NCBI GenBank assembly: GCA_020051845.1
Contig: JAGVQG010000059.1
Coordinates: 1-34,461, forward strand
Reading direction: 5' to 3'
DNA length: 34,461 nucleotides
Source: an archaeon
GTDB lineage: Archaea > Nanobdellota > Nanobdellia > Woesearchaeales > ARS49
The number at the start of each line of letters is the position of its first letter. Positions within the stretch are counted from its first letter, which is position 1. Position numbers and translations under genes: made by a program. The notes under the pieces were generated by a model that was given only the letters and a program-made list of their open reading frames with translations, was not told the DNA's origin and did no database searches. This document shows positions 1 to 34,461 of this stretch, one piece after another.

Positions 1-19
1 ATTCTTTCTAAAAATTTTG

Positions 20-325
20 TTATAACCATCTGGCGTATGGATTAAGTTGCTCGATTTGAGTAAGAATCTCTTTACGTTTATTATGGCTTTTCAAGTAATA
101 TGAAAAGAATAGTACAATTATTATGCACGAGCCAAAAAGAATGAATAATATTATGCCTGATGTGAATTTCAAACTATACTGAACCATGTATGTGGCAATC
201 CCGCCCCAAAATGCAAGCAACACGGCACAAGAAACATTCACGGTTGTGTGTGATTTTTGAAGATATCTCTCATATTTCAAATCCAGTATATTCTTACGGA
301 TTTTAACATGTAACATATTCTCCAC
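20..325 (-). CDS. Small two-helix membrane protein, unknown function
   Basis: A 101-residue protein with a basic N-terminal segment and two hydrophobic segments, roughly residues 28-47 and 53-76, followed by a charged tail. I recognise no family. It starts with GTG one base after the stop of the upstream gene; an ATG three codons later (316) is an alternative. A GAGGGAAG stretch about 8 nt ahead of the GTG could be its ribosome site. It is the last gene of a three-gene leftward set of short membrane proteins, all more AT-rich than the neighbouring dikinase gene. The function is unknown; an accessory or surface role is a guess. Confidence 0.6.
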   Translation of the reverse strand: MENMLHVKIRKNILDLKYERYLQKSHTTVNVSCAVLLAFWGGIATYMVQYSLKFTSGIILFILFGSCIIIVLFFSYYLKSHNKRKEILTQIEQLNPYARWL

Positions 326-326
326 G

Positions 327-509
327 TCATTCTTCCCTCATTAGGGTCGCACATACTAACCCTGTAATTCCCATTATGATTCCTGATATCAGTAAAGCAA
401 TATTGTCTTGAGTGTAACCGATAAAAGTGAATCCGAGTCCCATAATTATCCCAAAAACAGCGGAAAACAGTAACATAAACGCCGCAATGAATTCTTTGTT
501 TACAACCAT
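327..509 (-). CDS. Very small two-helix membrane protein, unknown function
   Basis: A 60-residue protein that is almost entirely two membrane segments (about residues 8-30 and 36-55), separated by a short polar turn with Gln and Asp and ending in a charged RxEE tail. It starts directly after the stop of the gene before it and ends one base before the next, so the three are probably one transcript. No family is recognised. The exact packing with both neighbours is the main evidence that this short frame is a real gene. Confidence 0.55.
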   Translation of the reverse strand: MVVNKEFIAAFMLLFSAVFGIIMGLGFTFIGYTQDNIALLISGIIMGITGLVCATLMREE

Positions 510-746
510 TCAACACTCGCAATACGTGAAATTCAGTTTCTGTGCAGTAGTCTCATTCTCGAAAAGAACTCTACTTCCCTCTGCTACTTCTGAAATGCAG
601 TTATAATGGTAGTACTTTTTTGATGTTATATCGCCAACGTACTGATCCGGAGCGCGTGTTGCGAAATATGACCCTGCAATTAATGAGCCAGCAACAACAA
701 CAAAAGCTATGATTGCTACTGTAAGTAATTCCCCTCTTTTGTTCAT
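510..746 (-). CDS. Membrane-anchored protein with Ada-like Cys/His domain
   Basis: A 78-residue protein from the ATG at 746. It begins MNKRGELL followed by one hydrophobic helix (about residues 8-29), then an exposed domain reading YVGDITSKKYYHYNC, a VLFENETTAQKLNF stretch and a C-terminal YCEC. This order (YVG-x-SKxYHxxxC, R-V-x-F, then a final Cys pair) resembles the short metal-binding domain of Ada-type proteins that often ends secreted nucleases; that assignment is by eye. A longer start at 770 adds eight residues, but a TATA-like TTTTATAG at 775-782 lies about 24 nt before the later start. First gene of the leftward three-gene set. Confidence 0.6.
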   Translation of the reverse strand: MNKRGELLTVAIIAFVVVAGSLIAGSYFATRAPDQYVGDITSKKYYHYNCISEVAEGSRVLFENETTAQKLNFTYCEC

Positions 747-862
747 TCTCCATTTATGATGCAATTTCATCTATAAAACCTCGTTATTACTGCTTGGTAG
801 TTATTGAAGAATATAAATATTGCTATTGTGGTATAAAGTGAAAAATAAAGAAAACAATCTCT

Positions 863-3667
<2,805 letters not shown>

Positions 3668-3671
3668 GTCT

Positions 3672-3680
3672 TCCTCCTTA
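3672..3680 (-). promoter_or_regulatory. Strong Shine-Dalgarno site of ppdK
   Basis: On the minus strand this reads TAAGGAGGA, five bases short of the ATG at 3667. It fixes the start and shows that the ppdK mRNA has a leader, which is the exception in this window. Confidence 0.8.
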
Positions 3681-3723
3681 TTGTCGTTGTGTCTGGTTGA
3701 CTGGAAATGCCGATAAGATGTTG

Positions 3724-3731
3724 TATTTAAA
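3724..3731 (-). promoter_or_regulatory. TATA box of ppdK
   Basis: TTTAAATA on the minus strand, 57 bases before the ATG. Initiation about 24 nt downstream would give a leader of about 33 nt, consistent with the Shine-Dalgarno site. Confidence 0.65.
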
Positions 3732-3824
3732 GATAATGCAGGGTGGAATGTGGCCCCTGCTTCACCGAATCTTATCTGGGCGTCCCATCTTTTGGCTCTG
3801 GTTTGGGATCCGTCATTAGCAATC

Positions 3825-3832
3825 TTTTTATA
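3825..3832 (+). promoter_or_regulatory. TATA box of the 3855 gene (leaderless)
   Basis: TTTTTATA ends 23 bases before the ATG at 3855, the spacing seen for most genes here, so transcription should begin at or next to the start codon. Confidence 0.65.
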
Positions 3833-3854
3833 GTAACTACTGGACGATGGTCAC

Positions 3855-4838
3855 ATGATTCCATCCGAGGGCGCGTTTTATACTGCCGGACTGCGCAAGC
3901 AACGGGACATCTGGAAAGAGGATAAGTCGCGATTGAAGGGTTGCGGGGTTGTTTGCTCTGATGAGATGTATCCTGGAGCGGATGATGTCAGGTCTTTGAA
4001 CGATGCCGTGCATCTTGGCTGGTCTGAACCGCGCGAACCAGTGGTGCTCGACACTCATAAGATGGAAGAGCTCGCGGCATCTTACATGCCGTTGATCGAA
4101 GGGGTGTATGGCGAGAAATTTGGGAGAAGCCCTGTTATTAGGGTGGTAGACTCGCACGGTTTTCTCGCTGCTCTTCAGGACTGTGACAGGCAGATGAACG
4201 AAAAGACAGGCATGTGCATGATGACTCAAAGCGCTCCCGCGTCCGCTGTCTATCCTGGATTGCACACCGTACTTGTTCCTTCGCATCACATCTCGCGCAT
4301 ACCCAAGAAAGGCGTGAAATTATCGGACAACCGGTTTGAGCGCTATGTCGATCAAGACACGTACTCATCCGGCTTCGATGAGCGACACAGTCCTTGGGAA
4401 AAGAACGAGCTTGAGCTTATGGTCGCGGATCAATTATTGTTGTATTTGACACGGCAGATCCGCCACGAGACAGGAGAAGGATACATCGATCTTCAGAGGA
4501 CTGGGTCCGCGCGCGGCGCTGTCTATTGCATTCGTGCTTGTGTGCAACACGCGTTGGAGAGGATCACCGACAGTCAAAAACCAGGATGGCGTCTGTATGC
4601 CGTGCAGATGCAATTCGATAGTCACTGGATGGATCAATTTGGCGCCATGGCGTATCTCATCGTGGATGCCCTTAAGGTCGGGAAGGATCTGTCCGATATT
4701 TGTGTCGCTGACATGATGCTGGGTGATCCGCAAACAGGCAAATACTGTGTGGCGTTCGATCCGCGCCATCCCGTGCATGATGCCAAGACCAGAAGATTCG
4801 GTGAGAAATTGACGCCGATCGACATGCCGTCCAACTGA
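3855..4838 (+). CDS. Conserved-looking protein of unknown function
   Basis: A 327-residue soluble protein with no signal peptide or membrane helix. No family is recognised. It is rich in His, Asp and Cys; stretches such as LLLYLTRQIRHETGEGYIDLQRTGSARGA (split: helix, then HETGEGY) and FDSHWMDQFGAMAYLIVDAL look like conserved helices, and the repeated acidic/His residues could bind metal, which is speculation. It has its own TATA box at 3825-3832 and is probably leaderless. It is divergent from ppdK and convergent with the small exported protein gene that follows. Coding evidence: long uninterrupted frame, well-placed promoter and codon use like the neighbours. Confidence 0.75.
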   Translation: MIPSEGAFYTAGLRKQRDIWKEDKSRLKGCGVVCSDEMYPGADDVRSLNDAVHLGWSEPREPVVLDTHKMEELAASYMPLIEGVYGEKFGRSPVIRVVDSHGFLAALQDCDRQMNEKTGMCMMTQSAPASAVYPGLHTVLVPSHHISRIPKKGVKLSDNRFERYVDQDTYSSGFDERHSPWEKNELELMVADQLLLYLTRQIRHETGEGYIDLQRTGSARGAVYCIRACVQHALERITDSQKPGWRLYAVQMQFDSHWMDQFGAMAYLIVDALKVGKDLSDICVADMMLGDPQTGKYCVAFDPRHPVHDAKTRRFGEKLTPIDMPSN

Positions 4839-4878
4839 CATCTATGTCATTCCGGTCTGCATCAATGGATCCGCCGTT

Positions 4879-5223
4879 TCATTCCACTGTTATCCAGCGG
4901 TGCGTTACGTGTCTTCCATCTTCATCGCTGACTATGAAACGCACAAGATAATCTCCGGGCGGCGTGCCAGGGGGCAGTTCGGTTATCATTATGTTCCTGT
5001 GTCTTGATTTGTGCCTGTCGAATCCTTCAGTGTGCCAGTTGAAGACGTCGAGTTCGGGTATGTATATCTGTAATCTTGTGTCATCATCGGAGTTGAGGAA
5101 TGACGTGCGCGTCACGAAGTCATCGCCGGTCGTGGACTGGTCAGGCCGGATGTGTATGTCGCTTACTGCGTAGGCTGCTGTTGCGAGCAAGATGAATGCC
5201 AGTATGGATAGTCCCCTTTTCAT
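4879..5223 (-). CDS. Small exported protein with probable beta-sandwich domain
   Basis: A 114-residue protein with a clear signal peptide (MKRGLSILAFILLATAAYA, probable cleavage after AYA). The mature part has alternating hydrophobic strands (FVTRTSFLN, RLQIYIPELDVFNW, RNIMITELPPGTPPGDYLVRFIVSDEDGRHVTHRWITVE) that look like a single immunoglobulin-like or CARDB-type beta-sandwich; PPGTPPGDYLVRFIVSD is typical of such folds. The assignment to a fold is by pattern only. A TATA-like CTTAAAAT at 5246-5253 lies about 23 bases before the ATG. Probably a cell-surface or secreted factor; its partner is unknown. Confidence 0.7.
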   Translation of the reverse strand: MKRGLSILAFILLATAAYAVSDIHIRPDQSTTGDDFVTRTSFLNSDDDTRLQIYIPELDVFNWHTEGFDRHKSRHRNIMITELPPGTPPGDYLVRFIVSDEDGRHVTHRWITVE

Positions 5224-5286
5224 AGGTCATTTGACGCGATTCTTCATTTTAAGTATTATGTGACTTGAACACATAGTTCAGAAGCG

Positions 5287-5294
5287 TTTAAAAA
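5287..5294 (+). promoter_or_regulatory. TATA box of the 5317 phosphoesterase gene
   Basis: TTTAAAAA ends 23 bases before the ATG at 5317. It lies inside a short palindrome (GCGTTT AAA AACGC) that may also be bound by a repressor. Confidence 0.65.
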
Positions 5295-5316
5295 CGCGGA
5301 TATCAACCATCGTCCC

Positions 5317-6036
5317 ATGAAGCTCGCTCCTGGCATCGAGGCATTGGGTCTTGGCATACACATCCCGGAACACAAAGCCGTCGTCTTCGCGGATCTTCAT
5401 CTCGGGATCGAGGAGTCGATGCGGCGCGGTGGGGTTCTCGTTCCAAGGCAGCATTTCAAGGATGTTCTGCATAGGATCGGTCGCATTCTGAAGAGGACAA
5501 AAGGCGTCAAGACAGTCATCCTGAACGGTGATCTCAAGCATGAGTTCGGCAGGATCAATGATCAGGAGTGGCGTGAGGTCAAGCGGCTTTTCGACGTTTT
5601 CGCGAAAGACGGGAAGGAAGTCATTATCGTCAAAGGCAACCACGACGTGATGCTGAAGCCGATCGCGGACGACCGGAACATCAAGGTCGTGGATGAATTC
5701 GTGATGGGTGATATCCTTGTCTCTCACGGCGACAGCAAGCCGAAAGACCTCAAAGGCATCAAGACGGTCATCATCGGCCACGAGCACCCGACTGTTTTCC
5801 TGAGGGAAAGAGCCAAGGCCGAGAAGTTCAAGTGTTTCCTTGTGACTAGCTACCGTTCCAAGACGTTGATTGTCCAGCCCTCTTTCGGTCCGCTTACGCA
5901 GGGCATCGACATCCTCAGGGGCGAGCTCCTGAGTCCGCTGTTGGGATCGAATGTGAGACGCGGCAAGGTCTTTGTCGTGGACGAGGAGTCTGATGCCGTT
6001 TTGGATTTCGGTAAAGTGTCTGATCTGGCGCGTTGA
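5317..6036 (+). CDS. Archaeal metallophosphoesterase (SbcD-related family)
   Basis: A 239-residue calcineurin-like phosphoesterase of the archaeal family related to SbcD/Mre11. All five metal motifs are visible: DLHLG (D26, H28), GDLKHEFG (D72), KGNHD (N108, H109), SHGD (H137) and GHEHP (H155, H157). The substrate is not established for the family; a phosphodiesterase or nucleotide phosphatase acting on nucleic acid or a nucleotide is likely. In many archaea members of this family sit beside large helicases, but here the gene stands alone, with its own TATA box and probably no leader. A strict SbcD exonuclease is excluded by the short length and absence of an SbcC partner. Confidence 0.9.
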   Translation: MKLAPGIEALGLGIHIPEHKAVVFADLHLGIEESMRRGGVLVPRQHFKDVLHRIGRILKRTKGVKTVILNGDLKHEFGRINDQEWREVKRLFDVFAKDGKEVIIVKGNHDVMLKPIADDRNIKVVDEFVMGDILVSHGDSKPKDLKGIKTVIIGHEHPTVFLRERAKAEKFKCFLVTSYRSKTLIVQPSFGPLTQGIDILRGELLSPLLGSNVRRGKVFVVDEESDAVLDFGKVSDLAR

Positions 6037-6092
6037 TGTCGGTTCTTCGGCCAGTCCGAAAAACCGCCAATCTTTCCGTCGATAGGCACATT

Positions 6093-6106
6093 AAGTCTCG
6101 AGACTT
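6093..6106. promoter_or_regulatory. 14-bp perfect palindrome before the PIN-domain gene
   Basis: AAGTCTCGAGACTT is its own reverse complement. It ends 10 bases before the ATG at 6116, overlapping a weak CATTAAG TATA-like element, the place where a repressor would block initiation. A candidate operator. Confidence 0.5.
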
Positions 6107-6115
6107 CGTTAATTC

Positions 6116-6526
6116 ATGTCAAAACTGATCTATTGCGACACGAACATCTTCATGGATTATCTTGAGGATCGCCGTGACATCAGACGGCCACTTGGTCAGT
6201 TCGCGTTCCAGCTTTTTCAACGGACTCGGGATTGTGAATTTGACATAGTGATCTCGGATTGGTTGATGTTTGAGTTGCGCAATCATGGCTGTGCGGAAAT
6301 GGTCATGCCATTACTTCATCGTCTGGAGGCGCTTGGCAAGATTGTTTTCATCCGGCGATGCGGCCAGGACGAACGGGACGCGGTCCGATTGCCTATTCCT
6401 AGGTCGGATTCTATGCACGTCGTGCTGGCTGTTCGAGCGGGCGCGGTATGCCTTGTCACGAATAATGTGCGTGACTTCTATCCTTGTTCAGGGATCATCA
6501 GGATTATTGAGCCGAATCTGGTCTGA
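6116..6526 (+). CDS. PIN-domain ribonuclease, VapC-like toxin
   Basis: A 136-residue PIN-domain protein, the usual VapC length. It opens with KLIYCDTNIFMDYLE, where Asp8 and Asn10 form the first metal motif; an acidic residue follows in SDWLMFELRNHG; and the C-terminal half carries SDSMHVVLAVRAGAVCLVTNNVRDF with the third and fourth acidic positions. PIN toxins are Mg-dependent RNases that cleave tRNA or rRNA. VapC is normally preceded by its antitoxin; here the adjacent AbrB-type gene is instead downstream and convergent, with the two 3' ends overlapping by 23 bases. A housekeeping PIN nuclease is an alternative. A palindrome just before the start suggests repression. Confidence 0.85.
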   Translation: MSKLIYCDTNIFMDYLEDRRDIRRPLGQFAFQLFQRTRDCEFDIVISDWLMFELRNHGCAEMVMPLLHRLEALGKIVFIRRCGQDERDAVRLPIPRSDSMHVVLAVRAGAVCLVTNNVRDFYPCSGIIRIIEPNLV

Positions 6527-6770
6527 CTTGTTTGAGGAATTCGTCAAGGTCCTTCTCGCGTTCCTTGTGTGTCCTTCGTCGGATTGGCGCCATGCAACCT
6601 AGAAGACTGCGCAGAAGTATATCATCACTGTTTGCGGGAAGTATCTCGAGGCGTCCTTGCTTCTCAAGGATCACGACTTTGTCGCCTTCTTTGAATCCTA
6701 TTTGTGTCCGAACTTTCTTCGGCAGCGCGATCTGTCCTTTGCTGCTGATGGTGACTGTCCTGAGCTCCAT
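6504..6770 (-). CDS. AbrB/SpoVT-type DNA-binding protein, possible antitoxin
   Basis: An 88-residue protein whose first 45 residues are a swapped-hairpin AbrB domain: MELRTVTISSKGQIALPKKVRTQIGFKEGDKVVILEKQG (TVTISSKGQIALPK then GFKEGDKV). The C-terminal half is helical and charged (RRRTHKEREKDLDEFLKQV), the usual layout of VapB or MazE-type antitoxins. The ATG at 6770 is chosen over an upstream frame extension to 6848 because a CTTAAATC TATA box (6794-6801) lies 24 bases before it. Its 3' end overlaps that of the convergent PIN-domain gene by 23 bases. Pairing as toxin and antitoxin is inferred from adjacency and family. Confidence 0.85.
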   Translation of the reverse strand: MELRTVTISSKGQIALPKKVRTQIGFKEGDKVVILEKQGRLEILPANSDDILLRSLLGCMAPIRRRTHKEREKDLDEFLKQVRPDSAQ

Positions 6771-6793
6771 TTTTACAAGTAAAGAAAGTAAAG

Positions 6794-6801
6794 GATTTAA
6801 G
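6794..6801 (-). promoter_or_regulatory. TATA box of the AbrB-type gene
   Basis: CTTAAATC on the minus strand, 24 bases before the ATG at 6770. It lies within the extended upstream reading frame and so argues for the shorter protein. Confidence 0.55.
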
Positions 6802-6852
6802 CCTTTCGGCACGCTCATCATAGGTTGTGATATTTTGTAATCCGGCAAAATC

Positions 6853-7185
6853 TCAGGATTGTCCTGTTTTTACCGGCGGCGTGGCCGCTTTCCTTAGAAC
6901 GCCGTCCACGAAGATGTGTATCGGTGGATTGTTGCATGATTCCAGTTCGCGTGACACGAAGTCATCCAACGCAATGTTGGTCGTCATATCCTGTGCTGCG
7001 TGAGCTATCTCCTTGAAATTGTCGCCTTGTTTTGTGCCGATCGCGACCACGTATCTGTCGCTCTTTCTGTAGTAGTTGACAGCGACCTCTCCCTCTTCCA
7101 TGAAGGCTGTCTGGAAAAACACTATTGGTTGTTTCGCGAGCAGACGCGTGATGGAGTTCTGCGTGTTCGTAGTATGATATGTCAT
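6853..7185 (-). CDS. Small soluble protein of unknown function
   Basis: A 110-residue protein without a signal peptide. The sequence IVFFQTAFMEEGEVAVNYYRKSDRYVVAIGT reads as three beta strands, followed by a helix (NFKEIAHAAQDMTTNIALDDFVSRELES) and a last strand (PIHIFVDGVLRK). I do not recognise a family. A TTTATAA element at 7208-7214 (reads the same direction class on the minus strand) is 23 bases before the ATG, supporting a leaderless transcript. It ends 82 bases before the AbrB-type gene on the same strand, but that gene has its own TATA box, so they are probably separate units. Confidence 0.65.
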   Translation of the reverse strand: MTYHTTNTQNSITRLLAKQPIVFFQTAFMEEGEVAVNYYRKSDRYVVAIGTKQGDNFKEIAHAAQDMTTNIALDDFVSRELESCNNPPIHIFVDGVLRKAATPPVKTGQS

Positions 7186-7311
7186 AGAAATCCACCCCTA
7201 GGGTCGGTTTATAAGGGTTATGAATAAAAAACGGAGCCCGGAAATCCGGTTATACTCCCCCACAGAAAGTTGTTTGGTACATGCTGCCTAGCCAGGGCAG
7301 TGGTGATAATG

Positions 7312-7346
7312 AAAAAAAGACCCGCCGCTCCGCGAAGAGCGACGGG
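7312..7346 (-). terminator. Hairpin plus T-tract terminator
   Basis: On the minus strand a GC-rich imperfect hairpin (CCCGTCGCTC paired with GAGCGGCGGG around a CTTCGCG-type loop) runs into TCTTTTTTT. It lies about 40 bases after the stop of the zinc-ribbon gene and should end the three-gene microprotein transcript. Confidence 0.65.
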
Positions 7347-7385
7347 ACCTTGTCAATTCAGTGAGTGAAGACTGCAATAAATGCT

Positions 7386-7511
7386 TCAGTTGTCAAGCCA
7401 GTCGTACCGTGGCAGATCCTTGTTCTGCTCGCAGAAACGGCACAGGAACGGGTCTTCCAGTCCTGGCTTCTGCACGGGTGTTCCGCACTTGACGCACAGT
7501 GTTTTTTTCAT
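7386..7511 (-). CDS. 41-residue zinc-ribbon microprotein
   Basis: A 41-residue protein with two CxxC knuckles: CVKC at residues 6-9 and CRFC at 24-27, 14 residues apart, in a sequence MKKTLCVKCGTPVQKPG...DPFLCRFCEQNKDLPRYDWLDN. This is a textbook four-Cys treble-clef or zinc-ribbon spacing, so it very probably binds one zinc; nucleic-acid or protein binding is inferred. Its ATG overlaps the stop of the preceding 25-residue frame as ATGA, so translation is probably coupled. A hairpin/T-tract terminator follows. Too short for a standard gene-length cutoff. Confidence 0.75.
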   Translation of the reverse strand: MKKTLCVKCGTPVQKPGLEDPFLCRFCEQNKDLPRYDWLDN

Positions 7512-7585
7512 CCGCACTTGATCATGTCCGCGAACTCGTAGTCGCGGAGGTCCTCAATGTGACGGAGGAAGATCTTAGTCCTCAT
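7508..7585 (-). CDS. Possible 25-residue peptide, coupled to neighbours
   Basis: A short frame encoding MRTKIFLRHIEDLRDYEFADMIKCG. It would be weak evidence by length alone, but its ATG overlaps the end of the upstream gene by 11 bases and its TGA overlaps the start of the zinc-ribbon gene by 4, so it fills the space between two genes exactly. The peptide has alternating charged and hydrophobic residues, fitting a helix. The alternative is that it only serves as a ribosome bridge between the flanking genes. Confidence 0.4.
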   Translation of the reverse strand: MRTKIFLRHIEDLRDYEFADMIKCG

Positions 7586-7781
7586 CCCAACCAGCCCCCA
7601 TGGTGGTTTGCTCTTCTAGCGCAAGCTCTTCGCCGTGCTCAAAGGCAGCTTCCCATGCTGTTTCGGATTCGAGGCGTTCGTCCTCCTCTATGTCCCATTC
7701 GTCGTAATCTTTGTCAATGTGGTGTCGAAGCGCTTCATCGTAGCTGAAGCGTGCCGAGGCCGTTCTTTCCATCGTGTTCAT
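7575..7781 (-). CDS. Acidic 68-residue protein, unknown function
   Basis: A 68-residue, strongly acidic and probably helical protein (SYDEALRHHIDKDYDEWDIEEDERLESETAWEAAFEHGEELALEEQ) ending GWDED. No family is recognised. The ATG at 7781 is chosen because GGAGGTGGGG (7785-7794 on the minus strand) is an excellent Shine-Dalgarno site; the GTG at 7805 would place that site inside the gene. It is first of three overlapping small genes, behind a leader hairpin and a probable TATA box at 7857-7863. High acidity could suit a DNA-mimic or a halo-adapted partner, which is speculation. Confidence 0.65.
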   Translation of the reverse strand: MNTMERTASARFSYDEALRHHIDKDYDEWDIEEDERLESETAWEAAFEHGEELALEEQTTMGAGWDED

Positions 7782-7804
7782 GTCCCCCACCTCCACATTA
7801 ATCA

Positions 7805-7819
7805 CCGGGTTTTGCCCGG
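7805..7819 (-). promoter_or_regulatory. Leader hairpin before the microprotein cluster
   Basis: CCGGG and CCCGG pair around a 5-nt loop in the predicted mRNA leader, 10 bases ahead of the Shine-Dalgarno site at 7785-7794. It could affect ribosome access. Confidence 0.4.
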
Positions 7820-7914
7820 ATATTTTCCGACTAGAACTATCAATTGACTCTTCTCGATATATACATTTCCCTTATATTTTATAAAAATTATAAACTATTT
7901 AGAATAAAGCGAAA

Positions 7915-7924
7915 TTTATATAAA
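7915..7924 (+). promoter_or_regulatory. TATA box of the PhoU-like gene
   Basis: TTTATATAAA in a very AT-rich 110-bp region shared with the divergent microprotein cluster. Initiation near 7947 would give a leader of about 35 nt with AGGGGG at 7971-7976 as ribosome site. Confidence 0.5.
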
Positions 7925-7981
7925 GTAGTATAGTATTTGCTGTAGTTTGGGCTAGTATAAGGTGAATTATAGGGGGTCATC

Positions 7982-8917
7982 ATGAAACGAAAGGTCATCC
8001 AAATCGCGGAATCCACGCAGCTTGTCTCTCTTCCACGTTCCTGGTCGAAGCTTAATAATGTGAAGAAGGGCGACGAGGTCGAGGTCGAGGAGAAGGGTTC
8101 TCGTCTTGTGATCAGCACCCAGCTGGGTGACAGCACAGAACGCGCCGAATTCGACCTTCGTGGCCTTGAGGTGATGTCATCCAGGTTCATCCACGCCCTT
8201 TATAAACGAGGCGTCGACGAATTGAAGCTCACCTTCGACAGGCCTGATACTCTTGAGATGGTGAAGAATGCCCTTGGCAAGGAGACCGTCGGCTATGAGA
8301 TCACCGATCAGACCAAGACATCATGCACGATCCACAATGTTTCAGGCGAGCTCGAGGAATTCGACTCGATCCTGCGCCGCACTTTCCTGATGCTGAATTC
8401 GCTCGCCCGCGACACCTATACTGAACTCAATGAGGGTGACTTCAAGCATTGCGCCAACGTCGCGCTGCTCGAGGAGGCGAACAACAGGTTCACGACTTCA
8501 TTGCGCCGTCTGCTCAACAAGCGCGGCTCTGACCGTTACGACAAGATAGGGCCGATATACTACATCATAGAGTCGCTCGAGAACCTTGCCGACCAGTACA
8601 AGTATCTCTGCCAGTATATGGCGAAACATGACAAGGTCAAGCTGCATGCTGATTCGCTGTCCATGCTTAATGACGCGAACGCGATGGTCGAGATGTACTA
8701 TCATCTGTTCTACAAGTTCGACAAGGACGCGCTTGAGAGGATAGGCAAAGGCCGCAAGGACATGGTCAAGAGGTTCTACAGGATAATCGAGAACGCCGAT
8801 GGCCAGTACGCGAAGATCGACGTCGTCCTGGCGCACCACTCATTGAACATCGCCCAGAAGACGTTCTGTCTGACAGGGCCCTATCTTGTGCTTTCTGTCA
8901 AGGGACCGCAGACCTGA
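7982..8917 (+). CDS. Archaeal PhoU-type regulator with N-terminal AbrB domain
   Basis: A 311-residue protein. Residues 1-48 are an AbrB-type DNA-binding hairpin (KRKVIQIAESTQLVSLPRSWSKLNNVKKGDEVEVEEKGSRLVIST) and the rest is the helical PhoU domain, with the expected acidic helix patterns in two repeats (about 110-200 and 210-300). The fusion is a known archaeal form annotated as phosphate uptake regulator; it is thought to act as a transcription regulator sensing phosphate status or metals. No pst transporter genes are next to it. Its TGA is directly followed by the stop of the convergent DHH gene, with no spacer. Confidence 0.9.
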   Translation: MKRKVIQIAESTQLVSLPRSWSKLNNVKKGDEVEVEEKGSRLVISTQLGDSTERAEFDLRGLEVMSSRFIHALYKRGVDELKLTFDRPDTLEMVKNALGKETVGYEITDQTKTSCTIHNVSGELEEFDSILRRTFLMLNSLARDTYTELNEGDFKHCANVALLEEANNRFTTSLRRLLNKRGSDRYDKIGPIYYIIESLENLADQYKYLCQYMAKHDKVKLHADSLSMLNDANAMVEMYYHLFYKFDKDALERIGKGRKDMVKRFYRIIENADGQYAKIDVVLAHHSLNIAQKTFCLTGPYLVLSVKGPQT

Positions 8918-10282
8918 TCAGCGCTTGTTCATTGTGATGTCCAGGTATTCCTGGATCCGCTGCGCCAGTCCGCTCGCTTCGGTCTCAAGGACGATGCCTG
9001 CTCCGCGCTCGTCGTGGCAGTTTTCACCGAGCGGCATGAATTCCCTCACGAGATCGCAGACACGTGGGGCGCTGGGAATGGTGCTCTTGTCCTTCGGGGT
9101 TATGCGATCGCGCAGCTCTTCAGTGGCTCGCACAGAGACCTTCAGGCGCGGCTTGAGGTCTTTGAACGCCGGCACTTTCTCCCCGAGTATGATGATGTCT
9201 CGGACAGGCATTGCCGCAAGGACATAGGCGCAGTCGGGTATGAATTGCGTGCGTCTCGGATTATGCTCTGCGTGGTCGATCATGTAATGGGCGAAGTCGC
9301 CTATGATCTTCAATCCCAGGTCGCTGAAGGCTTCGCCGACATTGAAGTAGATGGTGTTGGCGGTCGCGTGGGATGGTGTTTTGTGTTCCAGTAATTTATC
9401 ACGTTCTGCCTCGAACCGTTCTTGCATCTTGCATTCGAGGTTGCGGAGCAGATGGCTGACGCCAGTGCTTTGCTGCATGGTGTTATTGCCTATCACTATG
9501 TTTCCGGTCTTGCCGGCGCCCATATGGAGTACTTGCAGGCCGAGCTCGGGTCCGCTGTCCATGTAATTGACGCATCCAACTGAAGTCAGGTCGTGCGCCA
9601 ACTTTGCCGCGTTGCGGACCTCGCCGTCGGCGAGCCGCACTAGGTAGCGCCGGTGTGGCTTCGGGTTGTTGAAATTGTACGAGAAGTCGTCCTTCTCGAC
9701 ATCAGCCATGCAAAGCGCGTCGATGCCGTTCGGTATGAATTGGCCCCCGCCGCGCCGGTGGTTACCATCACCTATGGCTCCGACAAGGAACAGGTGTGAT
9801 CGGGTTTGCACGTTCGGATTTATGTGTCGCGCGAGCAGGTATGTTATGGTGCTTGCCGAGGCAAGGCGTTCGCCGTCTACGCCCCAGCAATTGCTGTTGA
9901 GGCAGCGGAAGTTTCTCGGAAGGGTTGTCTCCAGGCAGGGTTTTGATGTCTGGTGGTGGTCGATCACTATCGTCGGGCGGTCGCCTGCTATGCGCGCTAT
10001 CATCTTCTCATGCCCGCCGCCGTGGTCCGTGAATATCACGGGGCCTGTCGTGCGCCTATACACATGTTCGATCACGTTCTCGAAAGGACGTTCAAGGAAG
10101 ATGCGATTCACTTTGGAACCCATGTGGCTGGCTATCAAGTCGATGCCGTATGCCGAGACTAGCCCGTCCGCGTCCACGTCGGAAAGGTGCACGAGTTCCT
10201 TGCCGGCATATCTTTTCAGGAATTCTCCTGCCTCGTTGATGGCTTTCGTGAACGGGAAGAGGTCGACTATGTAGGGATTCAT
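8918..10282 (-). CDS. DHH/DHHA1 phosphoesterase (archaeal RecJ-like)
   Basis: A 454-residue cytoplasmic phosphoesterase with the DHH-family motifs in order: DVDADG (35-40), TDHG (85-88), the signature DHH (108-110), VGAIGDGNHRR (about residue 175) and a C-terminal DHHA1-like HDERGAGIVL in place of the usual GGHxxAAG. Family members are Mn-dependent nucleases (RecJ, archaeal GAN), oligoribonucleases or cyclic-dinucleotide phosphodiesterases; motifs alone do not decide between these. Its ATG overlaps the stop of the 783-residue kinase-like gene (ATGA), so the two are translated together and probably work together. Convergent with and touching the PhoU-like gene. Confidence 0.88.
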   Translation of the reverse strand: MNPYIVDLFPFTKAINEAGEFLKRYAGKELVHLSDVDADGLVSAYGIDLIASHMGSKVNRIFLERPFENVIEHVYRRTTGPVIFTDHGGGHEKMIARIAGDRPTIVIDHHQTSKPCLETTLPRNFRCLNSNCWGVDGERLASASTITYLLARHINPNVQTRSHLFLVGAIGDGNHRRGGGQFIPNGIDALCMADVEKDDFSYNFNNPKPHRRYLVRLADGEVRNAAKLAHDLTSVGCVNYMDSGPELGLQVLHMGAGKTGNIVIGNNTMQQSTGVSHLLRNLECKMQERFEAERDKLLEHKTPSHATANTIYFNVGEAFSDLGLKIIGDFAHYMIDHAEHNPRRTQFIPDCAYVLAAMPVRDIIILGEKVPAFKDLKPRLKVSVRATEELRDRITPKDKSTIPSAPRVCDLVREFMPLGENCHDERGAGIVLETEASGLAQRIQEYLDITMNKR

Positions 10283-12630
10283 GGTCGCGCCTCGCTGTTT
10301 CGCGTGAGTTCTTTCGGCAGCGTGGTCATCAGCTGCACTGACATGGCTGCGAGGTAGTCGAGGCGTAACATGTGCAGCTCGTTCTTCGCCTCGTCCATGT
10401 GTTCGACGCTGTCCGCTCCTGTGATTTGCTGGTTTTCATCGCCTATGGCGACGAATCTGTCGAATATGCGCTCGATCTGCAATTCTGATGCCGGCGTGTA
10501 GCCGATCATCTTGTAGTAGCGCGGCAGATTGTCGCTCTTATTCGCTTCATCGAAGCATCGTTTCCGCATCCTGTCCAATGGCATGAGGCTCATCTGCACG
10601 CTATGATGCATCATCGAAGACACCCGTTTCGGGTTTGTGTTATTGATGTATATCGTCACGGCAAGGTCCGCGTCGCGCAGCGAGCGGTAGTACCACATCC
10701 AGTCGAAGTGGGTCGTGTATTTGTTTGGGTCGCGGCCGCCGTTTTTCTTTATGAACTTCTTCGCGTCTTCTTCAGGACCGTTCAAAAGGAATGAGAACAA
10801 TCCTTGTTCTTTTGGCTGGGCAGCGTCCAGGACGTCGACTACGGCCAATGCCTGTTGCAGCAGTTTATTCTGGCCTGTGCTGAATTCTTTGCGCATGAAT
10901 GGGTTGCAGCCTGGTGAGTTTGCCGATACCGTGTCGTACACGAGGTACTTGAGCAGGTTGTACTGGAACACTCTTTGGATGTGTTCGCTTCGGGCTTCAG
11001 GGTCGTCTATGTGCGAACCGAACCGGTTGTCTGCGTCGAGAAGGTACTGGTACAGGTCCTCGCCAAGCAGAGCCAGGCGGTCGCCGAAGTCGTAGTGGTG
11101 CAGTTTCTCGTCGAGTTGCGCGTCGATGCGTCCTTTGACGAGTTGTCTTGTGCTGTCTTTCCTGTCGCCCTTGTTCAGCTCCGAACGCACGTCACGGTCG
11201 ACCGCGCGCATTATGCGGTGGTAGATGTCCTCGAGTTCGGTCCTGCCGGGCACGAGCCTGTAGTCTCGTCTTATGGTCATGTTCGCGGGCACGTTGTCCC
11301 TGTGGCAAACGATGGTGTCGTTGTCTATGATCAGTGTCCTGTCCATGGCCGTGGTCTCATCGAATGGGTCCATGGCGCGCAGCGCTTCGTGGATTCCTTT
11401 ATCGTGGCGTTTCAACGCGGGTTTGGATCTCCATCCCGGTGTCGCGGTCGCCAGCAGGTGTTCTAGCGCGTTCGCCGCGCGTTGGGCGTAAAGGCTTGCC
11501 ATGTGGTGTTCGCGGTGTTCATTGTTTTCTCTGTGGATAAGGGAGAAGATGTTCTGCGCGTTACGTTCGTAGACCGTGAGGTCCTGCAGCACTTTTTGCA
11601 TCGTGCGTTCGCAGTACAGGTCGTTGAAATCACGGAGGTGCGGCGCAGTGTCCTTCGCGTCCTGCATCTCGTTGCGTTCGCGCAGTATCATGCGGGGCGT
11701 TGGGCCGTGTATGGTTTCACAAACTATGACTGTTCTGTTGCTGTCGATCGGGATTATGGGGTATCGGTTCTTGCGCGAGTCCGGCCCTGGCACCTTCAAT
11801 ATGCCACGTCGGCCTATCTCGGTGTACAGGAGTGCGAGGTGTTCAGCACCCTGCTGCGTGCGGTGCCTCATGAAGATGTCGCGGAACGGCTGTCTGATGC
11901 TCTCTCCGCCTTGCTCCGTGACTTGGTCCTTGAAGCTGACCCTTCCGTCATTCTCGTCAGCCGGCTTTTCGTCATAGAAATTCCGCATCCACGTGCTTGC
12001 GTAGTGCTGGCAGCGTTTCATCTCCTTCTTGAGTTTCTCGGCGAGTGCATGTGGGATGTCAGCCGCCTTTGACAGCTTCTCGGCTATGTCTGCCGCCCTT
12101 GCGTCCATGGTTAGCGCAAGCGATGCGAGTTGCCAGCCTTCGAATATCTCATGCACTCCATATTTGTCGACATCCTCTCCTGCGCTGGCCATCGTGCTGA
12201 CGCGCCGGTTGCGCGCCACGGCTATGGCTTTGGTCAGGGCGGGCTTGAAGTCCTTCTGCAGGTATGATTTTCGAGAGCTTATGTATTCAAGGTCGAATGA
12301 TTCGCGCAAGGCGTTGGCAAGCGGCAAAGATTCCGCATTTCCGAGCAGGTCGTCGAGAGTGCGTTCCTGGCCTAGGAGTATTAGGGGTGGATGTTCTTCT
12401 GGTCGCGCCTCTGAAAGTATGTTGATCAACGGCTGGGCCGGGGATCCTCTTGTGTTGATCAGGTAGAGTTCTCGGTTGTGTCCTAGTTCTTTTCTCAGCA
12501 ACGCTAGATTGTGGGCCGTGACTATCGATATGTCGGGTATCTGTAGAACTATCTCGGTTATGGCTTCCATCCTGCGACGGGCCATAGTCGGGTCGTAGAG
12601 CACGATGTTTACTAGTGGTTCCCTGGCCAT
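10279..12630 (-). CDS. Large kinase-like protein with HRD and DFG motifs
   Basis: A 783-residue soluble protein. Residues about 230-525 resemble a protein-kinase/aminoglycoside-phosphotransferase fold: a Gly-containing stretch (TEQGGESIRQPFRD, 238-251), an alpha-C-like helix (GAEHLALLYTEI), a hinge (VIVCETIHGPT, 301-311), a catalytic loop CHRDNVPANM (His443, Asp445, Asn450) and YDFGDRLALLGEDLYQ (Asp514-Gly516). The N-terminal 140 residues look like an alternating alpha/beta domain (VNIVLYDPTMARRR, ELYLINTRGSP, PPLILLGQE), faintly receiver-like. The C-terminal 250 residues carry FDWMWYYRSLRDADLAVTI and LRMLRLDYLAAM-type helices shared with the paralogue at 13115-15445. A beta-3 lysine is not obvious. 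It overlaps the DHH gene by 4 nt. Function unknown. Confidence 0.75.
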   Translation of the reverse strand: MAREPLVNIVLYDPTMARRRMEAITEIVLQIPDISIVTAHNLALLRKELGHNRELYLINTRGSPAQPLINILSEARPEEHPPLILLGQERTLDDLLGNAESLPLANALRESFDLEYISSRKSYLQKDFKPALTKAIAVARNRRVSTMASAGEDVDKYGVHEIFEGWQLASLALTMDARAADIAEKLSKAADIPHALAEKLKKEMKRCQHYASTWMRNFYDEKPADENDGRVSFKDQVTEQGGESIRQPFRDIFMRHRTQQGAEHLALLYTEIGRRGILKVPGPDSRKNRYPIIPIDSNRTVIVCETIHGPTPRMILRERNEMQDAKDTAPHLRDFNDLYCERTMQKVLQDLTVYERNAQNIFSLIHRENNEHREHHMASLYAQRAANALEHLLATATPGWRSKPALKRHDKGIHEALRAMDPFDETTAMDRTLIIDNDTIVCHRDNVPANMTIRRDYRLVPGRTELEDIYHRIMRAVDRDVRSELNKGDRKDSTRQLVKGRIDAQLDEKLHHYDFGDRLALLGEDLYQYLLDADNRFGSHIDDPEARSEHIQRVFQYNLLKYLVYDTVSANSPGCNPFMRKEFSTGQNKLLQQALAVVDVLDAAQPKEQGLFSFLLNGPEEDAKKFIKKNGGRDPNKYTTHFDWMWYYRSLRDADLAVTIYINNTNPKRVSSMMHHSVQMSLMPLDRMRKRCFDEANKSDNLPRYYKMIGYTPASELQIERIFDRFVAIGDENQQITGADSVEHMDEAKNELHMLRLDYLAAMSVQLMTTLPKELTRNSEARP

Positions 12631-12656
12631 TTCTCCCCGACGTAGTTATGCACGGG

Positions 12657-13034
12657 CTATTTATAAAGCTTTGCCTCTGGTGTTATTGGTGGGTGGTGAC
12701 AATTACCTTGCGGGCAGGATGATTTCATCACGTTCATCACGGCTTCGCAGCACCTGTATGATGGCACGGTGTCTACATATTGGAAAGCGGTCTGCTCTCC
12801 TGTTCCATGGACGACTATCGCACCGATCCTCTTCAGTTCGGCGATCGTGCACCTGACAAGCCCTTCTTGATGTTGGTCAAGGTCAAGTCCTCGTGTCAAT
12901 TCAGAAAGAGTCAGTGGTTTGTGTGATTTTGAGTAGAGCAGCTCGAATACTTGCACTGGCAAGGGCTTCTCTTGGCCCTGCTTTTGTCCTGTTCCCAGAA
13001 GTCTTGTGATGTATGTGGTGATGTTTGCAATCAC
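12657..13034 (-). CDS. Winged-helix-like protein with Cys-rich tail
   Basis: A 125-residue protein starting at a GTG (13034) chosen because AAGGAGTG sits 7 bases before it and the TATA box (13072-13079) would start transcription inside any longer frame. Residues about 25-95 (QVFELLYSKSHKPLTLSELTRGLDLDQHQEGLVRCTIAELKRIGAIVVHGTGEQTAFQY) look like a winged helix: helix, helix, recognition helix, then two strands. The tail has CC, then C and C-H-H in MNVMKSSCPQGNCHHPP, a possible metal site. It lies between the two kinase-like genes on the same strand and is a candidate regulator of them. Its last four codons double as the TATA box of the gene that follows. Confidence 0.7.
   Translation of the reverse strand: MIANITTYITRLLGTGQKQGQEKPLPVQVFELLYSKSHKPLTLSELTRGLDLDQHQEGLVRCTIAELKRIGAIVVHGTGEQTAFQYVDTVPSYRCCEAVMNVMKSSCPQGNCHHPPITPEAKLYK
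12660..12667 (-). promoter_or_regulatory. TATA box of the 783-residue kinase-like gene
   Basis: TTTATAAA, 30 bases before the ATG at 12630, lies within the final codons (Leu-Tyr-Lys) of the winged-helix gene, whose stop codon abuts it. Upstream translation and this promoter share the same bases. Confidence 0.65.
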
Positions 13035-13071
13035 GGTCTTCACTCCTTGACGGTATGGGTTTAAGGGTCCT

Positions 13072-13079
13072 TTTAAATA
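13072..13079 (-). promoter_or_regulatory. TATA box of the winged-helix gene
   Basis: TATTTAAA on the minus strand, 38 bases before the GTG start. This leaves a leader of about 14 nt that holds the AAGGAG site. Confidence 0.6.
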
Positions 13080-13114
13080 GTTTTTGCATGTCGACTTCAT
13101 TAACACCTGTCGGG

Positions 13115-15445
13115 TTATGGTGCGGGAAGGTGCGCCAGCAGGTGCTGCGACAGCGCGGCGAGGTAGTCGAGACGCATCATGTGGCGTTCGGCGATGCTTC
13201 GGGCATTCCTCTGCGGCTCGGGCAGGTCGTGTAGAAGAGCGAATGTCTTTGTGGTGTCAAGCCGCTCAACAGGCACGAAGCTCTCGTACCCTGGAATGCG
13301 GATATCATGCTTGACCATCTCCTGCTGGAAGCGCTTGCGCATGCGCTCGAGCGGCAAAGTGCCGCAGCGCACGAAGTGCCGCACCATGGGCGCGATTAAT
13401 TCCTTGGCTGTGTTCTTCGACAGCACCGTGAGCGCGATGTCGGCTTCCCGCATCGCGCGGCAGTACCACATCCAGTCGAGATGGTAGGCATGCTTGTCGA
13501 TGTCGAAGCCGTTGTTGGCCAAGAGATAGTCGCGGACCTCCTTGCCCTTAAGCCGCCAATCATTATTGAGGCCGTGCTCGCCTGTGAACGCGGCATCTCC
13601 GAGGGTAGTGTTAAGGAGGTAGATTCCAGTGTTCATCGGAAACTTGGTGCCGGGTGGAATGGGTTTGTTCTCGGTCTGCGCAAGGAGAAGGGTGCGCCCC
13701 TCCTTGCGTGTCGCCAGGTCATAATCAACGAAAACGCCGCGTCCCTCCTTGCCTATCATCGTTTCGTATATGAGGTAGTGATAAAGTCCACATTCCATCG
13801 CGTCCAAGACGGCCTTGTCCCACTCGGCGCCTTTGGTCTTGTACCAGGGCCAGTCAGGGTCGAGCATGAGCTGATAGAAATCCTCGCCGCGTAGGGCGAG
13901 ACGTTGGCCGAAATCGATATGTGTGGTTTGGTTTTCAAGCATCCTTTCAATCATGAGTGATTCGGGCTCATCGCATGCGGTGTTTTCAACGATGCCCTCA
14001 AAGGGCCTTGATTCACGTCTATGAAGTTTTGTGTCGCCGGTGAGATGCTTGACGATGGATGCGTCAGGGAGCGACTCGCCGTCCGAGAGGGATGCATGTT
14101 TCAGGATGACGTTGGAGGGGGAGCAATCCCTGTGCAACGTCATGAACATGGTGCCGAAGTTGATGGCGCGTCTGTTTCCAAAACCGCGGACCGGCACGAA
14201 CGTATACCGACCATCAGCGGCCTTAATGGCATCGCTGTAATCCGCGCAGGTGTTCGGGATGCGCGCCAGCAAATGGCACAACGCATCAGAGGTCCTGCCG
14301 ATGGAGGTCTGATACAGGCGATCGACGCAGGCCTCGTCGTTTTCCATGACATCGTCCATGGGCACGACCTTCGGCGCGATATGTTCATAGAGAGCCAAAT
14401 CATGGAGCAACTTCGGCAACAGGCGTCTTCGCATTTCCCTGTATACCTCGGCGACATAGCTGAGCGCGGGATCATCAGTCTTGAAATCGTCGGGCGGCCC
14501 CTCCTCTCGCAGGAATTCCCGCACGGTCTGGCCGTGTACAAACTTCGTGATGAGCGCGGCATCCTTCTCCCCCACCTGGATAAGCGGGTACTTTTTTGTG
14601 TACGGTTCTGGTTCAGGCACATGGAGACCGAAATCCGCTCCGTTCAGCTTCGCGTAGATTCCGGCAAGGAACTCGGCATCGTCTTTATTCCGTAGCTGGA
14701 CGAAAACGTCACGGAAGCGGATGCCGCCGCCCTGGGTGACCTGCGTCTGGAACGGCACCTTGCCGGAAGTGTGCCCTGCCGGGGATTTTTCATATGCCCT
14801 TTTCATGAGCAGGCTCGCCCATCGTTCACAGCGTTTCTTGTCGGTGTCGAACGAGAGATCGCCCTGCTTCTGTTGGTAGTTGGCGATGTCATCGGCGCGC
14901 GTCCACATGCTCAACGCCATGTCGGAGATCTGGCCCGCGTCCAGGAACGCTATCAAAGGATGGGTGCGGTCCTGATCCGCGTTGTTTTCTACATCCCGCA
15001 AGGCCCTTTCGAAATCCATTTGCCGGATGGCGGGTCGGTCGTGCATGGCGCGTGATAGGAATGTGATGTGATATTGCGCATGGAGGGATGCGTAGAGCGC
15101 GTTTGCGTCCATGAAATGCTCTTCAATGTCGCGATTGGCAAACTTGATCCAGATATCATGCAGGGCCTTATCGAGGGAATCACCATGGCCGAAGAGCAGC
15201 AGTTGCGGCCAATTGAGTTGGGGTGTTTCTCCTATCCTGCTGATCAGGGTGTAGGTCAGGCGGTTTATCTCCAGGCAGTACGCGTCATGGGTGTCGTTCT
15301 CGATGCCATGAAGCGTGCGCGCGTCATCGTCTGTCTGATCGAGCTCTATGTTTCTGTTGGAATCCGCCGCGGATAGAAGCGCTTCCAAGCATCCTTTTTC
15401 CATCCTGGTGTGCGTAAGGATATGCGCAGCTTTGTCGACGGCCAT
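13115..15445 (-). CDS. Second large kinase-like protein, paralogue of 10279-12630
   Basis: A 776-residue protein with the same overall plan as the 783-residue neighbour: QVTQGGGIRFRDVFVQLR (235-252, Gly-rich loop and strand), DAEFLAGIYAKL helix, LITKFVHGQTVREFLREE hinge region (298-315), LHRDCSPSNVIL (His438, Asp440, Asn445) and HIDFGQRLALRGEDFYQLMLD (Asp511-Gly513). The C-terminal part shares LDWMWYCRAMREADIALTV and MRLDYLAALSQHLL with the paralogue. The expected beta-3 lysine appears to be Gln or Arg here. The start at 15445 is chosen because TATA box 15468-15475 lies 23 bases upstream; a longer frame begins with TTG at 15511. Not in an operon overlap; 80 bases from the winged-helix gene. 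Confidence 0.75.
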   Translation of the reverse strand: MAVDKAAHILTHTRMEKGCLEALLSAADSNRNIELDQTDDDARTLHGIENDTHDAYCLEINRLTYTLISRIGETPQLNWPQLLLFGHGDSLDKALHDIWIKFANRDIEEHFMDANALYASLHAQYHITFLSRAMHDRPAIRQMDFERALRDVENNADQDRTHPLIAFLDAGQISDMALSMWTRADDIANYQQKQGDLSFDTDKKRCERWASLLMKRAYEKSPAGHTSGKVPFQTQVTQGGGIRFRDVFVQLRNKDDAEFLAGIYAKLNGADFGLHVPEPEPYTKKYPLIQVGEKDAALITKFVHGQTVREFLREEGPPDDFKTDDPALSYVAEVYREMRRRLLPKLLHDLALYEHIAPKVVPMDDVMENDEACVDRLYQTSIGRTSDALCHLLARIPNTCADYSDAIKAADGRYTFVPVRGFGNRRAINFGTMFMTLHRDCSPSNVILKHASLSDGESLPDASIVKHLTGDTKLHRRESRPFEGIVENTACDEPESLMIERMLENQTTHIDFGQRLALRGEDFYQLMLDPDWPWYKTKGAEWDKAVLDAMECGLYHYLIYETMIGKEGRGVFVDYDLATRKEGRTLLLAQTENKPIPPGTKFPMNTGIYLLNTTLGDAAFTGEHGLNNDWRLKGKEVRDYLLANNGFDIDKHAYHLDWMWYCRAMREADIALTVLSKNTAKELIAPMVRHFVRCGTLPLERMRKRFQQEMVKHDIRIPGYESFVPVERLDTTKTFALLHDLPEPQRNARSIAERHMMRLDYLAALSQHLLAHLPAP

Positions 15446-15467
15446 GGGTGTGAGCACGCTTCGCGCT

Positions 15468-15475
15468 CTTATAAA
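15468..15475 (-). promoter_or_regulatory. TATA box of the second kinase-like gene
   Basis: TTTATAAG on the minus strand, ending 23 bases before the ATG at 15445. It sets the start and implies a leaderless mRNA. Confidence 0.65.
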
Positions 15476-15556
15476 CCTTCTGAATGAAACACCATCGAAA
15501 AGTGGTGACAATTAATGGTGATGTGCTGTGCCCTGTCCGTCCCCTGCCCACGAACA

Positions 15557-15565
15557 TTTTAAAAA
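15557..15565 (+). promoter_or_regulatory. TATA box of lysS
   Basis: TTTTAAAAA ends 23 bases before the ATG at 15588, so the upstream in-frame ATG at 15528 is not the start. Confidence 0.65.
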
Positions 15566-15587
15566 GCGCCTTTCTTCCCGCAAGAAC

Positions 15588-17081
15588 ATGTCAAAGGAAG
15601 AGGAACTGGTGGCTGAGAGGATGCGCAAGAGGGAGGAGCTTCTCAGCCAGGGCAATCCGTATCCGTACGGTTACAAGCAGACGCATCACGCCAAGGAATT
15701 GCAGGACAGGCATGCCGGTAGCGGACCTGACAAGCAGCTGGGCGAACACGTGCGCGTCGCGGGAAGATTGATCGCCATGCGCCGCATGGGCAAGATGGCC
15801 TTCGGCCAGATCCTTGATGAGACAGGCAAGATACAGCTCTGGTTCAAGGCAGACAGCCTTCAATCCTACGACAATCTCAAGCTGGTCGACATCGGTGACA
15901 TCATCGGTGTCGAAGGCGATCTTATCACCACGAAGACCGGCGAGCTCACTGTGTCGGTCAAGGGCTATGACATGCTCTGCAAGTCATTACACCCATTGCC
16001 TGACAAGTGGCACGGGCTCAAGGACATGGAGCTGCGCTACCGCCAGCGCTATGTCGACCTTATAGTCAATCCGGAGGTCAAGGATGTCTTCCGCAAACGC
16101 GCGCGCATATTGCATTCTGTGCGAAGTTATCTGGACGGCAATGGCTTCCTCGAGGTGGAGACCCCTGTGCTCCAGCCGATCTACGGCGGAGCGGCGGCCA
16201 AGCCCTTCACCACGATGCACAACGAGCTGAAGATGAAGATGTACCTCAAGATCTCACCCGAGCTATACCTCAAGCGTCTGCTCGTCGGCGGTTTCGAGAA
16301 GGTCTACGACATGAATAAGAATTTCCGCAACGAGGGCATCGACACCACCCATAATCCTGAGTTCACGATGGTCGAGATATACCAGGCCTACGCGGACTAC
16401 ACGGACATGATGCGTGTGACAGAGGAGATCTATGAATCCGCTGCCAAGGCCGCGAACGGCACGACGAAGATAGTATGGGATGGCAAGGATCTTGATCTCA
16501 AGGCGCCGTGGCAGCGCGTCGCGATGAAGACCGCGATCAGGCAGCACGCGGATATCGACGTCGATGCGCTCAGCGACAATGAGCTGTTCGAACTGCGCAC
16601 GACCTACAACCTCAATATCAAGGGTGAAATCACGCGCGGTGCGATGATAGCTGCGCTGTTCGACGAACTCGCGGCGCCCAAGCTCGTCGGCCCTGTCCAC
16701 ATCATAGACCATCCGAAGGAGACCACTCCTCTTTGCAAGATCCACCGCAAGGACCCGTCGCTTATCGAACGCTTCGAGAGCTACATCTGCGGCATGGAGG
16801 TCAGCAACGCGTACTCAGAGCTGAACGATCCTGTCGTGCAGCGCCAATTGCTCGAGGAGCAGGCCGCCCTGCTTCGCGGCGGAAGTGAGGATTCCCATCC
16901 GATGGACGACGATTTCATCCGCAGCCTCGAGTATGGCATGCCTCCTGCAGGTGGCCTTGGGCTTGGCATCGACCGCATGGTGATGTTCATCACAGGCCAG
17001 GTCAGCATCAGGGACGTGATATTGTTCCCGACGATGAAACCTGAAACATCGCATGGCGATGTTTCTGGTTCGCGAACGTAG
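15588..17081 (+). CDS. lysS: Lysyl-tRNA synthetase, class II
   Basis: Charges tRNA-Lys with lysine using ATP. The 497-residue protein has the class II plan: an N-terminal OB-fold anticodon-binding domain (HVRVAGRLIAMRRMGKMAFGQILDETGKIQLW, about 50-90) and the catalytic core with motif 1 (FLEVETPVLQPIYGGAAAKPF), motif 2 (FRNEGIDTTHNPEFTMVE) and motif 3 (GLGLGIDRMVMF). Many archaea use the unrelated class I enzyme, so the class II type is worth noting. The family normally ends near FPTMKPE; here about 11 extra residues (TSHGDVSGSRT) are encoded by a perfect hairpin, the first of a palindrome cluster after the gene. Confidence 0.97.
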   Translation: MSKEEELVAERMRKREELLSQGNPYPYGYKQTHHAKELQDRHAGSGPDKQLGEHVRVAGRLIAMRRMGKMAFGQILDETGKIQLWFKADSLQSYDNLKLVDIGDIIGVEGDLITTKTGELTVSVKGYDMLCKSLHPLPDKWHGLKDMELRYRQRYVDLIVNPEVKDVFRKRARILHSVRSYLDGNGFLEVETPVLQPIYGGAAAKPFTTMHNELKMKMYLKISPELYLKRLLVGGFEKVYDMNKNFRNEGIDTTHNPEFTMVEIYQAYADYTDMMRVTEEIYESAAKAANGTTKIVWDGKDLDLKAPWQRVAMKTAIRQHADIDVDALSDNELFELRTTYNLNIKGEITRGAMIAALFDELAAPKLVGPVHIIDHPKETTPLCKIHRKDPSLIERFESYICGMEVSNAYSELNDPVVQRQLLEEQAALLRGGSEDSHPMDDDFIRSLEYGMPPAGGLGLGIDRMVMFITGQVSIRDVILFPTMKPETSHGDVSGSRT

Positions 17082-17211
17082 TTCGAGAAGACCGGAGTCG
17101 AACGAAGTGAAGGCTCCGGCGCCGGGACGTTAGTACCGTGCGCCGAGACGACGCAGGAGTCTCCGGTCCCAAAACGCTAGTTTTGTGGACCTGAGCAGTG
17201 CCGTCGAACCC
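17040..17211. repeat. Cluster of six hairpins at and after the lysS 3' end
   Basis: Successive inverted repeats: stem GAAACATCGC around ATG; CGAAC around GTA; CCGGAG with CTCCGG; CGGCGC with GCGCCG; GAGAC with GTCTC; and GGTCC..CAAAAC with GTTTTG..GGACC around GCTA. The first two lie partly in the last lysS codons. It resembles the hairpin arrays near tRNA-Leu but lacks their regular linkers. It may act as a terminator or be a mobile palindromic repeat. Confidence 0.6.
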
Positions 17212-17223
17212 TCGTTCACAGGC

Positions 17224-17231
17224 ATTATAAG
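17224..17231 (+). promoter_or_regulatory. TATA box of the Nudix-like gene
   Basis: ATTATAAG ends 25 bases before the ATG at 17256, just after the palindrome cluster. Confidence 0.55.
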
Positions 17232-17255
17232 AGGCAATCTTGCCGGAAAGCGTTC

Positions 17256-18317
17256 ATGGCGACGATAAACGGTCCTCTGGCGAGCGTTCAGGCAGTATAC
17301 GGCCGGCCGCTCAAGCCGCAAGATATCAGGATCAACCTGGATTATTTGAATAGGCAGGATTTCCTCGATCTTGACGCACGTATTGATATGATCTATCGGG
17401 AGGCGTTGGGAAATTTGGGCATAACACCCACCAATCCGATCAACCTGACGACAGACGCCGCGAAGCGCGTCCGCGAACACATGATTGGCATGAGGTCATG
17501 GCAGGAAGCGTATATGCGGGCTATGACCTATAGTGACGTCACGCCATCACACCGTCTTGAGCGTCAGATGGAGGCTATCTCAAATCCTTGGTCCAGCGAG
17601 ACGGCGGCGAACTTCACAAGCGTGCGTGATGAGGGCGGCAAGCTTGTCATCGATGTCAAGCTCGCTCATTTTTTCGCGACGCAGCTCAACAGGGCTGCCT
17701 TGTTGCCTGACAAACAGCTTGATAGCGCTTCTGTCTACGTGATCACCGAATTGTCGGTTGAGGGTGGCAAGCCGAGCGCGGTCTATCTTGGCACGCGCGG
17801 AGGCAGGACTTATGTGGGTGGGAAGACCGTCGTCGGCTCTGGCGGCGTGCGGCTCATGAAGCATCAAGACAGGTTCACCGTCGATCCGTTCGTGAACGCG
17901 GAAGCCGAGGTCCAGGAGGAGACTGGCATGAAACCGTCGGATTACGTCCTGCAGGGTATAATCGGCAGGTTCTGGGACGAGGGCATATCGCGCAACACGA
18001 ATCTGGTATTCCTCGCTACGACGCGTCACGACGAGTACACGCTGCGTCGCAAGTGGGAGATGAACGGCCACGCTGACAAGCGTGAACACCAGGGCCTCGA
18101 GTTCCCGTCGTTGCGTGTATTGCCGAGACTTGTCAAGGATCAGGCGACACTGAGCCACGAGCGTCCTGACTCGAGGCGGGTATATGATCCTAACCGGCCG
18201 CTGCTAGCTCCAGCCACAGGCGCGCTGCTGACATACATGAAGTGGAATGGTATGTTGGCGTCGGATAGTGAAGGCGTGCTGGAAAGCCTTTCAGGGAATT
18301 ATGAAGTTCTAAGTTAA
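17256..18317 (+). CDS. Nudix-like hydrolase domain protein
   Basis: A 353-residue soluble protein. The second half holds a recognisable part of a Nudix box, NAEAEVQEETGMKPSD (Glu218, Glu221, Glu222, Gly224), preceded by a Gly-rich GGRTYVGGKTVVGSGG stretch and followed by strands (VFLATTRHDEYTLRR). The usual REUxEExGU reads AEVQEETGM, so the Arg is Ala and the first half of the box is poorly conserved. Nudix enzymes cleave nucleoside diphosphates linked to other groups; the substrate cannot be told. The N-terminal 120 residues are helical and unassigned. It has its own promoter and ends 13 bases from the convergent SRP54 gene. Confidence 0.7.
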   Translation: MATINGPLASVQAVYGRPLKPQDIRINLDYLNRQDFLDLDARIDMIYREALGNLGITPTNPINLTTDAAKRVREHMIGMRSWQEAYMRAMTYSDVTPSHRLERQMEAISNPWSSETAANFTSVRDEGGKLVIDVKLAHFFATQLNRAALLPDKQLDSASVYVITELSVEGGKPSAVYLGTRGGRTYVGGKTVVGSGGVRLMKHQDRFTVDPFVNAEAEVQEETGMKPSDYVLQGIIGRFWDEGISRNTNLVFLATTRHDEYTLRRKWEMNGHADKREHQGLEFPSLRVLPRLVKDQATLSHERPDSRRVYDPNRPLLAPATGALLTYMKWNGMLASDSEGVLESLSGNYEVLS

Positions 18318-18330
18318 GAAAAAGACACCA

Positions 18331-19677
18331 TCACTTCATCTTCAACTGTCCTGATTGCAACTGCTTCATTATCTTCTCGGGCGAGCCGCCTTTCATCATC
18401 TTGACGAGCTTCTTGCTCTGCTTGTATTGCTTGAGCAGGTCGCGGATCTCGGTCACCGGAAGGCCCGATCCTGCGGAGATGCGGTCGATGCGCTGGGCGT
18501 CGATGAGTTCAGGGTCCTCAAGCTCGGCTTTTGTCATGGAGCCCATGGCGTACTTCCATTTCTTGAGTTTTCCTTCCTGTAATTGGAGCGCTTCTTTTGG
18601 CATCTGCAGCGAGCCCATGCCAGGTATCATCTCGAGGACTTTGCCGAGTGGTCCCATCTTGCTCATGGCTTCCATCTGCTGGGCTAGGTCGATGAGGTTG
18701 AATTCGCCTTGGAGGAGTTTCTTCTCCATGTCCTTGGCGTCCTCTTCGTTGATCGCGTCCTTCGCTTTCTCGAGCAGCGCTTCTATGTCGCCCATGCCGA
18801 GCAAGCGTCCGATGAAACCTTTCGGGTTGAATGGTTCCAGGTCGTCGATGCGCTCGCCCACGCCTATGAACTTCACTGGCGCGCCTGTCGCGGCGCATGC
18901 TGACAGCGCTCCGCCGCCTTTTGCAGTGCCGTCCATCTTGGTGACTATGACTCCTGAGACGCCGCAGGTGTCGTGGAACTTCTGCGCCTGTGTCTGCGCT
19001 GTCTGTCCTGTGTCTGCGCCGATCACGAGCAGCACTTCATGCGGGTTCGCCGTGCTGTTTATGGCGCCGATCTCCTGGATGAGGTCGTCGGAAAGCGCGT
19101 CCCTTCCTGCCGTGTCGATGATTATGACGTCGTACTTCTCGTATTCTTTCGAGTTGGCGTGGTAGACCGCGAGCGGGTTCTTCTCTTCGATGTCTGAGAA
19201 GACGGTGACGTTTGTCTGCCTGCCTAGCTGTTGGAGCTGGTGCATCGCGGCCGGGCGGTGGACATCTAGTCCGACAAGCGCGACTTTCATGCCTCGCTTG
19301 GAGAAGTATTTCGCGAGCTTTCCAGTGGTTGTGGTTTTGCCTGCTCCGAAGAGGCCGACCATCATTATCTTGAGCGGTTTCTTCTCGGGCTGTGCGATGA
19401 CTGTCTTGTCGCCGCCTACGAACTTCACCAATTCCTCGTACACTATGTTGATGAGCTGCTCCTTCTTTGTGAGGCCAGGAGGTGTCGGTTCTTTCTTGAT
19501 GCGGTCCTTTATGGCTTGGGTGAGGACGAAGACGAGCTTCACGTTCACGTCAGCCGAGAGCAAGGCCTTCTGTATGTCCTTGACAAGCTCGTTTATCAGC
19601 TTGTCATCGACGAACATGGCTTGTGCTATCTTGGACAATGTCGCCTTGAGGCTGCTGCCGAGGTTGTCGAGGACCAT
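18331..19677 (-). CDS. srp54: Signal recognition particle GTPase SRP54
   Basis: The protein subunit of the signal recognition particle, which binds signal sequences and SRP RNA and docks with FtsY at the membrane. The 448 residues show the N domain (1-90), the GTPase domain with G1 GLFGAGKTTTTGKL (108-121), the SRP-type GLDVHRPAAMHQL, G3 DTAGRD (188-193), G4 TKMD (246-249) and GTAKGGGALS, and the Met-rich M domain (about 300-448) ending in KQLQSGQLKMK. Length matches archaeal SRP54. Single gene with a TATA box at 19701-19708, probably leaderless; T-rich sequence after the stop probably terminates it. Confidence 0.98.
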   Translation of the reverse strand: MVLDNLGSSLKATLSKIAQAMFVDDKLINELVKDIQKALLSADVNVKLVFVLTQAIKDRIKKEPTPPGLTKKEQLINIVYEELVKFVGGDKTVIAQPEKKPLKIMMVGLFGAGKTTTTGKLAKYFSKRGMKVALVGLDVHRPAAMHQLQQLGRQTNVTVFSDIEEKNPLAVYHANSKEYEKYDVIIIDTAGRDALSDDLIQEIGAINSTANPHEVLLVIGADTGQTAQTQAQKFHDTCGVSGVIVTKMDGTAKGGGALSACAATGAPVKFIGVGERIDDLEPFNPKGFIGRLLGMGDIEALLEKAKDAINEEDAKDMEKKLLQGEFNLIDLAQQMEAMSKMGPLGKVLEMIPGMGSLQMPKEALQLQEGKLKKWKYAMGSMTKAELEDPELIDAQRIDRISAGSGLPVTEIRDLLKQYKQSKKLVKMMKGGSPEKIMKQLQSGQLKMK

Positions 19678-19700
19678 GGGGTGGATTCACTTGCCAGGGC

Positions 19701-19708
19701 TTTTTAAT
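19701..19708 (-). promoter_or_regulatory. TATA box of srp54
   Basis: ATTAAAAA on the minus strand, 24 bases before the ATG at 19677. Confidence 0.55.
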
Positions 19709-19786
19709 GTTTTGGAGGAATACTGCTCTGTTGAAAGTTTTTGAGAGATATATTCCCTGGTTATGGTTTTGGCGTCCAACAATGAC

Positions 19787-19792
19787 TTTAAA
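19787..19792 (+). promoter_or_regulatory. TATA box that sets the start of the HAD gene
   Basis: TTTAAA in CTTTAAAG, 22 bases before the ATG at 19814. It lies inside the longer frame from 19763 and so makes the later ATG the likely start. Confidence 0.55.
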
Positions 19793-19813
19793 GGGGTGGT
19801 TCCTATCGAAGGT

Positions 19814-20545
19814 ATGGATGTCTCTTTTTGCGTGTTCGACTGGAGCGGGGTCATCAGCGACGACCGCAGGCCGGTGTTCGCTGCCAACAACACCATTCTG
19901 GAAAAGCTCGGCCATCCTGTGATGAAGGACTATGATGATTGGCTGCCGACTGTCAAGCTGACTGTGCAGGATTTCTGGGAAGCGCGGGGAATTGAGGATG
20001 ATTGGCGCGGCAAGGAGGCAGGGCGTGTCTTGGCAGGGTTGGGCGATGATGATCGGAAGACGATCACCCATGTCTATGGCTCGTTCTTTGACTTGTTGTT
20101 CGCCAACTACAAAGCTGCTTACGAGGAGGAGGTCAGATCAGGCAACAGTTCAGTCGCCTACGCTGACGCGAAGTCAGCGCTTTCGCGCATCAAGGGTAGC
20201 GGTCGTACCATCGCCGTGTTGAGCAGCCATCCTGCGAGTACGTTGTTGGCAGAGGCCGAGCGCTACGGCGTCGCAGGCCTTCTTTCAAAGGTCGTCGGCA
20301 GCGCAAGAGAGAAGGTCGAGGGTCTTGCGAATATGTGCGCGTACATGGGATTCGTTCCGAACAAGACTCTTTACACAGGCGACACTATCTATGACGTGCG
20401 CGCGGGCAAGGGCGCTGGCTGCGCGACCGCGGCTGTCACGACCGGCTACCATCTGCGTCCTGCGCTTGAGGCAGAGCAGCCTGACATATTGGTCGGCTCG
20501 CTGACAGAGCTTGTGGCTTTGCTTGAGATTACCGATGCTCACTGA
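19814..20545 (+). CDS. HAD-superfamily hydrolase with altered first motif
   Basis: A 243-residue haloacid-dehalogenase-like protein. Motif I is VFDWSGVI (nucleophile Asp9), motif II VLSSHP, the lysine motif SAREKVEGL, and motif IV YTGDTIYDVRAGKGAG, all in normal order, with a helical cap between motifs I and II (about residues 25-110). The Asp two residues after the nucleophile, the general acid of HAD phosphatases, is Ser11 here. HAD subfamilies that lack it are not simple phosphatases, so the chemistry may differ. Divergent from srp54 and upstream of the MBL operon, which has its own promoter. Confidence 0.85.
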   Translation: MDVSFCVFDWSGVISDDRRPVFAANNTILEKLGHPVMKDYDDWLPTVKLTVQDFWEARGIEDDWRGKEAGRVLAGLGDDDRKTITHVYGSFFDLLFANYKAAYEEEVRSGNSSVAYADAKSALSRIKGSGRTIAVLSSHPASTLLAEAERYGVAGLLSKVVGSAREKVEGLANMCAYMGFVPNKTLYTGDTIYDVRAGKGAGCATAAVTTGYHLRPALEAEQPDILVGSLTELVALLEITDAH

Positions 20546-20557
20546 GCTGCGCAAACG

Positions 20558-20565
20558 TTTAAATA
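20558..20565 (+). promoter_or_regulatory. TATA box of the MBL/DUF1385 operon
   Basis: TTTAAATA ends 23 bases before the ATG at 20588, favouring that codon over the in-frame TTG two codons earlier. Confidence 0.65.
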
Positions 20566-20587
20566 CGCCGCCCACAGGTCGTTGTCC

Positions 20588-21226
20588 ATGGAATTGACCT
20601 GGTTCGGCCACGCGAGCGTCCGCATCGTCACCAAAGAGGGGGTCGTCATCTACATCGATCCTTTCGCCGGTGATGAGGGCTGGTATGACAAGCAGGCTGA
20701 CCTGGTGCTTGTCACGCACAATGATTATGATCATCTTAAGGAGTCGTTGATGCACAAGTTGATCGGCGATGATTGCGTGATCCTGGGTCCTTCTGCCGTG
20801 CGCACCCATCACCAGGAGGTCAAGCCGGTCTGGCCCAATGAGTCGCACGAGATCAAGGGTGTCAAGATCAAGGTCGTTGACGCCTATGCTATTGGTAAGA
20901 AGGTGCATCCCAAGGGCGAGGGTGTTGGCTACGTCCTGGAGTTCGACGGAACTTCGGTCTATGTCGCCGGTGACACTGATTTCATCCCGGAGATGCGGAA
21001 GATCCGCGCTGACATTGTGGTGTTGCCTGTCGGCGGCACGTTCACGATGTCTGCGAAGGAAGCCGCTGAGGTGGTGCTTGGCATGAAGCCGAAGCACGCG
21101 ATCCCCTACCACTGGGGTTCTATCGTCGGCCATCTGGACGACGCCGAGAATTTCAAGGATATAGTCGACAGCGCAGGGCTGACGACGGTCCATATAATGC
21201 ATCCTGATCAGACGGTCCAACTATGA
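20588..21226 (+). CDS. Metallo-beta-lactamase-fold hydrolase (UPF0173/UlaG-like)
   Basis: A 212-residue MBL-fold enzyme. It opens with the family's strand MELTWFGHASVRI, then IDPFAG, the metal motif THNDYDHL (H-x-D-x-D-H instead of the usual HxHxDH), VAGDTDF, VLPVGGTFTMSAKEAA and a C-terminal YHWGSIVGHLDD. These match the short metal-dependent hydrolases of the UPF0173/UlaG group, which have no signal peptide and uncertain substrates. The stop overlaps the DUF1385 start by 4 bases, so it heads a translationally coupled three-gene operon. Confidence 0.9.
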   Translation: MELTWFGHASVRIVTKEGVVIYIDPFAGDEGWYDKQADLVLVTHNDYDHLKESLMHKLIGDDCVILGPSAVRTHHQEVKPVWPNESHEIKGVKIKVVDAYAIGKKVHPKGEGVGYVLEFDGTSVYVAGDTDFIPEMRKIRADIVVLPVGGTFTMSAKEAAEVVLGMKPKHAIPYHWGSIVGHLDDAENFKDIVDSAGLTTVHIMHPDQTVQL

Positions 21227-22071
21227 AAACGCAATACGTGGGCGGGCAGGCGATCATCGAGGGTGTTATGATGAAGGGGCCTGGTGGCATTGCCGCTGCC
21301 GTGCGCAAGCCGAATGGTTCGATAGCAGTGAAGAAGATGGTGAACAAGAGCATCACGCGCTTCTTCCCTTTCGGCCTTCCATTCATCCGTGGCATGATTT
21401 TCCTTTTTGAGATGCTGATCGTCGGCATCGATGCGTTGGCGTGGAGCGCGAACCAGCAGGTCAGCAAGAAGGAGGCCATTTCTGGCGGCGAGTTGGCTTT
21501 GACCATGTTGGTATCTCTGGCCATCGCCATAGGCTTGTTCCTTGCATTGCCCTATGCGGCAGCATGGTTGGCCTTGGGCCACAATCCTGGGAGCGTGCTG
21601 TTCAATCTGCTCGAGGGTGTTGTCAGGCTTGTCCTTTTCCTGTTGTACATATTCCTTATCGGCCTTGCGCCTGATGTGAAGCGGCTTTACCAGTATCATG
21701 GCGCTGAGCACGCCGCAGTCAACTGCCACGAGCACGGCAAGCAGTTGACAGTGGAGAACGCCATGCGTTTCTCGACTGTCCACATCCGTTGCGGAACAAG
21801 CTTGCTGATATACGTGCTCGCGATAAGCATAGTTGTCTTCTCGCTCCTTAACACTGGTGTTTGGTACTACAATGTGCTGCTGCGGCTTCTTGTGGTGCCG
21901 CTTATCGGTGGCATCGGCTACGAGCTGTTGCGCCTTAGCGCGCGTTTCAAGGATAATCCTGTGTTCTGGCTGCTCACCTTGCCGGGCAGGCTTACGCAGC
22001 GCATTACCACACAACGGCCTGATGCCGAACAGGTCGAGGTAGCGATTGTCGCGCTGAAGAAGGCGCTATGA
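21223..22071 (+). CDS. DUF1385 (YqhQ-like) membrane protein
   Basis: A 282-residue membrane protein of the DUF1385 family. The start VGGQAIIEGVMMKGP, the later YQYHGAEHAAVNCHEHG and the STVHIRCGTS motif are the family hallmarks; the His, Glu and Cys residues suggest a metal centre facing the cytoplasm. Hydrophobic segments lie at about 45-70, 90-115, 120-145, 190-210 and 215-235. The biochemical role of the family is not established. It overlaps both the MBL gene before it and a 54-residue membrane protein after it by ATGA, so the three products are made together. Confidence 0.92.
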   Translation: MKTQYVGGQAIIEGVMMKGPGGIAAAVRKPNGSIAVKKMVNKSITRFFPFGLPFIRGMIFLFEMLIVGIDALAWSANQQVSKKEAISGGELALTMLVSLAIAIGLFLALPYAAAWLALGHNPGSVLFNLLEGVVRLVLFLLYIFLIGLAPDVKRLYQYHGAEHAAVNCHEHGKQLTVENAMRFSTVHIRCGTSLLIYVLAISIVVFSLLNTGVWYYNVLLRLLVVPLIGGIGYELLRLSARFKDNPVFWLLTLPGRLTQRITTQRPDAEQVEVAIVALKKAL

Positions 22072-22232
22072 TCGTTTCGATGAGGAAGGTCATCGCAGTG
22101 GTCCTTTCATTGGTTTTGATTGTCGTCCTTTCTCTTGCCACAGCGAAGATCATCAACTGGCTTTGGTTCTATGGTGTCGCGGCGGTCGCTTCGCTGTATG
22201 TGTGGTTGATCAACAGAAGGACCAAAGATTGA
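22068..22232 (+). CDS. 54-residue membrane microprotein
   Basis: A short gene coupled to the DUF1385 gene by a 4-base ATGA overlap. The product has a basic start (MIVSMRKV), a helix (VIAVVLSLVLIVVLSLATA), a short Lys-containing turn and a second helix (INWLWFYGVAAVASLYVWLI), ending in NRRTKD. Two membrane passes with both ends inside are likely from the positive charges. No family is recognised; the strict coupling suggests a small subunit or helper of the DUF1385 protein. Confidence 0.6.
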   Translation: MIVSMRKVIAVVLSLVLIVVLSLATAKIINWLWFYGVAAVASLYVWLINRRTKD

Positions 22233-22263
22233 AAGAATCAGAATAAAAAATAAAAATCAGCGC

Positions 22264-22512
22264 TTAAAACTTGCCGTGTGCGCCGCAGCATTCAACGGAC
22301 TTCCACTTGGCCATCTTGCCGAAGCCGAAGATTATGAACGCCAGTGCGTACCATGCGGCCACTGTCACGAATGTCGCTTCGCCGCTCCATTGAGCCTGCA
22401 CAGTCATTATCGCCACATAGAATCCTACGGACATAACGACAGCTGCGACGATCATCCAGACGAATTCGCGCGGTCCACATGTGCATGTGGGGCACGTGTT
22501 CTTCTTTGCCAT
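22264..22512 (-). CDS. Small membrane protein with Cys motifs at both ends
   Basis: An 82-residue protein with CPTCTCG at residues 7-13, two membrane helices (about 18-38 and 47-66) and a C-terminal ECCGAHGKF. Both Cys clusters should lie on the same side of the membrane and may form one metal or redox site. AGAGGTGG 7 bases before the ATG is a good ribosome site. TATA-like elements are at 22576-22583 and 22533-22538, with an inverted repeat AGTCA-GTG-TGACT (22538-22550) between them as a possible operator. No family is recognised. Confidence 0.7.
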   Translation of the reverse strand: MAKKNTCPTCTCGPREFVWMIVAAVVMSVGFYVAIMTVQAQWSGEATFVTVAAWYALAFIIFGFGKMAKWKSVECCGAHGKF

Positions 22513-22696
22513 CCCAAACCACCTCTCTTTTGTTTATAGTCAGTGTGACTAGTGTTCCGACTAATACGCCTCCTGTTTATAAAGATTGCGTTATCTATGG
22601 ACGGAGATTGTGCTGTGTTGTGTCGCGTCATTTTGTTATTGGCTTCCCCGGGTCCCTTTTTATTTCACTACTTTATAATGCTAACACTTGGAAACA

Positions 22697-22704
22697 TTTA
22701 AATA
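22697..22704 (+). promoter_or_regulatory. TATA box of the 22727 gene
   Basis: TTTAAATA ends 23 bases before the ATG at 22727. Confidence 0.65.
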
Positions 22705-22726
22705 GGGGTTCTTCTCACTGTGCACC

Positions 22727-23218
22727 ATGGTAGATGCCACTCCTAACGCAGCCAGATTCGATTCTGAACTTGAAAGGGAAGTCAAAAGAGCATACGATGA
22801 ACCTTCTACGGCAGGTCCTGGTGTTGTCTTCCTCAAGCCCCGCAATAGGTCTGAGTTGAATGATCTCAAGAATATCATGGTCGGGATAGCCACCAATCAC
22901 GAAATCGACTTCGGCAGGGAGCGCAACCCAATGTGGGCCAATCTGATCGCAGTAGACGACAAGTATGCTACATGCCTGGCTCTTTTCGCCTATGGTGACG
23001 GTGATATGGAAAGGATAAGTGGGCTCACAGTCGCAGAGGTCAGGAAAACGACGGAACTGATGAAGAGAAGTCCGATCGAGTGTTACGTCGGATTCGCAGG
23101 CTATGAGCCTAGTGGTAAGGACACTGCTAAGGAGATAGTCAGGCGCGCCGGCCTTATGATCGAGGATGCCGAGAAGCCAACGGGTTTGGAGAAGAAACTG
23201 GATCCTCCGAAACCGTGA
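22727..23218 (+). CDS. Soluble protein of unknown function
   Basis: A 163-residue protein without signal peptide or membrane segment. It looks alpha/beta: helix (FDSELEREVKRAYDE), strand (GPGVVFLKPR), helix (SELNDLKNIMVGIATNHE), strand (NLIAVDDKYATCLALFAYGDG), helix (LTVAEVRKTTELMKRS), strand (ECYVGFAGYEPSG) and a last helix (KDTAKEIVRRAGLMIEDAEK), with a Lys/Pro-rich tail. I recognise no family. It has its own TATA box and is probably leaderless; the next gene on the right is convergent. Confidence 0.65.
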   Translation: MVDATPNAARFDSELEREVKRAYDEPSTAGPGVVFLKPRNRSELNDLKNIMVGIATNHEIDFGRERNPMWANLIAVDDKYATCLALFAYGDGDMERISGLTVAEVRKTTELMKRSPIECYVGFAGYEPSGKDTAKEIVRRAGLMIEDAEKPTGLEKKLDPPKP

Positions 23219-23241
23219 ATGTTGTGTTGAATCCGTTTTTT

Positions 23242-23748
23242 CTAGCTGAACCAGCTCATTATCGTCAGGAAGATCTTCGCCATGCCGGTCTTGACTGTGG
23301 ATGCGACCGTCCTTGGAGTGTAGGTTATCTCGCCGTTGTCCAGCGCCTGCTTGAGCTGGCTTGCCTGGTCATTTGATCCTGCGATGTCGTTGATGGTCTT
23401 CTCGCTGACGCGCATGTCCATGGTGTAAGCATCGAAGCTTCCGCGGGTGATTGTCGTTATCAGGCCGTTCTCGGTCTCGATGCTCACGTGGTCGAGGTTT
23501 CCGTTGTCGCGCGTCACCGTCACATTGAGTCTCTCGTTCCCGAATATGGTCTTGACGAAGCTAGGAACGCGTTCGATGTTGTTGTTGTAGAGGTCCCTTG
23601 ACGTGTCCAGGTTTCCCAGTGCCTGTTCTGCGTTGCTTATCTCTGCGACCACCATGCCTGTGGGTGAGAACTTGTAGTTTTCTGAGACGAAAAGGAACAG
23701 TCCGGCTATCATCAGTATCGAGAAAAGATGGAATGGCCTTAGTTTCAT
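23242..23748 (-). CDS. Membrane-anchored exported protein, unknown function
   Basis: A 168-residue protein with an N-terminal hydrophobic anchor (MKLRPFHLFSILMIAGLFLFVSENY) and an outside domain with beta strands (RLNVTVTRDNGNLDHVSIETENGLITTITRGSFDAYTMDMRVSEKTI) and a helical end. The SPTGMVVAEI segment after the anchor is a pattern common to archaeal exported proteins. No family is recognised. The ATG at 23748 is chosen because a TTTTATATA box at 23781-23789 would start transcription after any longer frame begins. Divergent from mnmA, whose TATA box lies in the same 90-base gap. Confidence 0.65.
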   Translation of the reverse strand: MKLRPFHLFSILMIAGLFLFVSENYKFSPTGMVVAEISNAEQALGNLDTSRDLYNNNIERVPSFVKTIFGNERLNVTVTRDNGNLDHVSIETENGLITTITRGSFDAYTMDMRVSEKTINDIAGSNDQASQLKQALDNGEITYTPRTVASTVKTGMAKIFLTIMSWFS

Positions 23749-23806
23749 GTTCTCACCGGTCTTGGAAGCGGTGTTGGTTGTATATAAAACCTTCAGCGCA
23801 GCTATG

Positions 23807-23814
23807 TTTTTATT
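23807..23814 (+). promoter_or_regulatory. TATA box of mnmA
   Basis: TTTTTATT ends 23 bases before the ATG at 23837 and excludes the upstream frame extension to 23747. Confidence 0.55.
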
Positions 23815-23836
23815 CAGATGGCCTTCCCAGCAGGAT

Positions 23837-24883
23837 ATGAAGATCGCAGTCCTTCTATCGGGCGGTGTCGACAGTTCAGTGGCGCTCGCCATGCTAAAGG
23901 AGCAGGGCCATGATTGCACCGCGTTCTACCTGAAGATATGGCTCGAGGACGAGCTGGCGTCTCTTGGCAGCTGCCCCTGGGAAGAGGATCTGTCCTACGC
24001 GCAGAAGGTGTGCGACCTGTTGAAGGTGCCGTTGAAGGTCGTCAATCTCCAGAAGGAGTATTGGGATAGGGTGGTGGCATATGTCATCGCAGAGGTCAGG
24101 GCAGGAAGGACGCCGAATCCTGATATGCTGTGCAACGAGCGCGTGAAGTTCGGCGCTTTCTATGATAGTATCGACTCGAGCTTTGACAAGGTCGCGACAG
24201 GTCATTATGCGGATGTCGAAGGATCTGGCGGGATTTTCAGGCTCTGCCGCGTGCCTGATCCTGTCAAGGACCAGACCTATTTCCTGGCGGGTCTTTCACA
24301 GGTCCAGTTGTCGCGCGCGTTGTTCCCGATAGGCAGGATGCTGAAGAAAGAGGTGCGCGACCTGGCGAAGATGCTGGACTTGCCCAACAAGGACCGCAAG
24401 GACTCGCAGGGCATATGTTTCCTCGGAAAGATAGACTATGATGAGTTCATCAGACGGCATCTCGGCGAGAAAGAGGGGGACCTTGTCGATGTCGACACAG
24501 GGAAGGTCGTCGGAAAACATAAGGGTTTCTGGTTCTACACAGCAGGCCAGCGTCATGGTATTCCTTTGCACGCTGGTCCTTGGTATGTCATGAACAAAGA
24601 TGCGGACAAGAACATAGTATACATCTCGAACAAGTACAAGAAGGAGAAGGTGCGTGACAGGTTCGTTGTCGGAGAGGTGCGTTGGATCGCGGGCTCTCCG
24701 CCGTCGGATGGTCTTCTCGTCAAATTACGTCATGGCCCCAACCTTTACGCTTGTGTATTGACTGCCCGGACCGATGGTCGTTTCGACGTCGTCATCGACG
24801 GCAACGACCAGGGCATAGCTCCTGGCCAGTTCGCGGTTTTCTATGATGGGAAGTATTGCTACGGCTGCGGGGTCATCATCTAA
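23837..24883 (+). CDS. mnmA: tRNA 2-thiouridylase MnmA
   Basis: Adds sulfur to U34 of tRNAs for Lys, Glu and Gln. The 348-residue protein has the PP-loop SGGVDSS (8-14) for ATP, the nucleophile Cys99 in NPDMLCNERVKF, the second cysteine Cys194 in DSQGICFLG, the KDQTYFLAGLS motif and the C-terminal tRNA-binding part (FWFYTAGQRHGIPL to the end). MnmA is the bacterial and mitochondrial route; most archaea instead use Ncs6/NcsA-type enzymes. It needs a sulfur donor, and no TusA or desulfurase gene is visible nearby. Single gene with its own promoter; the SDR promoter begins 8 bases after its stop. Confidence 0.96.
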   Translation: MKIAVLLSGGVDSSVALAMLKEQGHDCTAFYLKIWLEDELASLGSCPWEEDLSYAQKVCDLLKVPLKVVNLQKEYWDRVVAYVIAEVRAGRTPNPDMLCNERVKFGAFYDSIDSSFDKVATGHYADVEGSGGIFRLCRVPDPVKDQTYFLAGLSQVQLSRALFPIGRMLKKEVRDLAKMLDLPNKDRKDSQGICFLGKIDYDEFIRRHLGEKEGDLVDVDTGKVVGKHKGFWFYTAGQRHGIPLHAGPWYVMNKDADKNIVYISNKYKKEKVRDRFVVGEVRWIAGSPPSDGLLVKLRHGPNLYACVLTARTDGRFDVVIDGNDQGIAPGQFAVFYDGKYCYGCGVII

Positions 24884-24890
24884 TCGATGC

Positions 24891-24898
24891 CTATAAAA
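24891..24898 (+). promoter_or_regulatory. TATA box of the SDR gene
   Basis: CTATAAAA ends 24 bases before the ATG at 24922 and only 8 bases after the mnmA stop, so the SDR gene is independently transcribed. Confidence 0.6.
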
Positions 24899-24921
24899 AC
24901 ACCGGCAGCTATTCAATCATC

Positions 24922-25617
24922 ATGCAGTTGAGAAAAAAGAGGGTTGTAATCACCGGTGGAGCGGGCGGCATCGGCAACGCGCTTTGCATGGGTCTTGTCG
25001 GGGCCGGCGCAAGGGTGTTCAGCATCGACGCGCGTCCTCCAGAGGTGCCTGTCTTCGGTGTCGCCTACATCGAGGCGGATGTCACGGACGGCAAGAGTCT
25101 CGCAAGGGCTTTCAAGCGCATAGGTTCTCCTGTCGATGTCTTGTTCAACAACGCCGGCGTCATCCGGCGAGGTGGGATATTCGATGTCTCCGAGGAGGAT
25201 TTCGATTTCCTCTTCGACGTCAATGTGAAGGGTTCCTGGCTCACGGTCAAGCAGGCGATGCCGTACTTCGCCCGTAGGCCGATGATCGTTCAGATGTGCT
25301 CCTACCGCGCGCTGCATCTTTACAAGGATCCTGCGGTGTACTCTCTCACGAAGAGGATGGCGATGCTCTTGGCGGAGCAGATGGAACTGTCATACCCTTC
25401 TTTCGACGTGCGTACGCTTTTCCCCGGTCCGACAGACACTGCGATGGCGCGCTATGGTTTCTACGGCCGCGCCTTGGAGCGCAGGAAGGCTGTCCTGCGT
25501 TCTCCTGAATACCTTGTCAAGCGCATAATCAGGTTGCTTGAGTCTGATAAGAAAGAGCTGGTCTACAATCCTGTCAAGCGCAAATATTCCTATAAATCCG
25601 GACGCTTGCATCCGTGA
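24922..25617 (+). CDS. Short-chain dehydrogenase/reductase
   Basis: A 231-residue classical SDR oxidoreductase. It has the dinucleotide motif TGGAGGIG (11-18), the adenine-site DVT (53-55), NNAG (76-79) and the catalytic Ser127, Tyr140, Lys144 (YSLTK). FPGPTDT after the sixth strand is typical. Asp36 after the second strand (VFSIDAR) points to NAD rather than NADP. The substrate is unknown; a sugar or lipid alcohol would be usual. The gene ends inside the convergent phosphoesterase gene by 28 bases. Confidence 0.92.
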   Translation: MQLRKKRVVITGGAGGIGNALCMGLVGAGARVFSIDARPPEVPVFGVAYIEADVTDGKSLARAFKRIGSPVDVLFNNAGVIRRGGIFDVSEEDFDFLFDVNVKGSWLTVKQAMPYFARRPMIVQMCSYRALHLYKDPAVYSLTKRMAMLLAEQMELSYPSFDVRTLFPGPTDTAMARYGFYGRALERRKAVLRSPEYLVKRIIRLLESDKKELVYNPVKRKYSYKSGRLHP

Positions 25618-26390
25618 CGTATGTAGTTGATCAGATTTCCGCTCGGACAACCTTTCAGTGTCATGACACCGACTGTCTTGTCGATGTCGTAAGGGATGCG
25701 CACCAGCGTGATGTTGTCGTTGTCGATGAAAGCATATCCTGTGCGCGGATCTCCGTCCCTTGGCACTCCGACGGATGGCACACAGAGGAGCGTGGGTGAA
25801 TCGACTCCCTGTTCCAGCATAGTCTCGTCAGGTAGATTACTGGTGGGCTCCCCGTCTAAGGTCAGTATGAATGGTATATGGGTGTGGCCGAAAGCGGCGA
25901 TGCGTAAGGTGGGTCTTGTGTTGTTGAGTTGTGTGACATAGCTCAAGGTGTCGTGCGCAAGACCGAGTCCCAGGTCATCTGCCAGGTCTATGTATGCCGA
26001 AGTGCGCAGGTAATGCACTGTCTTCCGGTCTTCGTGGTAAGTGTCATCTAAAGGCATGCCGTGCGCTGCCACGAAAGTTTCGTTGTGGTGCTGCATCGGC
26101 AATGAACCGAGCCAGAGTCTCGAGCCATTATCCAGCACGGTCTGCGTCCATCTGCCGAAGGCATCGCGTGGTTTTGAGATCGCTGCGTCGACGTCGTGGT
26201 TTCCAGCTATGACCACCTTACACGATTCCCTGACCCGTGCTATGCACTCGGCAGGTTGAGGTCCGTAGTCGACGATGTCGCCGAGGCAATGTATGGGGAC
26301 ATCGCCGAATCGTGTATGTATGTCGGAGAGCACTGTCGTCAGCGCCTCGAGATTTGCATGCACGTCGGAGATGATTGCGCAGGCTGTCAT
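25590..26390 (-). CDS. Calcineurin-like metallophosphoesterase
   Basis: A 266-residue phosphoesterase of the YfcE/MJ0936-like type. Metal ligands are visible: SDVHANLEAL (Asp9, His11), LGDIVDYGPQP (Asp38), AGNHD (Asn64, His65), AAHG and FGHTHIPF. The DYGPQPAECI stretch is typical of the group that hydrolyses phosphodiesters or diadenosine polyphosphates. A TATA-like AGTTAAACC lies about 25 bases before the ATG. It is distinct in sequence and type from the phosphoesterase at 5317. Its 3' end overlaps the SDR gene by 28 bases on the other strand. Confidence 0.9.
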   Translation of the reverse strand: MTACAIISDVHANLEALTTVLSDIHTRFGDVPIHCLGDIVDYGPQPAECIARVRESCKVVIAGNHDVDAAISKPRDAFGRWTQTVLDNGSRLWLGSLPMQHHNETFVAAHGMPLDDTYHEDRKTVHYLRTSAYIDLADDLGLGLAHDTLSYVTQLNNTRPTLRIAAFGHTHIPFILTLDGEPTSNLPDETMLEQGVDSPTLLCVPSVGVPRDGDPRTGYAFIDNDNITLVRIPYDIDKTVGVMTLKGCPSGNLINYIRHGCKRPDL

Positions 26391-26464
26391 TTCCCGACGG
26401 AAGGCCCGACCCTGGTTTAACTTGTTTGTGGATTAAGCCGCTATTGTCTTGTCTTCGACAGTAG

Positions 26465-27163
26465 CTAGTGCATGTCCTCTATGTCCGCGAGCCCGTATTT
26501 CGCCAACATGCTCTCGGGCGCCTTTCTGTAGAATTCAACCGCTTTTTCGAGATCCCCTGCGCGATGGTAGGCGATGCCGATCCAGGCGTTTATGTCGCTT
26601 TTCGTGTAATGCATTCCCTGTTCAACTTCTTTCTCGCATTTGTCTTTGGATTCTTTCTCCTCTTTGCATTTGTTTTTCAGCGCCTGTTTCAGGAATTTGA
26701 TGGCTTGTTCGGAGTGTGCCTTGCGTTCGTCGTATGGCTTGTCTCTTGCGTTTTCGGTGTATGCTATTCCTATGACTGCGAGCGGGTCTGGCGCTGCTTT
26801 GTTCAGTGCGTGCGCTTTGTGCGAGTAGGCGATGGCTTCGGCGTATTGCGCTCCGGTGAGTTGCTGTCTTCCCATCTCGCAGTGGAACTCCCAGTTCCCG
26901 CCGTCATTGATTTTGACGTCTTTGATCATCTTCTCAAGATCTGCCAGGCTGTCTTTCTTGTCCTCTTTTCCTTCTTCGTTCTCCTTTGCTTTCTTGTTCT
27001 CTTTCTGAGTCTCTGTCTCTGCTTGAGGATTTGTATCCTGCGTGAATGTCGGAGAAGCGTATGCGGCTGATAGAGCGATGGCCAGCGCAGCGATGCCTTT
27101 GCTTGCTTTTAGTGCGTATTTTTCCATTATCGTTGCATTTTTTACGAGCTGTCTGCCCAGCAT
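26465..27163 (-). CDS. Exported TPR-repeat protein
   Basis: A 232-residue exported protein. A signal peptide (KYALKASKGIAALAIALSAAYA, cleavage after AYA) is followed by a low-complexity Lys/Glu linker (about 45-72) and then TPR-like helix pairs: WEFHCEMGRQQLTGAQYAEAIAYSHKAHAL, LAVIGIAYTENARDKPYDERKAHSEQAIKFLKQAL and NAWIGIAYHRAGDLEKAVEFYRKA. TPRs bind proteins, so this is probably a scaffold on the cell surface. The start is uncertain: an ATG 12 codons in (27127) gives a more usual signal peptide. The TATA box is at 27199-27206, with a GGTGG-GAA-CCACC palindrome between it and the start. Confidence 0.75.
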   Translation of the reverse strand: MLGRQLVKNATIMEKYALKASKGIAALAIALSAAYASPTFTQDTNPQAETETQKENKKAKENEEGKEDKKDSLADLEKMIKDVKINDGGNWEFHCEMGRQQLTGAQYAEAIAYSHKAHALNKAAPDPLAVIGIAYTENARDKPYDERKAHSEQAIKFLKQALKNKCKEEKESKDKCEKEVEQGMHYTKSDINAWIGIAYHRAGDLEKAVEFYRKAPESMLAKYGLADIEDMH

Positions 27164-27181
27164 GGTGCCTATTTATTCATA

Positions 27182-27197
27182 GTGGGTGGTTCCCACC
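27182..27197. promoter_or_regulatory. Palindrome at the TPR-gene promoter
   Basis: GGTGG and CCACC around a 3-nt spacer on the minus strand, directly after the TATA box TTTATAAA (27199-27206). Its place suggests a repressor site. Confidence 0.4.
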
Positions 27198-27265
27198 ATT
27201 TATAAACCCTTCGTTATGGTGCCTAATCAGAAGGTGTTATGCCTGAAGAATCCATGAGGAGCCAA

Positions 27266-29083
27266 TTACGGGCAGATGTACCAGCCAGAGCAGCCGTTGA
27301 AGCCAATCTTTGTGGGTGGTGTTGCCTGGTTATATTGTGCTGACGCGCAGGCATCTGCCATGCTCTTCGGTGAGCAACATTTCGGTGGATTGGCTCTTCC
27401 GTCCAAGCAAACCCCGTTTCCTGCGCAAGAACCACAATTGACAGTGCCTCCACAACCATCTGGCGCGTTACCGCATGGCCAGATGACTTTAACACCATTT
27501 ATTGTTGAACTGCATGCGTCATCCGCGGTCTTTGGCGTGCAGCTCTTGGCTTGGCATGATGAGCCTGATGTGCCGTATATGCATGCATTAGGTGAGGTGC
27601 AAGCAGAAGTGGATGCATCGGGGCAGGGAATCGTGCAACCGCATCCGTCAGCAATCGGACCGCATTTAGCAGAGAACTGTCCGATCGAGCACGAGCCTTC
27701 GGGTACAGGGTTGCACGCCCTTGCCGATGCTTCTGTTGCATACTTAGAGTTTGCGTATCCTATTGACTTACATCCTGCCGCTGGCGGTGGCGTGTTGTAG
27801 CAATAATTGCCACTGCAGTACTGGCCTGTCGGGCATGTGCATTTGATGACGCCGCCGCACATGGTTGCCTCGCCGCAATATCCCTGGCCTTTCTCAGAAC
27901 AGTAATCCTTCGCTGATTTCTCCGTGCAATAACTCGAGTGTTCTGTGCTGCTGCTTGAAGGGTAGATGGGGGTGCAGTAGCTTTTGCACTTTCCGACATT
28001 CAAATCGCATCGATCGCAAGTCTCTAAGTAATTGCTGCAGACCGAGTTTGCCGCATCGCAGTACTGTTCTGACGGACAACGGGGGCATCCGACCTTGCGG
28101 CCGTCGCCGCATCCCGTGTCGAAAAGTTCGCAATGTCCTGTGCAGATGTCGGATGACATGCATTGATTTGATCCTCTGCCGTCTTTGGTCGTCAATGTGC
28201 ATTTCAGCCCTGATGCCGTGTCGCAATCATCGGGGTTCGTGCCGCACGCCTCGCACTTCGCTTTCTTAGTCGCCACAGGAGCCGCAGCCGAGCACTTGCT
28301 CGTGAGTCCGTCGCATGTGCTGCCTGCAGGGCATTCGCACTTGAGAGGCAGCATTGCACTGGTCGCCGGGTCCTTGCATTTGAGGTCTTTTGCATTCACG
28401 TTGCAGATGTCGGCGCCGTTGCTGTCCTTGCATCTGTCGGCGCTGGCGCATAATTTGGTCTTGTCAAAATCGGTTCCAGAATGGCAGGAGAGGCCGCCAG
28501 GGCAGCTTCCTGCCGTGCAAGGCTTGCACTCGTCAGGCTTAGGCCCGCCTTTGACGTCGAAAGAGACGATATCGACTGCAAGGTCCTTGTCGAGTCTCGG
28601 CCCTGCCCTGCCTTCATCGCTGGAGGCCGTCTTTGCCTTGATCTTCTTGCCTGAGCAGGAGTAGGTGTAGCCGGTTTCGGGCGGGTTGGCGGCGATGTCG
28701 TACAATGTGACGACTCCGCCGTATTTCTCACATATCGCGACAGCGCCTTTTGTCTTGGACGGCACCTGGACATAATCACTGTCAGGATGCGCCTGGTCGC
28801 ATGCTATTTTCCTGGACGTGACTCCTTTCGCAGGATCGCAGTAGTAATCGGTCATCTTGGCCGTAGGCGTCTTGCATTTCACGTCGGTGGCTGTGGATTT
28901 CACGTAGAAGACCGGACCGTTCGTCACTGTTGAAACGTCCTTGGCCACGCAATTCTGCGCCTTGGCGGCCGCCATTCCTGTCGGTGTGCAGGCGTTGAGC
29001 GCGATGAGAAGCAGGATTGTTGCTGAGAGGACCAATAATATCGGTTTTAGCATGCTATGGTTGTTGCTTGGCGATGTCCGCAT
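27266..29083 (-). CDS. Very Cys-rich secreted lipoprotein-like protein
   Basis: A 605-residue exported protein with about 65 cysteines. The N-terminus has a long hydrophobic segment ending LIALNAC, which looks like a lipobox. The body is made of short Cys-rich modules (KPCTAGSCPGGLSC, CECPAGSTCDG, CTCPTGQYCSGNYC). The last 160 residues contain three related units beginning CKSI/CTPK/CSPK, each with a DAC or RAC, and two with DGCG-xT-x-x-C. It is probably a disulfide-rich surface protein; no family is recognised. The ATG at 29083 is chosen because a TATATA box at 29109-29114 lies about 26 bases upstream; an ATG at 29053 is the alternative. Confidence 0.75.
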   Translation of the reverse strand: MRTSPSNNHSMLKPILLVLSATILLLIALNACTPTGMAAAKAQNCVAKDVSTVTNGPVFYVKSTATDVKCKTPTAKMTDYYCDPAKGVTSRKIACDQAHPDSDYVQVPSKTKGAVAICEKYGGVVTLYDIAANPPETGYTYSCSGKKIKAKTASSDEGRAGPRLDKDLAVDIVSFDVKGGPKPDECKPCTAGSCPGGLSCHSGTDFDKTKLCASADRCKDSNGADICNVNAKDLKCKDPATSAMLPLKCECPAGSTCDGLTSKCSAAAPVATKKAKCEACGTNPDDCDTASGLKCTLTTKDGRGSNQCMSSDICTGHCELFDTGCGDGRKVGCPRCPSEQYCDAANSVCSNYLETCDRCDLNVGKCKSYCTPIYPSSSSTEHSSYCTEKSAKDYCSEKGQGYCGEATMCGGVIKCTCPTGQYCSGNYCYNTPPPAAGCKSIGYANSKYATEASARACNPVPEGSCSIGQFSAKCGPIADGCGCTIPCPDASTSACTSPNACIYGTSGSSCQAKSCTPKTADDACSSTINGVKVIWPCGNAPDGCGGTVNCGSCAGNGVCLDGRANPPKCCSPKSMADACASAQYNQATPPTKIGFNGCSGWYICP

Positions 29084-29265
29084 CAGGAGGATTGTATATG
29101 AAGAGCAGTATATATTGATGGCGTGATTACGGACTAGTGGTTTATCTGCGACAGGTGTGCTCAATGTCGAGGTCGCACGTGGTCACTTTTCTCCTTCCGA
29201 AGAAGATTCATTTCTTCTGCCGTTTCTTCTTCTCGGCAGGCATGAGCGGACATTGTTGGAGGATT

Positions 29266-29664
29266 TCAATCCCGATGATTGTTGTCCCGATGCTGGTTGT
29301 ATGGATGATACCAAGATGGGTGCAGCCATTCGTGGCGCGTATGCCTGTAGCTTCCAGGCGTCGGTTGGTTCTGAGAATCGGCGTTGAGTCTCGCGTGGCC
29401 TACTCGGTATTGGTCTTCGTCGCTGACATCGTCCCAGGGATGCGCGTAGGTGTCAGGTCCTGTTATGTGCGTGACTTCGGTCGTTGGCAGTGGAACGATC
29501 ACGGGCTCGGGTTGCGTGACCACTGAAACGCCTTTCAGATAGCTTGTCGTTGGCGGCGTCCAGGCAGCGTCTGCCTTGAAAGCGGCGACCATGTAGACTG
29601 CGCTCACCAGCGCGATGCACGCCACGAGCGCGATGAAAGATGTTTTTGTCCAGTCGATATCCAT
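29266..29664 (-). CDS. Membrane-anchored protein with His-rich tail
   Basis: A 132-residue protein with one N-terminal membrane segment (TSFIALVACIALVSAVYMVAAF), a Pro/Thr-rich stretch (PPTTSYLKGVSVVTQPEPVIVPLPTTEVTHITG) and a tail rich in His, Asp, Asn and Arg (HTRHEWLHPSWYHPYNQHRDNNHRD) that could bind metal. No family is recognised. A TATA box (CTTTAATA, 29687-29694) lies 23 bases before the ATG. The next 180 bases on the left, up to the Cys-rich gene, hold only that gene's promoter and no further frame I would call. Confidence 0.6.
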   Translation of the reverse strand: MDIDWTKTSFIALVACIALVSAVYMVAAFKADAAWTPPTTSYLKGVSVVTQPEPVIVPLPTTEVTHITGPDTYAHPWDDVSDEDQYRVGHARLNADSQNQPTPGSYRHTRHEWLHPSWYHPYNQHRDNNHRD

Positions 29665-29715
29665 GCCCGGTTGTTGTTCAAGACGATATTAAAGCTTGAT
29701 GAATCATTGATATGT

Positions 29716-29826
29716 CAGAAACCGCCACTCGCAAACTCCGTGCTTTAGCTCGGAGCAAGAGGGCGGTTTCTGAGCATGCTCAAGAACCGCGGACACGCCG
29801 CGGGCTTCAGCCCGCGGTTCTTGACA
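29716..29826. repeat. Two-hairpin element, IS200/IS605-end-like (PATE-like)
   Basis: The first hairpin has outer arms AGAAACCGCC/GGCGGTTTCT and an inner stem CTCCG..CGGAG closing on GC-TTTA-GC. The second has stem CCGCGGGC closing on TTCA, and alternative arms AAGAACCGCGG/CCGCGGTTCTT. A palindrome GAGCATGCTC joins them. TTTA and TTCA loops are typical of the left- and right-end hairpins of IS200/IS605 elements. No transposase is present, as in palindrome-associated elements. Confidence 0.5.
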
Positions 29827-29837
29827 TGGCGGAACGC

Positions 29838-29845
29838 ATTAATAT
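29838..29845 (+). promoter_or_regulatory. TATA box of the P-loop kinase gene
   Basis: ATTAATAT ends 23 bases before the ATG at 29868. This shows that the in-frame extension across the hairpin element is not translated. Confidence 0.55.
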
Positions 29846-29867
29846 GCGGCATGGCTTGGTTGCGCTC

Positions 29868-30362
29868 ATGGCGTATTATATCATAATCAGAGGGCCATTG
29901 GGTGTCGGAAAGTCCACTATTGCGCAAGCCCTTACTAAGCGTCTTCGTGCGTCGTATATCTCTGTCGATGACGTGCTCGCGGAGAACGGTCTGGATGTCC
30001 GCGGCAACAGGCCTTGCATTCCGGCCGAGAACTTCATCAAGGCGGATCACATCGTGCTCGCAGCAGCGAAAGCCGCTCTGAAGAACGGGAAGATCGTCAT
30101 CTTCGACGGCTGCTTCTATCATAAGGAGCAGATAGATGATCTTGAGCGCAACCTGTCAGGCAAGCACTTTGTTCTCACGCTGAAAGCTCCATTGGAATTG
30201 TGCGTCAAGCGCGACAGCAAGAGGGAGAAACCATGTGGCGAGGCCGCCGCGAAAGCGGTGCACGCCCTAGTCTCGAGATTTGACTACGGCATCATCATGG
30301 ACACGAAGGGCAAGACCGCAGGGCAGTGCGTCGAGGAGATGCTTTCGCACTTGCGGGATTAG
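29868..30362 (+). CDS. P-loop nucleotide/small-molecule kinase
   Basis: A 164-residue kinase of the AAA_33/adenylate-kinase-like type. The Walker A motif is GPLGVGKST (9-17); SVDDVL follows as the substrate-side motif, then VIFDGCFYHKEQ (Walker B-like) and a lid region with Arg/Lys (LCVKRDSKREKPCGEAAAKAVHALVSRFDYG). Such enzymes phosphorylate nucleosides, shikimate-like compounds or polynucleotide 5' ends; the substrate is not decided. The ATG at 29868 is preferred over 29712 because the TATA box 29838-29845 is 23 bases upstream and the extra residues would be encoded by the hairpin element. Confidence 0.8.
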   Translation: MAYYIIIRGPLGVGKSTIAQALTKRLRASYISVDDVLAENGLDVRGNRPCIPAENFIKADHIVLAAAKAALKNGKIVIFDGCFYHKEQIDDLERNLSGKHFVLTLKAPLELCVKRDSKREKPCGEAAAKAVHALVSRFDYGIIMDTKGKTAGQCVEEMLSHLRD

Positions 30363-30507
30363 TGAATTCGAGAATTGTATTGTCGTTCCTGCTCGCGCAG
30401 CGTGTTTGCACGGCAGCCTTTTCGGTAGAGCTTTTGCGAGCGCAACGGAACGTTGTTCCGTGCGCAAGAAAGCCCGAGGCTTTCTTTGCGCGAGCGAGCA
30501 AAAGGTC
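30363..30507. repeat. Hairpin array 1, 3' side of tRNA-Leu
   Basis: No gene here. Hairpins: CGTG around TTTG (30401-30412); TTGCG around AG (30434-30445); ACGGAAC around GTT (30445-30461); AAGAAAGCC around CGA (30466-30486). The last two are joined by GCGC linkers that extend each stem with one bulged base. Confidence 0.65.
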
Positions 30508-30634
30508 TGCGGGTAGTAGGATTCGAACCTACGAAGGCGCTAGGCCACAGGATTTCTCCCATCCTAGGCGGACCGCATTTATGGGTCCGTGGACATCTTA
30601 AGTCCCGCGCGTTTGACCACTTCGCTATACCCGC
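30508..30634 (-). tRNA. tRNA-Leu (UAA) with 43-nt intron
   Basis: A class II tRNA. The acceptor GCGGGTA pairs with TACCCGC, the D stem is GCG/CGC, the anticodon stem CGGGA pairs with TCCTG across the intron, the loop CTTAAG|A gives anticodon UAA, the variable arm is GGC-CTAGC-GCC and the T arm is GTAGG-TTCGAAT-CCTAC. Exon 1 is 30634-30597, the intron 30596-30554, exon 2 30553-30508 with discriminator A. The insertion point after position 37 is the usual archaeal one; exact intron ends are judged from the anticodon stem. A CTTAAATAG TATA box at 30665-30673 precedes it. CCA is not encoded. Confidence 0.9.
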
Positions 30635-30664
30635 GTGGTTGTGATGCTGTTGTGTTATATTTGG

Positions 30665-30673
30665 CTATTTAAG
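30665..30673 (-). promoter_or_regulatory. TATA box of tRNA-Leu
   Basis: CTTAAATAG on the minus strand, about 31 bases before the mature 5' end, leaving a short 5' leader for RNase P. Confidence 0.55.
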
Positions 30674-30701
30674 AATTGAGTTTTGGAGGGGTGGTTTTGG
30701 T

Positions 30702-30927
30702 CACAAAGTGAGCAAAGCTCACTTGTGCACGAAAGCAAAGCTTTCGTTGCAAGCTTTTTGCGAGGGGACGAGCGAAAAGGTTGCGTGGAGACCACTTCGC
30801 TATACCTGCGATATTCTATTTTCCGCACAAACCGCGCGGGTTCCCGCGCGGTTGCAACGGAAATCCTTGATTTCCGTGCACATGAAAACCTTTGGTTTTC
30901 ATTGTGCAACGCGAGCCTGGCTCGCGT
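30702..30927. repeat. Hairpin array 2, 5' side of tRNA-Leu
   Basis: No gene here. Perfect hairpins in a row: AGTGAGC around AAA (from 30707); ACGAAAGC around AAA (30729-30747); AACCGCGCGG around GTTC (30830-30853); ACGGAAATC around CTT (30857-30877); ATGAAAACC around TTT (30882-30902); ACGCGAGC around CTG (30909-30927). The spacers nearly all contain TGCA (GTGCAC, TTGCAA, GTGCAC, GTGCAAC). Stem sequences differ; the 3-nt loop and TGCA linker are constant. Confidence 0.7.
30783..30809 (-). pseudogene. Truncated tRNA-Leu 5' fragment
   Basis: Seventeen bases (30790-30806) are identical to the tRNA-Leu 5' region at 30615-30631, and the match extends to 20 bases with one difference (GCAGGTA for GCGGGTA). 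After GTGGTC it turns into TCCAC, forming a GTGG-AGA-CCAC hairpin, and the rest of the tRNA is missing. It cannot form a tRNA. Confidence 0.65.
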
Positions 30928-30993
30928 GATTCAATCTCGTCATATCGCATATAAAAGTCTTCGCAGATTGTTGAGCTATTCATACTATCGTCA

Positions 30994-31476
30994 ATGTTTA
31001 TCATATTGGTCCGTTTCTTCTCTTCCATGCTCAAGATTGATGTCATGTCGTGCAAGATGGCTGTGAAGTATGATCCTTTGGTCCCGACTTTGGCGATGCG
31101 TATACATAACAGCATGTTCCGCAATCCTCCTGCTCTTCGGCATCAGATGAAATTTGTCTATATCTGCGAGTACGTGTTCGACGATGTCTGGCCTAGGCGT
31201 TATTTCGAGCCTGGAGCCAAGACCGACGATCTTTCTGGTTTGGTTGTTTTTGATGATTCAATCGCTCGTGGGATACTGTCTGATTTCGAGAAGTGGCGCG
31301 GATCAATCGACTGTTTGTTGGTGCACTGCCATTTCGGCGAGGGCAGGGCTCCTGCTGTTGCAAAGGCAATTGATGAGATATTCGGGCTGGCAAATGCCGT
31401 GGAACTCTCTAAATATCCGCAGTACAACCAGTACGTGTACGAAACCCTGCTGAAGGTTGCTGGCAAGAGCGAGTGA
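30994..31476 (+). CDS. Tyrosine/dual-specificity phosphatase-like protein
   Basis: A 160-residue protein with the Cys-phosphatase signature VHCHFGEGRAPA: Cys112 and Arg118 in C-x5-R, preceded by the strand IDCLLV and followed by a helix, as in PTP/DSP P-loops. Asp residues in VVFDDSIARG could supply the general acid. Its short length suits small archaeal dual-specificity or predicted-protein-tyrosine phosphatases. A TATAAAA box at 30950-30956 lies 38 bases before the first ATG; an ATG at 31027 is an alternative start with a weaker box at the usual spacing. It lies just right of hairpin array 2. Confidence 0.75.
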   Translation: MFIILVRFFSSMLKIDVMSCKMAVKYDPLVPTLAMRIHNSMFRNPPALRHQMKFVYICEYVFDDVWPRRYFEPGAKTDDLSGLVVFDDSIARGILSDFEKWRGSIDCLLVHCHFGEGRAPAVAKAIDEIFGLANAVELSKYPQYNQYVYETLLKVAGKSE

Positions 31477-31489
31477 TTGTTTCTGTGAT

Positions 31490-31577
31490 ATGTATTTTCT
31501 GTAGTGTATTATTTGAACTACATCATTAAAACATACTTATGCATAACATATCACACAGACTATATCATTTAATAGTC
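31490..31577. repeat. Nested inverted repeats between two genes
   Basis: TCTGTGATATGT near 31490 is matched by ACATATCACACAGA near 31545 (two extra bases), enclosing GTAGT/ACTAC. GACTAT/ATAGTC follows at 31558-31577. The region is AT-rich and noncoding and could end the phosphatase transcript or regulate the next gene. Confidence 0.45.
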
Positions 31578-31578
31578 A

Positions 31579-31596
31579 GTATACGAAAACGTATAC
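31579..31596. promoter_or_regulatory. Palindromic operator candidate
   Basis: GTATACG and CGTATAC around AAAA, 11 bases before the TATA box of the gene at 31640, in the position of an activator or repressor site next to the BRE. Confidence 0.5.
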
Positions 31597-31607
31597 AAAT
31601 CGCAATG

Positions 31608-31615
31608 TTTATATA
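31608..31615 (+). promoter_or_regulatory. TATA box of the 31640 gene
   Basis: TTTATATA ends about 24 bases before the ATG at 31640, so the in-frame TTG at 31616 is not the start. Confidence 0.65.
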
Positions 31616-31639
31616 TTGACGTCCCTTATAAATGGTGCA

Positions 31640-32440
31640 ATGGACCAGGAATTGTTCAAGGATGAGGTATTCAGATTTCTCTCCAAGCTAACTGTGACTG
31701 AGAATTTCTACGGTCGCACCCTGAACCATCAGAGTGAGTTCGAGGGCGTCGAGAATCCTCGTCTTGTCGCTGCATTGATGGTGAGGGAAGTCCCTGGCCT
31801 GATGCGTCATGTCAAGCAGGAGATAGTATTCACGCCGATAAAAGGCATGGACTTGAAGCGACGGGTGATACACGAATCGCACCTTGACGGCGCCTACGTG
31901 ATACAGCAGGGAAGGATCAGCAACAAAGTATTCCTGCAGAATTTTGTCAGTGACATCATGCGCTTCAAAGGCGCTAGTACGATAGAGCTTCTACAGAAGC
32001 GATTCCTGCCGCAGGACTTCCTCGCGTCAGGGAAGGCCGTCGCCGTCGACACACCGATAATCGGCGGCCGAACTCAGGTCGCCATGGCCGCTGGATTGGC
32101 AGGAGGACGCGGTTATCTCATCAAGCAGACGGCGTACGCCGGACTTCCTATAGGCAAGGTCTGCATGTTCACCAAGGACGGTCTTGACAGGGAATTCTTC
32201 CTCGCGCAGGACCAGAGCGGCATACTCAAAGAATCAGAATTCTTCGAGCCGAAGAGGCAGATCGCCGGAGTGCTGCGCGTCTACGGCCAGAACAAGGCAG
32301 AGCGACAGGAATTCAAGGTCGTGCCAAGCGAACTAGGTATCGACACCCAGCAATTCCTCAAGCACACGTCGTTCATCGACTCGATGTTCGAGAAGCTCCC
32401 GATGCTGCGCTCGAGCATAGCCGCGGGATTGTTCAGATAG
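31640..32440 (+). CDS. Soluble protein of unknown function
   Basis: A 266-residue protein. The N-terminal 60 residues are helical (DQELFKDEVFRFLSKLTVTENFYGRTL); the middle has ASGKAVAVDTPIIGGRTQVAMAAGLAGGRGYLIKQTAYAGLPIGKVCMFTKDG, Gly-rich and possibly nucleotide- or ligand-binding, but no standard P-loop is present. No family is recognised. Promoter context is unusually rich: a TATA box at leaderless spacing with a perfect 7-bp palindrome just upstream and further inverted repeats before that, so expression is probably controlled by a dimeric regulator. Confidence 0.7.
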   Translation: MDQELFKDEVFRFLSKLTVTENFYGRTLNHQSEFEGVENPRLVAALMVREVPGLMRHVKQEIVFTPIKGMDLKRRVIHESHLDGAYVIQQGRISNKVFLQNFVSDIMRFKGASTIELLQKRFLPQDFLASGKAVAVDTPIIGGRTQVAMAAGLAGGRGYLIKQTAYAGLPIGKVCMFTKDGLDREFFLAQDQSGILKESEFFEPKRQIAGVLRVYGQNKAERQEFKVVPSELGIDTQQFLKHTSFIDSMFEKLPMLRSSIAAGLFR

Positions 32441-32475
32441 TTGATTCTGGCTCCTATGTCTGGCCAAAGAGAATC

Positions 32476-32483
32476 TTTAAATA
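32476..32483 (+). promoter_or_regulatory. TATA box of tRNA-Thr
   Basis: TTTAAATA, 32 bases before the mature 5' end; initiation near 32506 gives a leader of about 9 nt. Confidence 0.6.
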
Positions 32484-32514
32484 CACTTCAAGAAGGAAGT
32501 CAGAAATCAACTAT

Positions 32515-32617
32515 GCCCCCGTAGCATAGTAGCTATTGCGCCACCTTGGTAAGGGCCACGGCATCCGTGACCCATCCAACCAGGTGGAGGTCACGGATGC
32601 AACTTCCGTCGGGGGCT
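32515..32617 (+). tRNA. tRNA-Thr (GGU) with 30-nt intron
   Basis: The acceptor GCCCCCG pairs with CGGGGGC, the anticodon stem CCACC with GGTGG, and the loop TTGGTA|A gives anticodon GGU. The variable loop AGGTC and T stem ACGGA/TCCGT follow, with discriminator T as in other archaeal tRNA-Thr. Exon 1 is 32515-32551, the intron 32552-32581, exon 2 32582-32617. Two oddities: the T loop is TGCAACT, with G at the position of the universal pseudouridine 55, and the D loop (TAGTAGCTAT) lacks the GG pair. Twelve intron bases (32561-32572) are perfectly complementary to 32589-32600 in the T arm. Confidence 0.85.
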
Positions 32618-32734
32618 GTGAACTTTCATTATGGTTCCCTCAGTAGGTTGATTTCTTGGTTGTTTTTGCCCGTTCCGCGACATTTTATCTAGGGCTTGAA
32701 CGCATTTAATGTCTGTGGCCCAGCTGGGACACAA

Positions 32735-33415
32735 CTATTTTTCGAGTTCCAGAATCAGTTTCTTGTGTTTCTCAAATGTTGTTTCATCGATGATGCCGAA
32801 CACTCCTTGAAGGCCATTCTTGAAGTGCTGCGACGTTATTTCCTTGGTTACTTTTGTCAATCTATCATTGAAGTCATATCGTTCTTCGACTTCTTTTCGG
32901 ACAGTGTTCTTGTCCACGGAATTGACTAGAAGAAATATGTCTCTTATGTCAGTCGATCTGCAACTGATCATCTTCATGGCGAACAATGCGTCGGGGTTGA
33001 TGATTCTGAGTTTGAGTTCTTCGCTTATTGTCTTGCCTCTGAGTTTTCGGATTGAGGAGTTCTCGAATACCCAGTCGGCGGAAAACGTAGCATTTGTCTG
33101 TCGATCGAGTATCTCATCGATGAGGATGTCCATGCTGACCTTGAATTTGTTGGGTAGTGTCTTTTCGTATCGTTCGAATCGGCCGTGATAGGGGATTTCG
33201 GAATCGGCTTGGACTTTCACATAGCCGAAGTCAACCAGAATCATTTTGATGTCTTCCAATTCTTCATCGTTCTTTACGACGATGTCGCAATCGACAGAGA
33301 ACCGAGGCAACGTGTACGCGTTCACGGCATAGCCGCCGATCACTACGAACTTGTTCCGCTGGATTCTCTTCAGTGTTTCGAAGATCTCCTTCTCTCTAAG
33401 CGATAGTGGATCCAT
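32735..33415 (-). CDS. AbiEii-like nucleotidyltransferase, probable toxin
   Basis: A 226-residue nucleotidyltransferase-fold protein. VVIGGYAVNAYTLPRFSVDCDIVV holds the GG motif (27-28) and the two metal Asp residues (42, 44), the pattern of AbiEii and minimal nucleotidyltransferases; NPDALFAMKMISCRSTDIRDIFLL is the usual following motif. Family toxins transfer nucleotides to tRNA or other targets. The gene overlaps the AbiEi-like gene before it by 20 bases and has an AAGGAG ribosome site within it, so the two are coupled. AT-rich compared with genes left of 32 kb. A housekeeping transferase is less likely given the partner. Confidence 0.82.
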   Translation of the reverse strand: MDPLSLREKEIFETLKRIQRNKFVVIGGYAVNAYTLPRFSVDCDIVVKNDEELEDIKMILVDFGYVKVQADSEIPYHGRFERYEKTLPNKFKVSMDILIDEILDRQTNATFSADWVFENSSIRKLRGKTISEELKLRIINPDALFAMKMISCRSTDIRDIFLLVNSVDKNTVRKEVEERYDFNDRLTKVTKEITSQHFKNGLQGVFGIIDETTFEKHKKLILELEK

Positions 33416-33998
33416 ATTTCTCCTTCATGTAGTTGTACGGATAATCATAGGTGGTATTTGATTTTGCAGCTTTCATGGTTTCCTGTAAGTCGTCGACCAT
33501 CACTCCTTCTTTATTGGTTGGCGTCATCTTTTCAACAGGCACCAATATGACAAATTCTCCGATAGTTGCGCCTTCTCGAACATAGTTAGGGATTCGTTTC
33601 TTGTTGAAGAATGCTTTCCAGTACTTCAAATCTTTCTTCAAGACTTTGACGTAGTACGGCGATTTCTCCCTGCTCCGCTGGACATAGGAATAATCCGACC
33701 ATGCTTCGATTGCTGATAATCCCGTGAACGCATATGGTTTTGTGGATTCTTTGATTATCTCTGGTACTTTGAATTCCAACAAGCCTTTGAAGACCTCTTC
33801 GGGGTTCACACATTGGTATGTGCTTCGATTTATCTTCCTGATCCAGCCCGAGTTCAACAACAACGAGAATATCTTCTTCTTCATGCTCTTCCGTACTATC
33901 CAGTCTAAATCGGACTGTGTGAACTCTTCATTGGTCCCATGTCTGGAATAGAACAAGGCATAGGCTCTCAAGCCGTAAAACGGGATTTCGCTGTACAT
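33396..33998 (-). CDS. AbiEi-like winged-helix protein, probable antitoxin
   Basis: A 200-residue protein. The N-terminal 70 residues form a winged helix (FTQSDLDWIVRKSMKKKIFSLLLNSGWIRKINRSTYQCVNPEEVFKGLL); the rest has the PYAFTGLSAIEAWSDYSYVQRS segment and strands typical of AbiEi-type antitoxins. It precedes and overlaps the AbiEii-like nucleotidyltransferase gene, the standard order. A palindrome (34000-34016) covers the predicted start of transcription, fitting autorepression. Family assignment is by pattern and context. Confidence 0.75.
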   Translation of the reverse strand: MYSEIPFYGLRAYALFYSRHGTNEEFTQSDLDWIVRKSMKKKIFSLLLNSGWIRKINRSTYQCVNPEEVFKGLLEFKVPEIIKESTKPYAFTGLSAIEAWSDYSYVQRSREKSPYYVKVLKKDLKYWKAFFNKKRIPNYVREGATIGEFVILVPVEKMTPTNKEGVMVDDLQETMKAAKSNTTYDYPYNYMKEKYGSTIA

Positions 33999-33999
33999 A

Positions 34000-34016
34000 G
34001 TTACTCAATAGGTAAC
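34000..34016. promoter_or_regulatory. Operator palindrome of the AbiE-like operon
   Basis: GTTAC and GTAAC separated by 7 bases, between the shared TATA box and the ATG at 33998, directly over the expected initiation site. Confidence 0.55.
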
Positions 34017-34020
34017 CAAG

Positions 34021-34028
34021 TATATAAA
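34021..34028. promoter_or_regulatory. Bidirectional TATA box
   Basis: TATATAAA reads as TTTATATA on the other strand. It is 23 bases from the AbiEi-like ATG leftward and 36 bases from the ribbon-helix-helix ATG rightward; no other TATA box lies in the 65-base gap. Confidence 0.55.
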
Positions 34029-34063
34029 GTTTGCGGTTAGAAGGATTTAGGGGGTGTTCAAAA

Positions 34064-34288
34064 ATGAGAAGGAACTGGATGATTAGGATGCGGGCGACAA
34101 GGAATGAAGTGGAGGAGCTTAGGATGCTAGCATATGGCGCTGGTTTCGCGACCGTAAGCGCATATGTCCGTCATTGCTGTTTCGAGCGACCATTCTGGGT
34201 GCAAGGCAAACTCGTAGAACTGGGTGACGCGATGGAAGAGATTAGGACTTTGCTTGTTCGGCGTTCTGAAGTCCACAAACGTAATTGA
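34064..34288 (+). CDS. Ribbon-helix-helix (MobC-like) DNA-binding protein
   Basis: A 74-residue basic protein: a strand WMIRMRATRNEVEEL, helix ELRMLAYGAGFATVSAYVRHCCFE and a second helix region KLVELGDAMEEIRTLLVRRSE. This order matches ribbon-helix-helix proteins, and the RxRATxxEVExLRxLAxxAGFxTVSAYVR pattern recalls the mobilisation protein MobC. The ATG at 34064 is preferred over the TTG at 34031 because AGGGGGTG stands 8 bases before it. It may regulate the shared promoter or belong to a mobile element continuing past the window. Confidence 0.6.
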   Translation: MRRNWMIRMRATRNEVEELRMLAYGAGFATVSAYVRHCCFERPFWVQGKLVELGDAMEEIRTLLVRRSEVHKRN

Positions 34289-34409
34289 AAGAGGTGGGTG
34301 TAGTCAGTTATTTGTTGTTGGCTGCAGTGTTTGAAGTCGTTGTTCGAGGTTTTTGTACATTCTGGTTCTTCACCGATTTTGATGGAGATCAATTAACCCA
34401 TTAAGCATG

Positions 34410-34433
34410 TATGCTGCTGTATGGAGCAGCATA
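34410..34433. terminator. Hairpin near the right edge
   Basis: TATGCTGC and GCAGCATA pair around an 8-nt loop, followed shortly by GTTTTTC. It could terminate the transcript of the ribbon-helix-helix gene. The rest of 34289-34461 shows no gene. Confidence 0.35.
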
Positions 34434-34461
34434 AAGAGGTTTTTCGGTTCAAAGATTTGTA

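Follow-up and report, generated by a model that had tools for sequence, protein, structure and literature searches.

The Gene Block between AbrB-PhoU and LysRS

The window analyzed here, a stretch of 34,461 nucleotides from a Woesearchaeota genome, carries four genes in one minus-strand block: the gene for a kinase-like protein B (13115–15445, 776 aa when read from the ATG at 15445, within an ORF spanning 13115–15511), a small gene (12657–13106, 149 aa), the gene for a second kinase-like protein, A (10279–12630, 783 aa), and, last in the block, a DHH phosphoesterase gene (8918–10282, 454 aa). The latter two overlap by 4 nt (10279–10282), as had been noted in the original prediction. The small gene between A and B, previously called winged helix, is indeed present, and its probable winged-helix identity comes from a weak HTH_20 match (E = 0.039) and from its position. 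On the far side, divergent from B, the block is bordered by lysyl-tRNA synthetase (LysRS; 15585–17081, plus strand; Pfam tRNA-synt_2, E = 6e-91). On the other side lies a plus-strand gene (7982–8917) for a 311-aa protein with an AbrB/MazE domain (Pfam MazE_antitoxin, E = 2.1e-5) and a weakly matched PhoU domain (E = 0.077), termed AbrB-PhoU below. This gene is convergent with the block (8918–15445, minus strand) and its stop abuts that of the DHH gene, placing the kinase-like gene 3′-convergent to AbrB-PhoU. This AbrB-PhoU gene, the most informative feature, is absent from the original prediction.

The DHH assignment of the gene next to A holds: the protein matches Pfam DHH (PF01368) at E = 1.7e-6, above the curated cut-off, and its catalytic motifs are intact (DxDxDG, TDHGG, DHH, and GAxGD). 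A RecJ_archaeal match (E = 2.7e-22) covers residues 33–178, and no DHHA1 or DHHA2 C-terminal domain, which would define the subfamily, was found with Pfam.

Kinase Motifs of A and B

The two large proteins are adjacent paralogs, as proposed (28% identity over 770 aa, E = 1e-63), both with HRDxxPxN and DFG. The catalytic loop reads HRDNVPAN in A (residues 443–450; 11281–11304, minus strand), where profile comparison aligned it to kinase catalytic loops, and HRDCSPSN in B (residues 438–445; 14111–14134, minus strand). The DFG (residues 514–516 in A, 11083–11091; residues 511–513 in B, 13907–13915; both minus strand) is followed by DRLALLGED in A and QRLALRGED in B, and this block forms the best-conserved 25-residue window between the two proteins (64%). 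Together these motifs give a D(x4)N loop and a later metal-binding Asp: D445, N450, and D514 in A, with equivalents in B. The C-terminal domain (DWMWY...RLDYLAA) is unique; its motif DWMWYxRxxRxADxA is common to both proteins and reads DWMWYYRSLRDADLA in A (residues 643–657; 10660–10704, minus strand). The suspicion that the beta-3 lysine is missing was borne out: none is conserved in the N-lobe, and the conserved basic residue nearest to that position is Arg257 of A, invariant between the two.

When each sequence was shuffled 100,000 times, the strict pattern HRDxxPxN(30–110)DFG arose once for A and never for B, and it occurs in none of 255 other ORFs. Neither protein has a match in Pfam, NCBIfam, PHROGs, or the PDB. 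Sequence searches for homologs, which covered 371 genomes from the same phylum as well as GTDB and IMG/VR, returned none outside this genome (two low-scoring candidates from a lax search, L028 and L029, proved spurious), and relatives occupying the same position were found by synteny. A structure prediction for A, suggested alongside the original prediction, was run with AF2 on A and B; its pLDDT of 36 makes the model of A unusable.

A Conserved Slot in Related Genomes

AbrB-PhoU relatives are encoded in all 26 genomes of the family, and LysRS copies 49–58% identical are found in most of them. In 14 related genomes the interval between AbrB-PhoU and LysRS holds other large proteins: nine are kinase-like with APH-type motifs, four are guanylate-kinase-like, and one is an amino-acid kinase. 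Homology cannot be concluded from position, since the kinases in five slots belong to a different fold. The slot proteins measure 560–1000 aa, some with TPR or receiver-like domains, and are often adjoined by a HAD or PHP phosphoesterase (HAD at five loci) rather than a DHH protein. One of them, L090_5, reaches Pfam APH at E = 0.002, below the curated cut-off. Another genome (G016) has an AbrB-PhoU gene faced by a PHP gene and a tandem pair of APH-like kinases, the same plan as DHH, A, the winged-helix-like gene, and B. That the kinase in the slot repeatedly differs between relatives, as the phosphoesterase often does, suggests an undescribed, fast-changing signaling cassette.

The kinase/AbrB-PhoU linkage is purely genomic and extends beyond this slot: family-wide, 15 Pfam APH or Pkinase matches lie 3′-convergent within 3 kb of AbrB-PhoU genes where about 1.2 are expected, a count covering Pfam-recognizable kinases. 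Hanks-type kinases are also convergent to other AbrB-PhoU genes, with a tandem pair (L126_5 and L126_6) in the genome of A and B. AbrB-PhoU paralogs with no kinase neighbor exist as well, one of which, also in this genome, faces a radical-SAM-like gene. Beside another PhoU paralog lies L128_0 (contig C40 of G000), whose collinear WM..R..R.A and LRxDYLxA motifs weakly echo those of A; its N-terminal 36 residues recur at other contig ends. It matches A and B at an HMM E of 6e-4 in a single comparison, and as this score is equaled or exceeded by 4 of 3000 shuffles and by two unrelated C-termini, L128_0 is only suggestive of a third such paralog.

Relationship of A and B to the Slot Relatives

A profile of A and B was compared with 178 real entries and an equal number of reversed ones. 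Five of the top six matches were kinases or kinase-like slot proteins, their loops aligned with residues 440–456 of A; the loop-aligned matches comprise L068_2, L126_5, L126_6, four slot relatives, and L138_1. With these four relatives A and B align without a shift in register between the hinge and HRDxxPxN (pairwise P = 0.008), sharing the spacing D+5=N in all and D+10/+11=ED in three of the four, and HMM comparisons of A and B with the four-member family were not significant in either direction. One relative was modeled on the four-sequence alignment (pLDDT 65.5): its top 21 PDB matches in Foldseek are APH-like or kinase-fold enzymes (probability 0.91–1.00), including maltokinase, glucosamine kinase, APH, and choline kinase. 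This relative, which has most of the motif spacing of A and B, is predicted to adopt an APH/maltokinase-type fold (Foldseek probability 1.00). Position and motif spacing, at sequence scores below significance, lead us to infer that A and B are homologous to these relatives. The VYK/LYR/IFR strand holds Arg in three of the four and Lys in the fourth.

An N-terminal profile built from the relatives only retrieves response regulators at E = 0.015, and at 3e-4 when A is added. A receiver-like N-terminus had also been proposed by eye for A and B; both N-termini score no higher than shuffles against the relatives' profile, and the assignment is kept for the relatives only.

Proposed Function and Alternatives

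From the computed motifs, gene order, recurrent kinase–phosphoesterase coupling, predicted APH fold of one slot relative, and kinase/AbrB-PhoU linkage, we favor, at a probability of roughly 0.55, the reading that both proteins are atypical, highly divergent APH-branch kinases of a kinase/phosphoesterase/AbrB-PhoU cassette. For both we infer the APH fold, catalytic activity, and signaling to AbrB-PhoU. They would have come from a tandem duplication within the AbrB-PhoU–LysRS slot, which in this Ca. Woesearchaeota family carries a kinase convergent to an AbrB-PhoU gene. The kinase, controlled by its own noncatalytic domains, would phosphorylate a partner, for which AbrB-PhoU itself or a small molecule that it reads is the likeliest candidate; the cotranslated phosphoesterase (of DHH type in this genome, of HAD or PHP type in relatives) would remove or degrade the phosphorylated product, and AbrB-PhoU would alter transcription. 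The original prediction of a kinase-like core, a coupled phosphoesterase, and an unfamiliar signaling module is supported by the catalytic-loop detection, the slot relatives, and the predicted APH fold of one of them; its suggestion of a defense role drew no support from PADLOC.

That role, in which the slot would be a hot spot of fast-changing antiviral kinase/nuclease cassettes with the DHH protein as nuclease effector, appears very improbable. The extreme divergence at a fixed place, the substitution by unrelated kinase folds, and the RecJ-like similarity of the DHH protein are consistent with it, but PADLOC gave no match, no match turned up in viral contigs, the borders are housekeeping genes, and the partners in relatives are of HAD type. 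Still less credit is due to coincidence, with A and B belonging to another fold altogether. Their lack of library and structure matches and the unusable model of A would fit this, whereas the shuffle statistics, the detection of the catalytic loop against real kinases, and a spacing shared with a family of predicted APH fold argue against it.

Greater weight, at odds that remain low, goes to two further explanations. A and B could be kinase-fold pseudoenzymes that transfer no phosphate and instead serve as nucleotide-sensing scaffolds controlling either the DHH enzyme or AbrB-PhoU. The beta-3 lysine is not conserved in either, and the Arg in three slot relatives points the same way; yet the catalytic Asp, the Asn, and the DFG Asp, which are often lost in pseudokinases, are kept in both proteins in or near the best-conserved block, and the phosphoesterase coupling suggests phosphate turnover. 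Equally doubtful is a small-molecule kinase module acting on a sugar, nucleoside, lipid, or choline-like metabolite, with DHH, HAD, or PHP as a metabolic or house-cleaning phosphatase and PhoU a mere neighbor. The closest structures to the modeled relative are metabolite kinases, and DHH, HAD, and PHP enzymes act mostly on small phosphorylated molecules; however, the large size of the slot proteins, the TPR and receiver-like domains of relatives, and the fast divergence are unlike metabolic enzymes, and Hanks-type protein kinases are linked to AbrB-PhoU too.

Beyond the favored assignment of A and B as APH-branch kinases, a more tentative generalization, which we hold at somewhat less than even odds, is an undescribed, two-component-like cassette of the Woesearchaeales: an AbrB-PhoU transcription regulator would be paired tail to tail with a rapidly evolving kinase of its own (of APH, Hanks, or even an unrelated fold) and with an exchangeable HAD, PHP, or DHH phosphoesterase, the A/B–DHH arrangement being its most diverged version. 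In a fixed slot, kinases of unrelated folds and unrelated phosphoesterases replace one another while the DNA-binding regulator next to them stays of one type; this suggests that what is conserved is phosphorylation as a function, carried out by interchangeable proteins. DPANN archaea have small genomes and are mostly uncultured, and to our knowledge their sensing and regulation are almost unknown. The slot offers a concrete hypothesis, a kinase signaling to AbrB-PhoU. The proposed identity of A and B comes from synteny; position and partner are a way to recognize kinases too diverged for profile libraries.

Comparison with Known Systems

The DHH protein shares DHH motifs I–IV with archaeal RecJ-GAN (NF053576), but is similar only at about residues 28–178, shows no DHHA1 domain, and scores far below the curated cut-off. 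Among kinases, A and B resemble the APH family (PF01636; maltokinase 4u94/4o7o, glucosamine kinase 6hwj, choline kinase LicA 4r77) in the DxxxxN loop, a second Asp after an insert, the lack of an APE motif, and an APH-type hinge (VxGxT...L), and slot relatives reach APH by profile or fold APH-like. They differ in their length of about 780 aa, the missing beta-3 lysine, the lack of a Pfam match, the long insert that separates the catalytic loop from the DFG, the unique C-terminal domain, and the phosphoesterase coupling. With Hanks-type (eukaryotic-like) Ser/Thr kinases (PF00069) they share HRD, Asn, and DFG, but not the Lys two residues after the Asp (HRDxK), an APE motif, or a Pkinase match.

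Bacterial kinase–phosphatase pairs such as PpkA/PppA likewise have a kinase gene adjoining a phosphatase gene, implying reversible phosphorylation; there the phosphatase is PP2C-type, whereas here the partner is DHH, HAD, or PHP and is exchanged between relatives. Two-component systems also combine a kinase with a DNA-binding regulator, and slot relatives have receiver-like N-termini, not detectable in A and B; unlike those systems, the cassette has an APH- or Ser/Thr-type fold in place of a histidine kinase and is convergent, not operonic. A DNA-binding domain joined to PhoU is also found in a predicted transcriptional regulator tied to a phosphate transport operon (PMC6267482); AbrB-PhoU is linked to diversified kinases instead.

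Two Kinase-Like Paralogues in a Compact Gene Block

The original prediction of two adjacent paralogues carrying HRDxxPxN and DFG motifs proved real: The large kinase-like proteins A and B (783 aa, and 776 aa from ATG) align over 770 residues with 28% identity (E 1e-63), and the pattern HRDxxPxN(30-110)DFG turned up once in 100,000 shuffles of A and neither in 100,000 shuffles of B nor in the 255 other ORFs. The RLALxGEDxYQ segment noted after the DFG is indeed conserved, as the best-conserved 25-residue window of the pair (64%) contains HxDFGxRLALxGEDxYQ. By eye, the hinge-like segments ETIHGPTPRMILRE and KFVHGQTVREFLRE are compatible with kinases of the aminoglycoside phosphotransferase (APH) type. 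As suspected earlier, a beta-3 lysine is not evident, with no N-lobe lysine conserved between A and B; Arg257 and Glu263 of A are conserved.

The window, contig 21 of a 1.33-Mb genome, carries four closely spaced genes on its minus strand: first B (13115-15445, or 13115-15511 if read from a TTG further upstream), next a 149-aa gene at 12657-13106, then A at 10279-12630, and last a DHH gene at 8918-10282. The gaps are 8 and 26 nt, and the expected 4-nt overlap of A with the DHH gene is borne out in the sequence. The gene foreseen between A and B is present; its proposed winged-helix identity comes down to a weak HTH match. The DHH protein keeps the DxDxDG, TDHGG, DHH, and GAxGD motifs, and the stop of its gene abuts that of the convergent AbrB-PhoU gene (7982-8917, plus strand), which encodes AbrB/MazE and PhoU domains. 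A divergent lysyl-tRNA synthetase (LysRS) gene forms the other border.

A calcineurin-like phosphoesterase is also encoded near AbrB-PhoU (5317-6036, plus strand), with similar genes near AbrB-PhoU at loci L093, L100, and L114. Further along, a 353-aa protein (17256-18317, plus strand) has a Nudix-like box; Pfam gave no match, and PHROGs only a weak one to nudix (E 0.49). The DUF1385 protein (21223-22071) and the MnmA-type tRNA thiouridylase (23747-24883) belong to families mostly regarded as bacterial, here on an archaeal contig. A stretch of about 100 bases, repeated at the ends of contigs C1, C40, C44, C50, and C51 of this genome, suggests an unassembled repeat.

The Same Interval in Related Genomes

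Neither A nor B gave a significant match in Pfam, NCBIfam, PHROGs, PADLOC, or PDB; across 57 relatives, 371 genomes of the phylum, GTDB, and viral contigs they matched only themselves, and a structure model built from the two sequences was unusable. Numerous further genomes of this family have AbrB-PhoU near LysRS on one contig, and the interval between the two genes was read in 14 genomes sharing this arrangement, which are Ca. Woesearchaeota MAGs. There, almost without exception, lies a single large gene convergent to AbrB-PhoU, whose product has little or no sequence similarity from one genome set to another. Set (i) comprises L090_5 and L104_3 and the related L114_0 and L115_3, which adjoin AbrB-PhoU with LysRS elsewhere in their genomes; all four adjoin a HAD phosphatase. 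Set (ii) (L094_2, L096_3, and L099_5) carries TPR repeats, weak in L096_3, and L094_2 is partnered by HAD and L099_5 by a PHP-like gene (L099_4, assigned by eye, with no Pfam match). Set (iii) consists of L091_4 (TPR, adjoining PHP) and L092_1, and set (iv) of L097_4/L098_4; sets (ii)-(iv) are called kinase-like on visual recognition of D..N and DF motifs and on weak profile matches, not on Pfam kinase matches. Genome G014 (L093) deviates from the arrangement, and a large kinase-like gene was not seen there.

In five relatives the interval is occupied by other kinase folds: a guanylate-kinase-like P-loop domain in set (v) (L100_5, L101_4, L102_4, and L103_3, some with receiver-like N-termini) and an amino-acid kinase in set (vi) (L095_3).

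Fold of Set (i) and Its Relation to A and B

A profile search with set (i) returned further members only, all beside AbrB-PhoU. The four proteins were retrieved again from GTDB and one was modeled on the four-sequence alignment (pLDDT 65.5, the N-terminal part at low confidence); in PDB the model most resembles APH-like proteins (maltokinase, 25-hydroxysteroid kinase, glucosamine kinase, APH, and choline kinase), with probability 1.00 for the best eleven matches. HMM searches between A/B and set (i) were not significant in either direction. By hhalign, residues 298-456 of A match set (i) and stay in register between hinge and catalytic loop (P 0.008, one comparison), and A and B have the invariant D, N, D, and ED of set (i), spaced as in three of its four members. 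A profile of A and B, calibrated on real and reversed entries, best matched set (i) and kinases whose alignment falls on the catalytic loop (L068_2, L126_5, L126_6, and L138_1); the exception in the top six was L118_2. A and B are thus probable rather than proven members of the set (i) fold.

Linkage of Kinases to AbrB-PhoU

Pfam APH matches and Pkinase matches, the latter listed down to a cut among the weakest, were compared in 26 genomes with 112 AbrB-PhoU matches. Within 3 kb, at least 15 kinase matches were 3'-convergent, against about 1.2 expected per class at random placement; among the matches listed, the other orientations comprised at least four on the same strand 3', at least eight divergent 5', and none on the same strand 5'. 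At the loci read, the convergent gene mostly reaches the stop of PhoU or overlaps it, and the encoded proteins carry various additional domains, TPR and apparent transmembrane segments among them. In G016 (L137), AbrB-PhoU is faced by two tandem APH-like kinases plus a PHP gene, on the same plan as the order DHH, A, 149-aa gene, and B.

The window's own genome also encodes tandem Hanks-type kinases (L126_5/L126_6; L126:3911-6223, contig 37) convergent to another AbrB-PhoU paralogue. Large proteins with APH-like motifs and apparent transmembrane segments lie tail to tail with AbrB-PhoU at L127:4329-7274, L131:5100-7484, L136:3061-5013, L178:293-2488, L180:2751-4370, and L184:3039-4853, and are possible membrane receptor kinases. 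At L124, L141, and L143, what AbrB-PhoU faces is not a kinase but a series of short genes (160-340 aa) resembling a pilin or secretion cluster.

Discussion

Kinases are repeatedly coupled to a phosphoesterase, whose fold is one of three that are unrelated, which speaks for a phosphorylated product in need of removal; the 4-nt overlaps seen at L090, L094, and L099 as well as in the window suggest that translation is coupled. The constant neighbor across the cassettes is the DNA-binding PhoU protein. We infer phosphotransfer, its substrate, and the direction of signaling in the cassette as follows: The kinase would act on AbrB-PhoU or a small molecule and so on transcription, and the phosphoesterase would reverse its signal. 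Open-access literature on PhoU/AbrB and kinases in archaea, atypical kinases of DPANN, and signaling in Woesearchaeota yielded no description of such an arrangement. As enzymes, these proteins represent variants of folds already known; what appears undescribed is their arrangement, of kinase, phosphoesterase, and AbrB-PhoU.

Follow-up and report, generated by a model that had tools for sequence, protein, structure and literature searches.

Transposition in the IS200/IS605 family acts on single-stranded DNA; a guide at the foot of a hairpin pairs with the cleavage site, and insertion leaves no target duplication. Smaller palindromic repeats have been described from several lineages. Bacterial REP sequences, which are connected with RAYT genes, carry a GTAG or CGTC tetranucleotide tag at one end of the hairpin, and the Rickettsia palindromic elements (RPEs) of R. 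conorii have a CGTC tag at one end (PMC3733652). Fungal and sponge mitochondrial DNA harbors double-hairpin elements (DHEs) and repetitive hairpin-forming elements (RHEs) (PMC2800124). We found no paper on elements of this kind in Woesearchaeota in the open-licence literature. Here we describe hairpin arrays from a genome of the Woesearchaeales, and we are fairly confident that they represent adjacent and nested copies of a short, nonautonomous insertion element of this order, which would be mobilized in trans and whose central dinucleotide would pair with its target.

Hairpin arrays around a tRNA gene and the plan of their element

The window, i.e., the whole stretch of 34,461 nucleotides that was analyzed, is the complete contig G000:C21 of a 1.33-Mb genome assembled in 68 contigs (96.6% complete). 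Approximately half of the genome was sampled as sequence stretches, and model searches were run across the whole. The S3 protein of this genome has its nearest counterparts in Woesearchaeota genomes. Within the 565 bp from 30363 to 30927 we counted eight perfect hairpins with a stem cutoff of 7 bp (30445-30461, 30466-30486, 30706-30724, 30729-30747, 30830-30853, 30857-30877, 30882-30902, and 30909-30927), the stems measuring 7 to 10 bp and the loops 3 nt in seven and 4 nt in one. The original prediction had pointed to at least eight perfect, mostly triloop hairpins around the tRNA, and these are real: 5,000 first-order Markov shuffles averaged 0.12 and never exceeded 3, against the 8 observed. 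The genome scan proposed along with it also bears out clustering above shuffled DNA: 593 kb of the source genome hold 20 groups of neighboring hairpins, and one shuffled copy holds 2. Six of the eight hairpins make up three copies of one element of about 48 bp, and the region is organized as follows.

29713-29828: structured host repeat without an insert; two long stems joined by GAGCATGCTC, with the end ..GGTTCTTGACA; folding z-score of -8.5
30431-30504: host stem-loop CTTTTGC...GCAAAAG on the 3' side of the tRNA, with element 1 in its loop
30441-30442 and 30489-30490: CG, target duplication of element 1
30443-30488: double-hairpin element 1; CA, hairpin ACGGAAC-GTT-GTTCCGT, linker GCGC, hairpin AAGAAAGCC-CGA-GGCTTTCTT, TG
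30508-30634, minus strand: tRNA gene between the arrays (Rfam RF00005, 51.3 bits; 127 nt)
30702-30703 and 30750-30751: CA, target duplication of element 2
30704-30749: double-hairpin element 2 (model match of 66.4 bits); CA, hairpin AAGTGAGC-AAA-GCTCACTT, linker GTGC, hairpin ACGAAAGC-AAA-GCTTTCGT, TG
30754-30779: host stem-loop of the same type as that at 30431-30504, without an insert; loop GAGGGGACGA
30788-30811, minus strand: fragment like the 5' part of a tRNA, next to the empty stem-loop (GACCACTTCGCTATACCTGCG versus GACCACTTCGCTATACCCGCG, read directly)
30830-30853: hairpin AACCGCGCGG-GTTC-CCGCGCGGTT, adjoining element 3 and by itself outside the element rule
30853-30854 and 30905-30906: TG, target duplication of element 3
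30855-30904: double-hairpin element 3; CA, hairpin ACGGAAATC-CTT-GATTTCCGT, linker GCAC, hairpin ATGAAAACC-TTT-GGTTTTCAT, TG
30909-30927: hairpin ACGCGAGC-CTG-GCTCGCGT, adjoining element 3

The hairpin at 30830-30853 is perhaps the remnant of an outer element, and that at 30909-30927 may be its partner, in which case the two would be the halves of an older element around element 3. The tRNA gene exceeds the length of a tRNA-Leu by about 40 to 50 nt and, because this excess fits an intron, probably carries one; ARAGORN made no tRNA call for 30508-30634, and the Leu identity is the reading of the original prediction. In both the window (5' part of tRNA-Leu, 30754-30811) and L002 (3' part of tRNA-Pro, 1748-1804), fragments of the neighboring tRNA adjoin a second AAGCTTTT..AAAAGG stem-loop, an arrangement that resembles the border of a small element or of a duplication. 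The structured repeat at 29713-29828 also has a counterpart at L029:19636-19790, and its relatives host double hairpins in G005, G083, G156, and G233.

The element follows the plan NN-C-A-hp1-G-nn-C-hp2-T-G-NN, where hp1 and hp2 are hairpins with stems of about 8 bp and loops usually of 3 nt, NN is a target dinucleotide present on both sides (mostly YR, i.e., TG, CA, CG, or TA), and nn is its reverse complement; the median length is 48 bp. Of the 78 adjacent hairpin pairs whose linker measures 4 nt, 63 show the CA/G..C/TG frame when NN is left unconstrained. The left and right NN are identical in 60 of these 63 framed elements, and in 58 both copies of NN have nn as their reverse complement, compared to a mean of 14 and a maximum of 28 in 20,000 shuffles of nn among the 63. 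The rule holds in 69 of 76 elements from 25 genomes, a count that favors its left half, as the search model behind some of the elements already contained the left (L:L') pairing and not the right; the 76 include 16 loci retrieved after the rule had been formulated, all of which obey it.

Covariation in an alignment of 150 matches, both strands counted, delimits the word further. The two NN:nn pairings are formed in 143 and 149 of the 150 rows, with 69 and 67 two-sided changes, whereas one position further out 85 rows are paired. Because covariation stops so sharply after two positions, the duplicated and complemented word comprises exactly 2 bases. A 4-bp target duplication was considered and dropped, since the outer base is not complementary and a 2-bp word resolves the GCTC/GCTT mismatch at L029. 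Every stem column of the same alignment changes on both sides with pairing kept (96.2% of cells paired), and the covariation score is 0.672 versus 0.194 in shuffles.

These patterns qualify two earlier observations on the arrays. The TGCA and GCGC words reported as recurrent linkers are present, but they do not amount to a conserved spacer, these words being G-nn-C plus its neighboring bases. Likewise, the stems were said to be all different, and inside the window they are, but across the genome identical units recur, and the stems conform to a loose consensus, A-M-R-A-A-A-N-C, common to elements from 25 genomes. For instance, the unit AAGTGAGC-AAA-GCTCACTT occurs both at 30706 in the window and in the RNase P RNA gene. 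The unit ACGGAAC-GTA is paired with three different partners and AAGTGAGC-AAA with two, and similarity between units does not predict similarity between their partners (r = -0.05). Judged from these sequence comparisons, the hairpin units are interchangeable and re-assort.

Genomic sites and empty copies

In the source genome, a tRNA gene is no more than about 300 bp away from 10 of the 23 strict elements. Insertions also lie inside genes: the RNase P RNA gene (RF00373, L003:1283-1666) contains an element at 1482-1523, the tail of rpsC (S3) in the source genome holds one in frame, and so does the tail of eL31 in G023, a protein named by eye from its sequence. As they alter the flanks of tRNA genes, an RNase P RNA, and the tails of ribosomal proteins, the elements are relevant to annotation. 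An assembly artifact was rejected on the grounds that the elements are present in 25 genomes, one of them a single contig, and preserve reading frames.

A covariance model built from 13 elements retrieved matches in 26 of 57 relatives (E <= 0.1) and, across the phylum, in 44 of 279 genomes (E <= 1e-4), 42 of them from the same order and 2 from the same class. The spread within Woesearchaeales is patchy, since close relatives often lack elements. Many of the copies in G108, G005, and G055 lie inside larger repeats, and the high copy number in these genomes reflects the larger repeat and is no evidence for movement of the double hairpin itself; in G108, about 16 near-identical larger repeats (L200-L215) contain the same double hairpin between conserved flanks. 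Searches of plasmids with blastn gave no match to the locus, and a pattern scan of IMG/VR for a common half-element gave 10 matches, none followed by a second hairpin.

A tRNA-Ala gene in an rRNA spacer (L020:2891-3340) apparently contains an insertion that breaks up its T-arm region, and the stretch from this gene to the 23S gene has additional perfect hairpins. The adjoining 23S rRNA match (L020:3340-7003) is 3,664 nt long, while the model has 2,987 positions, and so it probably holds introns or insertions. At L012:8691-8790, a GGCACA-hairpin-GTGCC array alternates with short hairpins in a manner similar to, but not matching, the element rule.

Removal of an element together with one NN yields sequences that match existing related copies, in which the target is uninterrupted and NN is single. 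Thus defined, the comparison applies to related copies within a genome, the source genus being represented by one genome. The window repeat at 29713-29828 reads CGGGCTTCAGCC, and its relative on contig C27 reads CAGG-CT-element-CT-TTAGCC, with the element in the second stem. The tRNA-flanking stem-loops of the form CTTTT..GA(6-8 nt)GA..AAAAG have loops of 10 to 12 nt when empty (window 30754-30779; L002 1613 and 1753; L023 11179; L166 12182-12254) and are filled at 30431 in the window and on contig C62; with the insert taken out, the two flanks of window element 1 align gap-free over 73 bp with a stem flanking tRNA-Pro. Nesting is seen in G005, where the linker at L131 is GTGC and a further double hairpin stands at that spot in L119 and L120, and in G023, where the two copies of a 57-bp double hairpin differ in their flanks and one of them has a second element nested in its linker. 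Loss and gain are not separable case by case, because the copies compared are relatives within a genome, and an empty copy could also reflect precise loss. Between congeneric genomes (G190 versus its genus), orthologous DNA is too diverged for such a comparison (about 65 to 70% identical).

Proposed mode of insertion and rival explanations

Among the readings offered by the original prediction, that of a new class of palindromic element is borne out, in the specific form of a defined, dispersed insertion element. As to how such an element might move, we suggest that the moving form would be folded single-stranded DNA, in which the central nn would pair with the target NN, by analogy with the guide of Y1 HUH transposases. 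An equivalent view is that of an element circle with the junction TG-NN-CA, which could form a closed dumbbell through pairing of NN and nn. A putative enzyme acting in trans would join a single hairpin unit to either strand of a cut with a 2-nt stagger, after which the complementary nn/NN overhangs would close. This scheme yields exactly the observed product. It would constitute a previously undescribed form of transposition, with independent, interchangeable single-strand hairpin modules, one per strand of a target staggered by 2 nt. Each module would choose its site through pairing of its foot dinucleotide, and the complement of the target would be left in the middle once the overhangs close; we put this forward as a tentative possibility.

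Our search for a responsible enzyme covered four families, i.e., Y1, serine recombinase, reverse transcriptase, and TnpB. Across genomes, neither Y1 genes (Fisher p = 0.77) nor serine recombinase (p = 0.76) nor reverse transcriptase (p = 1.0) was associated with the elements, and TnpB was absent or subthreshold in the element-rich genomes tried. Y1 (PF01797) is present in G000, G041, and G048, the sole match in G000 being on contig C46 (L165) at 5911-6255. On that contig, several tRNA genes and four element matches lie close together (approximately 5,680-7,180 and 12,140-12,240).

It is conceivable that the element is an ordinary one of the MITE or REP type, moved by a Y1 (RAYT/IS200-like) or DDE transposase that is missing from the assemblies or falls outside the search, with the NN/nn relationship a mere by-product. 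The proximity of the Y1 gene on C46 to elements fits this explanation, as does the fact that REP dimers are also hairpin pairs and can sit inside palindromes (PMC3733652). We nevertheless consider it unlikely: Y1 is without a match in the element-rich genomes G005, G026 (a single contig), G036, G055, and G056, in line with the above lack of association, the elements bear no GTAG or CGTC tag, and the available part of PMC3733652 describes no rule of the NN/nn type.

Replication template switching generates the same product as the two-unit scheme if a nascent strand snaps back twice to form two serial hairpins; only after two inversions can its end, NN, reanneal with the template, giving NN-hp-nn-hp-NN. 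Such a process accounts for the occurrence of hairpins in pairs and for the relation of nn, as reverse complement, to the NN on either side, and it requires no dedicated transposase, consistent with the failure of the four tested families to track the elements. The original prediction had listed a template-switch mark among its options, and the stems speak against its local form: they share the A-M-R-A-A-A-N-C consensus and fixed CA/TG ends across 25 genomes, and identical hairpins recur in unrelated flanks, so they were not copied from local sequence and a hairpin donor in trans would be required. We regard template switching as rather improbable for the elements as a whole, though it may account for the insertion step.

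That the arrays are functional RNA or DNA structures (tRNA or rRNA processing signals, terminators, or protein-binding sites) selected for shape with stems free to vary would agree with the elements near tRNA genes and with the two-sided stem changes, but it is highly improbable as their origin, and both a structured RNA and processing signals were set aside, given that elements lie inside the RNase P RNA, rpsC, and eL31 genes and are absent from related host copies, and that a processing signal gives no reason to expect a target duplication of 2 bp whose complement stands in the center; later use of some copies is possible.

With a trans-mobilized insertion element as the preferred reading, the NN/nn rule provides a testable definition of a mobile palindrome that is widespread among a large group of uncultured archaea, and it can be checked in any genome. 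The storage of the target word as its complement inside the element offers a handle on the spread of hairpin repeats in mitochondria, bacteria, and archaea, and if the one-unit-per-strand step is true, the mechanism is new.

Comparison with known hairpin repeats

Miniature inverted-repeat elements (MITEs) are defined by terminal inverted repeats, a target duplication, and mobilization in trans by a known transposase. The Woesearchaeota elements have a 2-bp target duplication, their terminal inverted repeat is limited to CA/TG, and no transposase emerged from the four families tested. The IS200/IS605 elements resemble them in the proposed pairing of a hairpin-foot word with the target. They differ, also in the case of PATEs, in that here NN is duplicated, with a single NN in related empty sites, and no Y1 or TnpB gene is associated with the elements.

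REP sequences and BIMEs (PMC3733652) are likewise small palindromes, often in head-to-head pairs, and have a word at the foot that might base-pair with the target; some are nested in larger palindromes. In contrast, the Woesearchaeota elements lack the GTAG/CGTC tag, their ends being CA...TG in 63 of the 78 adjacent pairs with a 4-nt linker; they display a 2-bp target duplication, and they are numerous in genomes without Y1, PF01797 being absent from five element-rich genomes. The RPEs offer a parallel in their in-frame insertion into protein genes, as seen here in the rpsC and eL31 tails, but the R. conorii RPEs bear a CGTC tag (PMC3733652), which is missing from the strictly double-hairpin elements with the NN/nn rule.

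Nearest in form are the mitochondrial double-hairpin elements, compared here by description. Like DHEs and RHEs, the Woesearchaeota elements are very short, consist of two adjacent hairpins, are noncoding, and are scattered in spacers and genes, including those for rRNA. They differ in being chromosomal and archaeal, in having variable stems with only a loose consensus, and in their fixed CA...TG ends; the central dinucleotide complementary to the 2-bp duplication may be a further difference. The mechanism by which the elements insert is possibly new.
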